A DNA stretch of 64,000 nucleotides from Patiria pectinifera (taxonomy: Eukaryota > Echinodermata > Asteroidea > Valvatida > Asterinidae), in the NCBI GenBank assembly GCA_029964075.1, contig CM057129.1, forward strand, positions 20,761,430 through 20,825,429, read 5' to 3'. The notes beneath the pieces are model-generated. The model saw only the letters and a list, made by a program, of their open reading frames with translations. It was not told the DNA's origin and did not search any database. Below are positions 1 through 64,000 of this stretch, piece after piece (within the stretch, counting starts at the first letter, position 1; the number at the start of each line of letters is the position of its first letter). The position numbers and the translations under genes were made by a program.

Positions 1-17
1 GCGTGCGTGGTTGCTAT

Positions 18-2477
18 CATAGATATAGAACTTAAATAACTAGATCGGACGCGCGTATAATACGCGCGTTTTGACAGGGCGCTACCATTGGTCACGTGAA
101 TAGGGTAAACAATTTATTCGGCGTGACGATCACTTGTAGTTGTACTTCTCCATTGTTGCTTGCCGTGGTAGGCTAGGAGGAAAGGACTTGAAAATGCTGG
201 CAAACTGAGCAGCAAAGTGCAACTAAGACGGAGAAAGGGTCCCGGTCGGCCGGACAATCTCTAAAGAAGTTAACATCATGTGTGAGTAACTTAATAGAAT
301 TTATTTATCGTGACCGTATTTCGAACAAGACAGCTAGCTTTTATAAAAATTAACTCAATACAGTCATTTTTCTAGTTCCGGATTTTTCCTAGTTCCGGAT
401 AGCTTCAAATAAAAACCTACCTGTTTCGGATTAGTCTTCAATATTTATTTTTTTCTGACGAAGTGCATTTTGAAAAGGAACATGTAAGCTTCTTGATACA
501 TGAAGATCTTTTCGATAAAATGTTAAGAAGAGGAATTTCGGCCAGATTTCCGACTCGCACTTAAACTTGTTTGGACGGTTTGTAGAAAATCGCGGGAGCT
601 GCAAATCGACGAACAATTTTCTCCTCGGTGCATCATTCGAACCGTGTGATTTCGAATATTTTGTTTACACACTACAGTCGTATAAACTCTTCCATCGAAT
701 GTTTGTTGAATCAATATAAGTTGTAGAGTCTCTTATTTTTGAAAATTCGAAAACGAATGCTTCTGACTAGTTCCGGAAAGCGCGTGTACTTCGTCCCTTA
801 CGACCCAACTACACGCGCATTAATGGATTTTGTGTGCCGTATTCCGTGTGCTGTGTCAAAGAATTTTCGGTCTGTGCGTGAGTTCGTGCCGTTGCGCTGC
901 AGACAAACGTTTCAAAATCATTTACATTTTTCTCTTTGTTAACTTTGGTGGAATTCTCTTGAATGAACTTTTTTGGGAAAATTTAATAATACTTTATCAG
1001 AAAATGTGCTTGATTCGGTAAGTTCTGACTGAAAAAAAATGATTTTCTCGCGTGATTATTTTTTTGCGCGAATCAGTTTTTGATCGATTCGGAACTGATT
1101 GAACCGATCCGGAACTAGAAAAAGTGACACTGTACTTTTGACATCATAAAGTCAAAATAAAAAAAACCCTAAATTTAAAAAATTATTATGTAGTATATCC
1201 ATCACTCAAGGTGAACTACTGAACCAATGTCACTTGAATTCGTGGAGTAATTGAGCTGAAAGCAGCCTGAATGATGTTTGCTATCCGGAGCTAGGATAAA
1301 AACTGCGCCTTGCTCAACGAATCACAGTCATAGTGAACAGATGAAGAAGTTTGCACTGCTTGACGAAAGCGTATTCGTCAGAAAGAAGATTACACTGCCA
1401 ATGTGCGTACAGTGAGGAGATAGCTGGCCATGCACGCATAACCATGCCTCATGCGTGGACCAAAATTTAAAAAGTTTCGCTCAGTATTTCGTTATCATCT
1501 AATTGTTGTTTCTCGGAAATTGAAAGATTGAATAGCCGTCTGTTTGCGTTCATACATATGAGGAAGTTATATTGAAATTACTTATTCTGGTTCATACATT
1601 TATGGGAAGCAATACTCACCTGCTGGTAGTTGCATTGGCTAGACCTTCACATAAATATGCGGATGGTAACAACGTGTTAACCACATGTATGTTTTCATGA
1701 GTAATGATATTCTTGACATCTGGAATAATGGCTACGGATATGGAACTGCCATTTCATCAGTGTATTTATTAGCTAACGAGTTGTATATCAATTGTTCATT
1801 ACCTAAAAGTTATTCAAGTATCAGTGTGTTCAGTAATCACAACAGATGGCCAGAGATTGTTTTTGTAGTCATTCATTCATTTCAAATGCAATGTTCCCAT
1901 TGAGCTTAGCAGTATTAAAGCAACGTAATATTTCGAGTGCGTGTTTTTTTCTGTTATTTCATTTTGATGTTGGTAAAATTAAAAGTTTATGTTTTGTCTG
2001 ATAGGCAAGTAACGGTTGATATTTATTGCACATTTTAAAAAAGGAGGGGAAAATCTCATTAAACAGGTTGACATTTAACTACGCTTTTGACATTTGCCTT
2101 TGTAAAGATATAAGAACACAGTGTGGCTACTTTTCGGTACAAATTAGTATTCTTGGCTGAAAATCAATTACCTTTAATACAGTCGCCAATTTGGCCTCAA
2201 GTAAGACACAGATGCAAACCCATGTGTAACTTTTCGAAGGAATGTGAAATGTCGAAAATCGTAGTTAAAAATGTCAATCTGTTGTTAAGAACTTCAACGA
2301 ATAGCTGAATTCAGGTGTTGGCGACATTTGTCCGTCCAACATTTAGTAGCTGCCCTTTGCGCGTGGCCCTATTCACGTGACTTTGCAGCGCGTCCATGAA
2401 GAACCCAAAAGTTTTGTGCACAGTGAATGGCGCGTTCGAACGCGCGTCCGATCTAGTCTTTTTATTCTATATCTATG
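18..2477. mobile_element. Non-autonomous DNA transposon with 8-bp target duplication (hAT- or P-like)
   Basis: The ends are exact inverted repeats CATAGATATAGAA and TTCTATATCTATG. After a short divergent stretch a second inverted block, CTAGATCGGACGCGCG, follows. Weaker inverted similarity (CACGTGAATAGGG) lies about 100 bp in. The 8-bp direct repeat GTTGCTAT flanks it exactly, at 10-17 and 2478-2485. Eight-bp duplications are typical of the hAT and P superfamilies, and I cannot choose between them. No transposase frame is visible in the 2.46 kb, so it is probably mobilised in trans. It carries a second element at 361-1132. Confidence 0.8.
361..1132. mobile_element. TA-flanked inverted-repeat element nested in the 18-2477 transposon
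   Basis: The element starts CAGT and ends ACTG. Inverted termini share TTTTTCTAGTTCCGGAT, and a TA dinucleotide lies on both sides (359-360 and 1133-1134). This is the pattern of Tc1/mariner-type insertions. The motif CTAGTTCCGGA recurs at the left end and again near 766. About 772 bp long, with no transposase frame visible. The small open frames at 739-1021 lie wholly inside it and are not supported as genes. Confidence 0.65.
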
Positions 2478-2772
2478 GTTGCTATATACTCGTTGGTTCG
2501 AGACGTGACATCGCGTATATAGCTGCAATCGGCTGAATGAGAACGTGTTCCGGATGCTGATTTCGGGCGCAATTCAAACTATGACTCGGCAACTATTAAA
2601 TTGAAATCGACATACTAGAATATTGTTTTCTCGGAAGTGTACAGCATTCACAGAGCTGAAACTTCATCAGGTTAGTTGTTAAGCACCCGTCTACAGATGA
2701 TGAGCACTTTTGTTGCTTCAAACGAAAGAAAAATGCACAAATGACAAAATGGTCAACTATACCTTTAACCTG

Positions 2773-3074
2773 TGTGCTTCTTCAAGGGAACCAGGTTGGA
2801 ACGAGAGCCACCATAAGCTCCCATTAGATATACACATAACAAAGCTTGACGTCATTGTTTACCAGGTATTTGCACTGCCAAGACGCCGTCTATTGCCCCC
2901 CCCCCCGTATTTCCATGTATGTTGCCGTACTGGCAAGCGTTACCTTGATAGATTCTTACGTAAACAGCTCAACAACTATAGTAGCGTGGAGCACTGAGGT
3001 CTTTGTTTTGCAAGTGCACGTGCGAAAGCGAGTTTCTCAGTTTTCTCTATACCCAGCACAATTTGTGACAGAGT
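2773..3074. other. No gene seen
   Basis: Sequence between the split MITE and the GGTCTC repeat. It contains a poly-C run near 2888-2898. I see no splice-flanked coding exon on either strand. Confidence 0.5.
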
Positions 3075-3131
3075 GGTTAGTCCAGTGTTGTAGGTCTCGA
3101 GACCGGTCTCGGTCTCGAGACCACTTTTTGC

Positions 3132-3170
<39 letters not shown>

Positions 3171-3246
3171 GAGCTGTGGTCTCGGTCTTGGTCTCGGTCT
3201 CAGTCACCTTTGGTCTCGATATTTTGGCTGGTCTCGAGTCGAGACC
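3075..3246. repeat. GGTCTC hexamer-rich dispersed repeat, copy 1
   Basis: Imperfect runs of GGTCTC with inverted GAGACC segments, so the tract can fold on itself. It begins CCAGTGTTGTAG, a motif that recurs in inverted orientation at the end of copy 2 near 5828. The overlapping open frames on both strands (2846-3259 plus, 3037-3252 minus) are dipeptide-like products of the hexamer and should not be read as proteins. Confidence 0.85.
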
Positions 3247-4648
3247 AGCCAAAAAGTGAGGGGGGGGGGGCGGATTCCGCCTCCGGCCCTTTTAGGGTTA
3301 ACTAAAGAATCAGTTTAGGGCAAATGTGACTGCAGTGTGATGCTAATGGACATGTCTCTCTTCACTTTCTAGTGAGTGAGGCATAGTCCAATAACCATTG
3401 CTCCTCTTCTTATTTCTCGTTTTTATTGTGGGATGATCTGTTGAAACAAGCACTTTATAGCCATCCTCATTGATTCCAAATACAACTGAGATTTAAATCT
3501 TATGAATCAATTAGACTGAAACATTATTTTTACCGTCAGATTTTGTGTTTGGAATATGGGGAACAATTCAACTCTTTTCCCCTCGAAATATATTTTTTTT
3601 CTATTTTCCTTTTCAATTTTTCCTTTATTCGTGGATGCGGGAAAACGTTTTTTTTTTTTCATTATATTTATTAATGGATATTCATCAATTCGTAGACCGT
3701 TAAATTGGTATTAGTGGTGGACAGCTGAATTTTGTGATCTCTTTATTAAAATAGACACGACTTGGGAATAGAGTATGCAAATTACGTGAAATTTTCACAG
3801 TTACTACTCAATAACATGTTCTTTATCCCAATTTTTTTTTTTACAAAATGGAGCGTGCCATTATTTTTTTTATCATACGGTCACTTTCTTTTTGACTCGC
3901 CATGTATTCATCTTTTCATCTGTGATAAACACAAATTGAGCTACTGCCATAGTCACACAAAATAGAGTCTAATTGCATGCCTCGTCTCCTTCCTAAATGT
4001 CAATTGCATTTGCATGAGTCGAGAAGAATTGTGTTCCATTAATCGCTATATGCTGTTTACGGCCATCACAATAAACGATTAATATATTGGCAATATGTCG
4101 TACTTGTTAATCACTAAAATATTCAAGTAAATCGCCCAGCAAAGTAGCCGATGCGTGCGCACTGAGCCATGAATCCTAAAAGTACATGTCGCCCACCACA
4201 TTCAGTTTGTTACAGCGCCCTTCTGTTGTGTCGGCCATATTCTCAAATAGGCTATATAATGACGATGATGACGGCGGGCAAATTAACAGAAAATAGATCA
4301 GGCAAATATGGTTCATCAATCTTCTATAGTATATGTAACGTTTATATTGACATTAAACAAAAATAAAGTGGCATTACATTTCAGCCTTAGCCAGGCCTTC
4401 TTCAGAGGTAAATGACAGAGAAACAAGAAACAAACATGTAGGGGACACACAAAAATGAAGGGTTGGAAGGAGAATCACAAAGAGGGATGGGGGGGGGGCA
4501 GACCAATCCATATCCGGCTACCATCTCTCAATGTTTTGGTCTACATGTACAAATCTATATTCCATGACTGAAATTTAAAAAAATAAATCAACATTTTCTT
4601 GCTCCAAATTTCTTTCGAATCAGGTTTACAAGGAGGTCCAATGTAAAA
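3247..4648. other. Intergenic, AT-rich, no gene seen
   Basis: It starts with a poly-G run (3260-3269) and contains several poly-T tracts at 3590-3840. The open frames in it are short, AT-rich and lack splice context. A poly-G run also occurs at 4490-4498. Confidence 0.5.
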
Positions 4649-5170
4649 TTAAAGGGAATATACATCATTTGCTTTTGCTGTAATTTTCAAAAATGGATGG
4701 AATTGGGGGGGTTGGAAATATATAGCAAATATAGTTACACTGACGTTTTTGAGGTTTGGGTTCGAAAATGCTATAAAAACCAAGAAAAACAATCATTTTA
4801 CTGTAGTCTGGTTCCCTGACTCCATTTAAGAAGAAACAGAGCAGTTTACATACATTCGGGAATTGTAAGGGCAGGGAACCAGTCTAGCTGGCTTGTACCC
4901 GTTCATAGGTGTGTAATCGATTGCAAACAAGTGCGATGGTCAACTGGGGCCAGTATTTGAAAAAAAGCCAGTTTTTTCCAACGCTGGTCGGCCGATCAGC
5001 GTTGGAAATTGATATAAAAATACCACTTTTCTTGAAAATGACAGTATACCAGGTGCCATGATTTTACAGGATGCTTTACACAGTCATTCACTAACAGTCC
5101 AGCAAGGTATTACAAAATGATTTGGTAGTTTTCTTTTTTGATGTTTGCAAAGGTTGTATTTTCCCTTTAA
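4649..5170. mobile_element. TTAA-type MITE, family A copy 1
   Basis: The ends are TTAAAGGGAATATACA and, inverted, TTTTCCCTTTAA. TTAA is present at both junctions, as expected of a TTAA target duplication (piggyBac- or Kolobok-like). It is the same family as 33539-34060 in the opposite orientation: both carry an AGTCTGGTTCCC block, a GGGAACCAG block, and the internal 34-bp palindrome, here at 4975-5008 with one mismatched pair. No coding capacity. Confidence 0.85.
4975..5008. repeat. 34-bp palindrome TTTCCAACGCTGG...
   Basis: Near-perfect self-complementary sequence centred on GGCC, with one mismatched pair. The equivalent palindrome in the sister element at 33700-33733 is perfect. A related 36-bp palindrome with the same TTTCCAACGGTG start lies at 35671-35706. 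Confidence 0.85.
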
Positions 5171-5696
5171 AGTTGCATTTAAATATCCGTTAGTGGTCAT
5201 TGCTCAAACCAAGGGGTGGCTGTGGAGATTAGGGTCCGAGTTCCTATAACAGATGAAACATCCACCTTTAACTTTTACTTTTGTCAAGTCTCAACATGTT
5301 CAAGTTTTGCAAAAACTAGTAGAAATTGTCGTACTCCTAAGTTAGAGTTTCTTCATCAGATTCACACTTTATAGTAGTTAAACAATATAAAAAAAATAAA
5401 AATTAAAAAGTGGCCAAAATATATGGAGTTCATCAAATAAGGTTTTCCCCTTCTTTAAATTAGGTTGTTTCCAATTTTTTAAATTGATTGTGACAATAAC
5501 AAATTCTGTTGCCATGTTGTAATTTATGGCATGAAGCAAACACGAAGAGCACTCGCATGACACAATTAAGCAGGTACAAGTGATTCCTAACTTTCAATCA
5601 CTTCATTCATATCCCCATGAACATCAACATCTCAAGGACAGACTGTTCAGCTGTAATTAGTGTCTTGTTGTTTATTTAAATTATTGTTATTTATTA
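5171..5696. other. No gene seen
   Basis: AT-rich spacer between a MITE and the second GGTCTC repeat. No coding exon is supported. Confidence 0.5.
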
Positions 5697-5832
5697 TCCG
5701 CGGTCTCGGTCTCGGTCTCGGACCATTTCGGTCTCGGTCTCGGTCCGCCTTGAAGGGGCTGGTCTCGGTCTCGGTCTCGCAACTTCAGGTCTCGGTCTTG
5801 GCCTCGGTCTCGGACTATCCGGTCTCGACTAC
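5697..5832. repeat. GGTCTC hexamer-rich dispersed repeat, copy 2
   Basis: Runs of GGTCTC broken by short unique stretches, ending CGACTACAACACTGG. This end is the reverse complement of the start of copy 1 at about 3080, so the two tracts are inverted relatives of one dispersed element. The plus-strand open frame at 5660-5932 derives from this tract. Confidence 0.8.
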
Positions 5833-8800
5833 AACACTGGAACCGGTTACCCCCAGCCCCATGTATCTATACCATATACACACCCTAAACTATTGCTACC
5901 CCCCCCCCCCGATATCTCAAAATAATTCCTGAGGTTCTGGTAACACAATGACAAACACAAAATAGGGGGAGGGGTTCCCTCTGTCGCATATCTTGCTACA
6001 TATGGTTTTCTCAGCGGCTATAGCCAAGACGAACAAGCATCTCTCGTCAGTAATTATCAACGCCAGCTCGTCACTTTATTTGTTTTAGCTCCTCCGATGC
6101 CTCGTTCTCCCGTATGTAGCTTCTTCCCGGCCCTGCTCCATCATTTTTTTCCACCGAGCTGCCAATCAGGCGTGACTTAGCGACACTTTACCGACGTGGT
6201 TCTGAACGCACTTTTTCCTGCAACCTAGAACAGTCACTGACAATAATGCGCATGCGTCACTTTTTGGTGGAATGGTTCTTGGATATTTTACTTCTCTTTA
6301 AAAAAAACACTATCCAGCACAATGAACCGCAAATAAACAGAAAAAAAAGTTATTTGATTGAAGACAAGGGCAGGATTAAACACAAGTAAAGTTGTACGGG
6401 GAATAAAGGAGGAATTAAGGTCACTGTAATTTGAACATTATTACGGCGCCCATCACATCCAAAATACCACTAATTACCACTATGCCAGGAAGTTGCTTCG
6501 ATCTGAACTCGACTTGTAAACCTAATAAGGTTATCTTAAATCCCATGGTTAATTTTTCAATGTAATTATGTTTCACGCACGTACATTTTGGTAACTTGAC
6601 CATACTTGGTTGCAGGAAGAAAAAAAACCCAGTAATATTTGACGCCCCGGCTTCGTACTATACTCGCTGAGCCAAAGATGACAGTTACAACCTACATCAT
6701 CTTGTGGATGCAGTCTAGCGCGGGCCAACGCATATTGTGTCTCGCCAACTGTGAGTCACGGCCGAATCCAGACTCGCCAGTTCACAATACAATGTTACCC
6801 ATAAAGAGCCAATGCAATGCTCCCATAGTATAATTATAGATCAATGAGCTATAATGGGAATGACAACAAAGTTTGTTCGGTTTTGGATATCCGATATGTG
6901 TTACTGCGAATATGAGCGTCGACCGCTACTTTCATTTTAGATAATCGGATATTCACATGCGTCTGTACAGCAAACAATATTTCCAATATTTCGTCTCAGC
7001 ATATAGATTTAGTACACAAAATGTGATTGAGACTTTGTACAGCGAAAATGAATTGAAGGGAAAGTGGATGTTATTCTGGCAGCTTGTTAGCGTACATGAG
7101 TGAGTCTGATTACCACGCTTTCTGCTCAAGGAATGCTTCGTCTTTCTGAACCATTACATTCCTCCATGATACGTTTTCTCCATCCTGTCTTCATCATACC
7201 TTTTCTTCATCCTTCATCTGCTATCACTATTTTTTCTTTGTCAACAAGTTGTCGCTATTAGGCCAATAACGAGAAATGAAACGAAAACAAATGGAAGTCG
7301 GGGCAACCCCTCTGTACTCTATAGCAAATCGTTTCTTTGTTGTCTGAGGTAGTGGCCAAGGTTTCTATAATATTTACTATCATCTTTGAATTACAACTCT
7401 CCATAAGATATCATGGACGACTGCAAAAACGTCCGGTAGCTTTATTTCCCAATCGCTGGCTCATAGATGAGGAAGATTTTGTGAGTTGAGGGGAGCTCTT
7501 TTCAGAAGTGTAACATAGCCCCAAAGAATACAGGTAGAGCTGACATTATATGATCGGAGACAGGAGTCACCAATACACCTAGATTCCTCACACATGGTGG
7601 ACTTTCTACCTTATGGCGCTCGGTAGTATCCCTGGCATTACAGGAATGATATTTTGCGGTCAACAGATATAGATAAGATAATTGATGCCACAATGACAGC
7701 CTGGAGTATTTAACATTTAAAGACGGGGAGAATAATACAGGCACAAAAAAACACCGATTTAATAGAAAAAATGAAACAAAGAGATCAAAACGTATATGTA
7801 CGTTGAAGGTTTCCGACCTTTAAGTCTGACTTTGGATCTCCGATATATCTTGGGACTCTATTCCATTCGTAGGGAACTTTACTTGGAAAAGCTTTGTCAC
7901 CTGTGATTTTTGTGATTACTAACTATAAAGGTGCTTATAAATGAAATTATAATATATTTTCTAATAGTAACAAACAAATGGCACATTTTTCTAAACAAGG
8001 CCGGGATATGCTGAACTAAAAGGAAAGTTTACCATCTGCAATATTTATGATTATGGATTTAATAAGAACACGCGTACACCCTAAAATTGTAAATAGTTAT
8101 ATCAAAATTGATCAAACTATTAAATGATCATAGATCCAAATTTTAAGGACTCTAATAAAAGGTAATAAACGCTCAATTTAAGCAAGTGTAAAACAGAGAA
8201 TTAATCTAGAAAATATATTCTCATTTCATCTTTAAGAAACACAATGTCTCTAGGATATTAACATAAACACCTTATATCAAGTAACGCTCAAGCTATATTA
8301 CTGCCATCTAAGTAACACAATCAAAAACAGTCGTGTTTATTTTTAAAAAAATCAAAACTGCAAACTTACGGTCTGATGGCAGATCAAAGTCCAGTTTGAC
8401 TCTTGGAGTTCATCACCAATTTCAAGACTTGGTCTACGGCGATATTTTGCAAGTTTTCAGTCAGCAAAATGCTATATTCAGTGAGTTTGATCGCGATTGG
8501 CGTTTGACTGACGTAATTTTTTAAAACGCGCGGGCTGCGGGTCACATGACAGGCAGAGGTTTTATAGAATGCCAAGAACGCCATAAGAAACAAAAGATGA
8601 GACCATGGCAACATGAATATTCATAAGACACATGCATTATTTATTAGTTATTCACTTAACAGTCTACTTATGGTACAACGAATACGAACTATACACACGG
8701 ACTACTGATACAAACACACATGTACAGATGTCTACGTCATCTAAGTGTTCGTGTTGCTGGGACAACGCTGACAGTGGTCAACGATCAATGCATGACATGT

Positions 8801-9700
8801 TTTTTTAAATCATTTTTTTTTAGGCAAAGCTCGATTCAGATTATTATCATCATCGTTATTATTACTGGTTTATTGAAACAATCCATTGTATTGCCGCCTT
8901 GCGGATGAATTGCACTTGGTTATAAAAAGTAGAAATACATGAACATGTGCATATTAAAAAATATGTTACAAAATACAGAAGTATATTATTAGCATAAACA
9001 TTAAAACAGAAAATAAACATGATAGTTAAACCAATGTACTTCACAAAGTACGTAGTACTTCCTGTATCATCCGGATTATATACGTGTGCTGATACGGGCT
9101 CATTCAATTTTCTGAACCTCAGGATAACACCAACTGACATCATGAGCAATCCTGGAGGGCATCGTCCTGATTATAGAGTACGAACACTGGTCCATATTTC
9201 ATTAACGGTTATTAAACTCTTGTAACTTGATACCGGTTAGATTCCCTTAAGCCGTGGGGGAGGGTAATGCCACCCTTCTATCCGGAAAATCAGTCCTTAG
9301 ACTCGCATACTTAGTGAACTGGTGGTAAACATTCACCTCTCGGGAAGGATTGCCTAAAGCAAATTTCCAACCAGTAAATGACTGACGAGTTGCCATATTG
9401 TGACATATACACTGAGTCTTCATCGGGAGATAATTTAGTAAATTAGAGGATTGTCTGTAGTTTTTTTTTTCTCGGCTGGGTGAGGATAACCAGCCCAGGG
9501 CTAGCTGACTTCTGATAATAAGCAATGTATATGTTCGTGGGTTGTATATCATGGTAAGACATGTATGGGAATGCACTCCTTTTTACCATAGACAGTTGTA
9601 AATGTGATTTTGCAGTCTATTGGCGAAGGTGGTGATAAATCCATAGTACTTTATATGACGGCATAGAATGTATAGACTGTGTCACATCTATTTATCAAAC
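5833..9700. other. Intergenic, no gene recognised
   Basis: I found no splice-flanked exon of a known family. Poly-C (5900-5910) and a TTAT/CAT simple tract near 8840-8870 are visible. The open frames at 6421-6833, 7502-7744 and 8333-8614 show no family features. The segment at 8868-9020 resembles a degraded retroposon tail, but this is not certain. Confidence 0.45.
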
Positions 9701-9712
9701 TGGATGTTGTTG

Positions 9713-9846
9713 TCACGTGACGCGACCTAACAACAAACTGTTGTCTTCTTCATTGCAACAACGTGAGAAAGACCCTGAGGTGTTTGTTTTGTCTGTCGGT
9801 TGCCAGTCGGCATGACGTCACAGGTGACGTGTTGGTAAGATAAAAG
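9713..9846 (+). promoter_or_regulatory. Candidate promoter: E-box, CRE and TATA-like motif
   Basis: A CACGTG E-box at about 9715, a palindromic cAMP-response-type TGACGTCA at 9813-9820 with a second half-site just after it, and a TATA-like GATAAAAG at 9839-9846 lie in order over 130 bp. Two short frames start downstream, at about 9859 and 9889. The motifs are seen directly; their use as a promoter is inference. Confidence 0.25.
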
Positions 9847-9888
9847 CTAACCAAAGCTGATGGGAAGCGAAACATTGCATCGTAAATC

Positions 9889-9978
9889 ATGCAGGATCTT
9901 GCTGACAAGCGGAGAAAGAAGATTACACATTTTGGAACATTTGTGATTGGAGCAGGGGCAGATTCTCAAACTTTGTGA
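9889..9978 (+). CDS. Unrecognised 29-codon ORF or first-exon candidate
   Basis: Not a known family. The frame begins MQDLADKRRKKITHF and runs 29 codons to a TGA. It is basic near the start and lies about 45 bp after a TATA-like motif. A competing upstream ATG near 9859 opens a different 28-codon frame, so the start is not fixed. It is listed only because of the promoter-like motifs before it; it may well be non-coding. Confidence 0.15.
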   Translation: MQDLADKRRKKITHFGTFVIGAGADSQTL

Positions 9979-10459
9979 CGTGTATACATACATGTATATT
10001 GCAATAATTGCGGAGTGGCAACCAATACGCCAGTTGAAATGCCTTTGAATGCTTGGTCAGCATATTAAAGACATTTAGAATGCATAATGCATGGTTTAGA
10101 ATGCATGGTTAAAAATGCTTATATATTCATCCTTGGCCTTTTTCTCTATTTCCGAGTAAGATAATAAAGCTTTACACAATGAAATACCCTAATGCTGATC
10201 AACCCAAGGCAAGACTAGGCAAACCTGCAAAAGAGCGCACAGATTCTTTTCAAAAAATTCAGAATGGCTAAACACGTTCGTATAATAAGCTGTAGTGGTA
10301 AGGTGATGGAAAGGAAAAATCTTCTTTCGCCATTCTCGTGGAGAACATGCATCATGAAAATACATGAAACAAGCGGTGCCAAACTGATGCACATATGAAG
10401 TATATAGATAGGTAAAGTAATAGTCAGTGACTGAGAAAGGTAACCAGTTACAAAATGTC

Positions 10460-10552
10460 GTCTGGGTACCTGACTGCCTGACTGACCGACTGACTATATG
10501 TCATTTAACGACATGTAGTCAGTGGGTCAGTCATGCAGTCAGGTACCCAGAC
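10460..10552. repeat. 93-nt near-perfect hairpin
   Basis: Two 43-nt arms (10460-10502 and 10510-10552) are complementary except for three positions and enclose a 7-nt loop. The stem starts GTCTGGGTACCTGACTG and contains repeated CTGACTGA-type words. No clear target duplication flanks it. It could be a small foldback transposon or a hairpin-RNA precursor; the near-absence of bulges favours a foldback. Confidence 0.8.
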
Positions 10553-11066
10553 GGCAACAGGCTGGCCTTCTGCGACCAGCTAAAAGGAAGCAGGCCTACA
10601 TGGTACAGAACCTCGTTTGCCATCATCTACTTACTTTGACTGCACATCTCCGGCAGATTAGTGACCTGCTTACCATTAGAGACTTAGTGAAACCAGCAAT
10701 GGAATTTTTGTATCGTGTTATTTTTGGAAACTGTATTGTGACATGCACGAATGACAGTACGTGAGGCCGATTTTGGTGCTAGCGTGCCAGTAGCTTGCTT
10801 CCTGTATTCTGATACGATCCCGAAATAGCGAGTAAGGGACAAATAAATCTTGTACTTGGTGAATTCCGTCTCGAAAACCATTTTCCCTTTTCAATTTGCT
10901 TTAAAAAAAAAACCAACCCATAGTGTAATGCTGTATTGGAGCTCTGAACAAGTATGTGTTTTTCGCAAAACAAATATTGCCTCACTGTGTTAATAAAGGC
11001 TCCCGGCTATTTTGTACCTATATTATAATATTCAATTTTTTTAACATGTAAATGATTGATTACCAG

Positions 11067-11126
11067 GGCAACAGGGCGAGAGAGCAGCTAGTAAAGGATC
11101 GTGCTGCTCGACGCCATGGGGACGAG
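11067..11126 (+). CDS. Candidate mini-exon A of a duplicated pair, unrecognised
   Basis: A 60-bp segment is preceded by ATTACCAG and followed by GTGGGG, so it could be an exon. It would read GNRAREQLVKDRAARRHGDE. A diverged copy with the same acceptor context lies at 11432-11485. They align through REQL/EKAA and the TGCTCGAC block, and their lengths differ by exactly two codons. I do not recognise the peptide. The pair could equally be a diverged non-coding repeat. Confidence 0.2.
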
Positions 11127-11431
11127 GTGGGGCATTGCTGGTTTTTGTGCTCCAGTGTAAGTGCAGTATCTGCTCTTAAAAAAAATCACCCCTGTCCATT
11201 TTGCTTATAATTATTGTGTGGAGTACTGAATGTTGGATAGGTAGATTATAACATTACAATTTTTTGAAATAAGTCATTTGTATTTCGATCTCACGCCACG
11301 ACGAATTATTTTCGTCTGTACCCTGGACGCCGCACGCAGAAACAAACACCGATTTAAACATGGCCTGGCACCAGTCTATTCCGTATACCCAATTATAATG
11401 TACAAGATTTGAGCATGCTGAGGATCCAGTA

Positions 11432-11485
11432 CCAGGCTGAGAAAGCAGCTAATAGGATGGAGCGTACTGCTCGACACAATGGGAA
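11432..11485 (+). CDS. Candidate mini-exon B of a duplicated pair, unrecognised
   Basis: A 54-bp segment after GTACCAG and before GTTGAG. It would read AEKAANRMERTARHNGNA. It is similar to the segment at 11067-11126 over the length of the putative exon, and both are multiples of three. No open frame links the two copies, so if they are coding they must be spliced. Confidence 0.2.
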
Positions 11486-14400
11486 CGCGGTTGAGGTCGC
11501 ATAGACGCACTGCCAAGGTGATTTTAATGCATAGCAAATAAGCTTGTTGCTTTCCGTTACCAGGACATGTTGCAAATGTCCAGCTGTACTGACAAGGCAA
11601 AAACTGCGTAATCTTGCTGCAGTAAGTGCTCAAAATTCATGCACCAGTATTGTCCAGTCAGTGGTGACAATATGTCTATTCCCGTTATTCGCAATTTTCA
11701 ATTTGGTACTTTGGTGTATAGGCCTACACGTGGATATCACTGCGAACTCTGAAAACACTCTAGATAAATTTGACTACGGAAAGAGTCAAACGAGCACCCA
11801 GCTGACCCTAGCTGTAGTCAGCTTGGCGTAAGTTTGACTGTTTTCTACGCAAATATATCTAGAATTTGTTTCACCAGTGTATGGCGTCACACGAAGGAGT
11901 TTTCGAAAGCTGGGTTTGTTCCCAGCTGTGACTAATTAAATTGTGGCTTCGCAATAATTTAAAACCCTTTTTTTATACCGAACAAGATGAAAGCACTTTC
12001 AACGGACATTCATGTAATAAAACTTGATAAACCTTAAGCAGAAAATGAACCCATATTGGGACAAAATAGGGACCTATAGACAAATCTGCGGTTTGGAGAA
12101 CAAAATCAATTTTTGGATAATTATTTTCGCCTAGGGAAATTCACTATAATGTTCACTCTGACATTAATTTTTCAAACGGTGTGATGGGTTGATTCCTCTG
12201 TATATGCAATAATGCCATGTCACAAATGTGGGTTGCTGTCCGGACTCGAATCTGAAAAGTTCAGAGACCGAGATAATCCTCTCTGAAAGCTACATTGCTT
12301 GCCAGCACGATCGTGGCTATCCGATGATGCCCCGTCCCTAGCCCTTGGCATCAGCTGGGGAGAGAGTTTGTCATTCCACTCTTGCATTTGAATTATATTT
12401 AGGCTGAACACAGAATACGTAACCGGCTGATTTTTTTTTAATAAAAGGTCTACAATTGAACAAGTCTTTTCCAAATTTAGCCGACCACTTTAATAGCAAA
12501 GAAGGACAAATCGACAATTTTATTCGCGTCTGTTGATAATGAATGCATATCGATATATGGGTCAAAATAGTATGGAGACACTATTTTCACCTGTATTGCT
12601 TTTGATTAGAAAGTTCCAGTTAACCAACCTGCCAAAACCAAGTCACGGTGGTTCAACGTTAGACAGCTTGTGAACTGCCAGTCTGACCAATAAAGCATGG
12701 GAAACTAAAACATAAAATAGATGCTTAGCAGAATATAATACGCTTCCTCAATTTGCGTATTCAGGCGAGAACAAGCCACAGCCAATCAACATCAAACGGT
12801 ATTTGGATTGGGGTTGGTGTCCTTTCCCGCCCGGGCCAAACCGACGATATTGCAAGGTGGACTTGCGACTGCAGAAACATGACAACATTGACTCATGTTA
12901 TTCCGTTGAGTGTATAATACATTTTAATGTATCGCCTCTTAGTGACTTCGGGTAGAAATAAGATGATCCCGGCTAAGGCAGTCTAAACATCGGAAATGCC
13001 CGCCTTAATCCATGGGATGGCCGCTTATGGCGCTCGCTCGGCTCGATAGAACGGCCGCACGGTGTCGAGGCTTTTAAGGAGTAATCCCCTCCATCTCAAC
13101 CTCTTCCGCGTCCCCTGGGTATATCGGATAGTATATTGGAGGGACAGGTCATATAAACAAGTCAAATGTGCCCCATTCCCATGTGTTGCAGCAAAATGTT
13201 AGGGGTTATTTTTATCTCGTATTTTTCTCTATTTCGTGAGTTAAAACATTTTATTGCCACTCTCTTGATTTCGTATCTCAAGATTGTAGAGCTTTATATT
13301 TCCCTAAATCAGTCGAGTTAGGCTATATGTTAAATAATATTAAATAATATCCGATGTGCAAAGACACGCACATGGATTTTTGAGTGTATAAACCCCACAC
13401 AGTTCTCAAGCTTTCCTTTGAATTTTGCTATAAACGCACATTCACTAATAGGTGCATTCAATTTAGGCCATTTCTTTTAGAAAGCCTGGAAAATTCAGCC
13501 ACTAAGGCCAATTTTGTTTCTGTACATCCTCGAGGTGTTTTGTTTTAATTGTGTTACGCCAAAACCGTCGGTAACTAACTAATTACTTGCAAATCGCCGT
13601 TTACTGTAAAGTTGAAAACAAACTGACAGTGAACAAGTACAATCAGCAATTATTGAAACACTTTTTCGATTTTACAACAAACGCCATACATTATCCAAGA
13701 TTAAAATCCAAGTGATGCAAAGATGCCCCGCCCTTTTCCCGCCCTCTGTTGGCAGGTGGTAAGTTAACGATACACGTTTGTTTCCGTTCCCGGATACAGT
13801 TAAGAATGCAAACATTCCAGTTTGCAAACTACAAACATTGCTTCGGTTTTTTTCATACCCAAGGTTGAAGCTGTGATCAATTCCGCATAGTGCATGTACT
13901 CTGTAAAGAGTTGAAGATCAGACTTTTCCAAGTAATGAACTCCCGTCGTCAATCGATTAAACTTAATTCAAAACCGCTAATCTTTGTTGTAGAATTCAAT
14001 CTGGTTTAAAAGTCCAGAAAAAAATACACGATCCGGCTTCCCTTAACATCATTTTCTTCATATTGAATACAATTAGCGTATGTCAGACCTGATGAACAAA
14101 CTGGACGCACTCAATTGGATTCAGAGCCAGGTGTTCATCATCCGAACGGCAACACACTGAAACTTGGTACTATTTTCCATTGAAAAGAAGCTAATTATTT
14201 CCCCTAAAAAGGAAATTAATGAGAAACTGATGTTGGTTCCTCAGACTCTCCCCGTTCACACATCTCAACCACGCGGATCATCGGCCAAGAAGGTCATTCA
14301 TTGCTGGCAATTTCCCGAAGTTTTGGTTTTTTTACGGGCCAAACAACGGCAACACCGTGACGGCGTGTCGAGCGATCAATGCGGGCGGAAGGGAGAGCAC

Positions 14401-16781
14401 GTGTAGTTGTATTTGTAAGCCTGCGGACTTCACTTTATAGATTACCAAGACCGGCGAGCGAGCATCAGCGAGCGGAAGGGTTGTACACACGGGACTGACC
14501 CTGCGGGAACCCGACTGTTCGGCCCCACAACTTCTAAACCACCTGCCTCTGTTTACGGAGTAAGGTGTCTGGAAACTGTCAGGTTTCTTGGCAAACTTGA
14601 CATTGAGTTGACTTTAATATTTCATCAATACACGTATTAATTGATATAAAATCGTAGTTATTTTCAACAATTTATCAACAATGCAAAGGTGTGATTAAGT
14701 TGCTTTGAAGTAATCCAGATATATATAATAGACTCTCTTTTTTTACCTCATATGTCAGTGGCGGGTCTGCGACGGGGAGGGGGGAGGTAAATAGGGGTAT
14801 GATATAACCTCCCCTGGGTCGCCAAAAAGGAAAACAACCGTAGAAAAAATCCCCGTCTTGACAGCGAAACCCACTTCTAAAGCAAAACCTGGATCCGCCT
14901 CCTTTATTTTAGAGTATGATCACACCATAAAAAGTTGAAATTGGCTCAATATAAGCCTAATATTGCATCATAGGCAATTATTAATTCAGCTACACAACTT
15001 AGTTAAGAAACTGCATGTTTAAAGGTTAGGACAGGCAGGAAATATTGAGGATTGGTGCGAATACCACAGTCGGCTGGGCCTCAGTGTGTAACAGTTGAGA
15101 TGAAGGCTGGCATTTGGGATCACATCTCAATGTGTTGAGCAAACACAATCAGATAAAATGTACATTACATTCTCCAAATTTGTAATGTTTCGGATCGGTT
15201 CAGACATAGTCAACATTTAGTTATTCCACACTTACATGGACATATCTCACTTTCCCCGAGACTAATAAGAAGTTCAAGTGTAGTCTTACGAAACACGATT
15301 TCAAACCACTTACGAATTGCCTGTAACAAATGTATTGTACATTGCGTTGGAGCGATAGTGCCAGGTGCGTTGTTTAAAGGCATCCTTGAAATATTAAAGC
15401 TCAATAATTAAATCACCACACCCTAGCACTCCCAGCTCTTTGAAATTTCACCTGGTAGTTTTGAAATACTTTGCAGGATTATAAGGAGTACAGCCCTTTC
15501 TAGGTTTAGTGCCACTTAAACAGACGTGCCTTTATATCATGCAGGTAGATTTCGGAGGAGCCTGGAACAAAATAGTTAAAGGGCAATTCTTTTAATGCAC
15601 CTTTTGTGTCCCATTTATGTTTATTTTCAATCTTCATAATTGCCACTTCTAAAGGTGTTTCGATGCCTTTTAGTATTTTATGCTAATGCGAATTTCCATA
15701 TGAAGCAAAACTGTATTGTCATATTCGGCAGAAGCTTCAATGTTACCATGGAGGAAGGGTGTTGCAGCTGTAGCAACACATTTCCCCAGATTTTTGGGGG
15801 GTTTCGTCATGTCGCTTTTTTGGGGGTTTTAGTGATACGTTGTTGCATCAGTACATGAAATTAATTATGTCTATATAAGAACACAATTTATGCAAAATGT
15901 TTTGCACAAATTTAAACAAATTTTGACCAAAAGAGATGTCACAAGGTTTACAAATATTTCAGAGAAATGAATACTCGTGCAAAACACGTTGCAGTGTAAA
16001 CTTCATGTCATGGCGCATGGCCCCCTTAAAAATGGTATACCGGGCATACACGTTTTGTATGTTGTACAGCGGGCAGCGGTATATTAAGAAACACTTAAGT
16101 TCGACTGCAAACATTTGACTTTGTTTTAGGCATTTGCACTACCCTTGGAAAGCGGCAAAATAAACACGGTCCTATATTGTCCGGTCTCTATAGAGTTACG
16201 CACATGCAGCTTTTATCAACTTTGATGACACATTAATCAATCACTAGTTTATATTGGGTTTCCGCCTCGTGAGGCCTGTGGTATAGTTGCACAGCAAACA
16301 TCTCGCGTACAAGGAAGACTTTGTTGACGTAAAAAAATAATAATAAAAGACTCACCACGAATGTTTACTATGTGCAAGCAATTACCCTTTGCACGGACCT
16401 CATGCAGCTTTCCTAACATTTAAAATAATAATTATAGAGGTATTGTATAAAGCACTCTCGCAGAACCGTTTAAGGTTTATAATGGATCCTTATCAGCTCC
16501 TTGGGAAGTGACTGAGTGCACTTACCTTTGAAGGTTCGCATCAATGTTTTATTGGCATCCTTGACAATGCTCTGATTATCATAAATCTCATACATAATTC
16601 GCTTGAAACCGTTAGTCGCATACTGCAATAATGTTATCGCTGCAATTGTGTAACCATAAAGATTAAAGCTCATAATTGTATACTGTAGAACAGGAGTGAA
16701 GACGACTATTTTTAAATCGATATTCTTTCATCATTTCTCTATGGACACGTGAAATATTAATAGGAAAGATGGAAAAGGGGG

Positions 16782-17175
16782 CCAGGAGCGTCGGGGACGT
16801 CTTTATAGTCCGAAGTACCATTGGTCCGACGTCCCATTGGTCCGACGGTACGGCCCATTGCTCTATACGTTCCATTGGTATAAACGTCCGTTGGTCCGAC
16901 GTCCCATTGGTCCGACGTCCCATTGGTCCGACGTCCCATTGGTCCCGCACAGTACTATGTTTCGTCGGAGCAATGGGACTTCGGAGCAATGGGACTTCGG
17001 AGCAATGGGACGTCGGACCAATGGGACGTCGGACCAATGGGACTTCGGACCAATGGGACGTCGGACCAATGGGACGTCGGACCAATGGGACTTCGGACCA
17101 ATGGGACTTCGGACCAATGGGACTTTGGACTCGACCAATGGTACTTCGGACTATCGAGACGTAACCAGGAGCGTC
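16782..17175. mobile_element. Foldback element made of inverted 16-bp tandem units
   Basis: The right half is a tandem array of the 16-bp unit CGGACCAATGGGACGT. The left half carries the same unit inverted (CCCATTGGTCCGACGT). The outer ends are inverted copies of ATAGTCCGAAGTACCATTGG. An 11-bp direct repeat, CCAGGAGCGTC, lies at 16782-16792 and 17165-17175, in the position of a target duplication. Units vary at two sites (ACC/AGC and ACGT/ACTT). The overlapping open frames on both strands are translations of this repeat, not genes. Confidence 0.85.
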
Positions 17176-20100
17176 ATTGACGTCCATCCCCCTGCCCTCC
17201 CAGCGCTTTTCCAATTGGCAAAGACCGACCGCCCACTTGCTTCTTCCTCCCTGAAAAAAACCTTGGTTCTAGTTCCGCAGGTGGCTCGAGTTCTAAGTAA
17301 ACACATAAATATTTAACCGAAATAAAAAAAATCGATTAGTTGAAAAGCGTACCTTTCTTACTCTGTAAAAGATTGGAATTTCATTCTATCAGACTGAAAC
17401 TAGGAACAAGACGATTTTAGAGTGAAATTCAGTCAATAAAATCGATCAAGTTTTCTCTCGAGTATCCAACTATAAAAAGATTTCAACTAAAATGTAGTTT
17501 TGCCTAACACGGATGCCGACCACTTTTCACGAAAATTAGAGTGATGTTCACTCTAAATCTGTTGGTGTATAGGAGAAAAAACCGTTGGGTGCTGTTCTAA
17601 AGTCAGTGGAAAAGAAAATAAATTGCTGTAAACGAGAACCTAACTTTTTTTGGTCAACATTTTCCCCCGCTAGACTTTGAACATTAAAATGGGGGGAAAA
17701 GCCTCGAGAAATCAAACACGCTGGCGGAGCTGATGACAGCTGTCTAGGCATGATGACCCGGACAAATTGCGGTGCCAAATGCCGCTTTGCACCGGCGCGT
17801 GGTCCCCGAAATACCGCAACGCGGAGGGAAATATTTGATTAGTTGCCGTATGTGGGCTTTAAAGCCCGCGGCGTAGATGTTCTCAGCCGAGTAAATAATT
17901 GGGCATACATGTTAGGGAAAAACTCGAACACACTATTGTTCGAGCATAATTTGAAAGAAAAGGTCAACATTCCTGACACACCGGTAATAAATGGACGTTG
18001 AGATTGCAGGAATCGTAAATCCTGTGAGGTTATGATCATGAAGTAGGCACAAACGGCAAGAACAACACCTGTGTCATATATGTTTTTGCTTTGAGTGAAT
18101 TGACACTTACATGTATGTTCGAACATTAAGCAAAGAAGTGCAATAGGGTCAATGAAATTCCGTCGCTAAATGGTTTTGCTTGAGTCAAGCTTGCCAAATT
18201 AGTTTCAACATTTCTTTGTAGGTGCCTTTACTTATCAGCATTTAAAAAAAAAATGGTACTTAACATGTTTATCAACATTCTGAGAACATTCTTCTGAAGA
18301 AGTCATCACATAGTGCTTATCAGCACGAGTGATTACTTGACCATGTGGTATACTGAGAGCCGCACAAAACTGACCTTATGGTTCTCATATTAATTCCGCA
18401 GTAAAAGAGTCATTGCAAGATTCCAAAAAATACAATAAATGAAATACCTCGTGAAATATATTTGGACGCCTTGAGAATTTCCGAGGCGTGACTCAAAGCG
18501 CGTCTGCGTCGCAAGCCGTCCGTGATGTTTCCTCAGAGCTTTTCTTAGTCGCTTTTAAAGTCTCCCAACGGGAAAAAACACAGAACTACAGAGCTCTAGG
18601 CAATGTAAACAGAAGAAATTATAACTTGAAGGGTGATTATAGGGGTTGGTGATATGATTATATTTGCGCATCTTTCCTGTAGGGGTTCCAGTGCCAGAGT
18701 GTCGGTCTAATTCCTGTTACCAAACAGACCGAGGCTCGGGAACGGGTGCTGTTACTTCAGGCGGCGGGACTGTACGCCGTGCGTCCCGGTCCGCGCACGG
18801 TAGGCTGAAAGCGGGTCAGCCGGGCGCCTTCTTGGGGGTAAACCTGTGCTTCGACTACTGATTGGCACAACGTCCTCCGGCCACTATCGAACGCAAACTC
18901 AGGCCGACAGTACCTGAGCGCCGTCTAACCAGCTTTTTTTTTTCTTGTTTGAACTAGAATCAAGGCTGGAGTGCATGTGCGTTTTGTGGAAGAGAATATC
19001 AAAAACATGGCCAGCTCATTTGAAATGAGTCTGACAAAAGAATTTTCACTTATTAATGCTTCACATTCAGCAGGAAGTGCATAATTCGCTCTTGATTTAA
19101 ATATACATCACTCATTTTGACATATTATTCTTGCATGTTCGTGTGTACAAGCATTGCATCACTGTGTGGACTTCCTAACAAAAGAGGTCCACATAAACCA
19201 GGCAGCAGCGACGTTGTGTGGACTTACCCACGTCCACACACTGTTTCCCTCTCTATGAAAAACAGGCTTAGAGACATTTTGGGGTTAGGTTTATCTGTTG
19301 CGAAATGAAGAGAACCCTAAAGGGAATCATAGAAAAAAAAATTGAGTTGAAAGCGTTTTCACAGAGTAAAATGAGTTTTTTGACAGGTTTTTTTAACTAC
19401 ACGAAAACAAAAGAATGTCCACACTAGGTATGTAACGTGTGTGTGTTGGGTCAAATATCGTTGATGGAGCCCTATCGAAAATAGACCGACTCGGATGAGT
19501 TCAGTGTCCACCGGATGATCACCAGATGATACACGTCAATCCCAAACTATTATCCTTCATTTGCGTTGACTGAGATTCACCTGCTGTACTTTAAATTGAT
19601 CTTGGGCAATGAAATAATGTGGGTATCAGTATAGATGATATAGTTTTGATGAAATGGTTAAATTCTAAATAAGCAGAGAAAACGGAAGCACCGATTCCCC
19701 TTGGCAAATGTGAATTAAACGCACCAACAGGGCCTAACGGACATTGCATCAAATACTTCAACTGGAATAAACTTTAAAACGATCCGCCCTTTAAAAGTTA
19801 CATTATACTAATGAACGTATTCTGTTCATCCGTACAGCAATTGGGAGTATTTTTTTTAAAACTCATTGCCGTTGTACCCGGATCATTCGTCACGTACTCA
19901 TATTTCCTGATCGAAAGCAATCATTTAACTCCAACAATTTTTCGTCAGTAGACCGTTAATCCAATCGCAAGCAGTAGTCATCGCGCAGGTTAGGAGCATC
20001 ATATTGGCATTAGTCCACGATAGCGTTCACCCCTAGAGTCCATTTACCCGCTGACAATATTGCAAGGGATTACGCTTTTAACCCTCGCCCGGCTTGTTTT

Positions 20101-20639
20101 CTGAACGGATGACATGCGACTTCGTTCGCTGCGAGCTTCATCAGATGATTACTGGTGAGCTTTCACCTCACCCATATCTTTTTCCCTGAAAAAAAAGTTT
20201 CCTTGCACTTTAAAATAGTGTTCATGGGATCTGCGTGCTTACCAGGTTTTATGCTATACATAGGCGTTAGTAGAATGTAGGATTTTAGTTGATTGGTGGT
20301 TACTTCGTTTGAACTCTTTTAAGTTAAGTTGGGTCGTGTTGGTATTATGTTGTTGTGGGGAGTTTGGGTGAGAATGAGTTTTGGTTTCGTGAGGGTCGCC
20401 TCAATTCCTTTATAGAGTTTCCTTAGTTTGGATGTTGTTTGGTAATTATGTGGCATAATGTGGGCGGATCAAGGTTTGGCTCAAGAGGGAGTTTAGCAGG
20501 CAGGTGCTATTTCTTTCTGGTATTTTTTTTGGCACTCGCGGGAGGAGAGGGGTGGTTAACCCCCCCCCCCCAACACCTCCCCACTCCCTGTAGACCCGCC
20601 ACTGTTACACTTGGATAGTATATGCTGCAAGGATGCGTT
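17176..20639. other. Intergenic, no gene recognised
   Basis: A GC-rich patch at 18480-18900 stands out. It contains a plus-strand frame (18664-18861) preceded by TTCCTGTAG, a possible acceptor. No frame of it matches a family that I know. The rest is AT-rich and featureless by eye. Confidence 0.4.
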
Positions 20640-20800
20640 TTGGTATAGTTAGGGTTAGGGTAAGGATTACTGGATATATAAATGGGGTAAGGGTTAGGGT
20701 AAGGCTTACTGGATATATAAATGGGGTCACTCTGCTTGTGGGGAACATAGGGACTGGGAAACACCCGGAACATAATGGACTGGGAACATAGGTACGCACC
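20640..20800. repeat. TTAGGG/GGAACATAGG dispersed repeat, copy 1
   Basis: Short runs of TTAGGGT alternate with two copies of an ACTGGATATATAAATGGGGT segment and then GGAACATAGG words. The same combination of TTAGGG runs and GGAACATAGG occurs at 45039-45145, so this is a dispersed repeat rather than a telomere. The minus open frames at 20507-20836 derive from it. Confidence 0.6.
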
Positions 20801-21348
20801 CCATTGAAGGAACTCAATCTCAGCATGTTGTGTCATTGGTGTGACTTAAAAATATTTAAATAACCACATCGCTGCATGCGTGGGAGTTTATGGTATTATG
20901 TTTGACGTGGTGACCGCTGTAGGGTGTGCTTACTGACTTCACTTCAATGCTAATTACATTGTCTATAAAATGTGAATTTTTCTTATGTTCTATATCGTTT
21001 CTTTTTTTTTCATTTTGACCATGCTGTATCATAGTGACTGACATAGTTGATTGCTAAAAAAAAAAATTGCCATCGCAGTAACTTTAAAATAAACGAGGTT
21101 TCAGAAAAATGTCCATGAGTTAACACGGTAACACCACAGTCCACGAGTGTACAGAAAGATGCACATACATATAGCTCCTGAGTATGATATTATAGGTGCA
21201 GTAATAATAAGGAAACATCACATTAGGTAATGAAAACATGCCAATGTTTTGTCATTCCGTATTCAAATAAAACAAATTAAAAGTAATACATGTAGTGCGT
21301 TTGAAGGCAAAGTGCACGTGAACAGCCAAGAACTTCTTGTGACTGGCA

Positions 21349-21553
21349 CACTGTAAATAGGTTGGATAAAACACTGTTGGGCAATGTCATTTTCCCAGCA
21401 TTGGTATGACATTACCTCGTATTGGGTTGAATTGCATGGGTAAAAACTGTCAAACTATTAGGAAGAATTAGCCCAAGAGTGTAGGTAGTTGATAATTCGA
21501 CCAGCATTGGTCGAATTATCAACCCATTTTGCCCAACTTTTTTTTACAGTGCT
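21349..21553. mobile_element. Probable MITE with CACTGTA ends
   Basis: The left end CACTGTAAATAGGTTGG and the inverted right end CACTGTAAAAAAAAGTTGG bracket about 200 bp. Inside is a hairpin with 15-bp arms (TTGATAATTCGACCA) and a 4-nt loop at about 21489-21522. Target duplication not resolved. Confidence 0.5.
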
Positions 21554-22380
21554 GTTAGACCCACGCAATTCACGTTGCTATACGACGTCACACCATAAGT
21601 AGCACAAAATTTCGGTACATCAGTATCACTTCACGAAATAAATACATTGTATGTCGAGAAAAACAAGCCTATCTCGTGCACATGTCCAAATCTCCGATTT
21701 TAAGAAACCTCGCCTACCGTCACAGCCAACGCAAAGCGCCAATGCCAGACTCATTTCCTCTTTTTTTCATTTAGGTAATTACCCTATAACCTTTATGATA
21801 TAGCGATCGAGCGCCTACGGCACCAGTGTGTCTCGCTACGCAGACAGATGTCACTTCAACCAACATACCATCACCTTATAAAAATGAGCCATCGCACAAG
21901 TGTTGAAAAAAAATTCCAATTTTAAGCGCTGCGCGTAATCAGAACGAGGGGCACTAGCTGTCGTCTGTCCTAATTAAACAGCCGCACTACTTTTGTTGTA
22001 AAAAAAAACTAGTGTTTCGCACAACGACGATTCCAATATACTCAACGCCCGTTTTCTTGGCGACACGAACATCTGCATATGGTGGCCGGATTACCAATTC
22101 GGTTTTTTCAATGCTTGAGTCCAATGGTCGTTTTGTTCGCAACGGAAATGGCAGCTTAAACTTTCGCGAATCTCGGCGGGCGCGGACGTACATCCGGGAT
22201 TTTACATTGGCTTATCTAGCTCCCAGACCCCTTTCTTGAAACTCTGGAGTCTGGAGTGCTGAATGGGAACACATAGCAACCGATTGAAGCTGGTGTTCAA
22301 ATGAATATATGTTGTCACTGACTGACGTAATCCCGCCCACGACTATCGGGCCAACCGCTCTGGTGCATTTGCGTTAACAA

Positions 22381-22609
22381 ATGGCGCGAACTCTTTTCTT
22401 TGAAAAGTATCCTGTGTTAAGTAGTGGCGTTGGAGGCAGACGTTATGGCCTATTAACCAGGGCGCCCAGAGCGCCACCCACAAAATGTCTACAACTAATG
22501 AAAGACAAAAAAACTATCAAAGCTTACAAAATAGACTACACGAACTTCAACGGCAGAGAACTTCACAAAATGCCGTGCTTTTATTACACTTTTGACAAGG
22601 CGACCGGGT
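22381..22609 (+). CDS. Unrecognised first-exon candidate
   Basis: The frame starts ATGGCGCG after a CCCGCCCA-containing stretch and stays open for 76 codons. A possible donor (CCGG|GTAAAA) lies at the end of the frame. The product begins MARTLFFEKYPVLSS and ends basic. I know no family for it. No downstream exon was found, so this is a weak candidate. Confidence 0.15.
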
Positions 22610-23458
22610 AAAAGTTACATGTATGTCATTCGTGGGAAAACAAATCTTAAGGTATTTTTTTAATACCTTTTGCAAACGGTTATCATAATACAAAATGAAT
22701 CATTTTATCATTTAGGTTGTTCCTTTAAATCTGGCGTAGTTGTCTATGTAAGGATGGAAGTGGCGTCATTATCTCCAGCGCCCAATATTGTAATTTCTAC
22801 CCTATACAGATGTGTAAAATATATATGCGACTGGGATCCCCCCCCCCCACCCCGCTGCGTGATGTTTTGGCTGATCCAGATGAAATTTATTTGCTTTTAA
22901 AAATCCTTAAAGGTTTATAAAACCTGCTTCAACGTTTAAAACTAGATAAGGTCTTTTAAGTACCAAAAACAAATGTGTGTGACGTCCACGGTTAACATGG
23001 TATATACTCGATTTACAATTGTTCATTATAGAATTACAGTATTCAAAAATAATGATTTTCTACAAAACTCGGCAAATCCATGTGTGGTTAAGCACTTTTG
23101 TGGGGGCCGGTGCGCATTCAACTCACGTTGAATTTGTAGGGAACCCGACCGGTACTAAGGATAACCTAATATACCTAGATCCTGCAGTAAAATTCTGTAT
23201 ATACATGATAACCATCGCAAAAAGAGACCTTCAATTGTCAACTTTACGGCGAGCAACATTTGCGACATAGTTTTTATTTTCAATTAATTTATCATCCTCG
23301 TACCTATATAAGTTTTCCGCTCGTCACCCACACGCGGATGGTGAAACTGGGTCATTCCGTATTACACTGACATTAACTGTGAAATAATCCACACGTGTGC
23401 CACAATGTCGCTGATGAGGGACATCTTTCAACAGTGATACGTGCGAACCTACCCGAGT

Positions 23459-23647
23459 CTACGAGGATGTGAAGTTGTTCAACGGAAAGTGATACCGATG
23501 TTTTGAATGATTTAGCGGTCGATCAACAGTCAACGGCACCGCTGTTCTGTTGATATCCGTCTCGAACCCTCTCCGCCTCTTCTTGTCAACTTCATATTCT
23601 AGAGGGGCCAGGTTGTAGTCCTCTTCGTACCTGACTGACCGAGTCAC
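23459..23647 (-). CDS. Unrecognised, protein-like terminal-exon candidate
   Basis: The minus-strand frame reads YEEDYNLAPLEYEVDKKRRR near its start and ends PLNNFTSS followed by TAG. Its codons look richer in G/C at third positions than the surrounding AT-rich DNA, and the composition is charged and free of simple repeats. A CAG lies just before the VRYEED part, but the pyrimidine tract is poor. A second open frame lies immediately upstream on the same strand (23652-23879) in another phase. I recognise no domain. Confidence 0.2.
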   Translation of the reverse strand: MTRSVRYEEDYNLAPLEYEVDKKRRRGFETDINRTAVPLTVDRPLNHSKHRYHFPLNNFTSS

Positions 23648-23879
23648 TGAATTACTGACTCACATACTGACACTGCACTTGTTGTGACAGTCTGGTTGTT
23701 GCCTGCTGAAGAGAACCGGGCAGTGATATTGTACAGGATACCCCGTAATGGGCTAAATCCGGACCAACTACCACACTAGATGCACGAAAAGACTTCCAGT
23801 GAATAGCCACTTTGTATCGTTTTAACATAAATGTATGCACTCTGGGACGATAAAGGTTATCCTTGTCTTTTTTAGACAA

Positions 23880-26800
23880 CTGTCTTCATAAAAGCACTAT
23901 CGCGTATAATACGTTGGTAGAAATGGCTAAACATTGATATAATTGTCCCAAGGTTGATGTTATCTATTGTGTATTTTCCGAGTATTCACGACTATTCTCA
24001 TTTTCACTGCATGTTACCACAAAACCGTTGCACTAAAATGTGTATTTCAGTGCAAATAAATACAACTGGAACTGGGATTTTTCTTCTGTTTAAATACTTA
24101 ACATTAAAATACGATTGCCTATAAAACTAGGCTAGACAACAATACCAAACAAACCAGAATATCTTCTCCAACAAGGGGGAAATAATTCAGGATAATTCCA
24201 AAAATCCATCAACGGCGACTTGATTTTCCATGCGATTGATAACCACTCTCTCCTCGACCAACGCTTCAGCAGTCCACTTAATCGTCGCGATATCGTTGTT
24301 GTGACAGCCTACAGTAAAGCTACTCGCTTTAAAAGCCCGACTGGGAAAGTGCATTTAATCTCCGCGCTGTAGTTAACTGTGTGTGGCTCGCGCGCTGCAA
24401 GGCCGATGCTGACCCACTTTCCCCTAATTGCCGTCGTCATCATAAGCCTTTGAGTGGTCTCTTATGATTATGCAAAGGAAGCAATCAACGTAATGACTTT
24501 CACTTAGCCGTGGAGTAGTGTAATCACGGCTCTATTGGTAAAACGAACATCGCTCATCAGCGCTACAACACTGGATTGTTATAGGGTTATTGTTAGGCAA
24601 TTAGTAAATACGAAAGCGATACCTTTAAATCTTCAAGCGTGGATGGTTTGTGCAACGTGGTACAAACCGTGATTTGATGCCAAAGGATAACACCGAAAAT
24701 CTCTTCGGCTCCGTTCGGTGATATTCTATGTGATATCACATCAACAAACAATTACTATATTCTGGCTTGAAGCGTATTTTCGTTTACGTTTCGTTCCGGC
24801 GAAAAAGGTTACCCCACTTATGTGTATGGAAAAGCGTGTTTTATATCACAAGTCTGTGTTATATTCATAATTATGTTGGCGTGAATATAAGTGTTACAAT
24901 ACTGACGTATATAGTAAACTATAATGACATTGATAATATTGTACAGTATATATCACGCAAACTATGTAGAGGTAAACAGTGTCCATGATAAATTGTGCTC
25001 GTATTACAGCCCGTAGGGTTCTTTAAACGATTGTATTTAAAGAGAAGCTTCGTCGACTTGAAAGGATTGTCATAACAATGACGCACGCAAAAGTTTTAAA
25101 GTCCACCCCAGCTTTGGTAACAACGACGATTCAGTGAAAAGGAATGGGAAGCACATGTAATGTACAACATTGCGACTGTCTGTGAACAGTAGTAACAGAC
25201 ATCAGTTCCATTAAAATCAACTAAAATTTATAACAAAAGAACTACTTTAAACTCTATTTACACAAATAAACCCAGTAATATTTGGCATGTTTTAGGCCAG
25301 AGTGTACATAGCTTGTTATACCAAACTTGGCACTTTTTTCCTTTTACTTGTCCTTTCCGTTACCGTCATTATAATCATACAAATGATTATCAATTATTTA
25401 CCATCATCAACAGAATGTCCTTACCTACGTCAGTATGTGACCCTTACCTTTTATCATGAACTTTTTTGCCGTTACCATCATTTCGCCTACAGTTGTACGT
25501 GATCTGTACCTTTTGTCATTTCAAAAAAAAAGTGTTAATGGAAAAACGTCAGCACAACGGCCTCTGTCAATGTCAACGATTCTAATCCAAGATTAAATAT
25601 GGAAAGTCAGCATGATGTATTGTTATTACGATGATGTTCCTGCTAATGAAAGGGGAAAATGTGAATTGGTTGAAGGGTTGGGAGGCATTTGGAGATTTGG
25701 GTCATTCTGCCAAATGGAATAATTACGAGTAAACATTATATTTTTTAAGAGTAAACACATTCAACCAAACCTTTTGACCCCGGATACAGTCAGAGCATGA
25801 TTTTAATCAGTTTTCGATTCAATTACTAAATCTGTGAAAAAAGCGATGCCTGGATGGAAGAAATGTTCTTATATAGGGATGCAAAAATGATGCGATCGAC
25901 GATCGAGGCAGTGATAGACATACCGCCTATATTGAATTGTGTGCAAAATGTTTCGCACGAACTGCTCACAATGCATTGAGGGACACTATTTATGGCTATA
26001 GGCTTCATTCCAAACCTTGTTCTTTACCTTGGAGGGTAACTGGAGTTCCATATTTTGATTGTCCTCCCAATCTTTGTGATTTATTTTTCAAAATTTATAT
26101 TCTTCTGATTTGCACGTTAATTGTGAATATCCTCTTTTCAAACGATCCTCGCCCTTTTTCACTTCGTTGATATCAGGTTAAGTGAAATGCGGGACAGGTG
26201 TGACTGCCACCCTGCAACTATAAATCATTCTTCGCAATCTGACGTCACGAAGAAACGCTTAACTGTATAATATCCTATACCTCAGTATTCAAACCTTACC
26301 TATACATTTACTGCGCCTATCCAATGTGCAAATAATTATCAACATGCAGATAGTCCAATAGACCATTCCGCGCGCGCTATCACTGCATACTCACAGATGC
26401 CCCCTTCATTGCGAAAGCATTGTGACAGCTATTATTATGTATTTTTAAACTATGATTCATCAGAGAAGATTGGCATTAATTTGTAATTAACTTTATTTCA
26501 TTGCTTTCATTTATATTTGCAAGATTCAAAAATAAAGATATTATCACGCTTTCATTTCAACATGGCCGACTCTTGAATAAAGCGTTTTATAAGTCATCAG
26601 GCAGTTGCTTTGTACAGTATAGCAGGTCCAATGCTTTTGCCATTGAAGGGGTACTCCGTGAATATACAGTGGCAATAGAGCACATAGCGGTACACACGTC
26701 AAAGGAACGAGGTTGCAAAGCATTTTCTGACAAAGAGCTGTGTATGTTTTCGGTCATCCAACTTTGAACATGTGGATAACAAGAAAAATGCGCAACAACA

Positions 26801-27457
26801 AATATTTATAAAGTTGACTCGAGGATTTGCACACAGAGGCCAAAACTCGCAGTTTCCAGATTGATTACGAACATCTTCAGGAGAATAAAAGCGGGCATAT
26901 GATGTACAACAGAACACAATGTTGCCAATCAGCCTGTCATCGGGACACTACTAATACCTGATGAAATATGGATTTGCCGCTGTTTGCCCTGGCCAGATTT
27001 ATACGCGCAAACAGTGCAACCGACTGGTTCATCACGTCAAACTGAAGTCGGCCGAGGCTCGCCGTACTCAACTACTGCGTGTGTTTACAATCATGTAGCT
27101 TAAAGGTAGACTAATAGGGGGAATTACTAGATTACAAAATGTAGGCCAAGCCGTGGGACTCCCTAATCTCTGTCAAAACACAAGGCCAATGCGATCCCTG
27201 GAAGGATGGTTACTTTTTGTCTGCGAAGTATGAAAATGTTGTTTGACGAGCGATTGGGTAAATTGTGTTTGCCTTTACGTTAGCCATGGTGAATTATCTA
27301 TCCTTATCAAAGCATGAAAATAAATGAAACACGAACATGACTTAAACTACTGCAAACTGCTTTATACTGACTGGATTGACTTGACATATCAGAAACGTTA
27401 GGTCAAACATTTCGATCATATAACAGGATCTTTGTCCAAGGCAATATATGCGCTCGT
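23880..27457. other. Intergenic, no gene recognised
   Basis: AT-rich with no convincing exon. An octamer-like ATGCAAAG sits in a mixed-composition patch at 24430-24480, which could be regulatory, but nothing else supports that. Confidence 0.4.
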
Positions 27458-28206
27458 GTTTCATTTCAACGGATACCAAAGTTTCATTTCAACTGATACC
27501 AATGTTTCATTTCAACTGATACCAACGTTTCATTTCAACTGATACCAACGTTTCATTTCAACTGATACCAATGTTTCATTTCAACTGATACCAATGTTTC
27601 ATTTCAACTGATACCAATGTCTCATTTCAACTGATACCAATGTTTCATTTCAACTGATACCAATGTCTCATTTCAACTGATACCAATGTTTCATTTCAAC
27701 TGATACCAATGTTTCATTTCAACTGATACCAATGTTTCATTTCAACTGATACCAATGTCTCATTTCAACTGATACCAATGTTTCATTTCAACTGATACCA
27801 ATGTCTCATTTCAACTGATACCAATGTCTCATTTCAACTGATACCAATGTTTCATTTCAACTGATACCAATGTTTCATTTCAACTGATACCAATGTTTCA
27901 TTTCAACTGATACCAATGTCTCATTTCAACTGATACCAATGTCTCATTTCAACTGATACCAATGTTTCATTTCAACTGATACCAATGTTTCATTTCAACT
28001 GATACCAATGTTTCATTTCAACTGATACAAATGTCTCATTTCAACTGATACCAATGTCTCATTTCAACTGATACCAATGTCTCATTTCAACTGATACCAA
28101 TGTCTCATTTCAACTGATACCAATGTCTCATTTCAACTGATACCAACGTTTCATTTCAACTGATACCAATGTCTCATTTCAACTGATACCAATGTCTCAT
28201 TTCAAC
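27458..28206. repeat. 23-bp minisatellite, 32 full units plus 13 bp
   Basis: The unit is GTTTCATTTCAACTGATACCAAT. Unit starts fall every 23 bp from 27458 to 28194 with no insertion or deletion. Variation is mainly T or C at the third base (GTT/GTC): 14 of 33 units, counting the partial one, carry C. A few units end AAC instead of AAT. The first and last units both read CAACGG where the inner ones read CAACTG. No open frame crosses it. Confidence 0.95.
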
Positions 28207-30706
28207 GGGACTTCTGCTCGTTATACGCGTTTATTATGGGCTCATGACGTGCAGTTATCATATTCGTCACTGCTAACGTCATCAGATTGAGGGATGTAGC
28301 CTACACCTTTGAAGCGCTCAAGTGTTCTTTGTATCACTTCAGTTTGCGGCTCCAGAGATGACGGCGGCTGTACACGTCTGAAGCAGATGTGCAATAACTG
28401 AACACTTGAAAGTATTGCGTCATCACTCCTGTGTATTATTTACAATATCTAGGACATGTGCAGCGATCTGTTTTCTGCACTGTTATTTTGGGGAGGGGGA
28501 TGTCATATAACGTATCATGCTTTTGTTTTTTTACACTGGTAAAAAAAAAAACACACACACACAGTCGTTTTTTGCTATGCTTCCGAGGATTGGCTTTGTG
28601 TTTTCCTTTGTTCCCTGATCTAAACCTTTCCCATAGACTAAGCGCACAAACCTGCATTCGAGGACAATAGGCACCGTCGTTCGAGGATGAATGGCCCCTT
28701 TGTGCTCCTTTTGTTGTCTGTCCTCGAGTGTAATACAATACAGGAACACATTCACACAACTTGATAAGCTTTTGTACGGTTGCTGTTGTTGTTGTTGTTG
28801 TTGTTTTATTTATTTTTTGGAGGGGGAGTTCAGTCGCGACTGAAATACCCTCGATGTGCATTTTTTTTTATTATTGCAGTACAGTCTGGATATCATACGT
28901 GCTCGCTAACCTATATAAATATATGAGAAAAATACATATCTGCTAAGCTTCAAATCCACAAAATATCACTTACGAGTCGTGGCCTATACTGACATCAAGG
29001 TTCTCACCATGAACCAACTCCCCTTGACACCCATGACAGCTACGACAAGGACCGTGCGAGCAACAGGAACAGGTGGCGGTACATCTTTAGCAATCCACCG
29101 CCGTGAGGCTCGGCAAACACGCTCCTAAATCACAGCTTAAGAGAGGATCGTTCTCTCTCTTTCCTCCTGCAGCTTATACCTTTTATGCTCATGTCTCATA
29201 CTCAAGGAGGCACTCCACTGTAACGACCACTTGATCGTTATAGAAAGGTGTTTGTACATCACTCGCTATGGTCTCTGGTAATGTACATGGGAATTCAATA
29301 CCATACATTATGACATTTAGAGGCATAATTGCATGTGGTCATGATGACTAAACACAACGCAAGCGCAATTTCAGTTTTGGGCACACATAGCGGGGTTTTG
29401 AGAGGTACTTCGGAAATCCCAATTCTTCGAGGTAAATCAGGTTTGTTGCGTTCATACTACGCATGGCGTATGTTACGCACTCTTTCTAGAAATCGACTGA
29501 TGGCCTCTAAAGCCATGAACGCTCGCTCGGGAAACCGTATGCACAACGCGCAAAGCCTGCGTAAAGCCACCATTTTGCGCAGTATATAAGTTCGGTTTTT
29601 GTTCCGTTTGGGTGTTAAGGTCTTCACTGCTTCACTATATACGCAACGGACACAAGGGACTGAACATTATGGAAAGGCAACTTTAGTATACCTACTATAG
29701 AATACCAAGATCATCTCTCTTCAGGTATTTAACCATGCATCAATCTTCGTCTGTAGCTTGGAGCCGGCCTGCCACACAATTAACACGGCCATATTTTCGC
29801 ACTCCGGCGGCTGCCTCACTTAATGAGATTATCACGAGAGATGCGCATTTTGTGCCATTAGTCAGGTGGGGATTATGGCAACAGTTCAAGCGAGGGGGAC
29901 AGACATCTCCTACAATGAAGGTGCAAGGAACGCTGCAAAGGATATTAACGACGCACTCCGTTATCAATTGGGTTTCCCCAAACCTCGGCTTTGCCTCGGT
30001 TCAGGCTCCAATTTAAAGGTCTTGACGTAGGAGTCATTGGCTAAATATCGGGTCCATTTTGTCTAGGTAAATGTTCGGGAGCCGCAGACGAAGTCGAAGC
30101 TGAGATGAAGCCCGTGTTTGAAATACATAGTATTTTATGACAACAAGCACCTCAATGTTCTTTGCATGGACGACGTACAACTTGAAAAGCGCAAGTGAAG
30201 ATACAAACACAGTAATATTTTATGACGTCTGAGGACAAGGTATTGTTTCCTTTTATTCCTAAAATAGAACACTCCCGTGGACTTAGCTCACGTTCGAGGA
30301 CCGCTCTCGAAAGATGCACGTTTGAGGACAACAAAGAATCTGCTGTTCTCTCAGGATTTGTCTCGCTGTCCTCGGGATGTACATTATATGTAACACATAA
30401 ACATCATCACAGGATAATGACTAGACATTTATGTCCATAAAGGTCATGTTTCGTAGCACCTAATTTATACCCTGCCCCCTCCCTTTTCCTTATACTGCAT
30501 AACTAATACAATTTCATCAATACTATAGGCTTGGCCATAGTACATTTAACAAGACAAATTGCCTATGTAGAAGACCTGGTCTCACAGCAAAAGGAATTCT
30601 AATCAATCAGAATCAATCCGCGCATGTGGCCAACAAAGGACTGGATGTTGACTATTCATTGCCTTATCGGGTAATCCTTTTTGATACGCTTGGGCCAATG
30701 TGAGAC
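28207..30706. other. Intergenic, no gene recognised
   Basis: Contains a CA tract (28552-28562) and a GTT trinucleotide run (28780-28804). CGAGGACA words recur at about 28655, 28720 and 30290-30370 and may mark a diverged repeat. The plus-strand open frames at 29329-29589 and 29735-30016 have plausible length but no family features. Confidence 0.4.
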
Positions 30707-31223
30707 TTAAAGGGGCATTTACGGCCTAAAATCTCCGATTGGATTGTTTACTTATCTTATTTATTAAAAGATCTGGTTGAAAGGAAAATAACCTAGTGTC
30801 TTACCATTCCCGAGAAAAGACGATAAAAAACCGGTTGTTTACATCGGACGCGGCGGACATTTTGTGGCATACGCAAACGTATTTCCAGCCGTGTCCATTC
30901 AATGTTCGCTACACGTTGTGTGTGTGTCTCACAATACACAAATCACCAATGTTGTTTCTCGCACGTGCGCAGAATACGATGCACCATGCGGCAGGATTCA
31001 CAACTAGCAGTCAACAGCTCGAATTTTGAGTCAAAAATGTTACCCCCGAAATTCGTTCTCGCACGGTTCTCGCACGAATAACACAAAAACGCCCCGTTTT
31101 TAAAGAATGCATGTGTGGGCGTTTATATCCTACTTTTAAATGCTCTTTCCAATTAATATAATTTCGTTTAAAACTCGTTTTGTAGCCCAAATGGGCGTAT
31201 TCCAGGACGTAAGGTTCCTTTAA
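30707..31223. mobile_element. TTAA-type MITE, diverged family
   Basis: The left end TTAAAGGGGCATTTACG and the inverted right end TTAAAGGAACCTTACG bracket 517 bp, with TTAA at both junctions. It is similar in design to the elements at 4649 and 33539 but lacks their central palindrome. The open frame at 30796-31029 lies inside it and is not a gene. Confidence 0.6.
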
Positions 31224-31256
31224 GGAATTCTAAATCACAATTGACTGACAAAGATG

Positions 31257-31446
31257 ACTATAGACCATTTTCATGTTGAGGCCATCTTAATTTTTTTCCC
31301 ATCCAAATCAACGTAACAAAGCAAGGGTGGAAGGAAAGTCTGGTTCCTTTTGGCACCAAAAAACCCATATATAATAATTATCCTGTACTGTTACTGGATA
31401 CAGGGAACATGACTGAAATGGTGGCAGCATGATAAAGGTCTATAGG
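31257..31446. mobile_element. Small MITE with CTATAGACC ends
   Basis: Inverted ends CTATAGACCATTTTCATG and CTATAGACCTTTATCATG enclose about 190 bp. The inner inverted similarity (GGCCATCTT/TGCCACCATTT) continues for about 35 bp. No target duplication resolved. Confidence 0.55.
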
Positions 31447-33538
31447 CTGGCCCTCTTTGGGACCAGCAAAATAAATGCACCTGGCAGACGTACACTCGAC
31501 AGCTGCTAAATCTTAAGCTTCATGAGCCCAACAGACTTCTCTTTAATAAACCCGCAGCCATATCATCGCATTGCGGTGCGGACGTCGCATTTGCTAGACC
31601 CCAAACTAATCCTTGTCATTGACAGACATGATACCTTGGTTTCATCATCAGATTCTGCCTGGGGTGGAGGACAGATAATATACAGAGAAGAAAAACAATC
31701 TTGGGGTAAATAAAGCCATTTACTAGATGCCTTTGCACTATGTGGGACATCTGCGCTAACTCCACGTCTGTCATCGTACTTCCATTGAGTTGATGTTTTG
31801 TCATTAAAATACCATAATGTTCCATTACAGGTATAAATTCACTTCATTTTGGCGAGTACATGTATACAGATGTGACAATTGCATGGAAAAGGGCAGCAGC
31901 CTCGCCAAAGCAATATCTCCACTTTTGATTGATTAATGAGTGCAGTGGGCACAATGTTTGTGCTCAACTCTAACCAATGGCTTCGTCATAACCCGGATGG
32001 TTAGGACCAACCCAACGACATAGTTTGGAAATATACGTGCAGTAATGAACTGCAGTAAATGAGTTATCTAAACGGGTGTAGTTCTCTCTTAACAAAAGTT
32101 ATATCCCAAGAGATCGTTTATACGGTTCTCTTATTTCTGTCATCGAAACTACAAATGGCAACAGCAGTCACAAAAGGGAGTGTAACAACATACACGTTGT
32201 ATGTTTTAAATAAACGTGTTACTTGTTATTCGTAAATTGCTTACCCCTCATTGTTCAACGCGCCCTGAACTATGAAATACGTGAGATCAATCATGAAACG
32301 TATAGGTCAATAATGTACAAATTTGTGATTGCTAAAGTAGGCGTTAGTTCTCAATTTCCAATCAGAAACATGTTCATATTTAATTTTCACGTACAAACAT
32401 TGGGATGGCATTTTTTTTTTTCAAACCAAAATCCTTGATCAAGATTGAATGTTCATGTCTACAGCCTATATACACATGTATGTAACAAAGAAGGGGAACA
32501 AGAGCCGTGTATTTTTCAGTTCCTATACTGGTACTGTATCTCTTAAACGCGACACGCGCCTGATGGTCTCGTTCACTGACCGAATGTGCCCTTCATTTGT
32601 TTCAATGATTAATCCGATATGAAATATTCCAGATTGATGTCCTATTTATGAATGGAGGGACGTCTTGACAGAAACTTGACACAAGGGTGAGAAAGATGTA
32701 TGATTGATGACTTAAGATTAACGGGGCTGTGATTGCCTCGTGGCGATTTAGGGTAAACAAAATAACCATGGCTTTTGAGTTCAGTATTCCGTGTCCGAGT
32801 GATGGTAATTTAACTGCGTAAACGTGTACATGTCATCATTTATGAATGAGGACTTGCTACAAAGGCTAACCAGAACAATCCCGAGGACCTGAGCCCAAGT
32901 CCTCGGTAGTTAGTATGTACTTTTTTATGGGACATGTCAAGCAAAACAAATATTAAGTCCAACCATACGTTTTCAATGTACACCATAATGCACAAAAGAT
33001 ACACCTGAATTATTTCCAGGCCGCAACCAATTCAAAACTTGTTCTTGTCATAACTAAACGTGGGCAGAATCTGTTTTTGTCATTTGATGACTTATTCAAA
33101 AGTGAATAACTTTCGAACAGCCTGGAAAAGAAAACAGCAATTTGCACACAAAGAGATACAGGCACAATTCTAGTTTGGTTGTGGAGCAGTATGCATGCCG
33201 TTACAAATGACACCGATTCATATAAAACAATGTAGTCAAACTGAGTTCAGATTTCTAAAAAAGATCACTTTAATATGTACTTTTGGACGTTTTATACTCC
33301 AATCCATACAAAAAAAAACCTTTTAAATTCTTTAATTTTTTTTTAGCTATTACACAGTGGCACATTCAGCAAACTGCTTTCTTAACGATAAACAAAAAAA
33401 ACTGACAAATATCATCTGGTATTTTCATGTTCTGTATATTACATAAGCCATCTGCTGGCGGCAAGCTTTTGAAACTACATAGCGCAAAATGCCCCAAGAT
33501 GTTTCTTTGGTCTTGATCAGATTCCAAAGATTAATACA
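31447..33538. other. Intergenic, no gene recognised
   Basis: Nothing beyond short unsupported frames and poly-T/A tracts. Confidence 0.45.
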
Positions 33539-34060
33539 TTAAAGGGAATATACAACATTTGCAAACATCAACAAATAAAACTACCAAGTTTTTATGAAAA
33601 ACATTACTAGGATGTTGGTTAACGACAGTCTAAAGCATCCTGTAAAATTATGGCACCTGGTGTGAAGTCATTTTCAAGAAAATTGTATTTTTGTATAAAT
33701 TTCCAACGGTGGTCGGCCGACCACCGTTGGAAAAACCCAACTATTTTTCAACTACTGCTCCAAATTTACCATTTTTTTCAGTCAAAATTTTGTTTGCTAT
33801 TGGTTACATGTTCATGAACGGGTGCAGACCAGCTAGACTGGTTCCCTTACCTTACAATTTTCCGGCATCTATAAATTGATCCATTTCATCTTTAGTGGAG
33901 TCCGGGAACCAGACTACTTGAACATTTTTGTTTTTCTTGGCTTTTCCAGCATTTCCGAACACAAAACTTCAAACATGTCAGTGTAACAATATTTGATCTA
34001 TTATACTAACCCCTGAAATAGTTCATTTTTGAAAGTTACAATGATGTACATTCCCTTTAA
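33539..34060. mobile_element. TTAA-type MITE, family A copy 2
   Basis: The ends are TTAAAGGGAATATACA and, inverted, TGTACATTCCCTTTAA, with TTAA at both junctions. It is the inverted sister of 4649-5170, of the same length within a few bases and with the same internal order. A perfect 34-bp palindrome lies at 33700-33733. The open frame at 33691-33879 reads through the palindrome and is not a gene. Confidence 0.9.
33700..33733. repeat. Perfect 34-bp palindrome
   Basis: TTTCCAACGGTGGTC, then GGCC, then the exact reverse complement of the first part. It sits about one third of the way into the MITE. A perfect palindrome of this length would extrude as a cruciform without a loop spacer. Confidence 0.95.
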
Positions 34061-34440
34061 ACTTCAGTGGCATAAAACAAGTACCTCATCTCAGAGTGGA
34101 GTCCTGTTTAGCGTTTGTTGCAAACATCTTTTCTAGCGGTCAAAGAGGGGGTCTCGCATGAAAGTGTAGGTGTACACACTCTCATTTTCAATTCTCTAGA
34201 CCTTTGATTTAGATTACGGCTAATTTCACACCGTAGCGTAATACATTTTATCAGAGGGCTTTAAGTTCATAAAGTTCACAGATGTCAGCTCTAGTGCTTT
34301 CTTAAAGAAGCACTTCATTGCATCACAGATGTAAAAAAAAAAAACACAGCACCAGTTTGAGTGAAATTGCTCCTAATGTTATTTAAACTTGGCATCACAG
34401 CATCAATGATACTGCAGATTAAAGTATGCGTTGTGAAGAC

Positions 34441-34854
34441 TTAGGGTTGTCCATTTGCGAATTATTTAGTATTCGATTACTAAATATTCAGATATTCGAA
34501 CTGGCAGCTGCAACAGCGAGCTGCTCCCAGTAAAAAGTTGCACGACCAGTGCGGTAGTTAAAATTTGCTTGTGGTGATCCATATGTGGCCCTTGAGTAAA
34601 TTTGCAGTATAATAGGGCTTCAGCCTGCTAAAAGGGTGTAAATAATTAACCGCCGTTTACAAGAAAATAACTGTTGACTCAACAAAAAAGGTGGAACCTG
34701 ACAATAAAGCGCCGCAACTTTACGATAAAATATCATCACAGTCGTGTTTGCATGTATGTAGTTTTTTTTAGTTTTCGAATATTCAAAACGGGCAAAAAGC
34801 TATTCGATTTATGATCGAATATTTGAGTATTCGGTATATTCGGGTCAGGCCCTA
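34441..34854. mobile_element. hAT-like MITE with 8-bp target duplication
   Basis: The ends TTAGGGTTGTCC and, inverted, TAGGGCCTGACCCG are flanked by the 8-bp direct repeat GTGAAGAC (34433-34440 and 34855-34862). The subterminal regions are rich in ATATTCGA words in both orientations. An 8-bp duplication with clustered subterminal motifs is typical of hAT-derived MITEs. It lies about 100 bp past the SUB1 stop codon, so it may fall in the SUB1 3' UTR. Confidence 0.8.
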
Positions 34855-34955
34855 GTGAAGACCACTAAAGACAGCTATGCGTCTCAATGCTTGGGTACAT
34901 ATTTTCAACACTACAAAACAAATATAAAACATGACAAAAATGTCCAAAACAAACC

Positions 34956-35038
34956 CTAACTTAGTTCTTTGACACTGTCGGTGATATCATCAACACAATC
35001 TTTCAGTTTTTCCCATTGTTCAACAGTTAAGCTGATGC
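34956..35038 (-). CDS. SUB1: SUB1 exon 4, C-terminal helix and stop
   Basis: Begins after TTTAG and completes a split glycine codon; encodes [18 protein letters not shown] and ends VKELS followed by TAG. The helix matches the C-terminal dimer helix of PC4. Confidence 0.9.
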
Positions 35039-38000
35039 CTAAACACAAAATAAAGCAAAAGAATATGAAAACAATGGTGAATTACAGGATTTCATTGAAG
35101 GCTTTAATACAAAAAAATAACAAAACCAAACCTTCAAAACTCCCCCCCCCCCAAAAAAAAACAATAACAATGAATTAAATGCTGAGTTGACTAAGGGCAA
35201 GTTTAATACAAAAAAACTTGTCAAAAGAGGGCGCTGTAATGTATAAGCAGTACTGTACATTGAAATCTTTAGTAAATGAAGGTGGCAGTCTTAGGCGTTT
35301 TGAGATTAAAATGAAGGGCGTAATGTACGTATGTTAAGTCAAGTTTCTTATTCCACTTCAGGTTTTGAGAGCTGAGACAAAGGGTACAACTACAGGGGGA
35401 CATTAGTTTTCGACCATTTATTGTGTTTGTCATACATGTACCAAAATGCATTTGAGCTCAGTCGAATTGCCTGACTGTAAAATGTTCTGTTGATTTTTTT
35501 CTATATATCATTTAAAGCTATAGTCCATCATTTGCAGCTATCCAAAAAGTGACTGAAGTAATTATTGTTGAAAAACATACTTGGTTGAAAGATAGTAAGG
35601 GAACTAAACTCCCTGTGAAATTATTCTTTCTGGCATGCTGTCATTTTGAAGAAATCAACGAAAGAAGGCCTTTCCAACGGTGCGTCTTAAGACGCACCGT
35701 TGGAAATTTCTGTTAGTAGTTCGTTTTTTTTATACGGCGAATAGCGCGCAAGCCTTGACACGACGCACACGCGCGCGCGCCCTCTATAATTCGTCGAATC
35801 AGTGTGCGACATCGCGTAGCTGCATTCGGCTCAGTGCAAACGTGTCTCGGACGCTGGATTCAGGCCCAATTCAAAACATGATTCAGCAACTTTTGATTTG
35901 AAATCGAGATCTTAGAATGTTGTTTTTCTCGAAAAATACAGCTGAAGCTGAGCTGAATCTTCATCAGCTTAGTTGTTTATCACCCTTCTTTAGATTTTGA
36001 GAACGTTTGTTGCTTCATACGAACAAAATGTACAAATTACAAATGATGGACTATACCTTTAAATGGGAAACTTTTTTTTTCAAACTGTATTCTAGTAAAG
36101 CGAAGAAATAAAAAACAACTGTGGGTATAAAATCTGACATTGGTAGAAAAAGAAACACCTTAAATGTTAAAATTAAAAAAAGCTAGGTGACCCTACCTTT
36201 CTTTCCAGGCTTGAGCTCCCCAGAGTTGTCTGTGTAGTACTCTCTTATGTCAATCAGCACTTTGCCCCGGAACTCCCTTACATTGACAAATCTCTGTCTC
36301 GAAAGCTGTAACGAGGTGACATAACATATGAAATAGCTTAACGCTCAGAAACAATAAATGTAATTAGGGAGGTAAGGATTGGACAGGCAGCAGTGTACAA
36401 ATATAAGACCAGCTGAATTGAAGAAAAAAAAGAGTTCCCCGTTTCAGCATGAAAAAGAATGCAAATAACAGAACTCCACTTTTGAAATAATTATGCCTAC
36501 TCTTGTTAGTCAGGTGGCATATGGTCGGAATCGTGACCGACTGGTCCAAAGCACCAAACTTGGCAGATAGATTCTTATAGCCCTAGAGAAGAAATTTAGA
36601 AGGGGTGACACCTGAAATTCTTTTGGGAAGGGTGCCTAATTTGCATAAATCTTTAATCCCTGCCGTGTAATATATTTATTCCCATATTTGGGTATATTTT
36701 TATTTTTATTTTTTTTTGAAAAGTGTATTTTGGTGATTCTACTTGCATATTCTTACTTCAATAACATTTTGTAAAACATATAAGTGACTGAAATATTAGG
36801 AGGACATAGTAAAGAACCAAAATTTCTACTATTTTACCCTAAAGTTACGCGCATTTATCTTTTCCTCTGATATCATCAACTAGTCTCGCCAAACGTGGGT
36901 ATTGATGAGCTTTAAATTCACAAAGTTACTTACTGGCATAGTTACCCTAACAAAAATAAGTGGGAAATCATGTGAAAATTGATAACATCTTGATGTTTAG
37001 CCCAAAAGATCAAAAAAGGGGAGAAAATGTGGTGTCCGTACTTGGGCTAGTACAGGAAGGGTAACGTGGGGACTTGAACAAGTTCAACGAAATCCCCCCA
37101 AATAAGAGATTATTGTTGTTTACAATAATTTTGTCTAGGCCAAAACGTTTTCTCAACAATAATTTTGGGAATTTCCTTGAACTTGTTCCAGTCTCCCATG
37201 TTAGGCAACCCTTCACCTACTTGTTAGCCTAATTTATGGACACCTCGTTTTTTTCCCAGTTTTTGTTTTCTGGGCTAAATATCACAATGTTATCATTGTT
37301 CACATGATTTTGCATAAGGTTTTAATAGGGTAACTGTACCAGTAAGCTACTTGGTGAATTTGAAGTTCATCAGTGCTGATGTTTGGCAAGACTAATTGAT
37401 GATATCTGGAGACAAGGTAAATGCGCGCAATTTTAGGGCATAATAGTAGCCATTTTGGATCGTAACTATGTCCTCATAACTATTCAGTCACTTATATGCT
37501 TTGGAAAATGTCATTTAAGTAAAGATATGTAAGTAGAATCCCCAAAATACAAATTTAAAAAAATTAAAAAATAGAAATATACCCAAATATGGGAATAAAT
37601 ATATAACACGACAGGGATTAACGATTTATGCAAATTAGGGACTCTTCCCAAAAGAATCTCAGGTGTCACCCCTTCTAAATATCTTCTCTAGGTCTATAAG
37701 AATCTATCTGCCAAGTTTGGTGCTTTGGACCAGTCGGTCACGATCTTTGTCGAAAATTAGATCTAAGCCACCTGACTATGTGACATGATTGGCAAGCAGC
37801 CCATGCCTACATACAAAATGTAAACAAGTATCATATTTTTCACTTGATGCACTTCCATTTATTTAAAACGCAACAATGATGTGATAAAAAATCCCTCAAA
37901 AGTGTGTACAAAAATTGATAGATGGTCCTATGGCCATCCTTAAATGTTGGTTGGCAGAGAAGATCCATGATTTTCCAAGGGAGGCTGCTATGTTGTGTAA

Positions 38001-40091
38001 GTTGAACATTTTTTGTGAAAGGGGGGAGGGAGGGCGTTGGATGAGGTGTTGTAGTCAATGCATGAAAAGTCAAAAGACCTGAAGCAAAACATAAAGATTA
38101 GCAATATTGAGTGATGTCATTATTCAAGGAATTTCAGGAAATGTCCCACTATACAACTAATTAACATAAGTCAGTTGGGGGTTGGGGGGGTGAGCCACCC
38201 CAACATCCTGTCTTGGATCTGCCCTTGGTGAGATCTACATTGTCCATCCCATCCCAACCCCCAGGCTCCTCCCCCAATAAAGGTATCTGTGCCCAACTGC
38301 CCATTTCAATACCACTAATGTGCAGAGTATATATACTCACCGGGTACATATGGTCCTCTGGCCCATCCCCCGTCTTTGCCTTCTTCTTGGGTGACTTCCG
38401 TTTGGGCTCTTCCTCAACATTCTTCTCCTTCATCTTCTTCTTCTTGGGCTGTGAATCAATTAACAAAGTGAGAAATGGGGATCACAGATTTGTGGTGGTT
38501 ATGACATGCTGAATAAGCAGTAGTATTCATAAAGAATGGAGGAACTTGGAACAAGATGAAACGTGTACAAGCAGGCTGCATCTGAATTACTTGGCTGTGT
38601 GGCTGGCAGCAATATAGTAAGTGGCTTCGGCTGCATGCACAGACACATGCGAACCACCAAGCCACAGCCAAGTAATTCAGACATGGCCATCTGGTTCCGA
38701 GTCCCTCCATTACCGCTCTGAAAAAGTAGCATCAAGGCCCTAGCAGTTTTAGATGACTTAGCTTCAGGACAGAATATTGGACAATATTTTCCTTCAAAAG
38801 TTGAGATGAAACCTCAAACTTGGTTGGTGAAGTTCCTTATAGCCAGTTACAGCGGCATTTTACAGTAATAAAAAATATTGGTAGTCACGAGTATCAATTT
38901 CTATTTCTAAATAAAAATAGTCGACTAGTGATGCCGTGACTAGTCGCGACTATTCACTAGTCACCCATGCCTGAAAATCTGTAATCTAAGTAATTAAGAA
39001 ATGGCCCAATAAAGATATTGCCTATTGGCAACTCCAAGATATGGTACAACTATAGAATGCAGGGCCACTTCACTCTACATCCGCGCCTCCGTACGGCTGC
39101 GTGGAGGCGTGGAGCCGCAGTCGACCTACCTCCGAGAATTGCGCCCTCTATTGGCTCGCGTCTCTGTGACTCCGCGACTCCAGTGCCCCGCGTCCACGCG
39201 ACTCCGACTCCGCGACTCCAGTGCCCCGCGTCCCTGCGACTCCGCGCCTCCACGACTCCAGTGCCCCGTCGCCCTCCTCCCTTCCTTTGCGAGGAAATTA
39301 AAAATGGATATGGATGCTTCGTTCTCCGCGACTCCAGTGCCCCGCGTCTAGTCTCTGCGACTCCGCGCCTCCGCAACTCCGTGCCCCAACACATTTACAA
39401 GCGCCCTCCTTTCCGATCATTGATGAGAAGACAAGTGCATTCTCTGTACTTAGCACTTTCTGCAGGTTTGCATATTATTATATTGTAGCCTATTAGTATT
39501 ACTCCTAAAGTCCTATCCTCACATCGTCGGCCTCGATCCACGCAAAAACCTTGCTCCGGCGTGGCCCTGCATTCTATAGTTGCTCCCCAAGATATTTTAA
39601 GGATAATAACAATACAACAACATGAGTCATGTGAGTTTAACTTATAATTCACCGTTTTTCATGCAGTAGCAAGCATATCATTTGTTCTTCGTTTTGACTT
39701 AGTTGACATAGGGGATAGGCCTACCGATTTCCTTTGCTTGGATGAAAATTAAGTTAAAAGTAGTTCGTGGGACTTGTGCCTAATTTTAACGGGTACACCG
39801 ATGGTTGAACGCCTGCATAATACATCCCTGCTCAGGAGATCATCCAGTATTCCACCAAAACCAGAACCAGTATTACCTACATGACCTAAGTCCGAGGATC
39901 ATTCGTGCACGTCATGCATGATGTTGTCATTGTTGACCTGGCCATGCTGACTGAGTGACACTGCACTGACAGCCCGAGTCAGAGTCATCCTCGGTCCATA
40001 GACTTGACTAATTTTGAGGACTTACCTGATACTCCTCGTCACTGCCAGACTCACTCGAAGACAACGTTTCCCTTGACTTGATCTTTGACAT
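34956..40091 (-). CDS. SUB1: SUB1/PC4 transcriptional coactivator, four exons, complete
   Basis: Coding exons on the minus strand: 40026-40091, 38341-38448, 36197-36305, 34956-35038; 366 bp in all, 121 residues plus stop. All junctions are GT-AG. The N-terminus has a serine-acidic patch ([11 protein letters not shown]), then a lysine-rich linker, then the PC4 domain with [20 protein letters not shown] and [12 protein letters not shown]. The C-terminus has [13 protein letters not shown]. Human PC4 is of similar length and has the same order. In that family the C-terminal half dimerises and binds single-stranded DNA, and the N-terminal acidic-serine and lysine parts govern coactivation of RNA polymerase II. 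The start ATG is the first in frame before the serine patch. No clear AATAAA follows the stop. Confidence 0.95.
35512..36062. mobile_element. TTAA-type MITE, family B, in SUB1 intron 3
   Basis: Ends TTTAAAGCTATAGTCCATCA and, inverted, TTTAAAGGTATAGTCCATCA; TTAA at both junctions. Contains a perfect 36-bp palindrome at 35671-35706. The second half is related to the copy split at 1-2772. The open frame at 35680-35901 is an artefact of this element. Confidence 0.85.
35671..35706. repeat. Perfect 36-bp palindrome
   Basis: TTTCCAACGGTGCGTC, TTAA, then the exact reverse complement. It shares TTTCCAACGGTG with the palindrome of family A but has a different core (TTAA instead of GGCC), so the core has changed while symmetry was kept. 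Confidence 0.95.
36197..36305 (-). CDS. SUB1: SUB1 exon 3, PC4 domain core
   Basis: 36 codons plus one base, between TACAG and GTAGGG. It encodes the beta-sheet core: [20 protein letters not shown] then LKPGKKG. This is the most conserved part of the family and the basis for the gene call. Confidence 0.95.
36505..37783. mobile_element. 1.28-kb imperfect palindrome in SUB1 intron 2
   Basis: The left arm from TTAGTCAGGTGGC (36506) is mirrored by the right arm ending GCCACCTGACTA (37782). Complementarity continues almost to the centre near 37144, for example GACCGACTGGTCCAAAGC, CCCATATTTGGGTATA and GAACTTGTTC on both arms. The arms are about 600 bp with scattered differences. No protein is encoded. 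It is most likely a long foldback transposon. Confidence 0.85.
38341..38448 (-). CDS. SUB1: SUB1 exon 2
   Basis: 36 codons, phase 0 at both ends, flanked by TCACAG and GTGAGT. It encodes the lysine-rich linker, starting [10 protein letters not shown] and ending GPEDHMYP. Basic clusters KKKK and KRKSPKKK could act as nuclear-localisation signals (inference). Confidence 0.9.
38581..38681. mobile_element. 101-bp inverted-repeat MITE in SUB1 intron 1
   Basis: Inverted ends TCTGAATTACTTGGCTGTG at both sides; the interior is also partly complementary (GCATGCA). The minus open frames at 38456-38735 overlap it and are not genes. Confidence 0.65.
39043..39586. mobile_element. Mutator-like MITE with 9-bp target duplication, GC-rich core
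   Basis: Inverted termini share CAACTATAGAATGCAGGGCC. A 9-bp direct repeat, CCAAGATAT, flanks it exactly (39034-39042 and 39587-39595); nine bases is the typical Mutator duplication. The core (39155-39395) is an irregular GC-rich minisatellite of GACTCCGCGACTCCAGTGCC-like units. The overlapping open frames of up to 156 codons on both strands are translations of this minisatellite. It lies in SUB1 intron 1. Confidence 0.85.
40026..40091 (-). CDS. SUB1: SUB1 exon 1
   Basis: 22 codons from ATG (40089-40091) to a GTAAGT donor, phase 0. Encodes [20 protein letters not shown] and two further residues, YQ. In PC4 this serine-acidic patch is the known phosphorylated region. A TTTCGCGGG motif about 65 bp upstream on the same strand resembles an E2F site. 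Confidence 0.9.
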
Positions 40092-41139
40092 TGCAGAAGG
40101 AGTGTATCATTCAGTCAAAACGATTTTCAAAGGTCTGCTAAAAATACTTCTCTCCCGCGAAAAACATGAAATTTTTATTAGGATGTGCTACCGTCACCTT
40201 CCCTGCTCAATACGCGTATTGTCGTGGACAAACAGCAACTCAATGTTGGTGCCAGACTATCAAAATCAACGGTGGCCTCGAAAAGACATAACTTTGAGGG
40301 TCAGATTAAATTGATAATAATACCCGTAACAAAATGTTTAATTAAGCCAAATTTGGAAAGGTTAATCATTAAAAAAATGTTAACCCTCAGCACAACTGAT
40401 TTGTTAGTCATGTTTTTTGGGGAATATAGCAGCTGCTCCGTCGATATTTTTACCATGATAGCTGTGTGAAAAAAAAGATCAAACAAACAGACGAAAAAGC
40501 CTTTCTTTGCAGAACGGTACAAGCCGAGTCTTTTTCAAAGCATTTAATTCTAAGCATCTTTATATTGATACAGAGCTATCGATTCTGGTTACATCAAGTT
40601 TATATTCAATGTTTTATTTTTCCTTACAGTTGAGTTTATCACGTGCTTCTTTGTTGAGAAAAGATCCTACGGGAGACTAAATTTCAGAAATTAATTAGAT
40701 AAATCCGGCTATATAATAGGGAGTAAATTATGTAATCCATTCACAGTTTAGCTAGTTAGGCTACAGTCAAGCGAAAAGCCAAAAATAAATCTGTAATATA
40801 GCTACATGTAGCTGCCTCATTATACACTGTAAGCTTTCTTCACTAAAGTAAATGCGTTCTTAAGTTAAGTTCACTTCTTCCTCTCTTCCAGTTGAAGAAG
40901 TCTAAACATCTTTGTTTATTTTTGAAAATCATTTGAATTATTTTTTTTCGAAACAAAATTGTCACATTGAAGATAATTGCTTCATACAAGGCGAGGAACA
41001 ATGTTGGTATATCTAACAGGCACTTCCATACCCTTTCCCTGTTAGCAATAAGCATAGTGGTCTTCATCAGGAGCGGCAATTTCTTGTTAACATTGGATTG
41101 GGAGCGGGGCGGGGACAAGCAACTTGGGAAATTCGAAAA
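40092..41139. other. SUB1 upstream region, no further gene seen
   Basis: SUB1 promoter and 5' UTR should lie in the first few hundred bases; no TATA box is obvious. The other frames here are AT-rich and unsupported. Confidence 0.4.
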
Positions 41140-41620
41140 GCCGGGGAGCAATAGACTGCATTTCACGAGTCGGCCATATTCAATTGCAAGCGAGGTAAAC
41201 TCTTCTTTTTTGGAACTTGCGAGTGGAACTTCAAGTAATAAACTAACAGCTCATTACAAATTTAATAAGAGTCCTCTCTGATGAATAATTTCAAATGTGT
41301 TATTACACATTACGTTAATGCTTTAAGCCACACTTGAAACGCGACGAGCCTTGGAAAGCGACGTGCTCCAATTTACATTTTACATTTACTTTATTTCTCA
41401 GGAAAAATAGTAAAAACCAAAACATACAAATTAAAGGACAACAACAGAAAATAAACCTAACATGCAGCTTCCGAAGGATCGCCCAAAAGAGACAAACTCT
41501 CTGTCGAGGGGCTCTCCTGACTAAAAGGTTCACACAAAGAATGAATTAAATCTGGCATCATCCCATTAAACAGTTTATAAAATAAATTCAGGGAACAAGA
41601 TCGAAAATGGCTTCCTCATG
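41140..41620. repeat. Dispersed repeat, copy 1, with an internal insertion
   Basis: Shares CACGAGTCGGCCATATT, TTTTTGGAACTTGCGA, TGAATAATTT and CATCCCATT blocks, in the same order and orientation, with 61140-61440. About 200 bp (roughly 41341-41548) is present only here and looks like an insertion. No coding function seen. Confidence 0.6.
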
Positions 41621-41627
41621 AATAAGG

Positions 41628-41686
41628 TAATTAACATTGATCTCCATATACATAGTCTGTGTATATATGGAGATCAATGGTAATTA
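41628..41686. repeat. Hairpin around CATTGATCTCCATATA
   Basis: Left arm TAATTAACATTGATCTCCAT and inverted right arm ending ATGGAGATCAATGGTAATTA, separated by a few bases. Probably a tiny foldback element. Confidence 0.7.
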
Positions 41687-41904
41687 CGTTGTCGGCAACA
41701 AAGTATAGTCAATGGTCGTAATGCGCATGCGTCATGCAGTTAGTAACGGAAAGTTCTCAGACTTAACCTCCAGTTAAAAAAATCCAGAGCCATGAATGAG
41801 ACAAAAAGTGAATTTTGTTTTAGCGGCCAGCTGGACTTGATTAAACACAATTTAGGAAAGAAAATTCACTTTTGGGGGGACAATTAAAACAATTGTAACA
41901 TTTA

Positions 41905-41975
41905 AAGGGATTCGAACCCGCAACCTGCCGCACTTAGACTACCGGATTACCATAGCCACGCTATCTGCCGTGGAA
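41905..41975 (-). repeat. tRNA-derived SINE fragment
   Basis: On the minus strand an A-box-like TAGCGTGGCTATGG is followed at normal distance by the B box GGTTCGAATCC inside GCGGGTTCGAATCCC. Acceptor ends do not pair well, so this is not a working tRNA but probably a tRNA-derived retroposon head. Confidence 0.6.
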
Positions 41976-42706
41976 TATATACTATTAAGAAGTTATTTCA
42001 AGTCATCATGTGACATAAAATGATTGATTAATTCTCGTGATATGTTTCACACATGCGTATTACGGTCACTGGCTTTACTAGCCTGCATATACAATATTTG
42101 CAGCTGGGGAGGGGAGCCATCTGACTCTATAGGGGGCGCAGTTCAAAATGTTGGCCATGCATTTTCCCCATGCATTTACTATACGCGTTTGTCTACCCAC
42201 AGTATAGGCCTACTGTTAAGTAGCAGCAAGCCATATCTTATAGAGCTATAACACAATTTGGCGAAACAACAGTGCAAGTTTGTGTAGGCCTGCATTTTTG
42301 TTAAAATCTATAGGCACTGGGATAATTTTTTTGGGGGGGGGGGCATCGCCTTTGACTCCCGTTCATTCACGATAATCACCATACTCAGATTTAGCTCAGA
42401 CCTGCATGGATAAACTTATGAAAATTGAAAGAACTCAAACTAAAAAAAAAAAAACTAGCACCAAAAATGATAGAAAATGGTCGGCGCAGAATAAATGCTC
42501 TCAGTACTCTGACTTTTGGCATATAAAGAAACAAGGCCGCAACTTGGCAATCAAACACTACTCATTATGCGAGAACAAGTTTACACATACTAGCCTGATA
42601 GGCGTATGGCACACTAATTAAAATTAAGTATGACATAATTTTTCAAGCCTTTTTTAAGTGTCAAAATAATTCATCTGGGATAACAATGAAACAATTCACT
42701 AAGATA

Positions 42707-42712
42707 TTTATT
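42707..42712 (-). terminator. Polyadenylation signal AATAAA of the DUF4773 gene
   Basis: AATAAA on the minus strand, about 20 bp after the TAA stop at 42733-42735. This would give a very short 3' UTR. A second, more distal site cannot be excluded. Confidence 0.5.
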
Positions 42713-42732
42713 TTGTCAGTCCGATTCATTCC

Positions 42733-45693
42733 TTATTTCTCTTCATCGCGACCAGACGGGTAGGACTCCAGCACAATAGTCAAGGGAAAGTTCTCCGCAG
42801 AGAGCTCCCCGCCCATCATCAGCGGTCCAGTCAGCGTCTCAGTCACATCGCCAAGGTAAAGCAGACCCTCTGGAGTACGGGCATAGAGGGCTTGGTGCAG
42901 GGGGATCTTGAAGCAGCCCAGCTTCACCTTAGCCACGGTGTGACCGAAGAATTTGGCCTCCAGGCGGCCGCAGCCGCTGACGGCTTCCGTAGTCACGGCC
43001 AAGTCGTAGAGGGCGACGCACAACTTGCCGCCGGCCAGAGAAACGCAGATTGGGGGCGGGTCTTTCACTGCATGATACAAGAATATGCCAGCCAAACAAA
43101 AAGGCATTTGTCATAAAGTTATGAAGTTCAAAGTCCAATTTTAAGACATTTCTATAGGCGAGGCGACTTTCCTGAGTTACATGCTGTAGGCGAATCCTCA
43201 ATGAGCATCCGAGCCGATTCTCAGTGTCACACTGTACAACTATATATGCACAATGGGACTTTTCATCTTTAATCCGCACCACGAGCCCTGGTTTCAATAC
43301 TGATTTGAAATCCATCAATATCGTTCGCTAATTCGCAAAAACAAAATGACATCCACTTCCCCTCCTCCTGCATCTCGTCAAAAATGTTTCATAAATCTTT
43401 AATTGGTCAAATTCGTGCTACCATCGGTGCAGTAGTTGTCAGCAAATTCTATGTTACGAGAACATTGCAAGTATTGTTTTTGCAAGTAGAGGCTAATGAT
43501 AATTATTTCTTAAAATAAATTGCCATTATGTTGCTGTATTATATACATAGTGTAACTGATTTGTGTATCGCTGTTTGCAGTGAACAAGATGAATAATGTG
43601 ATCCCGCTCTTACTTTAAGAGCGTGCTGCTTAACGTTTCTACTTACGTGACAGAGTCTTCCTGAAGATGACTTTCCCATCGATGGTAAGGGTCAGAGACA
43701 CGCCGACAGCGGTGGACAAGAACTGGACTTGGATGCAAACTGCAGGGCACAAAAGAAGAGGGAGCAGGCAAAGCACAAAATAATCGGTGGTGTAACTTCA
43801 CAGTGGAAATTGCCCTGCCCCAATCCTGAAATCGTGTGCTTATCCGGGTTTAAGTGGTTAGCGAAATGGTCTGTTACCTCTTTTTGAAAGAGCCCTTATC
43901 CTTTACACATGAGCCTCATATACGTTGCCTTTGCGAACGCTTTTACGCTAGAAGTTCAATATGGTACGGTTTGATACAATGCAAATTATTAAAGAAGAAA
44001 ATCCATATGCATTTCGAAGGACATAGTTATGTATAGCCCCAACAGTCCTGAATCCTCCAATTTCAATATAGTTTTGCACACCCCCTGGGAAGTTAGGGAA
44101 TAAACAATTAAAATGCAAGGCTGGTCCTTTAAAACAAAGACTATTTCGCATCGTCGCTATGTAGACTATGGACCATAGACCCTACCGACCGGTGGCCCAA
44201 CCCATCGTAACATGGATTTAACAAAAAAACGACACTGCCAGGACTCGAACCTGGAATCCCCTGATCCGTAGTCAGATGCCTTATCCATTTGGCCACAGGG
44301 CCAGTTACAAACACACGGCACTTAATAAGATCAAGATGTTAAAAATACAGGTAAATAACTGCATTGTGCGGTGAGGCAGAGAGTTCGAGGGCAATGACGG
44401 GCATAAGGTCAAAAATGAGATTTTTTCATATTGTTAAAATATGTTCTTTTTCCTTTTGAGGTTCATTGGGTCGAAAAGTAGAAAACGGAGAAAATGGCCT
44501 CGAACGTCACAAAACAATTATTTCTTAAACAGATTCATCTAAACAAATCATCAAAAATACTATATTTAGAGTTCAAATTAGTGTTTCAAACTTTTATAGT
44601 ATATTTTAGACATGTTCAGGATTACAAATATGCAAAAATTTGAAAATCGAAAAAAATCACCCCACAGCGTTTTTTGGCCCTATCTCAATTTCAACCTCTG
44701 CCCAGAAGCGTCTACTTTTGACAAAACAGGTCATTATATCTTTTGGACATGCATGGGAGCAATTGCAGAATTCACCACCCGAAAAAATAACCCCAATAGT
44801 ACGGCAGATAGCTGGTGGTATGGTGACTGCTCTATGTTCCGACACCCCTATGTTCCAACACCCCTATGTTCCGACAACCTGCACATAAGATTGTGTTACT
44901 CCCGATTACACTGCAAAAACTGCAGTGTTAAATTTACACCATTGGTATCTATATAGGACCATCTAGTGTTAAATTTTACTGGTGTTGTCATATATAGATA
45001 CCGAATGGTGTTAAATTAACACCACAGTTTTTGCAGTGTAGGGTTAGAGTTAGGGTTAGGGATAGGAATAGGAATATGTGTAGTCGGAACATAGGGGTGT
45101 CGGAACATAGAGGTGTCGGAACACAGGGGTGTGGGAACATAGGTGTGTAACCGATGGGATTGTGCCTATTCTGATACAAGCGTGCAATTTAGCGCACAGT
45201 CAGAGTATGTCATGAGAAAGATATTAGGCTATAGGGCCATCGCAGATTTTTCCTTTGAACAAAAAAATAGGTAGAATAAGAAGCAATGGCAACCGTTTTT
45301 AAATGTTTTTAAAATTACTTGTTATTCTACCAACATTTTTTCAAAGGAGAAATCTGAGATGGCCCTATAGCCAAATATCTTTCTTGAGACATTCTCAAGA
45401 AAGTATGTATGCAGGTATCTCAGAGTGTTCTTTGTTGTACAAACGGTTTAACTTTCAAGTTCGCTTCCGAAGAACACCCATGAGGTATCTTCTAAGGACT
45501 ATAAAGACCTTGGAAGAGCTAAAACTCTAGCCCAGAATGTTTAAATCACCTGTGTCATCGATCTTGAGTTCCTTAATTTTGATGTGTTGACAGCATTCGC
45601 ATTGATCCTGAGAACAGGCGCAGGGGCCATTCACACCTCCGCTAGGTGACAGGTCCAACCATTCAGATATGCCTTGGGATTCCAGTAGAGACT
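42733..45693 (-). CDS. DUF4773 module 6, diverged C-terminal module (exons 17-19)
   Basis: Exons 45550-45693, 43647-43739 and 42733-43067, with the same 48- and 31-codon lengths and the same phases as the other modules. All ten cysteines are kept: CACSQDQCECCQ, VCIQ, PPPICV, KLCVA, GCGRL and LGCFK. Elsewhere only about half the residues agree. The NVT sequon is absent. The last exon continues about 50 residues beyond the domain and ends SYPSGRDEEK and TAA. The KDPPPICV sequence is closer to the usual family form than the NPDPVC of modules 1-5, so this may be the ancestral module. Confidence 0.88.
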
Positions 45694-48600
45694 CTAATAA
45701 AATGAATAAGAAAAAATGATATATGTATTACACATAGGCGTCATTGTGCCACCGTCTCTGTCCCCCCCCCCCCAAAAAAAAATCTCCAGAAAGCTTTGGC
45801 CGATCACGGATCCTGGACTTATTTGGTGACTTTTCCCTCACTTTTATCGGGGTCATTCCCTATAAAAAAAGGTATACATGCATTTTTATTGTGAGTCAAA
45901 ACCATGTTTTCCCTCAAGTATCCACTTTAGACTAAAATTCATGGTAACGTGACCAACTACAATACATGCTGGTTATCCAATATGGCTGCCGTTCGCGTGA
46001 AGAGAAGCTTTTAATTTCCACTTCTTCTGCATAAATGTCTTTGTTTGCCGATACTTTTTTTTTTACAGTTCTTGAATTCAAAACACTACCCATAAGTACT
46101 TCATGAGTGCCAATTTGATTGCAAAAAAAAAATCAATCAAATTTTGGGACAAAATTGCGAACAAAGATTAAAAGGGGCGCCATGGGGGGCACTTGCCCCC
46201 CCCCCCCCAAAGTGCCCCCCTTCCACCCCCCACAAAGTGCCCCCTATATGTGTCCCCTACAAAAAAAAAACCACGAAATTTGATGCTTGCCAAGGAAGGT
46301 TTTTTTTTTAATTTACTCAACTTCAATCCCCTTAATTCCCTTAACCCATGAACGGCTTTATGAAATGTGAACAAATTGGTAAGAAAAAAGAACATCCGCC
46401 TCTAGCGTCAAAAGAGGTTCCCCCCTCCCCCTTTGGATACTGACCCAAAGATGTTTGTATCAAATTTGAAAGCATTTTGAATGCAAAAATTGTAGAATAA
46501 TGCCCAAAATCCTGTTTGGGGAAAACTAGGGTCCAGCGCCCTTTTAATGTTGTGGACACCGCAGCGCAACCAAATTATGTCATCATATAAGTTCATGGCC
46601 ACGCAACATTCTTGTTAAATTTTAGGAAAATCAGCCGCCGCATTTGGAAATTAGGATTGGGCACAATCCCCCCCTCCCCATCGGTCCTGAGAAGACCCTC
46701 TGTACTGATGCATTAAACTCTCAATTCTCAGCTAAGGACAGCAACATTTCACCACACAGAATTCCCCCAAACAAGTCATTCGATCTCTTGTGAATGGTCC
46801 ACATATTCATTCCGTCAAAAATACATAGTCTCACTCGATCTTTCCCTTTCACAATACATCTTACAGAGTTGTAAGAAGAACAGTACGTTTGCTTTCACCC
46901 TTGGTATGAAGCCCGGGAAGGGACAGGGTGGATTTTTTTTTGGAGTTTGCTAATTCGTTCGCACGAATTCCTAATTCGTTCGCACGAATTACTAATTCGT
47001 TCGCACGAATTAGTAATTCGTTCGCACGAATTAGTACTTCTTGGGAACGAATTAGTAATTCGTTCGCACGAATTAGTAATTCGTGCGAACGAATTAGGAA
47101 ATTCCAAAAAAAAAAATCCACCCTGTCCCTTCCCGGGCTTCATACTTGAAAGAAGAGAATGTGCATTTTTTCCCCGGTGGAGCACTAGAGGTATTTCCAT
47201 AATAGCTGGAGGTTTTAATCAGGTGACAATCAGGTGACTACAAAGTCATCTGGCAAAAATATCTAGCTAACGTACTCGCAGCTGATGTAGAATCTTGTGC
47301 AACCAAAGTATACAGTTTTGTTTATCGAAAGAGACAAAAGACGAAATACGATCCTCTCGTGGTGTGAAAACAAAGAAAATACGATTAAGGTTTTAGTTTC
47401 ATGTAACTGTATTTCTTAATCTGTTACTCGGTATCGACCGATCCTCAATTTTAACAAAAGAGAAAGTTGCCTGCCAAACTGTTGTGAAATAAAACAGATG
47501 TCAAACATGTGCATGCCTTTGACTCGAAAAGGGTACTCGAATCAATTGATTTTTTTTGTTTAATTTACTTGGATATTTAATTTGTCTTTATTTAGCTGCA
47601 TTTAATGAGCTACACTGATAGTATCTTCCTGTAAAATGAAAATAAGATATTGACAGACCTTTGTTTGAAAAACTATTGTCATATTTATTATTCAGGAGAC
47701 TGAAAGTTTTCATACTAGTGCCAATTATGCCCGGTGTCAAGACAATGTGTTTTATAGCCCATTTGGACAACTTGTACACCTGTGAATCAATCGGTCTCTC
47801 CTTATTAAACGAAGACATTTTCCACCGTAGAAGGTTACAAGAAATTTACACTTATGAAATTCAAAATCCGGAGTCTGTTCTAACCTTGATTGGTCTTTTT
47901 GAAGGGCATCTTGAAGCAGCCCAAGTCGACCGTGGCCACTGTCTTGTCCAGGATCTTGCCTTCCAGTCGGGCGCATGCGTCGAATTCTTCCGGTGATACC
48001 GACAACTTGTACAACTCGCCGCAGATCTCCGCGCCAAACTTCCCATGGAATTTCACGCAGACCGGATCGGGATTTTTAACTGTGACATAGATGAATAAAA
48101 ATCATCTCTCTTACAGTATCTGACAACACGACAGCCTTTTACAACATAATTTTCAAGTGTTGAATCTGTTGCTTCATTAATTTAAAGTACTCTTACCTGA
48201 CACAGTTTTCTCGAAGAGGACTTTCCCGCCGAAGGAGAGGGACAACTTGGCGCCGATTTGCTCAGAGAGGAAAGTCACATTGGCACAAGCTGCAGTACAT
48301 AAATTAAGGGGGGGGGGTCATTATTTATTTATTTAGAAATAAAAAGACTGCATTCAATGTTAAATTCAATGAAGCAAAATAGTTTGCACTCGAGTGATTT
48401 CAATCAAACCGAACAATTTTCCTTAAAACGTCTGGTCCTTACAGCATTAGTTGGTGAAGGAGTTAAATATTTGCTTTTCTGTAAAAAGAAGTAACTAATA
48501 CCAGTACCAGATTTATTTTGTTTTTACGAAGGCAGGTTTGAACTTTTTATCCTCAGATCACGTAGAACAACATTGATAACAAAATTGTTGAAGTCCGACT

Positions 48601-50560
48601 TTCTCCGTATGTTCAAAATTCTTCTAAATGACCCCATGTGCACGAACATCATTTCACTAGGCTGAAGTACAAATCATGTCTTCTTAATTCACGGTTTTCT
48701 CATTTTGGGAGATATAGGGAAAACAAAAGATTCCATCAGACCTTAAAATATCTGTTGCGAAATACCAGAGGGTGGCGTACCGTTTGTGTTGATTCCTAGC
48801 TCGGGAATCTTGACTGGTTGACAGCATCCGCACTCCTTGCCTTGACACGTGCAGGGAGGAGCACCCACCAACGACCGGCCTTCTGACAGGTCCGACCATG
48901 CTACTTCGTCGCTTTTGACTTGGTCTGCAAAGACAATGGATAAAAGAGATACCTAAATTATACAATACTAATAATATTAGATTAAAATTGTATTTCTGCA
49001 CGGTCTTCATCAAAATGATAAATCGCGCATAATGTACCACAGAAATTAACATAAAAAAGCAAGAACTAAAACAAATAAATTCCAATGTTTAAAAGAGGTT
49101 AAGAAGTAAGTACATCTCAAATGTCTATCAGGGCAATCAAACTAAAAATTCACTGATACATAAGCAACAAAATTAGTTAAAAGCCAGTTTAAAAAGATAG
49201 GACCTATAAAGTCTTAACTTTACGCTTAAAAAACTCAATGGACTGAGAAGGTCGGAAACTGATTGAACGCTTCTGGGGCTGCGGATGAAAAGGGTCTACT
49301 CGCCCCAGCGTTTTTCATTCTGCACTTAGGAATTCCACACACTTTTTCGGTGGAAAATATAATATCCAGCTGCCGTGGTGTATATTACACCGGGGAGTTT
49401 AAAGGGTCATATTTGTACACTACGCGCAACTGACTATTTTCGTCATACTTTCTTCCATGGTTTACAAGTGACCTGCCATAGCATAATGAGGAAAAAAAAA
49501 CACCTGTGACTTTTCAAGTAATACTTCTTGTTCAAGCGCAAATCATTGGCTTTCCAATGACACCGAATCTATTTCTGCAGCTTAATTTATTCCAAAGATA
49601 CACAACAGGAACGTCAACAGTGTCCCACCAAACTTCGCCGACCTGATTTCGAGAAATACGACTTCGAAAAAAAGATACGCATTGCGCCGCCAAAGGCATT
49701 GAACAAGTTCTTCAGTTTGTCCACTTTAGGGGTTATTTTTCACCACCAAAAATACATAGTGTGAATATTGTTTACCTTGGCTACTCAAAAATAAAAAAAC
49801 TCAAGATTCATTTTGACAGGATTTTCGTAGTAGCCTATATCCGACTTTAAGCGTTACTCAAAACAAGGTTTCGGGGGACATTCCTCATTTTGCCACAGTA
49901 GGTCATTTAAATCCATCACAACTGATGAGTTCTCTTTAGATTTGAGATTTTAATATTATTTCACATCAGTCACATCTTCTTTTGAACGAGGTATGGTCCT
50001 TTGATGGCTCTAAAAAGGTTACAAGTGAAATCATTCTTAATTCATTATTAAACAAAGACTTTTTTCACAGCAGGAGATTACAAGAAATTTACATTGATGA
50101 CATTCAAAAATCCGGAGTCTGTGCTAACCTTGATTGGTCTTTTTGAAGGGCATCTTGAAGCAGCCCAAGTCGACCGTGGCCACTGTCTTGTCCAGGATCT
50201 TGCCTTCCAGTCGGGCGCATGCGTCGAATTCTTCCGGTGATACCGACAACTTGTACAACTCGCCGCAGATCTCCGCGCCAAACTTCCCATGGAATTTCAC
50301 GCAGACCGGATCGGGATTTTTAACTGTGACATAGATAAATAAAAATCATCTCTCTTACAGTATCTGACAACACGACAGCCTTTTACAACATAATTTTCAA
50401 GTGTTGAATCCGTTGCTTCATTAATTTAAAGTACTCTTACCTGACACAGTTTTTTCGAAGAGGACTTTCCCGCCGAAGGAGAGGGACAACTTGGCGCCGA
50501 TTTGCTCAGAGAGGAAAGTCACATTGGCACAAGCTGCAGTACATAAATTAAGGGGGGGTC

Positions 50561-50600
<40 letters not shown>

Positions 50601-53600
50601 GAAAAAAAAGACTGCATTCAATGTTAAATTCAATGAAGCAAATTAGTTTGCACTCGAGTGATTTCAATCAAACCGAACAATTTTCCTTCTAAAACGTCTG
50701 GTCCTTAATACTGTTTTAGTTGGTGAAAGAGTTAAATATTTGCTTTTCTGTAAAAAGAAGTAACTAAGGCCAAAACAAAAAAAAGTGTCCAGTTGCTGGT
50801 ATGCGCGTCGCCTTAGCCATGCGCGTCGGCAAAATGAATTTTTTTTTCAATGAACCGCCAAACTCACTGGTTTGACTGGAATCCTGCTGCTGCACAATTT
50901 TAACGTGTTTTTAGATGGGGTTATGATCGAGAATAAGCTTTATGTGGCCTCTCTGGACTCCCATATATTTGCACTAAGTCTAGTCGGGCACCATTTGCAG
51001 TCATCAGCCTACATTTTGAGGCAAAGAAAATCAGGTAAAAAAAAACAAAAAGCCGCGTCGCCGCACCACTTTTTGGGCAAGCTCCATACCAGAAACCGGA
51101 GACTTATTTTTTTGGGCCTAATACCAGTACCAGATTTATTTTGTTTTTACGAAGGCAGGTTCGACCTTTTTATCCTCAGATCACGTAGAACAACCTTGAT
51201 AACAAAATTGTTAAAGTCCGACTTTCTCCGTATGTTCAAAATTCTTTTAAATGACCCCATGTGCACGAACATCATTTCACCAGGCTGAAGTACAAATCAT
51301 GTCTTCTTAATTCAAGGTTTTCTCATTTTGGGAGATATAGGGAAAACAAAAGATTCCATCAGACCTTAAAATATCTGTTGCGAAATACCAGAGGGTGGCG
51401 TACCGTTTGTGTTGATTCCTAGCTCGGGAATCTTGACTGGTTGACAGCATCCGCACTCCTTGCCTTGACACGTGCAGGGAGGAGCACCCACCAACGACCG
51501 GCCTTCTGACAGGTCCGACCATGCTACCTCGTCGCTTTTGACTTGGTCTGCAAAGACAATGGATAAAAGAGATACCTAAATTATACAATACTAATAATAT
51601 TAATTTAAAATTGTATTTCTGCACGGTCTTCATCAAAATGATAAATCGCGCATAATGTACCACAAAAATTAACATAAAAAAGCAAGAACTAAAACGAATA
51701 AATTCCAATGTTTAAAAGAGGTTAAGAAGTAAGTACATCTCAAATGTCTATCAGGGCAATCAAACTAAAAATACACTGATACATAAGCAACAAAATTAGT
51801 TAAAAGCCAGTTTAAAAAGATAGGACCTATAAAGTCTATACTTTACGCTTAAAAATCTCAATAGACTGAGAAGGTAGGAAACTGATTGAACGCTTCTGGG
51901 GCTGCGGATGAAAAGGGTCTACTCGCCCCAGCGTTTTTCATTCTGCACTTAGGAATTCCACACACTTTTTCGGTGGAAAATATAATATCCAGCTGCCGTG
52001 GTGTATATTACACCGGGGAGTTTAAAGGGTCATATTTGTACACTACGCGCAACTGACTATTTTCGTCATACTTTCTTCCATGGTTTACAAGTGACCTGCC
52101 ATAGCATAATGAGGAAAAAAAAACACCTGTGACTTTTCAAGTAATACTTCTTGTTCAAGCGCAAATCATTGGCTTTCCAATGACACCGAATCTATTTCTG
52201 CAGCTTAATTTATTCCAAAGATACACAACAGGAACGTCAACAGTGTCCCACCAAACTTCGCCGACCTGATTTCGAGAAATACGACTTCGAAAAAAAGATA
52301 CGCATTGCGCCGCCAAAGGCATTGAACAAGTTCTTCAGTTTGTCCACTTTAGGGGTTATTTTTCACCACCAAAAATACATAGTGTGAATATTGTTTACCT
52401 TGGCTACTCAAAAATAAAAAAACTCAAGATTCATTTTGACAGGATTTTCGTAGTAGCCTATATCCGACTTTAAGCGTTACTCAAAACAAGGTTTCGGGGG
52501 ACATTCCTCATTTTGCCACAGTAGGTCATTTAAATCCATCACAACTGATGAGTTCTCTTTAGATTTGAGATTTTAATATTATTTCACATCAGTCACATCT
52601 TCTTTTGAACGAGGTATGGTCCTTTGATGGCTCTAAAAAGGTTACAAGTGAAATCATTCTTAATTCATTATTAAACAAAGACTTTTTTCACAGCAGGAGA
52701 TTACAAGAAATTTACATTGATGACATTCAAAAATCCGGAGTCTGTTCTAACCTTGATTGGTCTTTTTGAAGGGCATCTTGAAGCAGCCCAAGTCGACCGT
52801 GGCCACTGTCTTGTCCAGGATCTTGCCTTCCAGTCGGGTGCATGCGTCGAATTCTTCAGGTGATACCGACAACTTGTACAACTCGCCGCAGATCTCCGCG
52901 CCAAACTTCCCATGGAATTTCACGCAGACCGGATCGGGATTTTTAACTGTGACATAGATAAATAAAAATCATCTCTCTTACAGTATCTGACAACACGACA
53001 GCCTTTTACAACATAATTTGCAAGTTTTGAATCCATTGCTTCATTAATTTAAAGTACTCTTACCTGACACAGTTTTCTCGAAGAGGACTTTCCCGCCGAA
53101 GGAGAGGGACAACTTGGCGCCGATTTGCTCAGAGAGGAAAGTCACATTGGCACAAGCTGCAGTACATAAATAAAGGGGGGGGGGTCATTATTTATTTATT
53201 TAGAAATAAAAAGACTGCATTCAATGTTAAATTCAATGAAGCAAAATAGTTTGCACTCGAGTGATTTCAATCAAACCGAACAATTTTCCTTAAAACGTCT
53301 GGTCCTTACAGTTTTAGTTGGTGAAGGAGTTAAATATTTGCTTTTCTGTAAAAAGAAGTAACTAATACCAGTACCAGATTTATTTTGTTTTTACGAAGGC
53401 AGGTTTGAACTTTTTATCCTCAGATCACGTAGAACAACATTGATAACAAAATTGTTGAAGTCCGACTTTCTCCGTATGTTCAAAATTCTTCTAAATGACC
53501 CCATGTGCACGAACATCATTTCACCAGGCTGAAGTACAAATCATGTCTTCTTAATTCACGGTTTCTCATTTTGGGAGATATAGGGAAAACAAAAAATTCC

Positions 53601-56600
53601 ATCAGACCTTAAAATATCTGTTGCGAAATACCAGAGGGTGGCGTACCGTTTGTGTTGATTCCTAGCTCGGGAATCTTGACTGGTTGACAGCATCCGCACT
53701 CCTTGCCTTGACACGTGCAGGGAGGAGCACCCACCAACGACCGGCCTTCTGACAGGTCCGACCATGCTACCTCGTCACTTTTGACTTTGTCTGCAAAGAC
53801 AATGGATAAAAGAGATACCTAAATTATACAATACTAATAATATTAATTTAAAATTGTATTTCTGCACGGTCTTCATCAAAATGATAAATCGCGCATAATG
53901 TACCACAGAAATTAACATAAAAAAGCAAGAACTAAAACAAATAAATTCCAATGTTTAAAAGAGGTTAAGAAGTAAGTACATCTCAAATGTCTATCAGGAC
54001 AATCAAACTAAAAATTCACTGATACATAAGCAACAAAATTAGTTTAAAGCCAGTTTAAAAAGATAGGGCCTATAAAGTCTTAACATTACGCTTAAAAATC
54101 TCAATAGACTGAGAAGGTAGGAAACTGATTTAACGCTTCTGGGGCTGCGGATGAAAAGGGTCTACTCGCCCCAGCGTTTTTCATTCTGCACTTAGGAATT
54201 CCACACACTTTTTCGGTGGAAAATATAATATCCAGCTGCCGTGGTGTATATTACACCGGGGAGTTTAAAGGGTCATATTTGTACACTACGCGCAACTGAC
54301 TATTTTCGTCATACTTTCTTCCATGGTTTACAAGTGACCTGCCATAGCATAATGAGGAAAAAACACCTGTGACTTTTCAAGTAATACTTCTTGTTCAAGC
54401 GCAAATCATTGGCTTTCCAATGACACCGAATCTATTTCTGCAGCTTAATTTATTCCAAAGATACACAACAGGAACGTCAACAGTGTCCCACCAAACTTCG
54501 CCGACCTGATTTCGAGAAATACGACTTCGAAAAAAAGATACGCATTGCGCCGCCAAAGGCATTGAACAAGTTCTTCAGTTTGTCCACTTTAGGGGTTATT
54601 TTTCACCACCAAAAATACATAGTGTGAATATTGTTTACCTTGGCTACTCAAAAATAAAAAAACTCAAGATTCATTTTGACAGGATTTTCGTAGTAGCCTA
54701 TATCCGACTTTAAGCGTTACTCAAAACAAGGTTTCGGGGGACATTCCTCATTTTGCCACAGTAGGTCATTTAAATCCATCACAACTGATGAGTTCTCTTT
54801 AGATTTGAGATTTTAATATTATTTCACATCAGTCACATCTTCTTTTGAACGAGGTATGGTCCTTTGATGGCTCTAAAAAGGTTACAAGTGAAATCATTCT
54901 TAATTCATTATTAAACAAAGACTTTTTTCACAGCAGGAGATTACAAGAAATTTACATTGATGACATTCAAAAATCCGGAGTCTGTTCTAACCTTGATTGG
55001 TCTTTTTGAAGGGCATCTTGAAGCAGCCCAAGTCGACCGTGGCCACTGTCTTGTCCAGGATCTTGCCTTCCAGTCGGGTGCATGCGTCGAATTCTTCAGG
55101 TGATACCGACAACTTGTACAACTCGCCGCAGATCTCCGCGCCAAACTTCCCATGGAATTTCACGCAGACCGGATCGGGATTTTTAACTGTGACATAGATA
55201 AATAAAAATCATCTCTCTTACAGTATCTGACAACACGACAGCCTTTTACAACATAATTTGCAAGTTTTGAATCCATTGCTTCATTAATTTAAAGTACTCT
55301 TACCTGACACAGTTTTCTCGAAGAGGACTTTCCCGCCGAAGGAGAGGGACAACTTGGCGCCGATTTGCTCAGAGAGGAAAGTCACATTGGCACAAGCTGC
55401 AGTACATAAATAAAGGGGGGGGGTCATTATTTATTTATTTAGAAATAAAAAGACTGCATTCAATGTTAAATTCAATGAAGCAAAATAGTTTGCACTCGAG
55501 TGATTTCAATCAAACCGAACAATTTTCCTTAAAACGTCTGGTCCTTACAGTTTTAGTTGGTGAAGGAGTTAAATATTTGCTTTTCTGTAAAAAGAAGTAA
55601 CTAATACCAGTACCAGATTTATTTTGTTTTTACGAAGGCAGGTTTGAACTTTTTATCCTCAGATCACGTAGAACAACATTGATAACAAAATTGTTGAAGT
55701 CCGACTTTCTCCGTATGTTCAAAATTCTTCTAAATGACCCCATGTGCACGAACATCATTTCACCAGGCTGAAGTACAAATCATGTCTTCTTAATTCACGG
55801 TTTTCTCATTTTGGGAGATATAGGGAAAACAAAAGATTCCATCAGACCTTAAAATATCTGTTGCGAAATACCAGAGGGTGGCGTACCGTTTGTGTTGATT
55901 CCTAGCTCGGGAATCTTGACTGGTTGACAGCATCCGCACTCCTTGCCTTGACACGTGCAGGGAGGAGCACCCACCAACGACCGGCCTTCTGACAGGTCCG
56001 ACCATGCTACCTCGTCACTTTTGACTTTGTCTGCAAAGACAATGGATAAAAGAGATACCTAAATTATACAATACTAATAATATTAATTTAAAATTGTATT
56101 TCTGCACGGTCTTCATCAAAATGATAAATCGCGCATAATGTACCACAGAAATTAACATAAAAAAGCAAGAACTAAAACAAATAAATTCCAATGTTTAAAA
56201 GAGGTTAAGAAGTAAGTACATCTCAAATGTCTATCAGGACAATCAAACTAAAAATTCACTGATACATAAGCAACAAAATTAGTTTAAAGCCAGTTTAAAA
56301 AGATAGGGCCTATAAAGTCTTAACATTACGCTTAAAAATCTCAATAGACTGAGAAGGTAGGAAACTGATTTAACGCTTCTGGGGCTGCGGATGAAAAGGG
56401 TCTACTCGCCCCAGCGTTTTTCATTCTGCACTTAGGAATTCCACACACTTTTTCGGTGGAAAATATAATATCCAGCTGCCGTGGTGTATATTACACCGGG
56501 GAGTTTAAAGGGTCATATTTGTACACTACGCGCAACTGACTATTTTCGTCATACTTTCTTCCATGGTTTACAAGTGACCTGCCATAGCATAATGAGGAAA

Positions 56601-59600
56601 AAAAAACACCTGTGACTTTTCAAGTAATACTTCTTGTTCAAGCGCAAATCATTGGCTTTCCAATGACACCGAATCTATTTCTGCAGCTTAATTTATTCCA
56701 AAGATACACAACAGGAACGTCAACAGTGTCCCACCAAACTTCGCCGACCTGATTTCGAGAAATACGACTTCGAAAAAAAGATACGCATTGCGCCGCCAAA
56801 GGCATTGAACAAGTTCTTCAGTTTGTCCACTTTAGGGGTTATTTTTCACCACCAAAAATACATAGTGTGAATATTGTTTACCTTGGCTACTCAAAAATAA
56901 AAAAACTCAAGATTCATTTTGACAGGATTTTCGTAGTAGCCTATATCCGACTTTAAGCGTTACTCAAAACAAGGTTTCGGGGGACATTCCTCATTTTGCC
57001 ACAGTAGGTCATTTAAATCCATCACAACTGATGAGTTCTCTTTAGATTTGAGATTTTAATATTATTTCACATCAGTCACATCTTCTTTTGAACGAGGTAT
57101 GGTCCTTTGATGGCTCTAAAAAGGTTACAAGTGAAATCATTCTTAATTCATTATTAAACAAAGACTTTTTTCACAGCAGGAGATTACAAGAAATTTACAT
57201 TGATGACATTCAAAAATCCGGAGTCTGTGCTAACCTTGATTGGTCTTTTTGAAGGGCATCTTGAAGCAGCCCAAGTCGACCGTGGCCACTGTCTTGTCCA
57301 GGATCTTGCCTTCCAGTCGGGCGCATGCGTCGAATTCTTCCGGTGATACCGACAACTTGTACAACTCGCCGCAGATCTCCGCGCCAAACTTCCCATGGAA
57401 TTTCACGCAGACCGGATCGGGATTTTTAACTGTGACATAGATAAATAAAAATCATCTCTCTTACAGTATCTGACAACACGACAGCCTTTTACAACATAAT
57501 TTTCAAGTGTTGAATCCGTTGCTTCATTAATTTAAAGTACTCTTACCTGACACAGTTTTCTCGAAGAGGACTTTCCCGCCGAAGGAGAGGGACAACTTGG
57601 CGCCGATTTGCTCAGAGAGGAAAGTCACATTGGCACAAGCTGCAGTACATAAATAAAGGGGGGGGGGTCATTATTTATTTATTTAGAAATAAAAAGACTG
57701 CATTCAATGTTAAATTCAATGAAGCAAAATAGTTTGCACTCGAGTGATTTCAATCAAACCGAACAATTTTCCTTAAAACGTCTGGTCCTTACAGCATTAG
57801 TTGGTGAAGGAGTTAAATATTTGCTTTTCTGTAAAAAGAAGTAACTAATACCAGTACCAGATTTATTTTGTTTTTACGAAGGCAGGTTTGAACTTTTTAT
57901 CCTCAGATCACGTAGAACAACATTGATAACAAAATTGTTGAAGTCCGACTTTCTCCGTATGTTCAAAATTCTTCTAAATGACCCCATGTGCACGAACATC
58001 ATTTCACTAGGCTGAAGTACAAATCATGTCTTCTTAATTCACGGTTTTCTCATTTTGGGAGATATAGGGAAAACAAAAGATTCCATCAGACCTTAAATAG
58101 CTGTTGCGAAATACCAGAGGGTCGCGTACCGTTTGTGTTGATTCCTAGCTCGGGAATCTTGACTGGTTGACAGCATCCGCACTCCTTGCCTTGACACGTG
58201 CAGGGAGGAGCACCCACCAACGACCGGCCTTCTGACAGGTCCGACCATGCTACCTCGTCGCTTTTGACTTGGTCTGCAAAAACAATGGATAAAAGAGATA
58301 CCTAAATTATACAATAATAATACTAATAATAATGCATTACAATTTGTGTTGCGCGGTCTTCATAAAAATGATCAATCTCGCATTACATTATGTTCCACAG
58401 AAATTAACATTTAAATAGCAAGAATTAAAACAACTTAAATCTAATGTTTAAAAGAGGTTAAGAAGTAAATAAATGTCTATCAGGACAATCAAACTAAAAA
58501 TACACTGATACATAAGCAATGAAATTAGTTGAAAACCTGTTCAAAAAGAGCGTTTTTAATATTCTACACTGAGGATTTTCCAAACACATGTCCAGCTGGT
58601 GTGGTGTAGTCTTTTTACACTGCACGAAACGGACCATTTTCGTTATACTTTCTTCCATGTGTATATTAATTAATCCATACCAACTGATGATAAGTTCTCT
58701 TTAGATTTCAGATTTTAACATTGTTTCACATCAGTTACAACTTCTTTTGCAAGAGGTATGACCTTTGATGGCTTTAAAAAAGGTTAAAGTGAAATCACTG
58801 TTATTTCAACTGTCTAAATTTTGTATAAATTTTTTAAAAATGCCTCAAATATGAAACGTCACCATGCCAGATTTCAAGTCAAGAACCAATTTTTATTTGC
58901 TGAAATACGACCCCAACAAAAATATTATTTATTACTAGATTTGATTTGTTTTTATTTCCGTAAATCAAAAATGAACTTTTCTATCAAGGAAATAAAAAAA
59001 AGTTTATTTGAAAGTGCTTTGTTAGAAAAGTCACCCATATCTTTTATATTATTGGTTTACTTTTTTTCTCTGTTGCTTTTCTCGGAGAGTATACAATACA
59101 ATAACTAGTGATGTCAACCACTGCGCACTTGACTTGTTCGGAACCGTGTGATCAGTTACGGTATTTGCATTATTGCGAAATTTCGTTACTTCCTTGTTGG
59201 AGGTAATACCGTGCCAATTAATTGAATTCGTAGAAGGAAATCAAAGTTTCAGTGGCCGAGTTGCTCACTGTCTCAATTTCAAGGCCACGGTACTTTATAA
59301 GCCAATAATTGAAAGTGCACCGTTTTGGTTCCTATACTGTGATTACTTGTCAACACTGGGGACGATGAACCAGCAGCTTGGGAAATGACGAAGGTGGTGG
59401 ATGGGGGGATGTGAATGGAAGAGTGGTGGGGTTTGGGCGGGAGGGGGGGGGGGAGGAGCTTGACCAAATCTGACTCCCGGGGCACTGTTCGATCATGTTC
59501 TGTAAATGAACATGTTCCTTTTACACCCAGTGCTGCATGTATTACCATCAAAGAGCGAACAATAATTCAGAACCTTTGCACAAAATGATTTTGAATAATT

Positions 59601-62600
59601 TTGGTGCAGATTTAAAATGTATGCAATCGTGTTCTGGGATAAAATATGGCGTATGGGGAGATATATCGCGTTTTGGCGCTTTCGGAAAAGGCGGGGGCAG
59701 ACACCCCCTCCCCGATCGCCGCCCAGGGTTGAAGGTAACATGAGAACTGCAGCGAGCTTGTCTGCTTCGCCTCCGGGCTTTGGCTATCGACGTAAAGACG
59801 CCTTGTTGCTAGAACCTGTCTGTGTCTATCAGTGGGGGCGGACGGAATAAACCTGCAGTAGACAGCGGCGTAAAGATTCGGGGAGGGGTGCATCAGTAAA
59901 GGGGGCACTAATGGCATGCAATGAAACGTGTCATCTCAACCGTGCAGTAGGCCCTATATTTGTTTTCAATTCAAAATTTCATAAGGGGAACATGGGGAGG
60001 AGGTGGATATCCGCTCGGGTAGGACGTGCCACGCGTGCCCCGAGTGAAAACACGTAATACACGTTAGAAATAACAACACCAAGTACACGATATAAATCCA
60101 TTTCCTGCTAATTGCAGTTTCGAATCAGGATTATGATCAGGATACAGGAAGCAAGTTTGCATCCCAGGCAGGGGCGGCGGAACCGGGGGGCGGGGGGGGC
60201 ACTTGCCCGCCCCCCAGATTTACCCACGTACCCCTCTTGCGGACATAAATGTGGCCCCTCGAGCATAAATCTGCCCCCTCGAACTGAAAATAAAACTGGT
60301 CCTAAAATTGCAGATAATTTTATTCAGTAACCATTTCCCAAAATGTAATAGAGAGTTCTGATTATGAACGAGGAATATGAAAACAAGCCCCCAAACCGTA
60401 ACATAATGCGTAGTTAATGGTCGGTTTTGAAGAGCGCCCCCCCCCCCCCCCCCAGGCAAAATGTCCGGTGAAAAAAAACCGTGTCGACATTTCAGCACGG
60501 ATGTGTCCCCCCCCCCCTAAAAAAATGCAAGATACGCTGCTGCACCGACGGAAGATGACTGTCTTTTACTCAGCAAGTGGCCCTTTTTGGTGATCCCCCC
60601 CCCCCGCAAGTTTGAAAGCCGTTCCGCCGCCGCTGATTCCAGGGCTTACTATGGAAACGAGGTTGAAAATATAGTAAGCCCTGGGGACGAGGTTGACACT
60701 TGAGATTATTTCTGCTAATGTTACGCAAAAAACACTGCAACTGTTTTAACCCATTTTTTTTTAACAGTGCAGGCAATATTTAAATGTCATTTGATTATTA
60801 TTGTTAATAGACAATTAGATATACATTCTATTAAAAAGAAAAGTTTTCACCTCATCCATCAGAATAAGAATGTAATTGTACAGTGCAGGCCTGTAAACGA
60901 ACCTTTCCGACAAAGGTCACTGATTCGCAATATCGAAACAAGAAAACTGTTTCCTCGTTTGCTTTCCGAACCTTTCCGACAAAGGTCACTGATTCGCAAT
61001 ATCGAAACAAGAAAACTGTTTCCTCGTTTGCTTTTTCCGAGAATGAAAGAAGAGGCTTGATATTTATTTACCCAAATAATCCTGGTTGCAGTTTCCGTCA
61101 CTGACTGCGTACGTGCAGGCCTCAGCCAGGGTACGTGCAGATGATGTGATTCACTGCAATGGGCCTTATGCACGAGTCAGCCATATTGAATTGAATTTGA
61201 ATGTGAGCTAAAGTCTTCATTTTTGGAACTTGCGAAGTGAAATGAAAGCAAGTAAATTACTAATTAATTCAAGTATACTTCAATGAATAATTTAAAATTT
61301 GTAATTAAACATTCCGTAATGTTTTATGCCAGATTTAAACAAAAATACACATAAAATAAGGCTGCATAAATAGTCTGGCGCCATCCCATTCAAAGTTGAC
61401 AATTTATGAAATACATTCAGGGGACTCAACAAAAATGGCCAACTCGTGCATCAGGCCAATTTGGTGCACTTTTACTGGGTGTCAAAAGGCAGTGGTTTGG
61501 GAATTTCCACGGTGAATTGATTTGTTTGAATTTTCAGAAATCTCTGTGTGATTATTTTTTTCTTGGCAGTGATCATGAAGAGGTCCTGCATACACTATGA
61601 TAATCTGACGTTCTTAAGTTGCCAAACTGCTTTCAAGATTTTCATTCTTAGACAAAGAAATCTCATAGGCTACATCCAAAAATATCATAGGCTACACCCA
61701 ACTGGTCCTTTTAGAGTGGATGTTGCGTCGGCCAATTTAATATCGAAATAATTTTCCAAAACTAATTGTTTTTTCCAAATGATCTTAGAATTGATTTTGT
61801 TAATTCCTCCAGAAAGCTATTTTGACGTCGCTATACCGAACAGCGCTTTGCCGAACATTCGGCTATACCGAACATCATCCTTGGCTCCCGGTTTTAATGT
61901 GCAAACGTACTGAACATCATTGCTGAAAGAAGTCAACAGATGAACATAAAATCTACCGGTTGTATATTAAACGGTATCTGGGCCACTTTTAATTCCCGAA
62001 CAACAAGCGACCCATAGTTACATCGTGCTTGAATTTTGAAGAGCGATAGATGGCTATTTTTCCCCCAAGAAATATAAGGGAAACCATCCGTTGCTAAAGT
62101 TTTGTGATGACTCCTCGCGCAGCCGGGGGATGTGAGAAATCATGCCATTTCACTAGCTATTGGTCAAAAGTGGGTACCGGCGGTTCAAAATCCCTACACT
62201 GAACGATTTTTGATACGTACACTTTCTGTGGATCCCGCGATGTTCTTCATAGCGGTGTTCCACTGAACTAGCTTGTGCTCCCCTCCCCTCTTAGTTAACT
62301 TGATTTGATTTGATTTATTTTCTTTTATCATAAATATTTCAAATAAACGTGATGAACGGTGGAGGCTGGAAGAAAGCCGAAGCTTGTACTTGGCCAAGCC
62401 CCCGTGAGTAAACAATTGAAATTGAACACGAACAAATAATTAAACTTCAATAAACATTTAGGCCAACTATACGAAGTAGCTACATCAAAAAATATGTAGC
62501 GATAATATTAACACAATAATAACACATGAAGAAGGATCGTGCCGGTTCTAGCCGTAATATCTCTTTAGCTGTTATCACTATATACCTAGTTACTGGTCAC

Positions 62601-63467
62601 CTGACCAAAAGTCGTGATCCAGTTGGTTAATGCTGACCAATTGATGACGGCAGGAATTTATGGGAAAGAAAAAAGACAGTAAGAAGAGGTTTATATTATT
62701 TGAAACTGTGATCGAATCAGCCCCTACTTCACTGGTAAACCGCACACATGACTTGCTAAAACCACGCATACAGTCCCGAGCACATTATGGTTTTCAAACC
62801 CTATACAGGGATAGAATTAAGGATCTTGGTTTCGTACTTCGGATGTCAGTATTAGGAATCAAATTTTGCACCTCTTTTATATATTCCCATATTGTCTGTA
62901 TAACAATCTACAGTGGGAAAAAAACTCACTTGTAAAATTTGCATGCACTGTATCTTTACCCTAAAAGGGCCGGTTATTTTGACCATCTCACAGCCGGGGG
63001 ACGATTTTTTTTTTCTCCCAAACGACATCCGCATAATTATGGTAGTACGCTATGGCGTTTTGATGAAAATAAAAAACGAGAAAAAAAGGAATTCGAACGT
63101 TTTGAAATTCGGATTTTGTTTCCCTTTTTAAAAAAATAGAAGCGCTAACCAGCAAACCAGTTCGCCCAGATTTGTCTATAAATTATTCTAGGACAGACCG
63201 CTCTGGTCCTGGTAGTAACCGGGGGTTTTTTTTGGGGGGGGGGGTATCTTTCAAGAATGTGTGAAGCTAATATGTAAACTTTGATCCTTCTCTATTATCT
63301 CGACAACCATTTACACAGAAACTGACTTCTGAAGAAAAAAATGAGGCAACAAACTTACTGGTTTGCGACATGCGCAGAACCGACGAGTCGTAGTCAGGAG
63401 GCAAGGCGACTGTGCTATGAAGGATAGCAAGGGCGGTGGCAAGGAACATGGCCACAAAGTGCGTCAT
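42733..63467 (-). CDS. Secreted protein with six tandem DUF4773 modules, 19 coding exons
   Basis: Exons in transcript order: 63359-63467; 58130-58273, 57547-57639, 57235-57429; 55887-56030, 55304-55396, 54992-55186; 53647-53790, 53064-53156, 52752-52946; 51404-51547, 50441-50533, 50129-50323; 48781-48924, 48197-48289, 47885-48079; 45550-45693, 43647-43739, 42733-43067. They sum to 2841 bp, 946 residues plus stop. Every intron is GT-AG and phase 1, so any module can be added or lost in frame. Exon 1 is a signal peptide. Each module has ten cysteines: CxCxxxxCxCC, then single cysteines in NAC, PVC, EIC, DAC and LGCF, the order I know from DUF4773 proteins of insects and other animals. Function of that family is unknown; secretion is inferred from the signal peptide. 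No membrane anchor is seen after it. Confidence 0.88.
44230..44302 (-). tRNA. tRNA-Arg (ACG)
   Basis: 73 nt on the minus strand. D arm TGGCCAAATGGATAAGGC, anticodon loop CTACGGA with anticodon ACG in a TCTGA/TCAGG stem, and T arm CCAGGTTCGAGTCCTGG. The acceptor stem GGCCCTG/CAGTGTC pairs with one G-U and one C-U mismatch. Seven T residues follow directly, a normal RNA polymerase III terminator. ACG would be edited to ICG to read CGU, CGC and CGA. It lies inside an intron of the DUF4773 gene on the same strand. The one acceptor mismatch leaves a small chance of a pseudogene. Confidence 0.88.
44831..45150. repeat. Inverted CTATGTTCC/GGAACATAG repeat with TTAGGG runs (copy 2 of the 20640 family)
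   Basis: The left side has three CTATGTTCCGACACCC-like units, the right side four inverted GGAACATAGGGGTGTC-like units. Short TTAGGG runs lie at 45041-45060. A separate MITE (44909-45038) has inserted between the arms. Confidence 0.7.
44909..45038. mobile_element. 130-bp MITE with CACTGCAAAAACTG ends and TA duplication
   Basis: Perfect inverted termini CACTGCAAAAACTG; inverted similarity continues inward through GTGTTAAATTTACACC and GGTATCTATATA. TA flanks both ends (44907-44908 and 45039-45040). Typical small Tc1/mariner-type MITE. Confidence 0.8.
45694..47884. other. DUF4773 gene intron between exons 16 and 17
   Basis: Contains poly-C/poly-A tracts at 45762-45780, a GGGGGCACTTGCCCCC-type repeat near 46183-46210, and the foldback at 46904-47145. 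The last 100 bp resembles the other module spacers. No coding exon was found. Confidence 0.55.
46904..47145. mobile_element. 242-bp foldback with ATTCGTTCGCACGAAT core
   Basis: Inverted ends GTATGAAGCCCGGGAAGGG, continuing through ACAGGGTGGATTTTTTTT, on both sides; a TTG direct repeat flanks it. The core repeats the self-complementary word ATTCGTTCGCACGAAT about every 21 bp. The open frames on both strands here (IRSHEL/ARITNS-like repeats) are artefacts of this core. Confidence 0.85.
47885..48924 (-). CDS. DUF4773 module 5 (exons 14-16)
   Basis: Exons 48781-48924, 48197-48289, 47885-48079. Protein as in modules 1 and 4. Downstream (below 47885) the similarity to the other module spacers fades within about 100 bp, marking the edge of the recently amplified array. 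Confidence 0.88.
50129..51547 (-). CDS. DUF4773 module 4 (exons 11-13), intron enlarged by an insertion
   Basis: Exons 51404-51547, 50441-50533, 50129-50323. Protein as in module 1 (Q and DACARL). The intron between exons a and b is about 380 bp longer than in the other modules: a 352-bp insertion at 50767-51118 plus an expanded ATTT microsatellite at 50561-50599. The splice sites are intact. Confidence 0.88.
50767..51118. mobile_element. 352-bp insertion in module 4 intron
   Basis: Present only in unit 4; the empty site in units 1, 2, 3 and 5 reads AACTAATACCAG. Ends AGGCCAAAAC and TTTTTTTGGGCC are inverted. A TA (or CTA) duplication is consistent with the empty sites. Includes GCGCGTCG-type words at both ends. 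The frame at 50872-51288 crosses it and is not supported as a gene. Confidence 0.75.
52752..53790 (-). CDS. DUF4773 module 3 (exons 8-10)
   Basis: Exons 53647-53790, 53064-53156, 52752-52946. Same residues as module 2, including K in the linker and DACTRL, and the same intron variants (for example TTTGCAAGTTTTGAATCCATTG between exons b and c reads alike in both). This points to duplication or gene conversion between 2 and 3. Confidence 0.88.
54992..56030 (-). CDS. DUF4773 module 2 (exons 5-7)
   Basis: Exons 55887-56030, 55304-55396, 54992-55186; 144 residues. It differs from module 1 in my reading at two residues only: K for Q at the second residue of the linker, and DACTRL for DACARL in exon c. 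Several synonymous differences accompany these. Indistinguishable at protein level from module 3. Confidence 0.88.
57235..58273 (-). CDS. DUF4773 module 1 (exons 2-4)
   Basis: Exons 58130-58273 (48 codons), 57547-57639 (31) and 57235-57429 (65). Exon a encodes an acidic linker with AWSDLSEG, then CTCQGKECGCCQ; exon b NACANVTFL (an N-glycosylation sequon, NVT) to FEKTVS; exon c NPDPVCVKFHGKFGAEIC to LGCFKMPF. Reads Q after the linker start and DACARL near the end, as modules 4 and 5 do. Confidence 0.88.
58274..58840. repeat. Diverged spacer remnant upstream of module 1
   Basis: Matches the inter-module spacer in order (ACACTGATACATAAGCAA, TTTCGTTATACTTTCTTCCA, AGTTCTCTTTAGATTT, GATGGCTTTAAAAAAGG) but is much more diverged and lacks a long middle part. 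It stops about 70 bp before an exon c would be expected, and none is there. Confidence 0.7.
60165..60640. mobile_element. GC-rich element with GGCGGCGGAAC ends
   Basis: GGGGCGGCGGAACCGGGG at the left and inverted GCGGCGGCGGAACGGC at the right bracket about 475 bp holding long C and G runs. The GGGGGCACTTGCC word also occurs near 46183, so this is a dispersed family. Boundaries approximate. Confidence 0.45.
60898..61035. repeat. Exact 69-bp tandem duplication
   Basis: Two consecutive copies of a 69-bp unit beginning CGAACCTTTCCGACAAAGG and ending GCTTTC. No difference was seen between the two. The duplicated reading frames in this region are its by-product. Confidence 0.9.
61140..61440. repeat. 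Dispersed repeat, copy 2
   Basis: Same orientation and block order as 41140-41620 but without the internal 200-bp segment found there. No coding function seen. Confidence 0.6.
63359..63467 (-). CDS. DUF4773 gene exon 1, signal peptide
   Basis: 36 codons plus one base, from ATG at 63465-63467 to a GTAAGT donor. The hydrophobic run FVAMFLATALAIL is followed by HSTVALPPDYD, with a plausible signal-peptidase site near STVA. The reading frame is open further upstream but only to a GTG, so this ATG is the first possible start in the exon. It ends phase 1 like all later exons. Confidence 0.85.
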
Positions 63468-63572
63468 TCTCGAAGTTTGGGTGTGAACAACAACACAGCA
63501 CACGGAACAATCACCGTTGAGAGCTTTCTTTGGAGTCCTCGCTGCTCAATGCCGAGTTATGGGTACGCCTGC

Positions 63573-63581
63573 CTTTTTATA
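63573..63581 (-). promoter_or_regulatory. TATA box of the DUF4773 gene
   Basis: TATAAAAAG on the minus strand, about 105 bp before the signal-peptide ATG. Transcription would then start near 63545-63552 with a 5' UTR of about 80 bp. Position and strand fit the gene well; usage is inferred. Confidence 0.55.
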
Positions 63582-64000
63582 TGAACATGGCAAACTTCCA
63601 ATTCCGTAAATGGATATTCTTGGGGTTTCCCATGTTTACACGGCTTTACACACATCGCGCAGAATGAGGAAGTAAAACTGACTGGTCATGATCGGATTTC
63701 GACATGAGGAACAAAAGTTTATTTCTTCCTTCTAATAAGCATATGCAGTGAAGGCCGGTGTCACATGAAAATCCGACTCCTATGAAAATCTGACCCCTAA
63801 TTTCCCTATTATTGGTTGATCCCTCGCACGTGACAGGTCACTCTCCCGAAACGATCCTAAAATAGCATAGTATATGCGGATTTGCGTGCGAACGTTCGTG
63901 CGAAACGTGATAGACCGTAAATGTTTTTGTTTGTATTATTTCATTCGCCATCATTGTGGTGGCAGGCCTTAATGGTTCGGAGAGTCACGAAAGCTTATAA
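63582..64000. other. Upstream flank of the DUF4773 gene, no gene seen
   Basis: Contains AAAATCCGACTCCTATGAAAATCTGACCCC, a short direct duplication of ATGAAAATC[CT]GAC near 63765-63800, and a palindrome-like CGAACGTTCG near 63890. Regulatory sites are expected here but none can be named. Confidence 0.4.

Follow-up and report, generated by a model that had tools for sequence, protein, structure and literature searches.

Class 1-1 module shuffling and tandem module genes are known in animal extracellular proteins. The gene that we analysed resembles them in duplicating symmetric phase-1 modules within a predicted secreted protein; it differs from them in that its module is split into three symmetric exons and in that its family is uncharacterised. 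This family is DUF4773 (Pfam PF15998), whose profile the protein fits but of which it carries six copies in one protein. The gene is a six-domain member of the family, built by recent in-frame duplication.

DUF4773 proteins are little studied. They have been named among the skin mucus proteins of the octopus (PMC11431876), among the most abundant upregulated transcripts of locust pleuropodia (PMC6966819) and, in the oyster, among the markers of hemocyte cluster 1, identified as macrophage-like cells (PMC12064177). The parts of these papers available to us point to secretory or immune settings, and the available parts of the literature naming DUF4773 give no function or activity for it. No multi-module DUF4773 protein was found in the literature, which is a weak statement, as the protein databases and most of the subscription literature were outside our reach. 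The gene presented here is a lead on this family, though it is a fairly ordinary module duplication. Its five near-identical modules and one divergent module, together with the single-module relatives, form a natural series for domain binding and for the effect of repetition.

Structure of the six-module gene

The gene was rebuilt from the sequence of the window (the whole stretch of 64,000 nucleotides of Patiria pectinifera DNA that was analysed). It lies on the minus strand, from an ATG at 63467 to a stop codon ending at 42733, and has 19 coding exons, a CDS of 2841 nt including the stop and a product of 946 residues. The first exon, of 109 bases, is followed by five sets of 144 + 93 + 195 bases and then by a last set of 144 + 93 + 335 bases, so that modules 1 to 5 have 144 residues each and module 6 has 190 with its tail.

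Exon 1 of the gene (63359..63467), which was found both in the rebuilt gene and in the signal-exon scan, comprises the ATG, the predicted signal peptide and a short linker (36 codons and one base). The three exons of each module, all on the minus strand, are located at 58130..58273, 57547..57639 and 57235..57429 for module 1, at 55887..56030, 55304..55396 and 54992..55186 for module 2, at 53647..53790, 53064..53156 and 52752..52946 for module 3, at 51404..51547, 50441..50533 and 50129..50323 for module 4, and at 48781..48924, 48197..48289 and 47885..48079 for module 5. Those of module 6 are located at 45550..45693, 43647..43739 and 42733..43067, the last one including the C-terminal tail and the stop codon TAA.

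The splice sites, predicted from the sequence, have GT-AG ends and are in phase 1 in 18 of 18 introns, and phase-1 introns bound all of the module exons, as in symmetric modules of class 1-1. In modules 1 to 5, the donor of exon 1 (GTACGC) scores 1.39 and is predicted to be weak, the remaining donors scoring from 2.82 to 7.01 on a simple donor matrix with hand-set weights. The preliminary description of this DNA had proposed 19 exons with all introns in phase 1, encoding a signal peptide and six modules with ten cysteines each in the same order; the rebuilt gene confirmed both the exons and the cysteines (60 in total).

Family assignment and number of modules

The assignment to DUF4773, which had also been made in that description, was borne out by hmmscan of the 946-residue protein, since the family matched it six times, with 525.2 bits against a curated cut-off of 27 bits (E 2.5e-160). 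Modules 4 and 6 scanned alone scored 99.1 and 93.1 bits, respectively, each match covering positions 1-114 of the 118 of the profile. Four other Pfam families (STAT1_TAZ2bind, Metallothio_Euk, Flt3_lig and MobC_2) gave weak matches with the whole protein, which we took as repeat artefacts because they were absent when modules 4 and 6 were scanned alone. NCBIfam gave no match for these two modules. The search of solved structures found no sequence relative, with only near-chance matches (E 2.1 and 0.25), and scans of prokaryote and virus contigs confirmed no relative, a weak negative, each scan using one short peptide pattern.

Profiles of the module exons were made from modules 4 and 6 of the window, and they therefore test the number of modules and the role of chance rather than family membership. 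They matched 6, 6 and 6 open frames in the window at 15 bits or more for exons 1, 2 and 3, with lowest scores of 102.9, 76.5 and 125.8, respectively, and the next best frame of the window scored 9.9. No extra or decayed module beyond these six of each exon was found in the window at this threshold. In the random control, consisting of ten dinucleotide-Markov sequences, none of the 30,034 frames reached 15 bits and the best scored 12.5.

Ends of the gene

The pattern scan of both strands showed that a candidate TATA box, TATAAAAAGG (63572..63581, minus strand), is located 114 bases before the ATG and occurs exactly once in the window. A candidate polyadenylation signal, AATAAA, is present just past the stop codon (42707..42712, minus strand). 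On the gene strand between 42400 and 63359, AATAAA or ATTAAA occurs 53 times, this copy included, so that early 3' ends and shorter transcripts are possible.

The signal-exon scan sought exons that start with an ATG, encode a hydrophobic N-terminus and end in a phase-1 donor. On the minus strand, the region upstream of module 1 (58300-64000) contained a single signal-peptide exon candidate of this kind, the one at 63467; the other row of the scan was an internal ATG within this same exon, and the plus strand gave no candidate between 58300 and 63700. The cut-offs had been relaxed after a stricter first pass gave zero candidates upstream of module 1. With the relaxed scan (donor score 2.5), the whole window contained six candidates on the minus strand and three on the plus strand, and the rarity of such an exon is thus only moderate. 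When the donor score was lowered to 1.0 inside the array, three first-exon-like frames were found, each overlapping module exons. The sole upstream signal exon, the TATA box and the AATAAA after the stop codon make one gene the natural reading.

Cysteines and character of the predicted protein

The ten cysteines are at positions 25, 27, 32, 34, 35, 50, 87, 99, 115 and 134 of modules 1 to 5 and at positions 25, 27, 32, 34, 35, 50, 87, 96, 112 and 131 of module 6. Alignment of five modules from this one genome, two from the window gene and three from relatives on contig C17, showed that eight cysteines are invariant and that two further ones, located in exon 1, are present only in the window gene. 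The even number of cysteines per module and the presence of eight of the ten in the three single-module relatives fit disulfides inside the modules rather than cross-links, which suggests that the predicted cysteines pair within modules.

Each of modules 1 to 5 has one N-glycosylation site (NVT), five in all. The N-terminus of the product is hydrophobic according to hydropathy and no membrane anchor is evident by eye, and the product looks like a secreted protein with a predicted signal peptide. The fold predicted for exon 3 of module 6 alone was of low confidence (mean pLDDT 45.4), with every element a strand, and was considered too poor to be compared with known folds.

Single-module relatives on contig C17

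The family and module searches found seven other places with a DUF4773 exon 3 in the genome, all of them on contig C17 (near 3.284, 3.295, 3.418, 3.433, 3.497, 14.52 and 15.36 Mb), and no further exon 3 was found at a meaningful score in the stretches around these places. The exons were read one by one at three of these places (3.418, 3.433 and 15.36 Mb), and the remaining four were judged on similarity or on exon 3 alone. Each of the three has one module in three exons, whose phase-1 boundaries match those of the window gene, and ends with a stop codon right after the last cysteine motif, and their joined modules matched DUF4773 with 66.5, 68.2 and 76.8 bits, respectively.

These single-module genes are like the window gene in the three-exon phase-1 layout and in the eight cysteines, but they stop after one module, are 31 to 35% identical to module 4 and have three cysteines in exon 1 (C-x8-CC) instead of five. 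The symmetric three-exon module, put forward earlier for the window gene, is indeed present there but is not novel to it, since the three relatives already have it and, in the genes read here, it is the usual layout of the family. What is novel is the tandem expansion inside one gene.

Near-identical copy groups (L038, L043, L044; L039, L041) lie on both strands of contig C17 within 0.22 Mb (3.28-3.50 Mb). The peptides of exons 2 and 3 are identical among the copies near 3.284, 3.433 and 3.497 Mb, whose DNA is 97 to 99% identical over kilobases, and the 3.295 Mb copy likewise shares its peptides of these two exons with the 3.418 Mb copy. In exon 1, the 3.284 and 3.433 Mb copies do not differ, whereas that of the 3.497 Mb copy (L044) diverges (62 of 107 bases in an ungapped match) and the cysteine motif is readable in no frame of that strand, so that this copy may be damaged or misassembled. 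The groups may reflect either recent segmental duplication or an assembly matter.

History of the tandem array

We defined the repeat unit as the segment running from the exon 1 of one module to that of the following module; unit 5 was measured only to position 47800. Comparison of units 1 to 5, introns included, showed identities of 97.15 to 99.51% in 10 of 10 pairs. The four full-length units differ pairwise by 11 to 34 substitutions, and units 2 and 3, which differ at 11 of 2239 aligned sites, have identical exons. Among modules 1 to 5, 6 of 432 exon columns are variable, and the variable intron columns number 19 of 487 and 5 of 117 in the first two introns and 16 of 1201 in the third, which was compared among four units. 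There is too little change among the copies for selection on modules 1 to 5 to be proved. Comparison of module 6 with module 4 gave 60 shared residues out of 139, a dS of about 1.0 and a dN of about 0.54, with 10 of 10 cysteines kept; judged from its sequence, module 6 is old compared with units 1 to 5.

Intron 1 of module 4 carries a MITE-like insertion (50768..51121, minus strand), about 350 bases long, whose ends are inverted (GGCC...) and which has TTAG at both sides. It is confined to unit 4, the site being empty in the other four units, which indicates that the copies are real and evolve separately rather than being produced by the assembly.

Elsewhere in the 613.5 Mb assembly, the search listed no module of the window type except for a weak exon-1-like stretch on contig C14 (E 0.59). 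This isolated stretch, GSSLVCAPLCTCKG, lies near 39.00 Mb (L050 5423-5608, minus strand) and scores 18.7 bits. No match of note to exon 2 or exon 3 was found near it within the 10 kb read, and it is perhaps the relic of a module copy.

Proposed function and alternative explanations

We propose that one promoter and one 3' end would define a single gene for a secreted protein with six consecutive DUF4773 domains. A block made of three exons and the following intron (about 2.24 kb) would have been duplicated within the gene by unequal crossing-over, several times and recently, each duplication keeping the frame because all introns are in phase 1. Gene structure, duplication history and secretion, taken as one joint reading, appear probable to us, and the module growth seen in the window gene looks like an early stage of the process. 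The product would enter the secretory route, each domain would fold as a small disulfide-knit unit, probably beta-rich, and modules 1 to 5 would each present their NVT site. Outside the cell, the protein may bind a ligand (glycan, lipid or protein) multivalently, and the setting that we propose is mucus, body fluid or immune secretions, in which avidity would rise with repetition. The best reading of the product is a secreted, multivalent, disulfide-rich glycoprotein, whose function we infer. The multivalent secreted binder is the likeliest single role, followed by a structural secretion, and we put it forward tentatively. That the number of domains is still growing and may vary between individuals, the self-compatible three-exon unit yielding a length-tunable multivalent extracellular effector in an unstudied domain family, is a reading that we consider rather unlikely.

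Tandem near-identical repeats joined to secretion are typical of structural secretions. As the repeats are present here and secretion is predicted, the protein could instead be a structural polymer, the cysteine-cross-linked repeat block of mucus, cuticle or extracellular matrix, and the available parts of the papers on octopus skin mucus and on the abundant transcripts of locust pleuropodia (PMC11431876, PMC6966819) are in keeping with this. However, no spare cysteine is evident in the modules, the even cysteine number argues mildly against a cross-linked polymer, and inspection of the 946 residues by eye revealed no low-complexity, collagen-like or Ser/Thr-rich stretch; we consider such a polymer unlikely, though not greatly so. 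The preliminary description had spoken of a polymer built by module duplication, possibly serving as matrix, cuticle, mucus or binding protein. Phase-1 module duplication and a secreted, extracellular protein were supported, the latter by the one signal-peptide exon and hydropathy only, whereas the polymer was not supported, given the even cysteines and the eight of ten common to the relatives, and neither was a matrix, cuticle or mucus role. Another explanation is that the gene yields a set of proteins of varied length by module skipping or early polyadenylation, six modules being the longest form. Either process would keep the frame because every module exon is in phase 1, and the weak exon-1 donors and the many internal AATAAA and ATTAAA hexamers also favor it, but such hexamers are common at about 60% AT, and we regard the set as a doubtful possibility. 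These alternatives are compatible with each other and with the gene structure.

The two other explanations concern the array itself. A smaller array inflated by the assembler would account for the identical exons and the few differences of units 2 and 3, but it agrees poorly with the 11 to 34 substitutions between full-length units, with the insertion present in unit 4 alone, and with a genome-wide search that listed such a module nowhere else except for the weak contig C14 stretch; we regard it as very improbable. Dead remnants or individual genes that are not spliced together could also be imagined, as the splicing is predicted from the sequence and the array contains the three first-exon-like frames with looser donors, all of which overlap module exons. 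However, the exons of all six modules are open, each module retains its splice ends and its ten cysteines, and the single TATA box has no second copy in the window, which makes separate or dead modules extremely improbable.

Other features of the window

Ten open frames, out of 23 of at least 110 residues, were scanned for neighboring genes and gave no Pfam match. COX1 was not found in the assembly, although the search detected it in 8 control genomes; mollusc haemocyanin, Chitin_bind_4 and GFP families were not matched either, but these searches also gave nothing in the controls, and their negatives carry no weight. A tRNA-Arg (ACG) gene is predicted in intron 1 of module 6 (44229-44303, minus strand; 54.9 bits, Rfam). 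At least 31 matches to tRNA-Arg (ACG) were found genome-wide, and 27 of those listed are located in tandem clusters on contig C19 (21.38-21.40 Mb), with a spacing of about 162 bases.

The window also contains several minisatellites. One array consists of 32.6 copies of a 23-base unit (27457-28206), and two facing 16-base arrays in opposite orientation are located at 16808-17130. A palindromic 21-base unit is repeated seven times at 46951-47097, and a perfect 69-base unit is present twice at 60898-61034.
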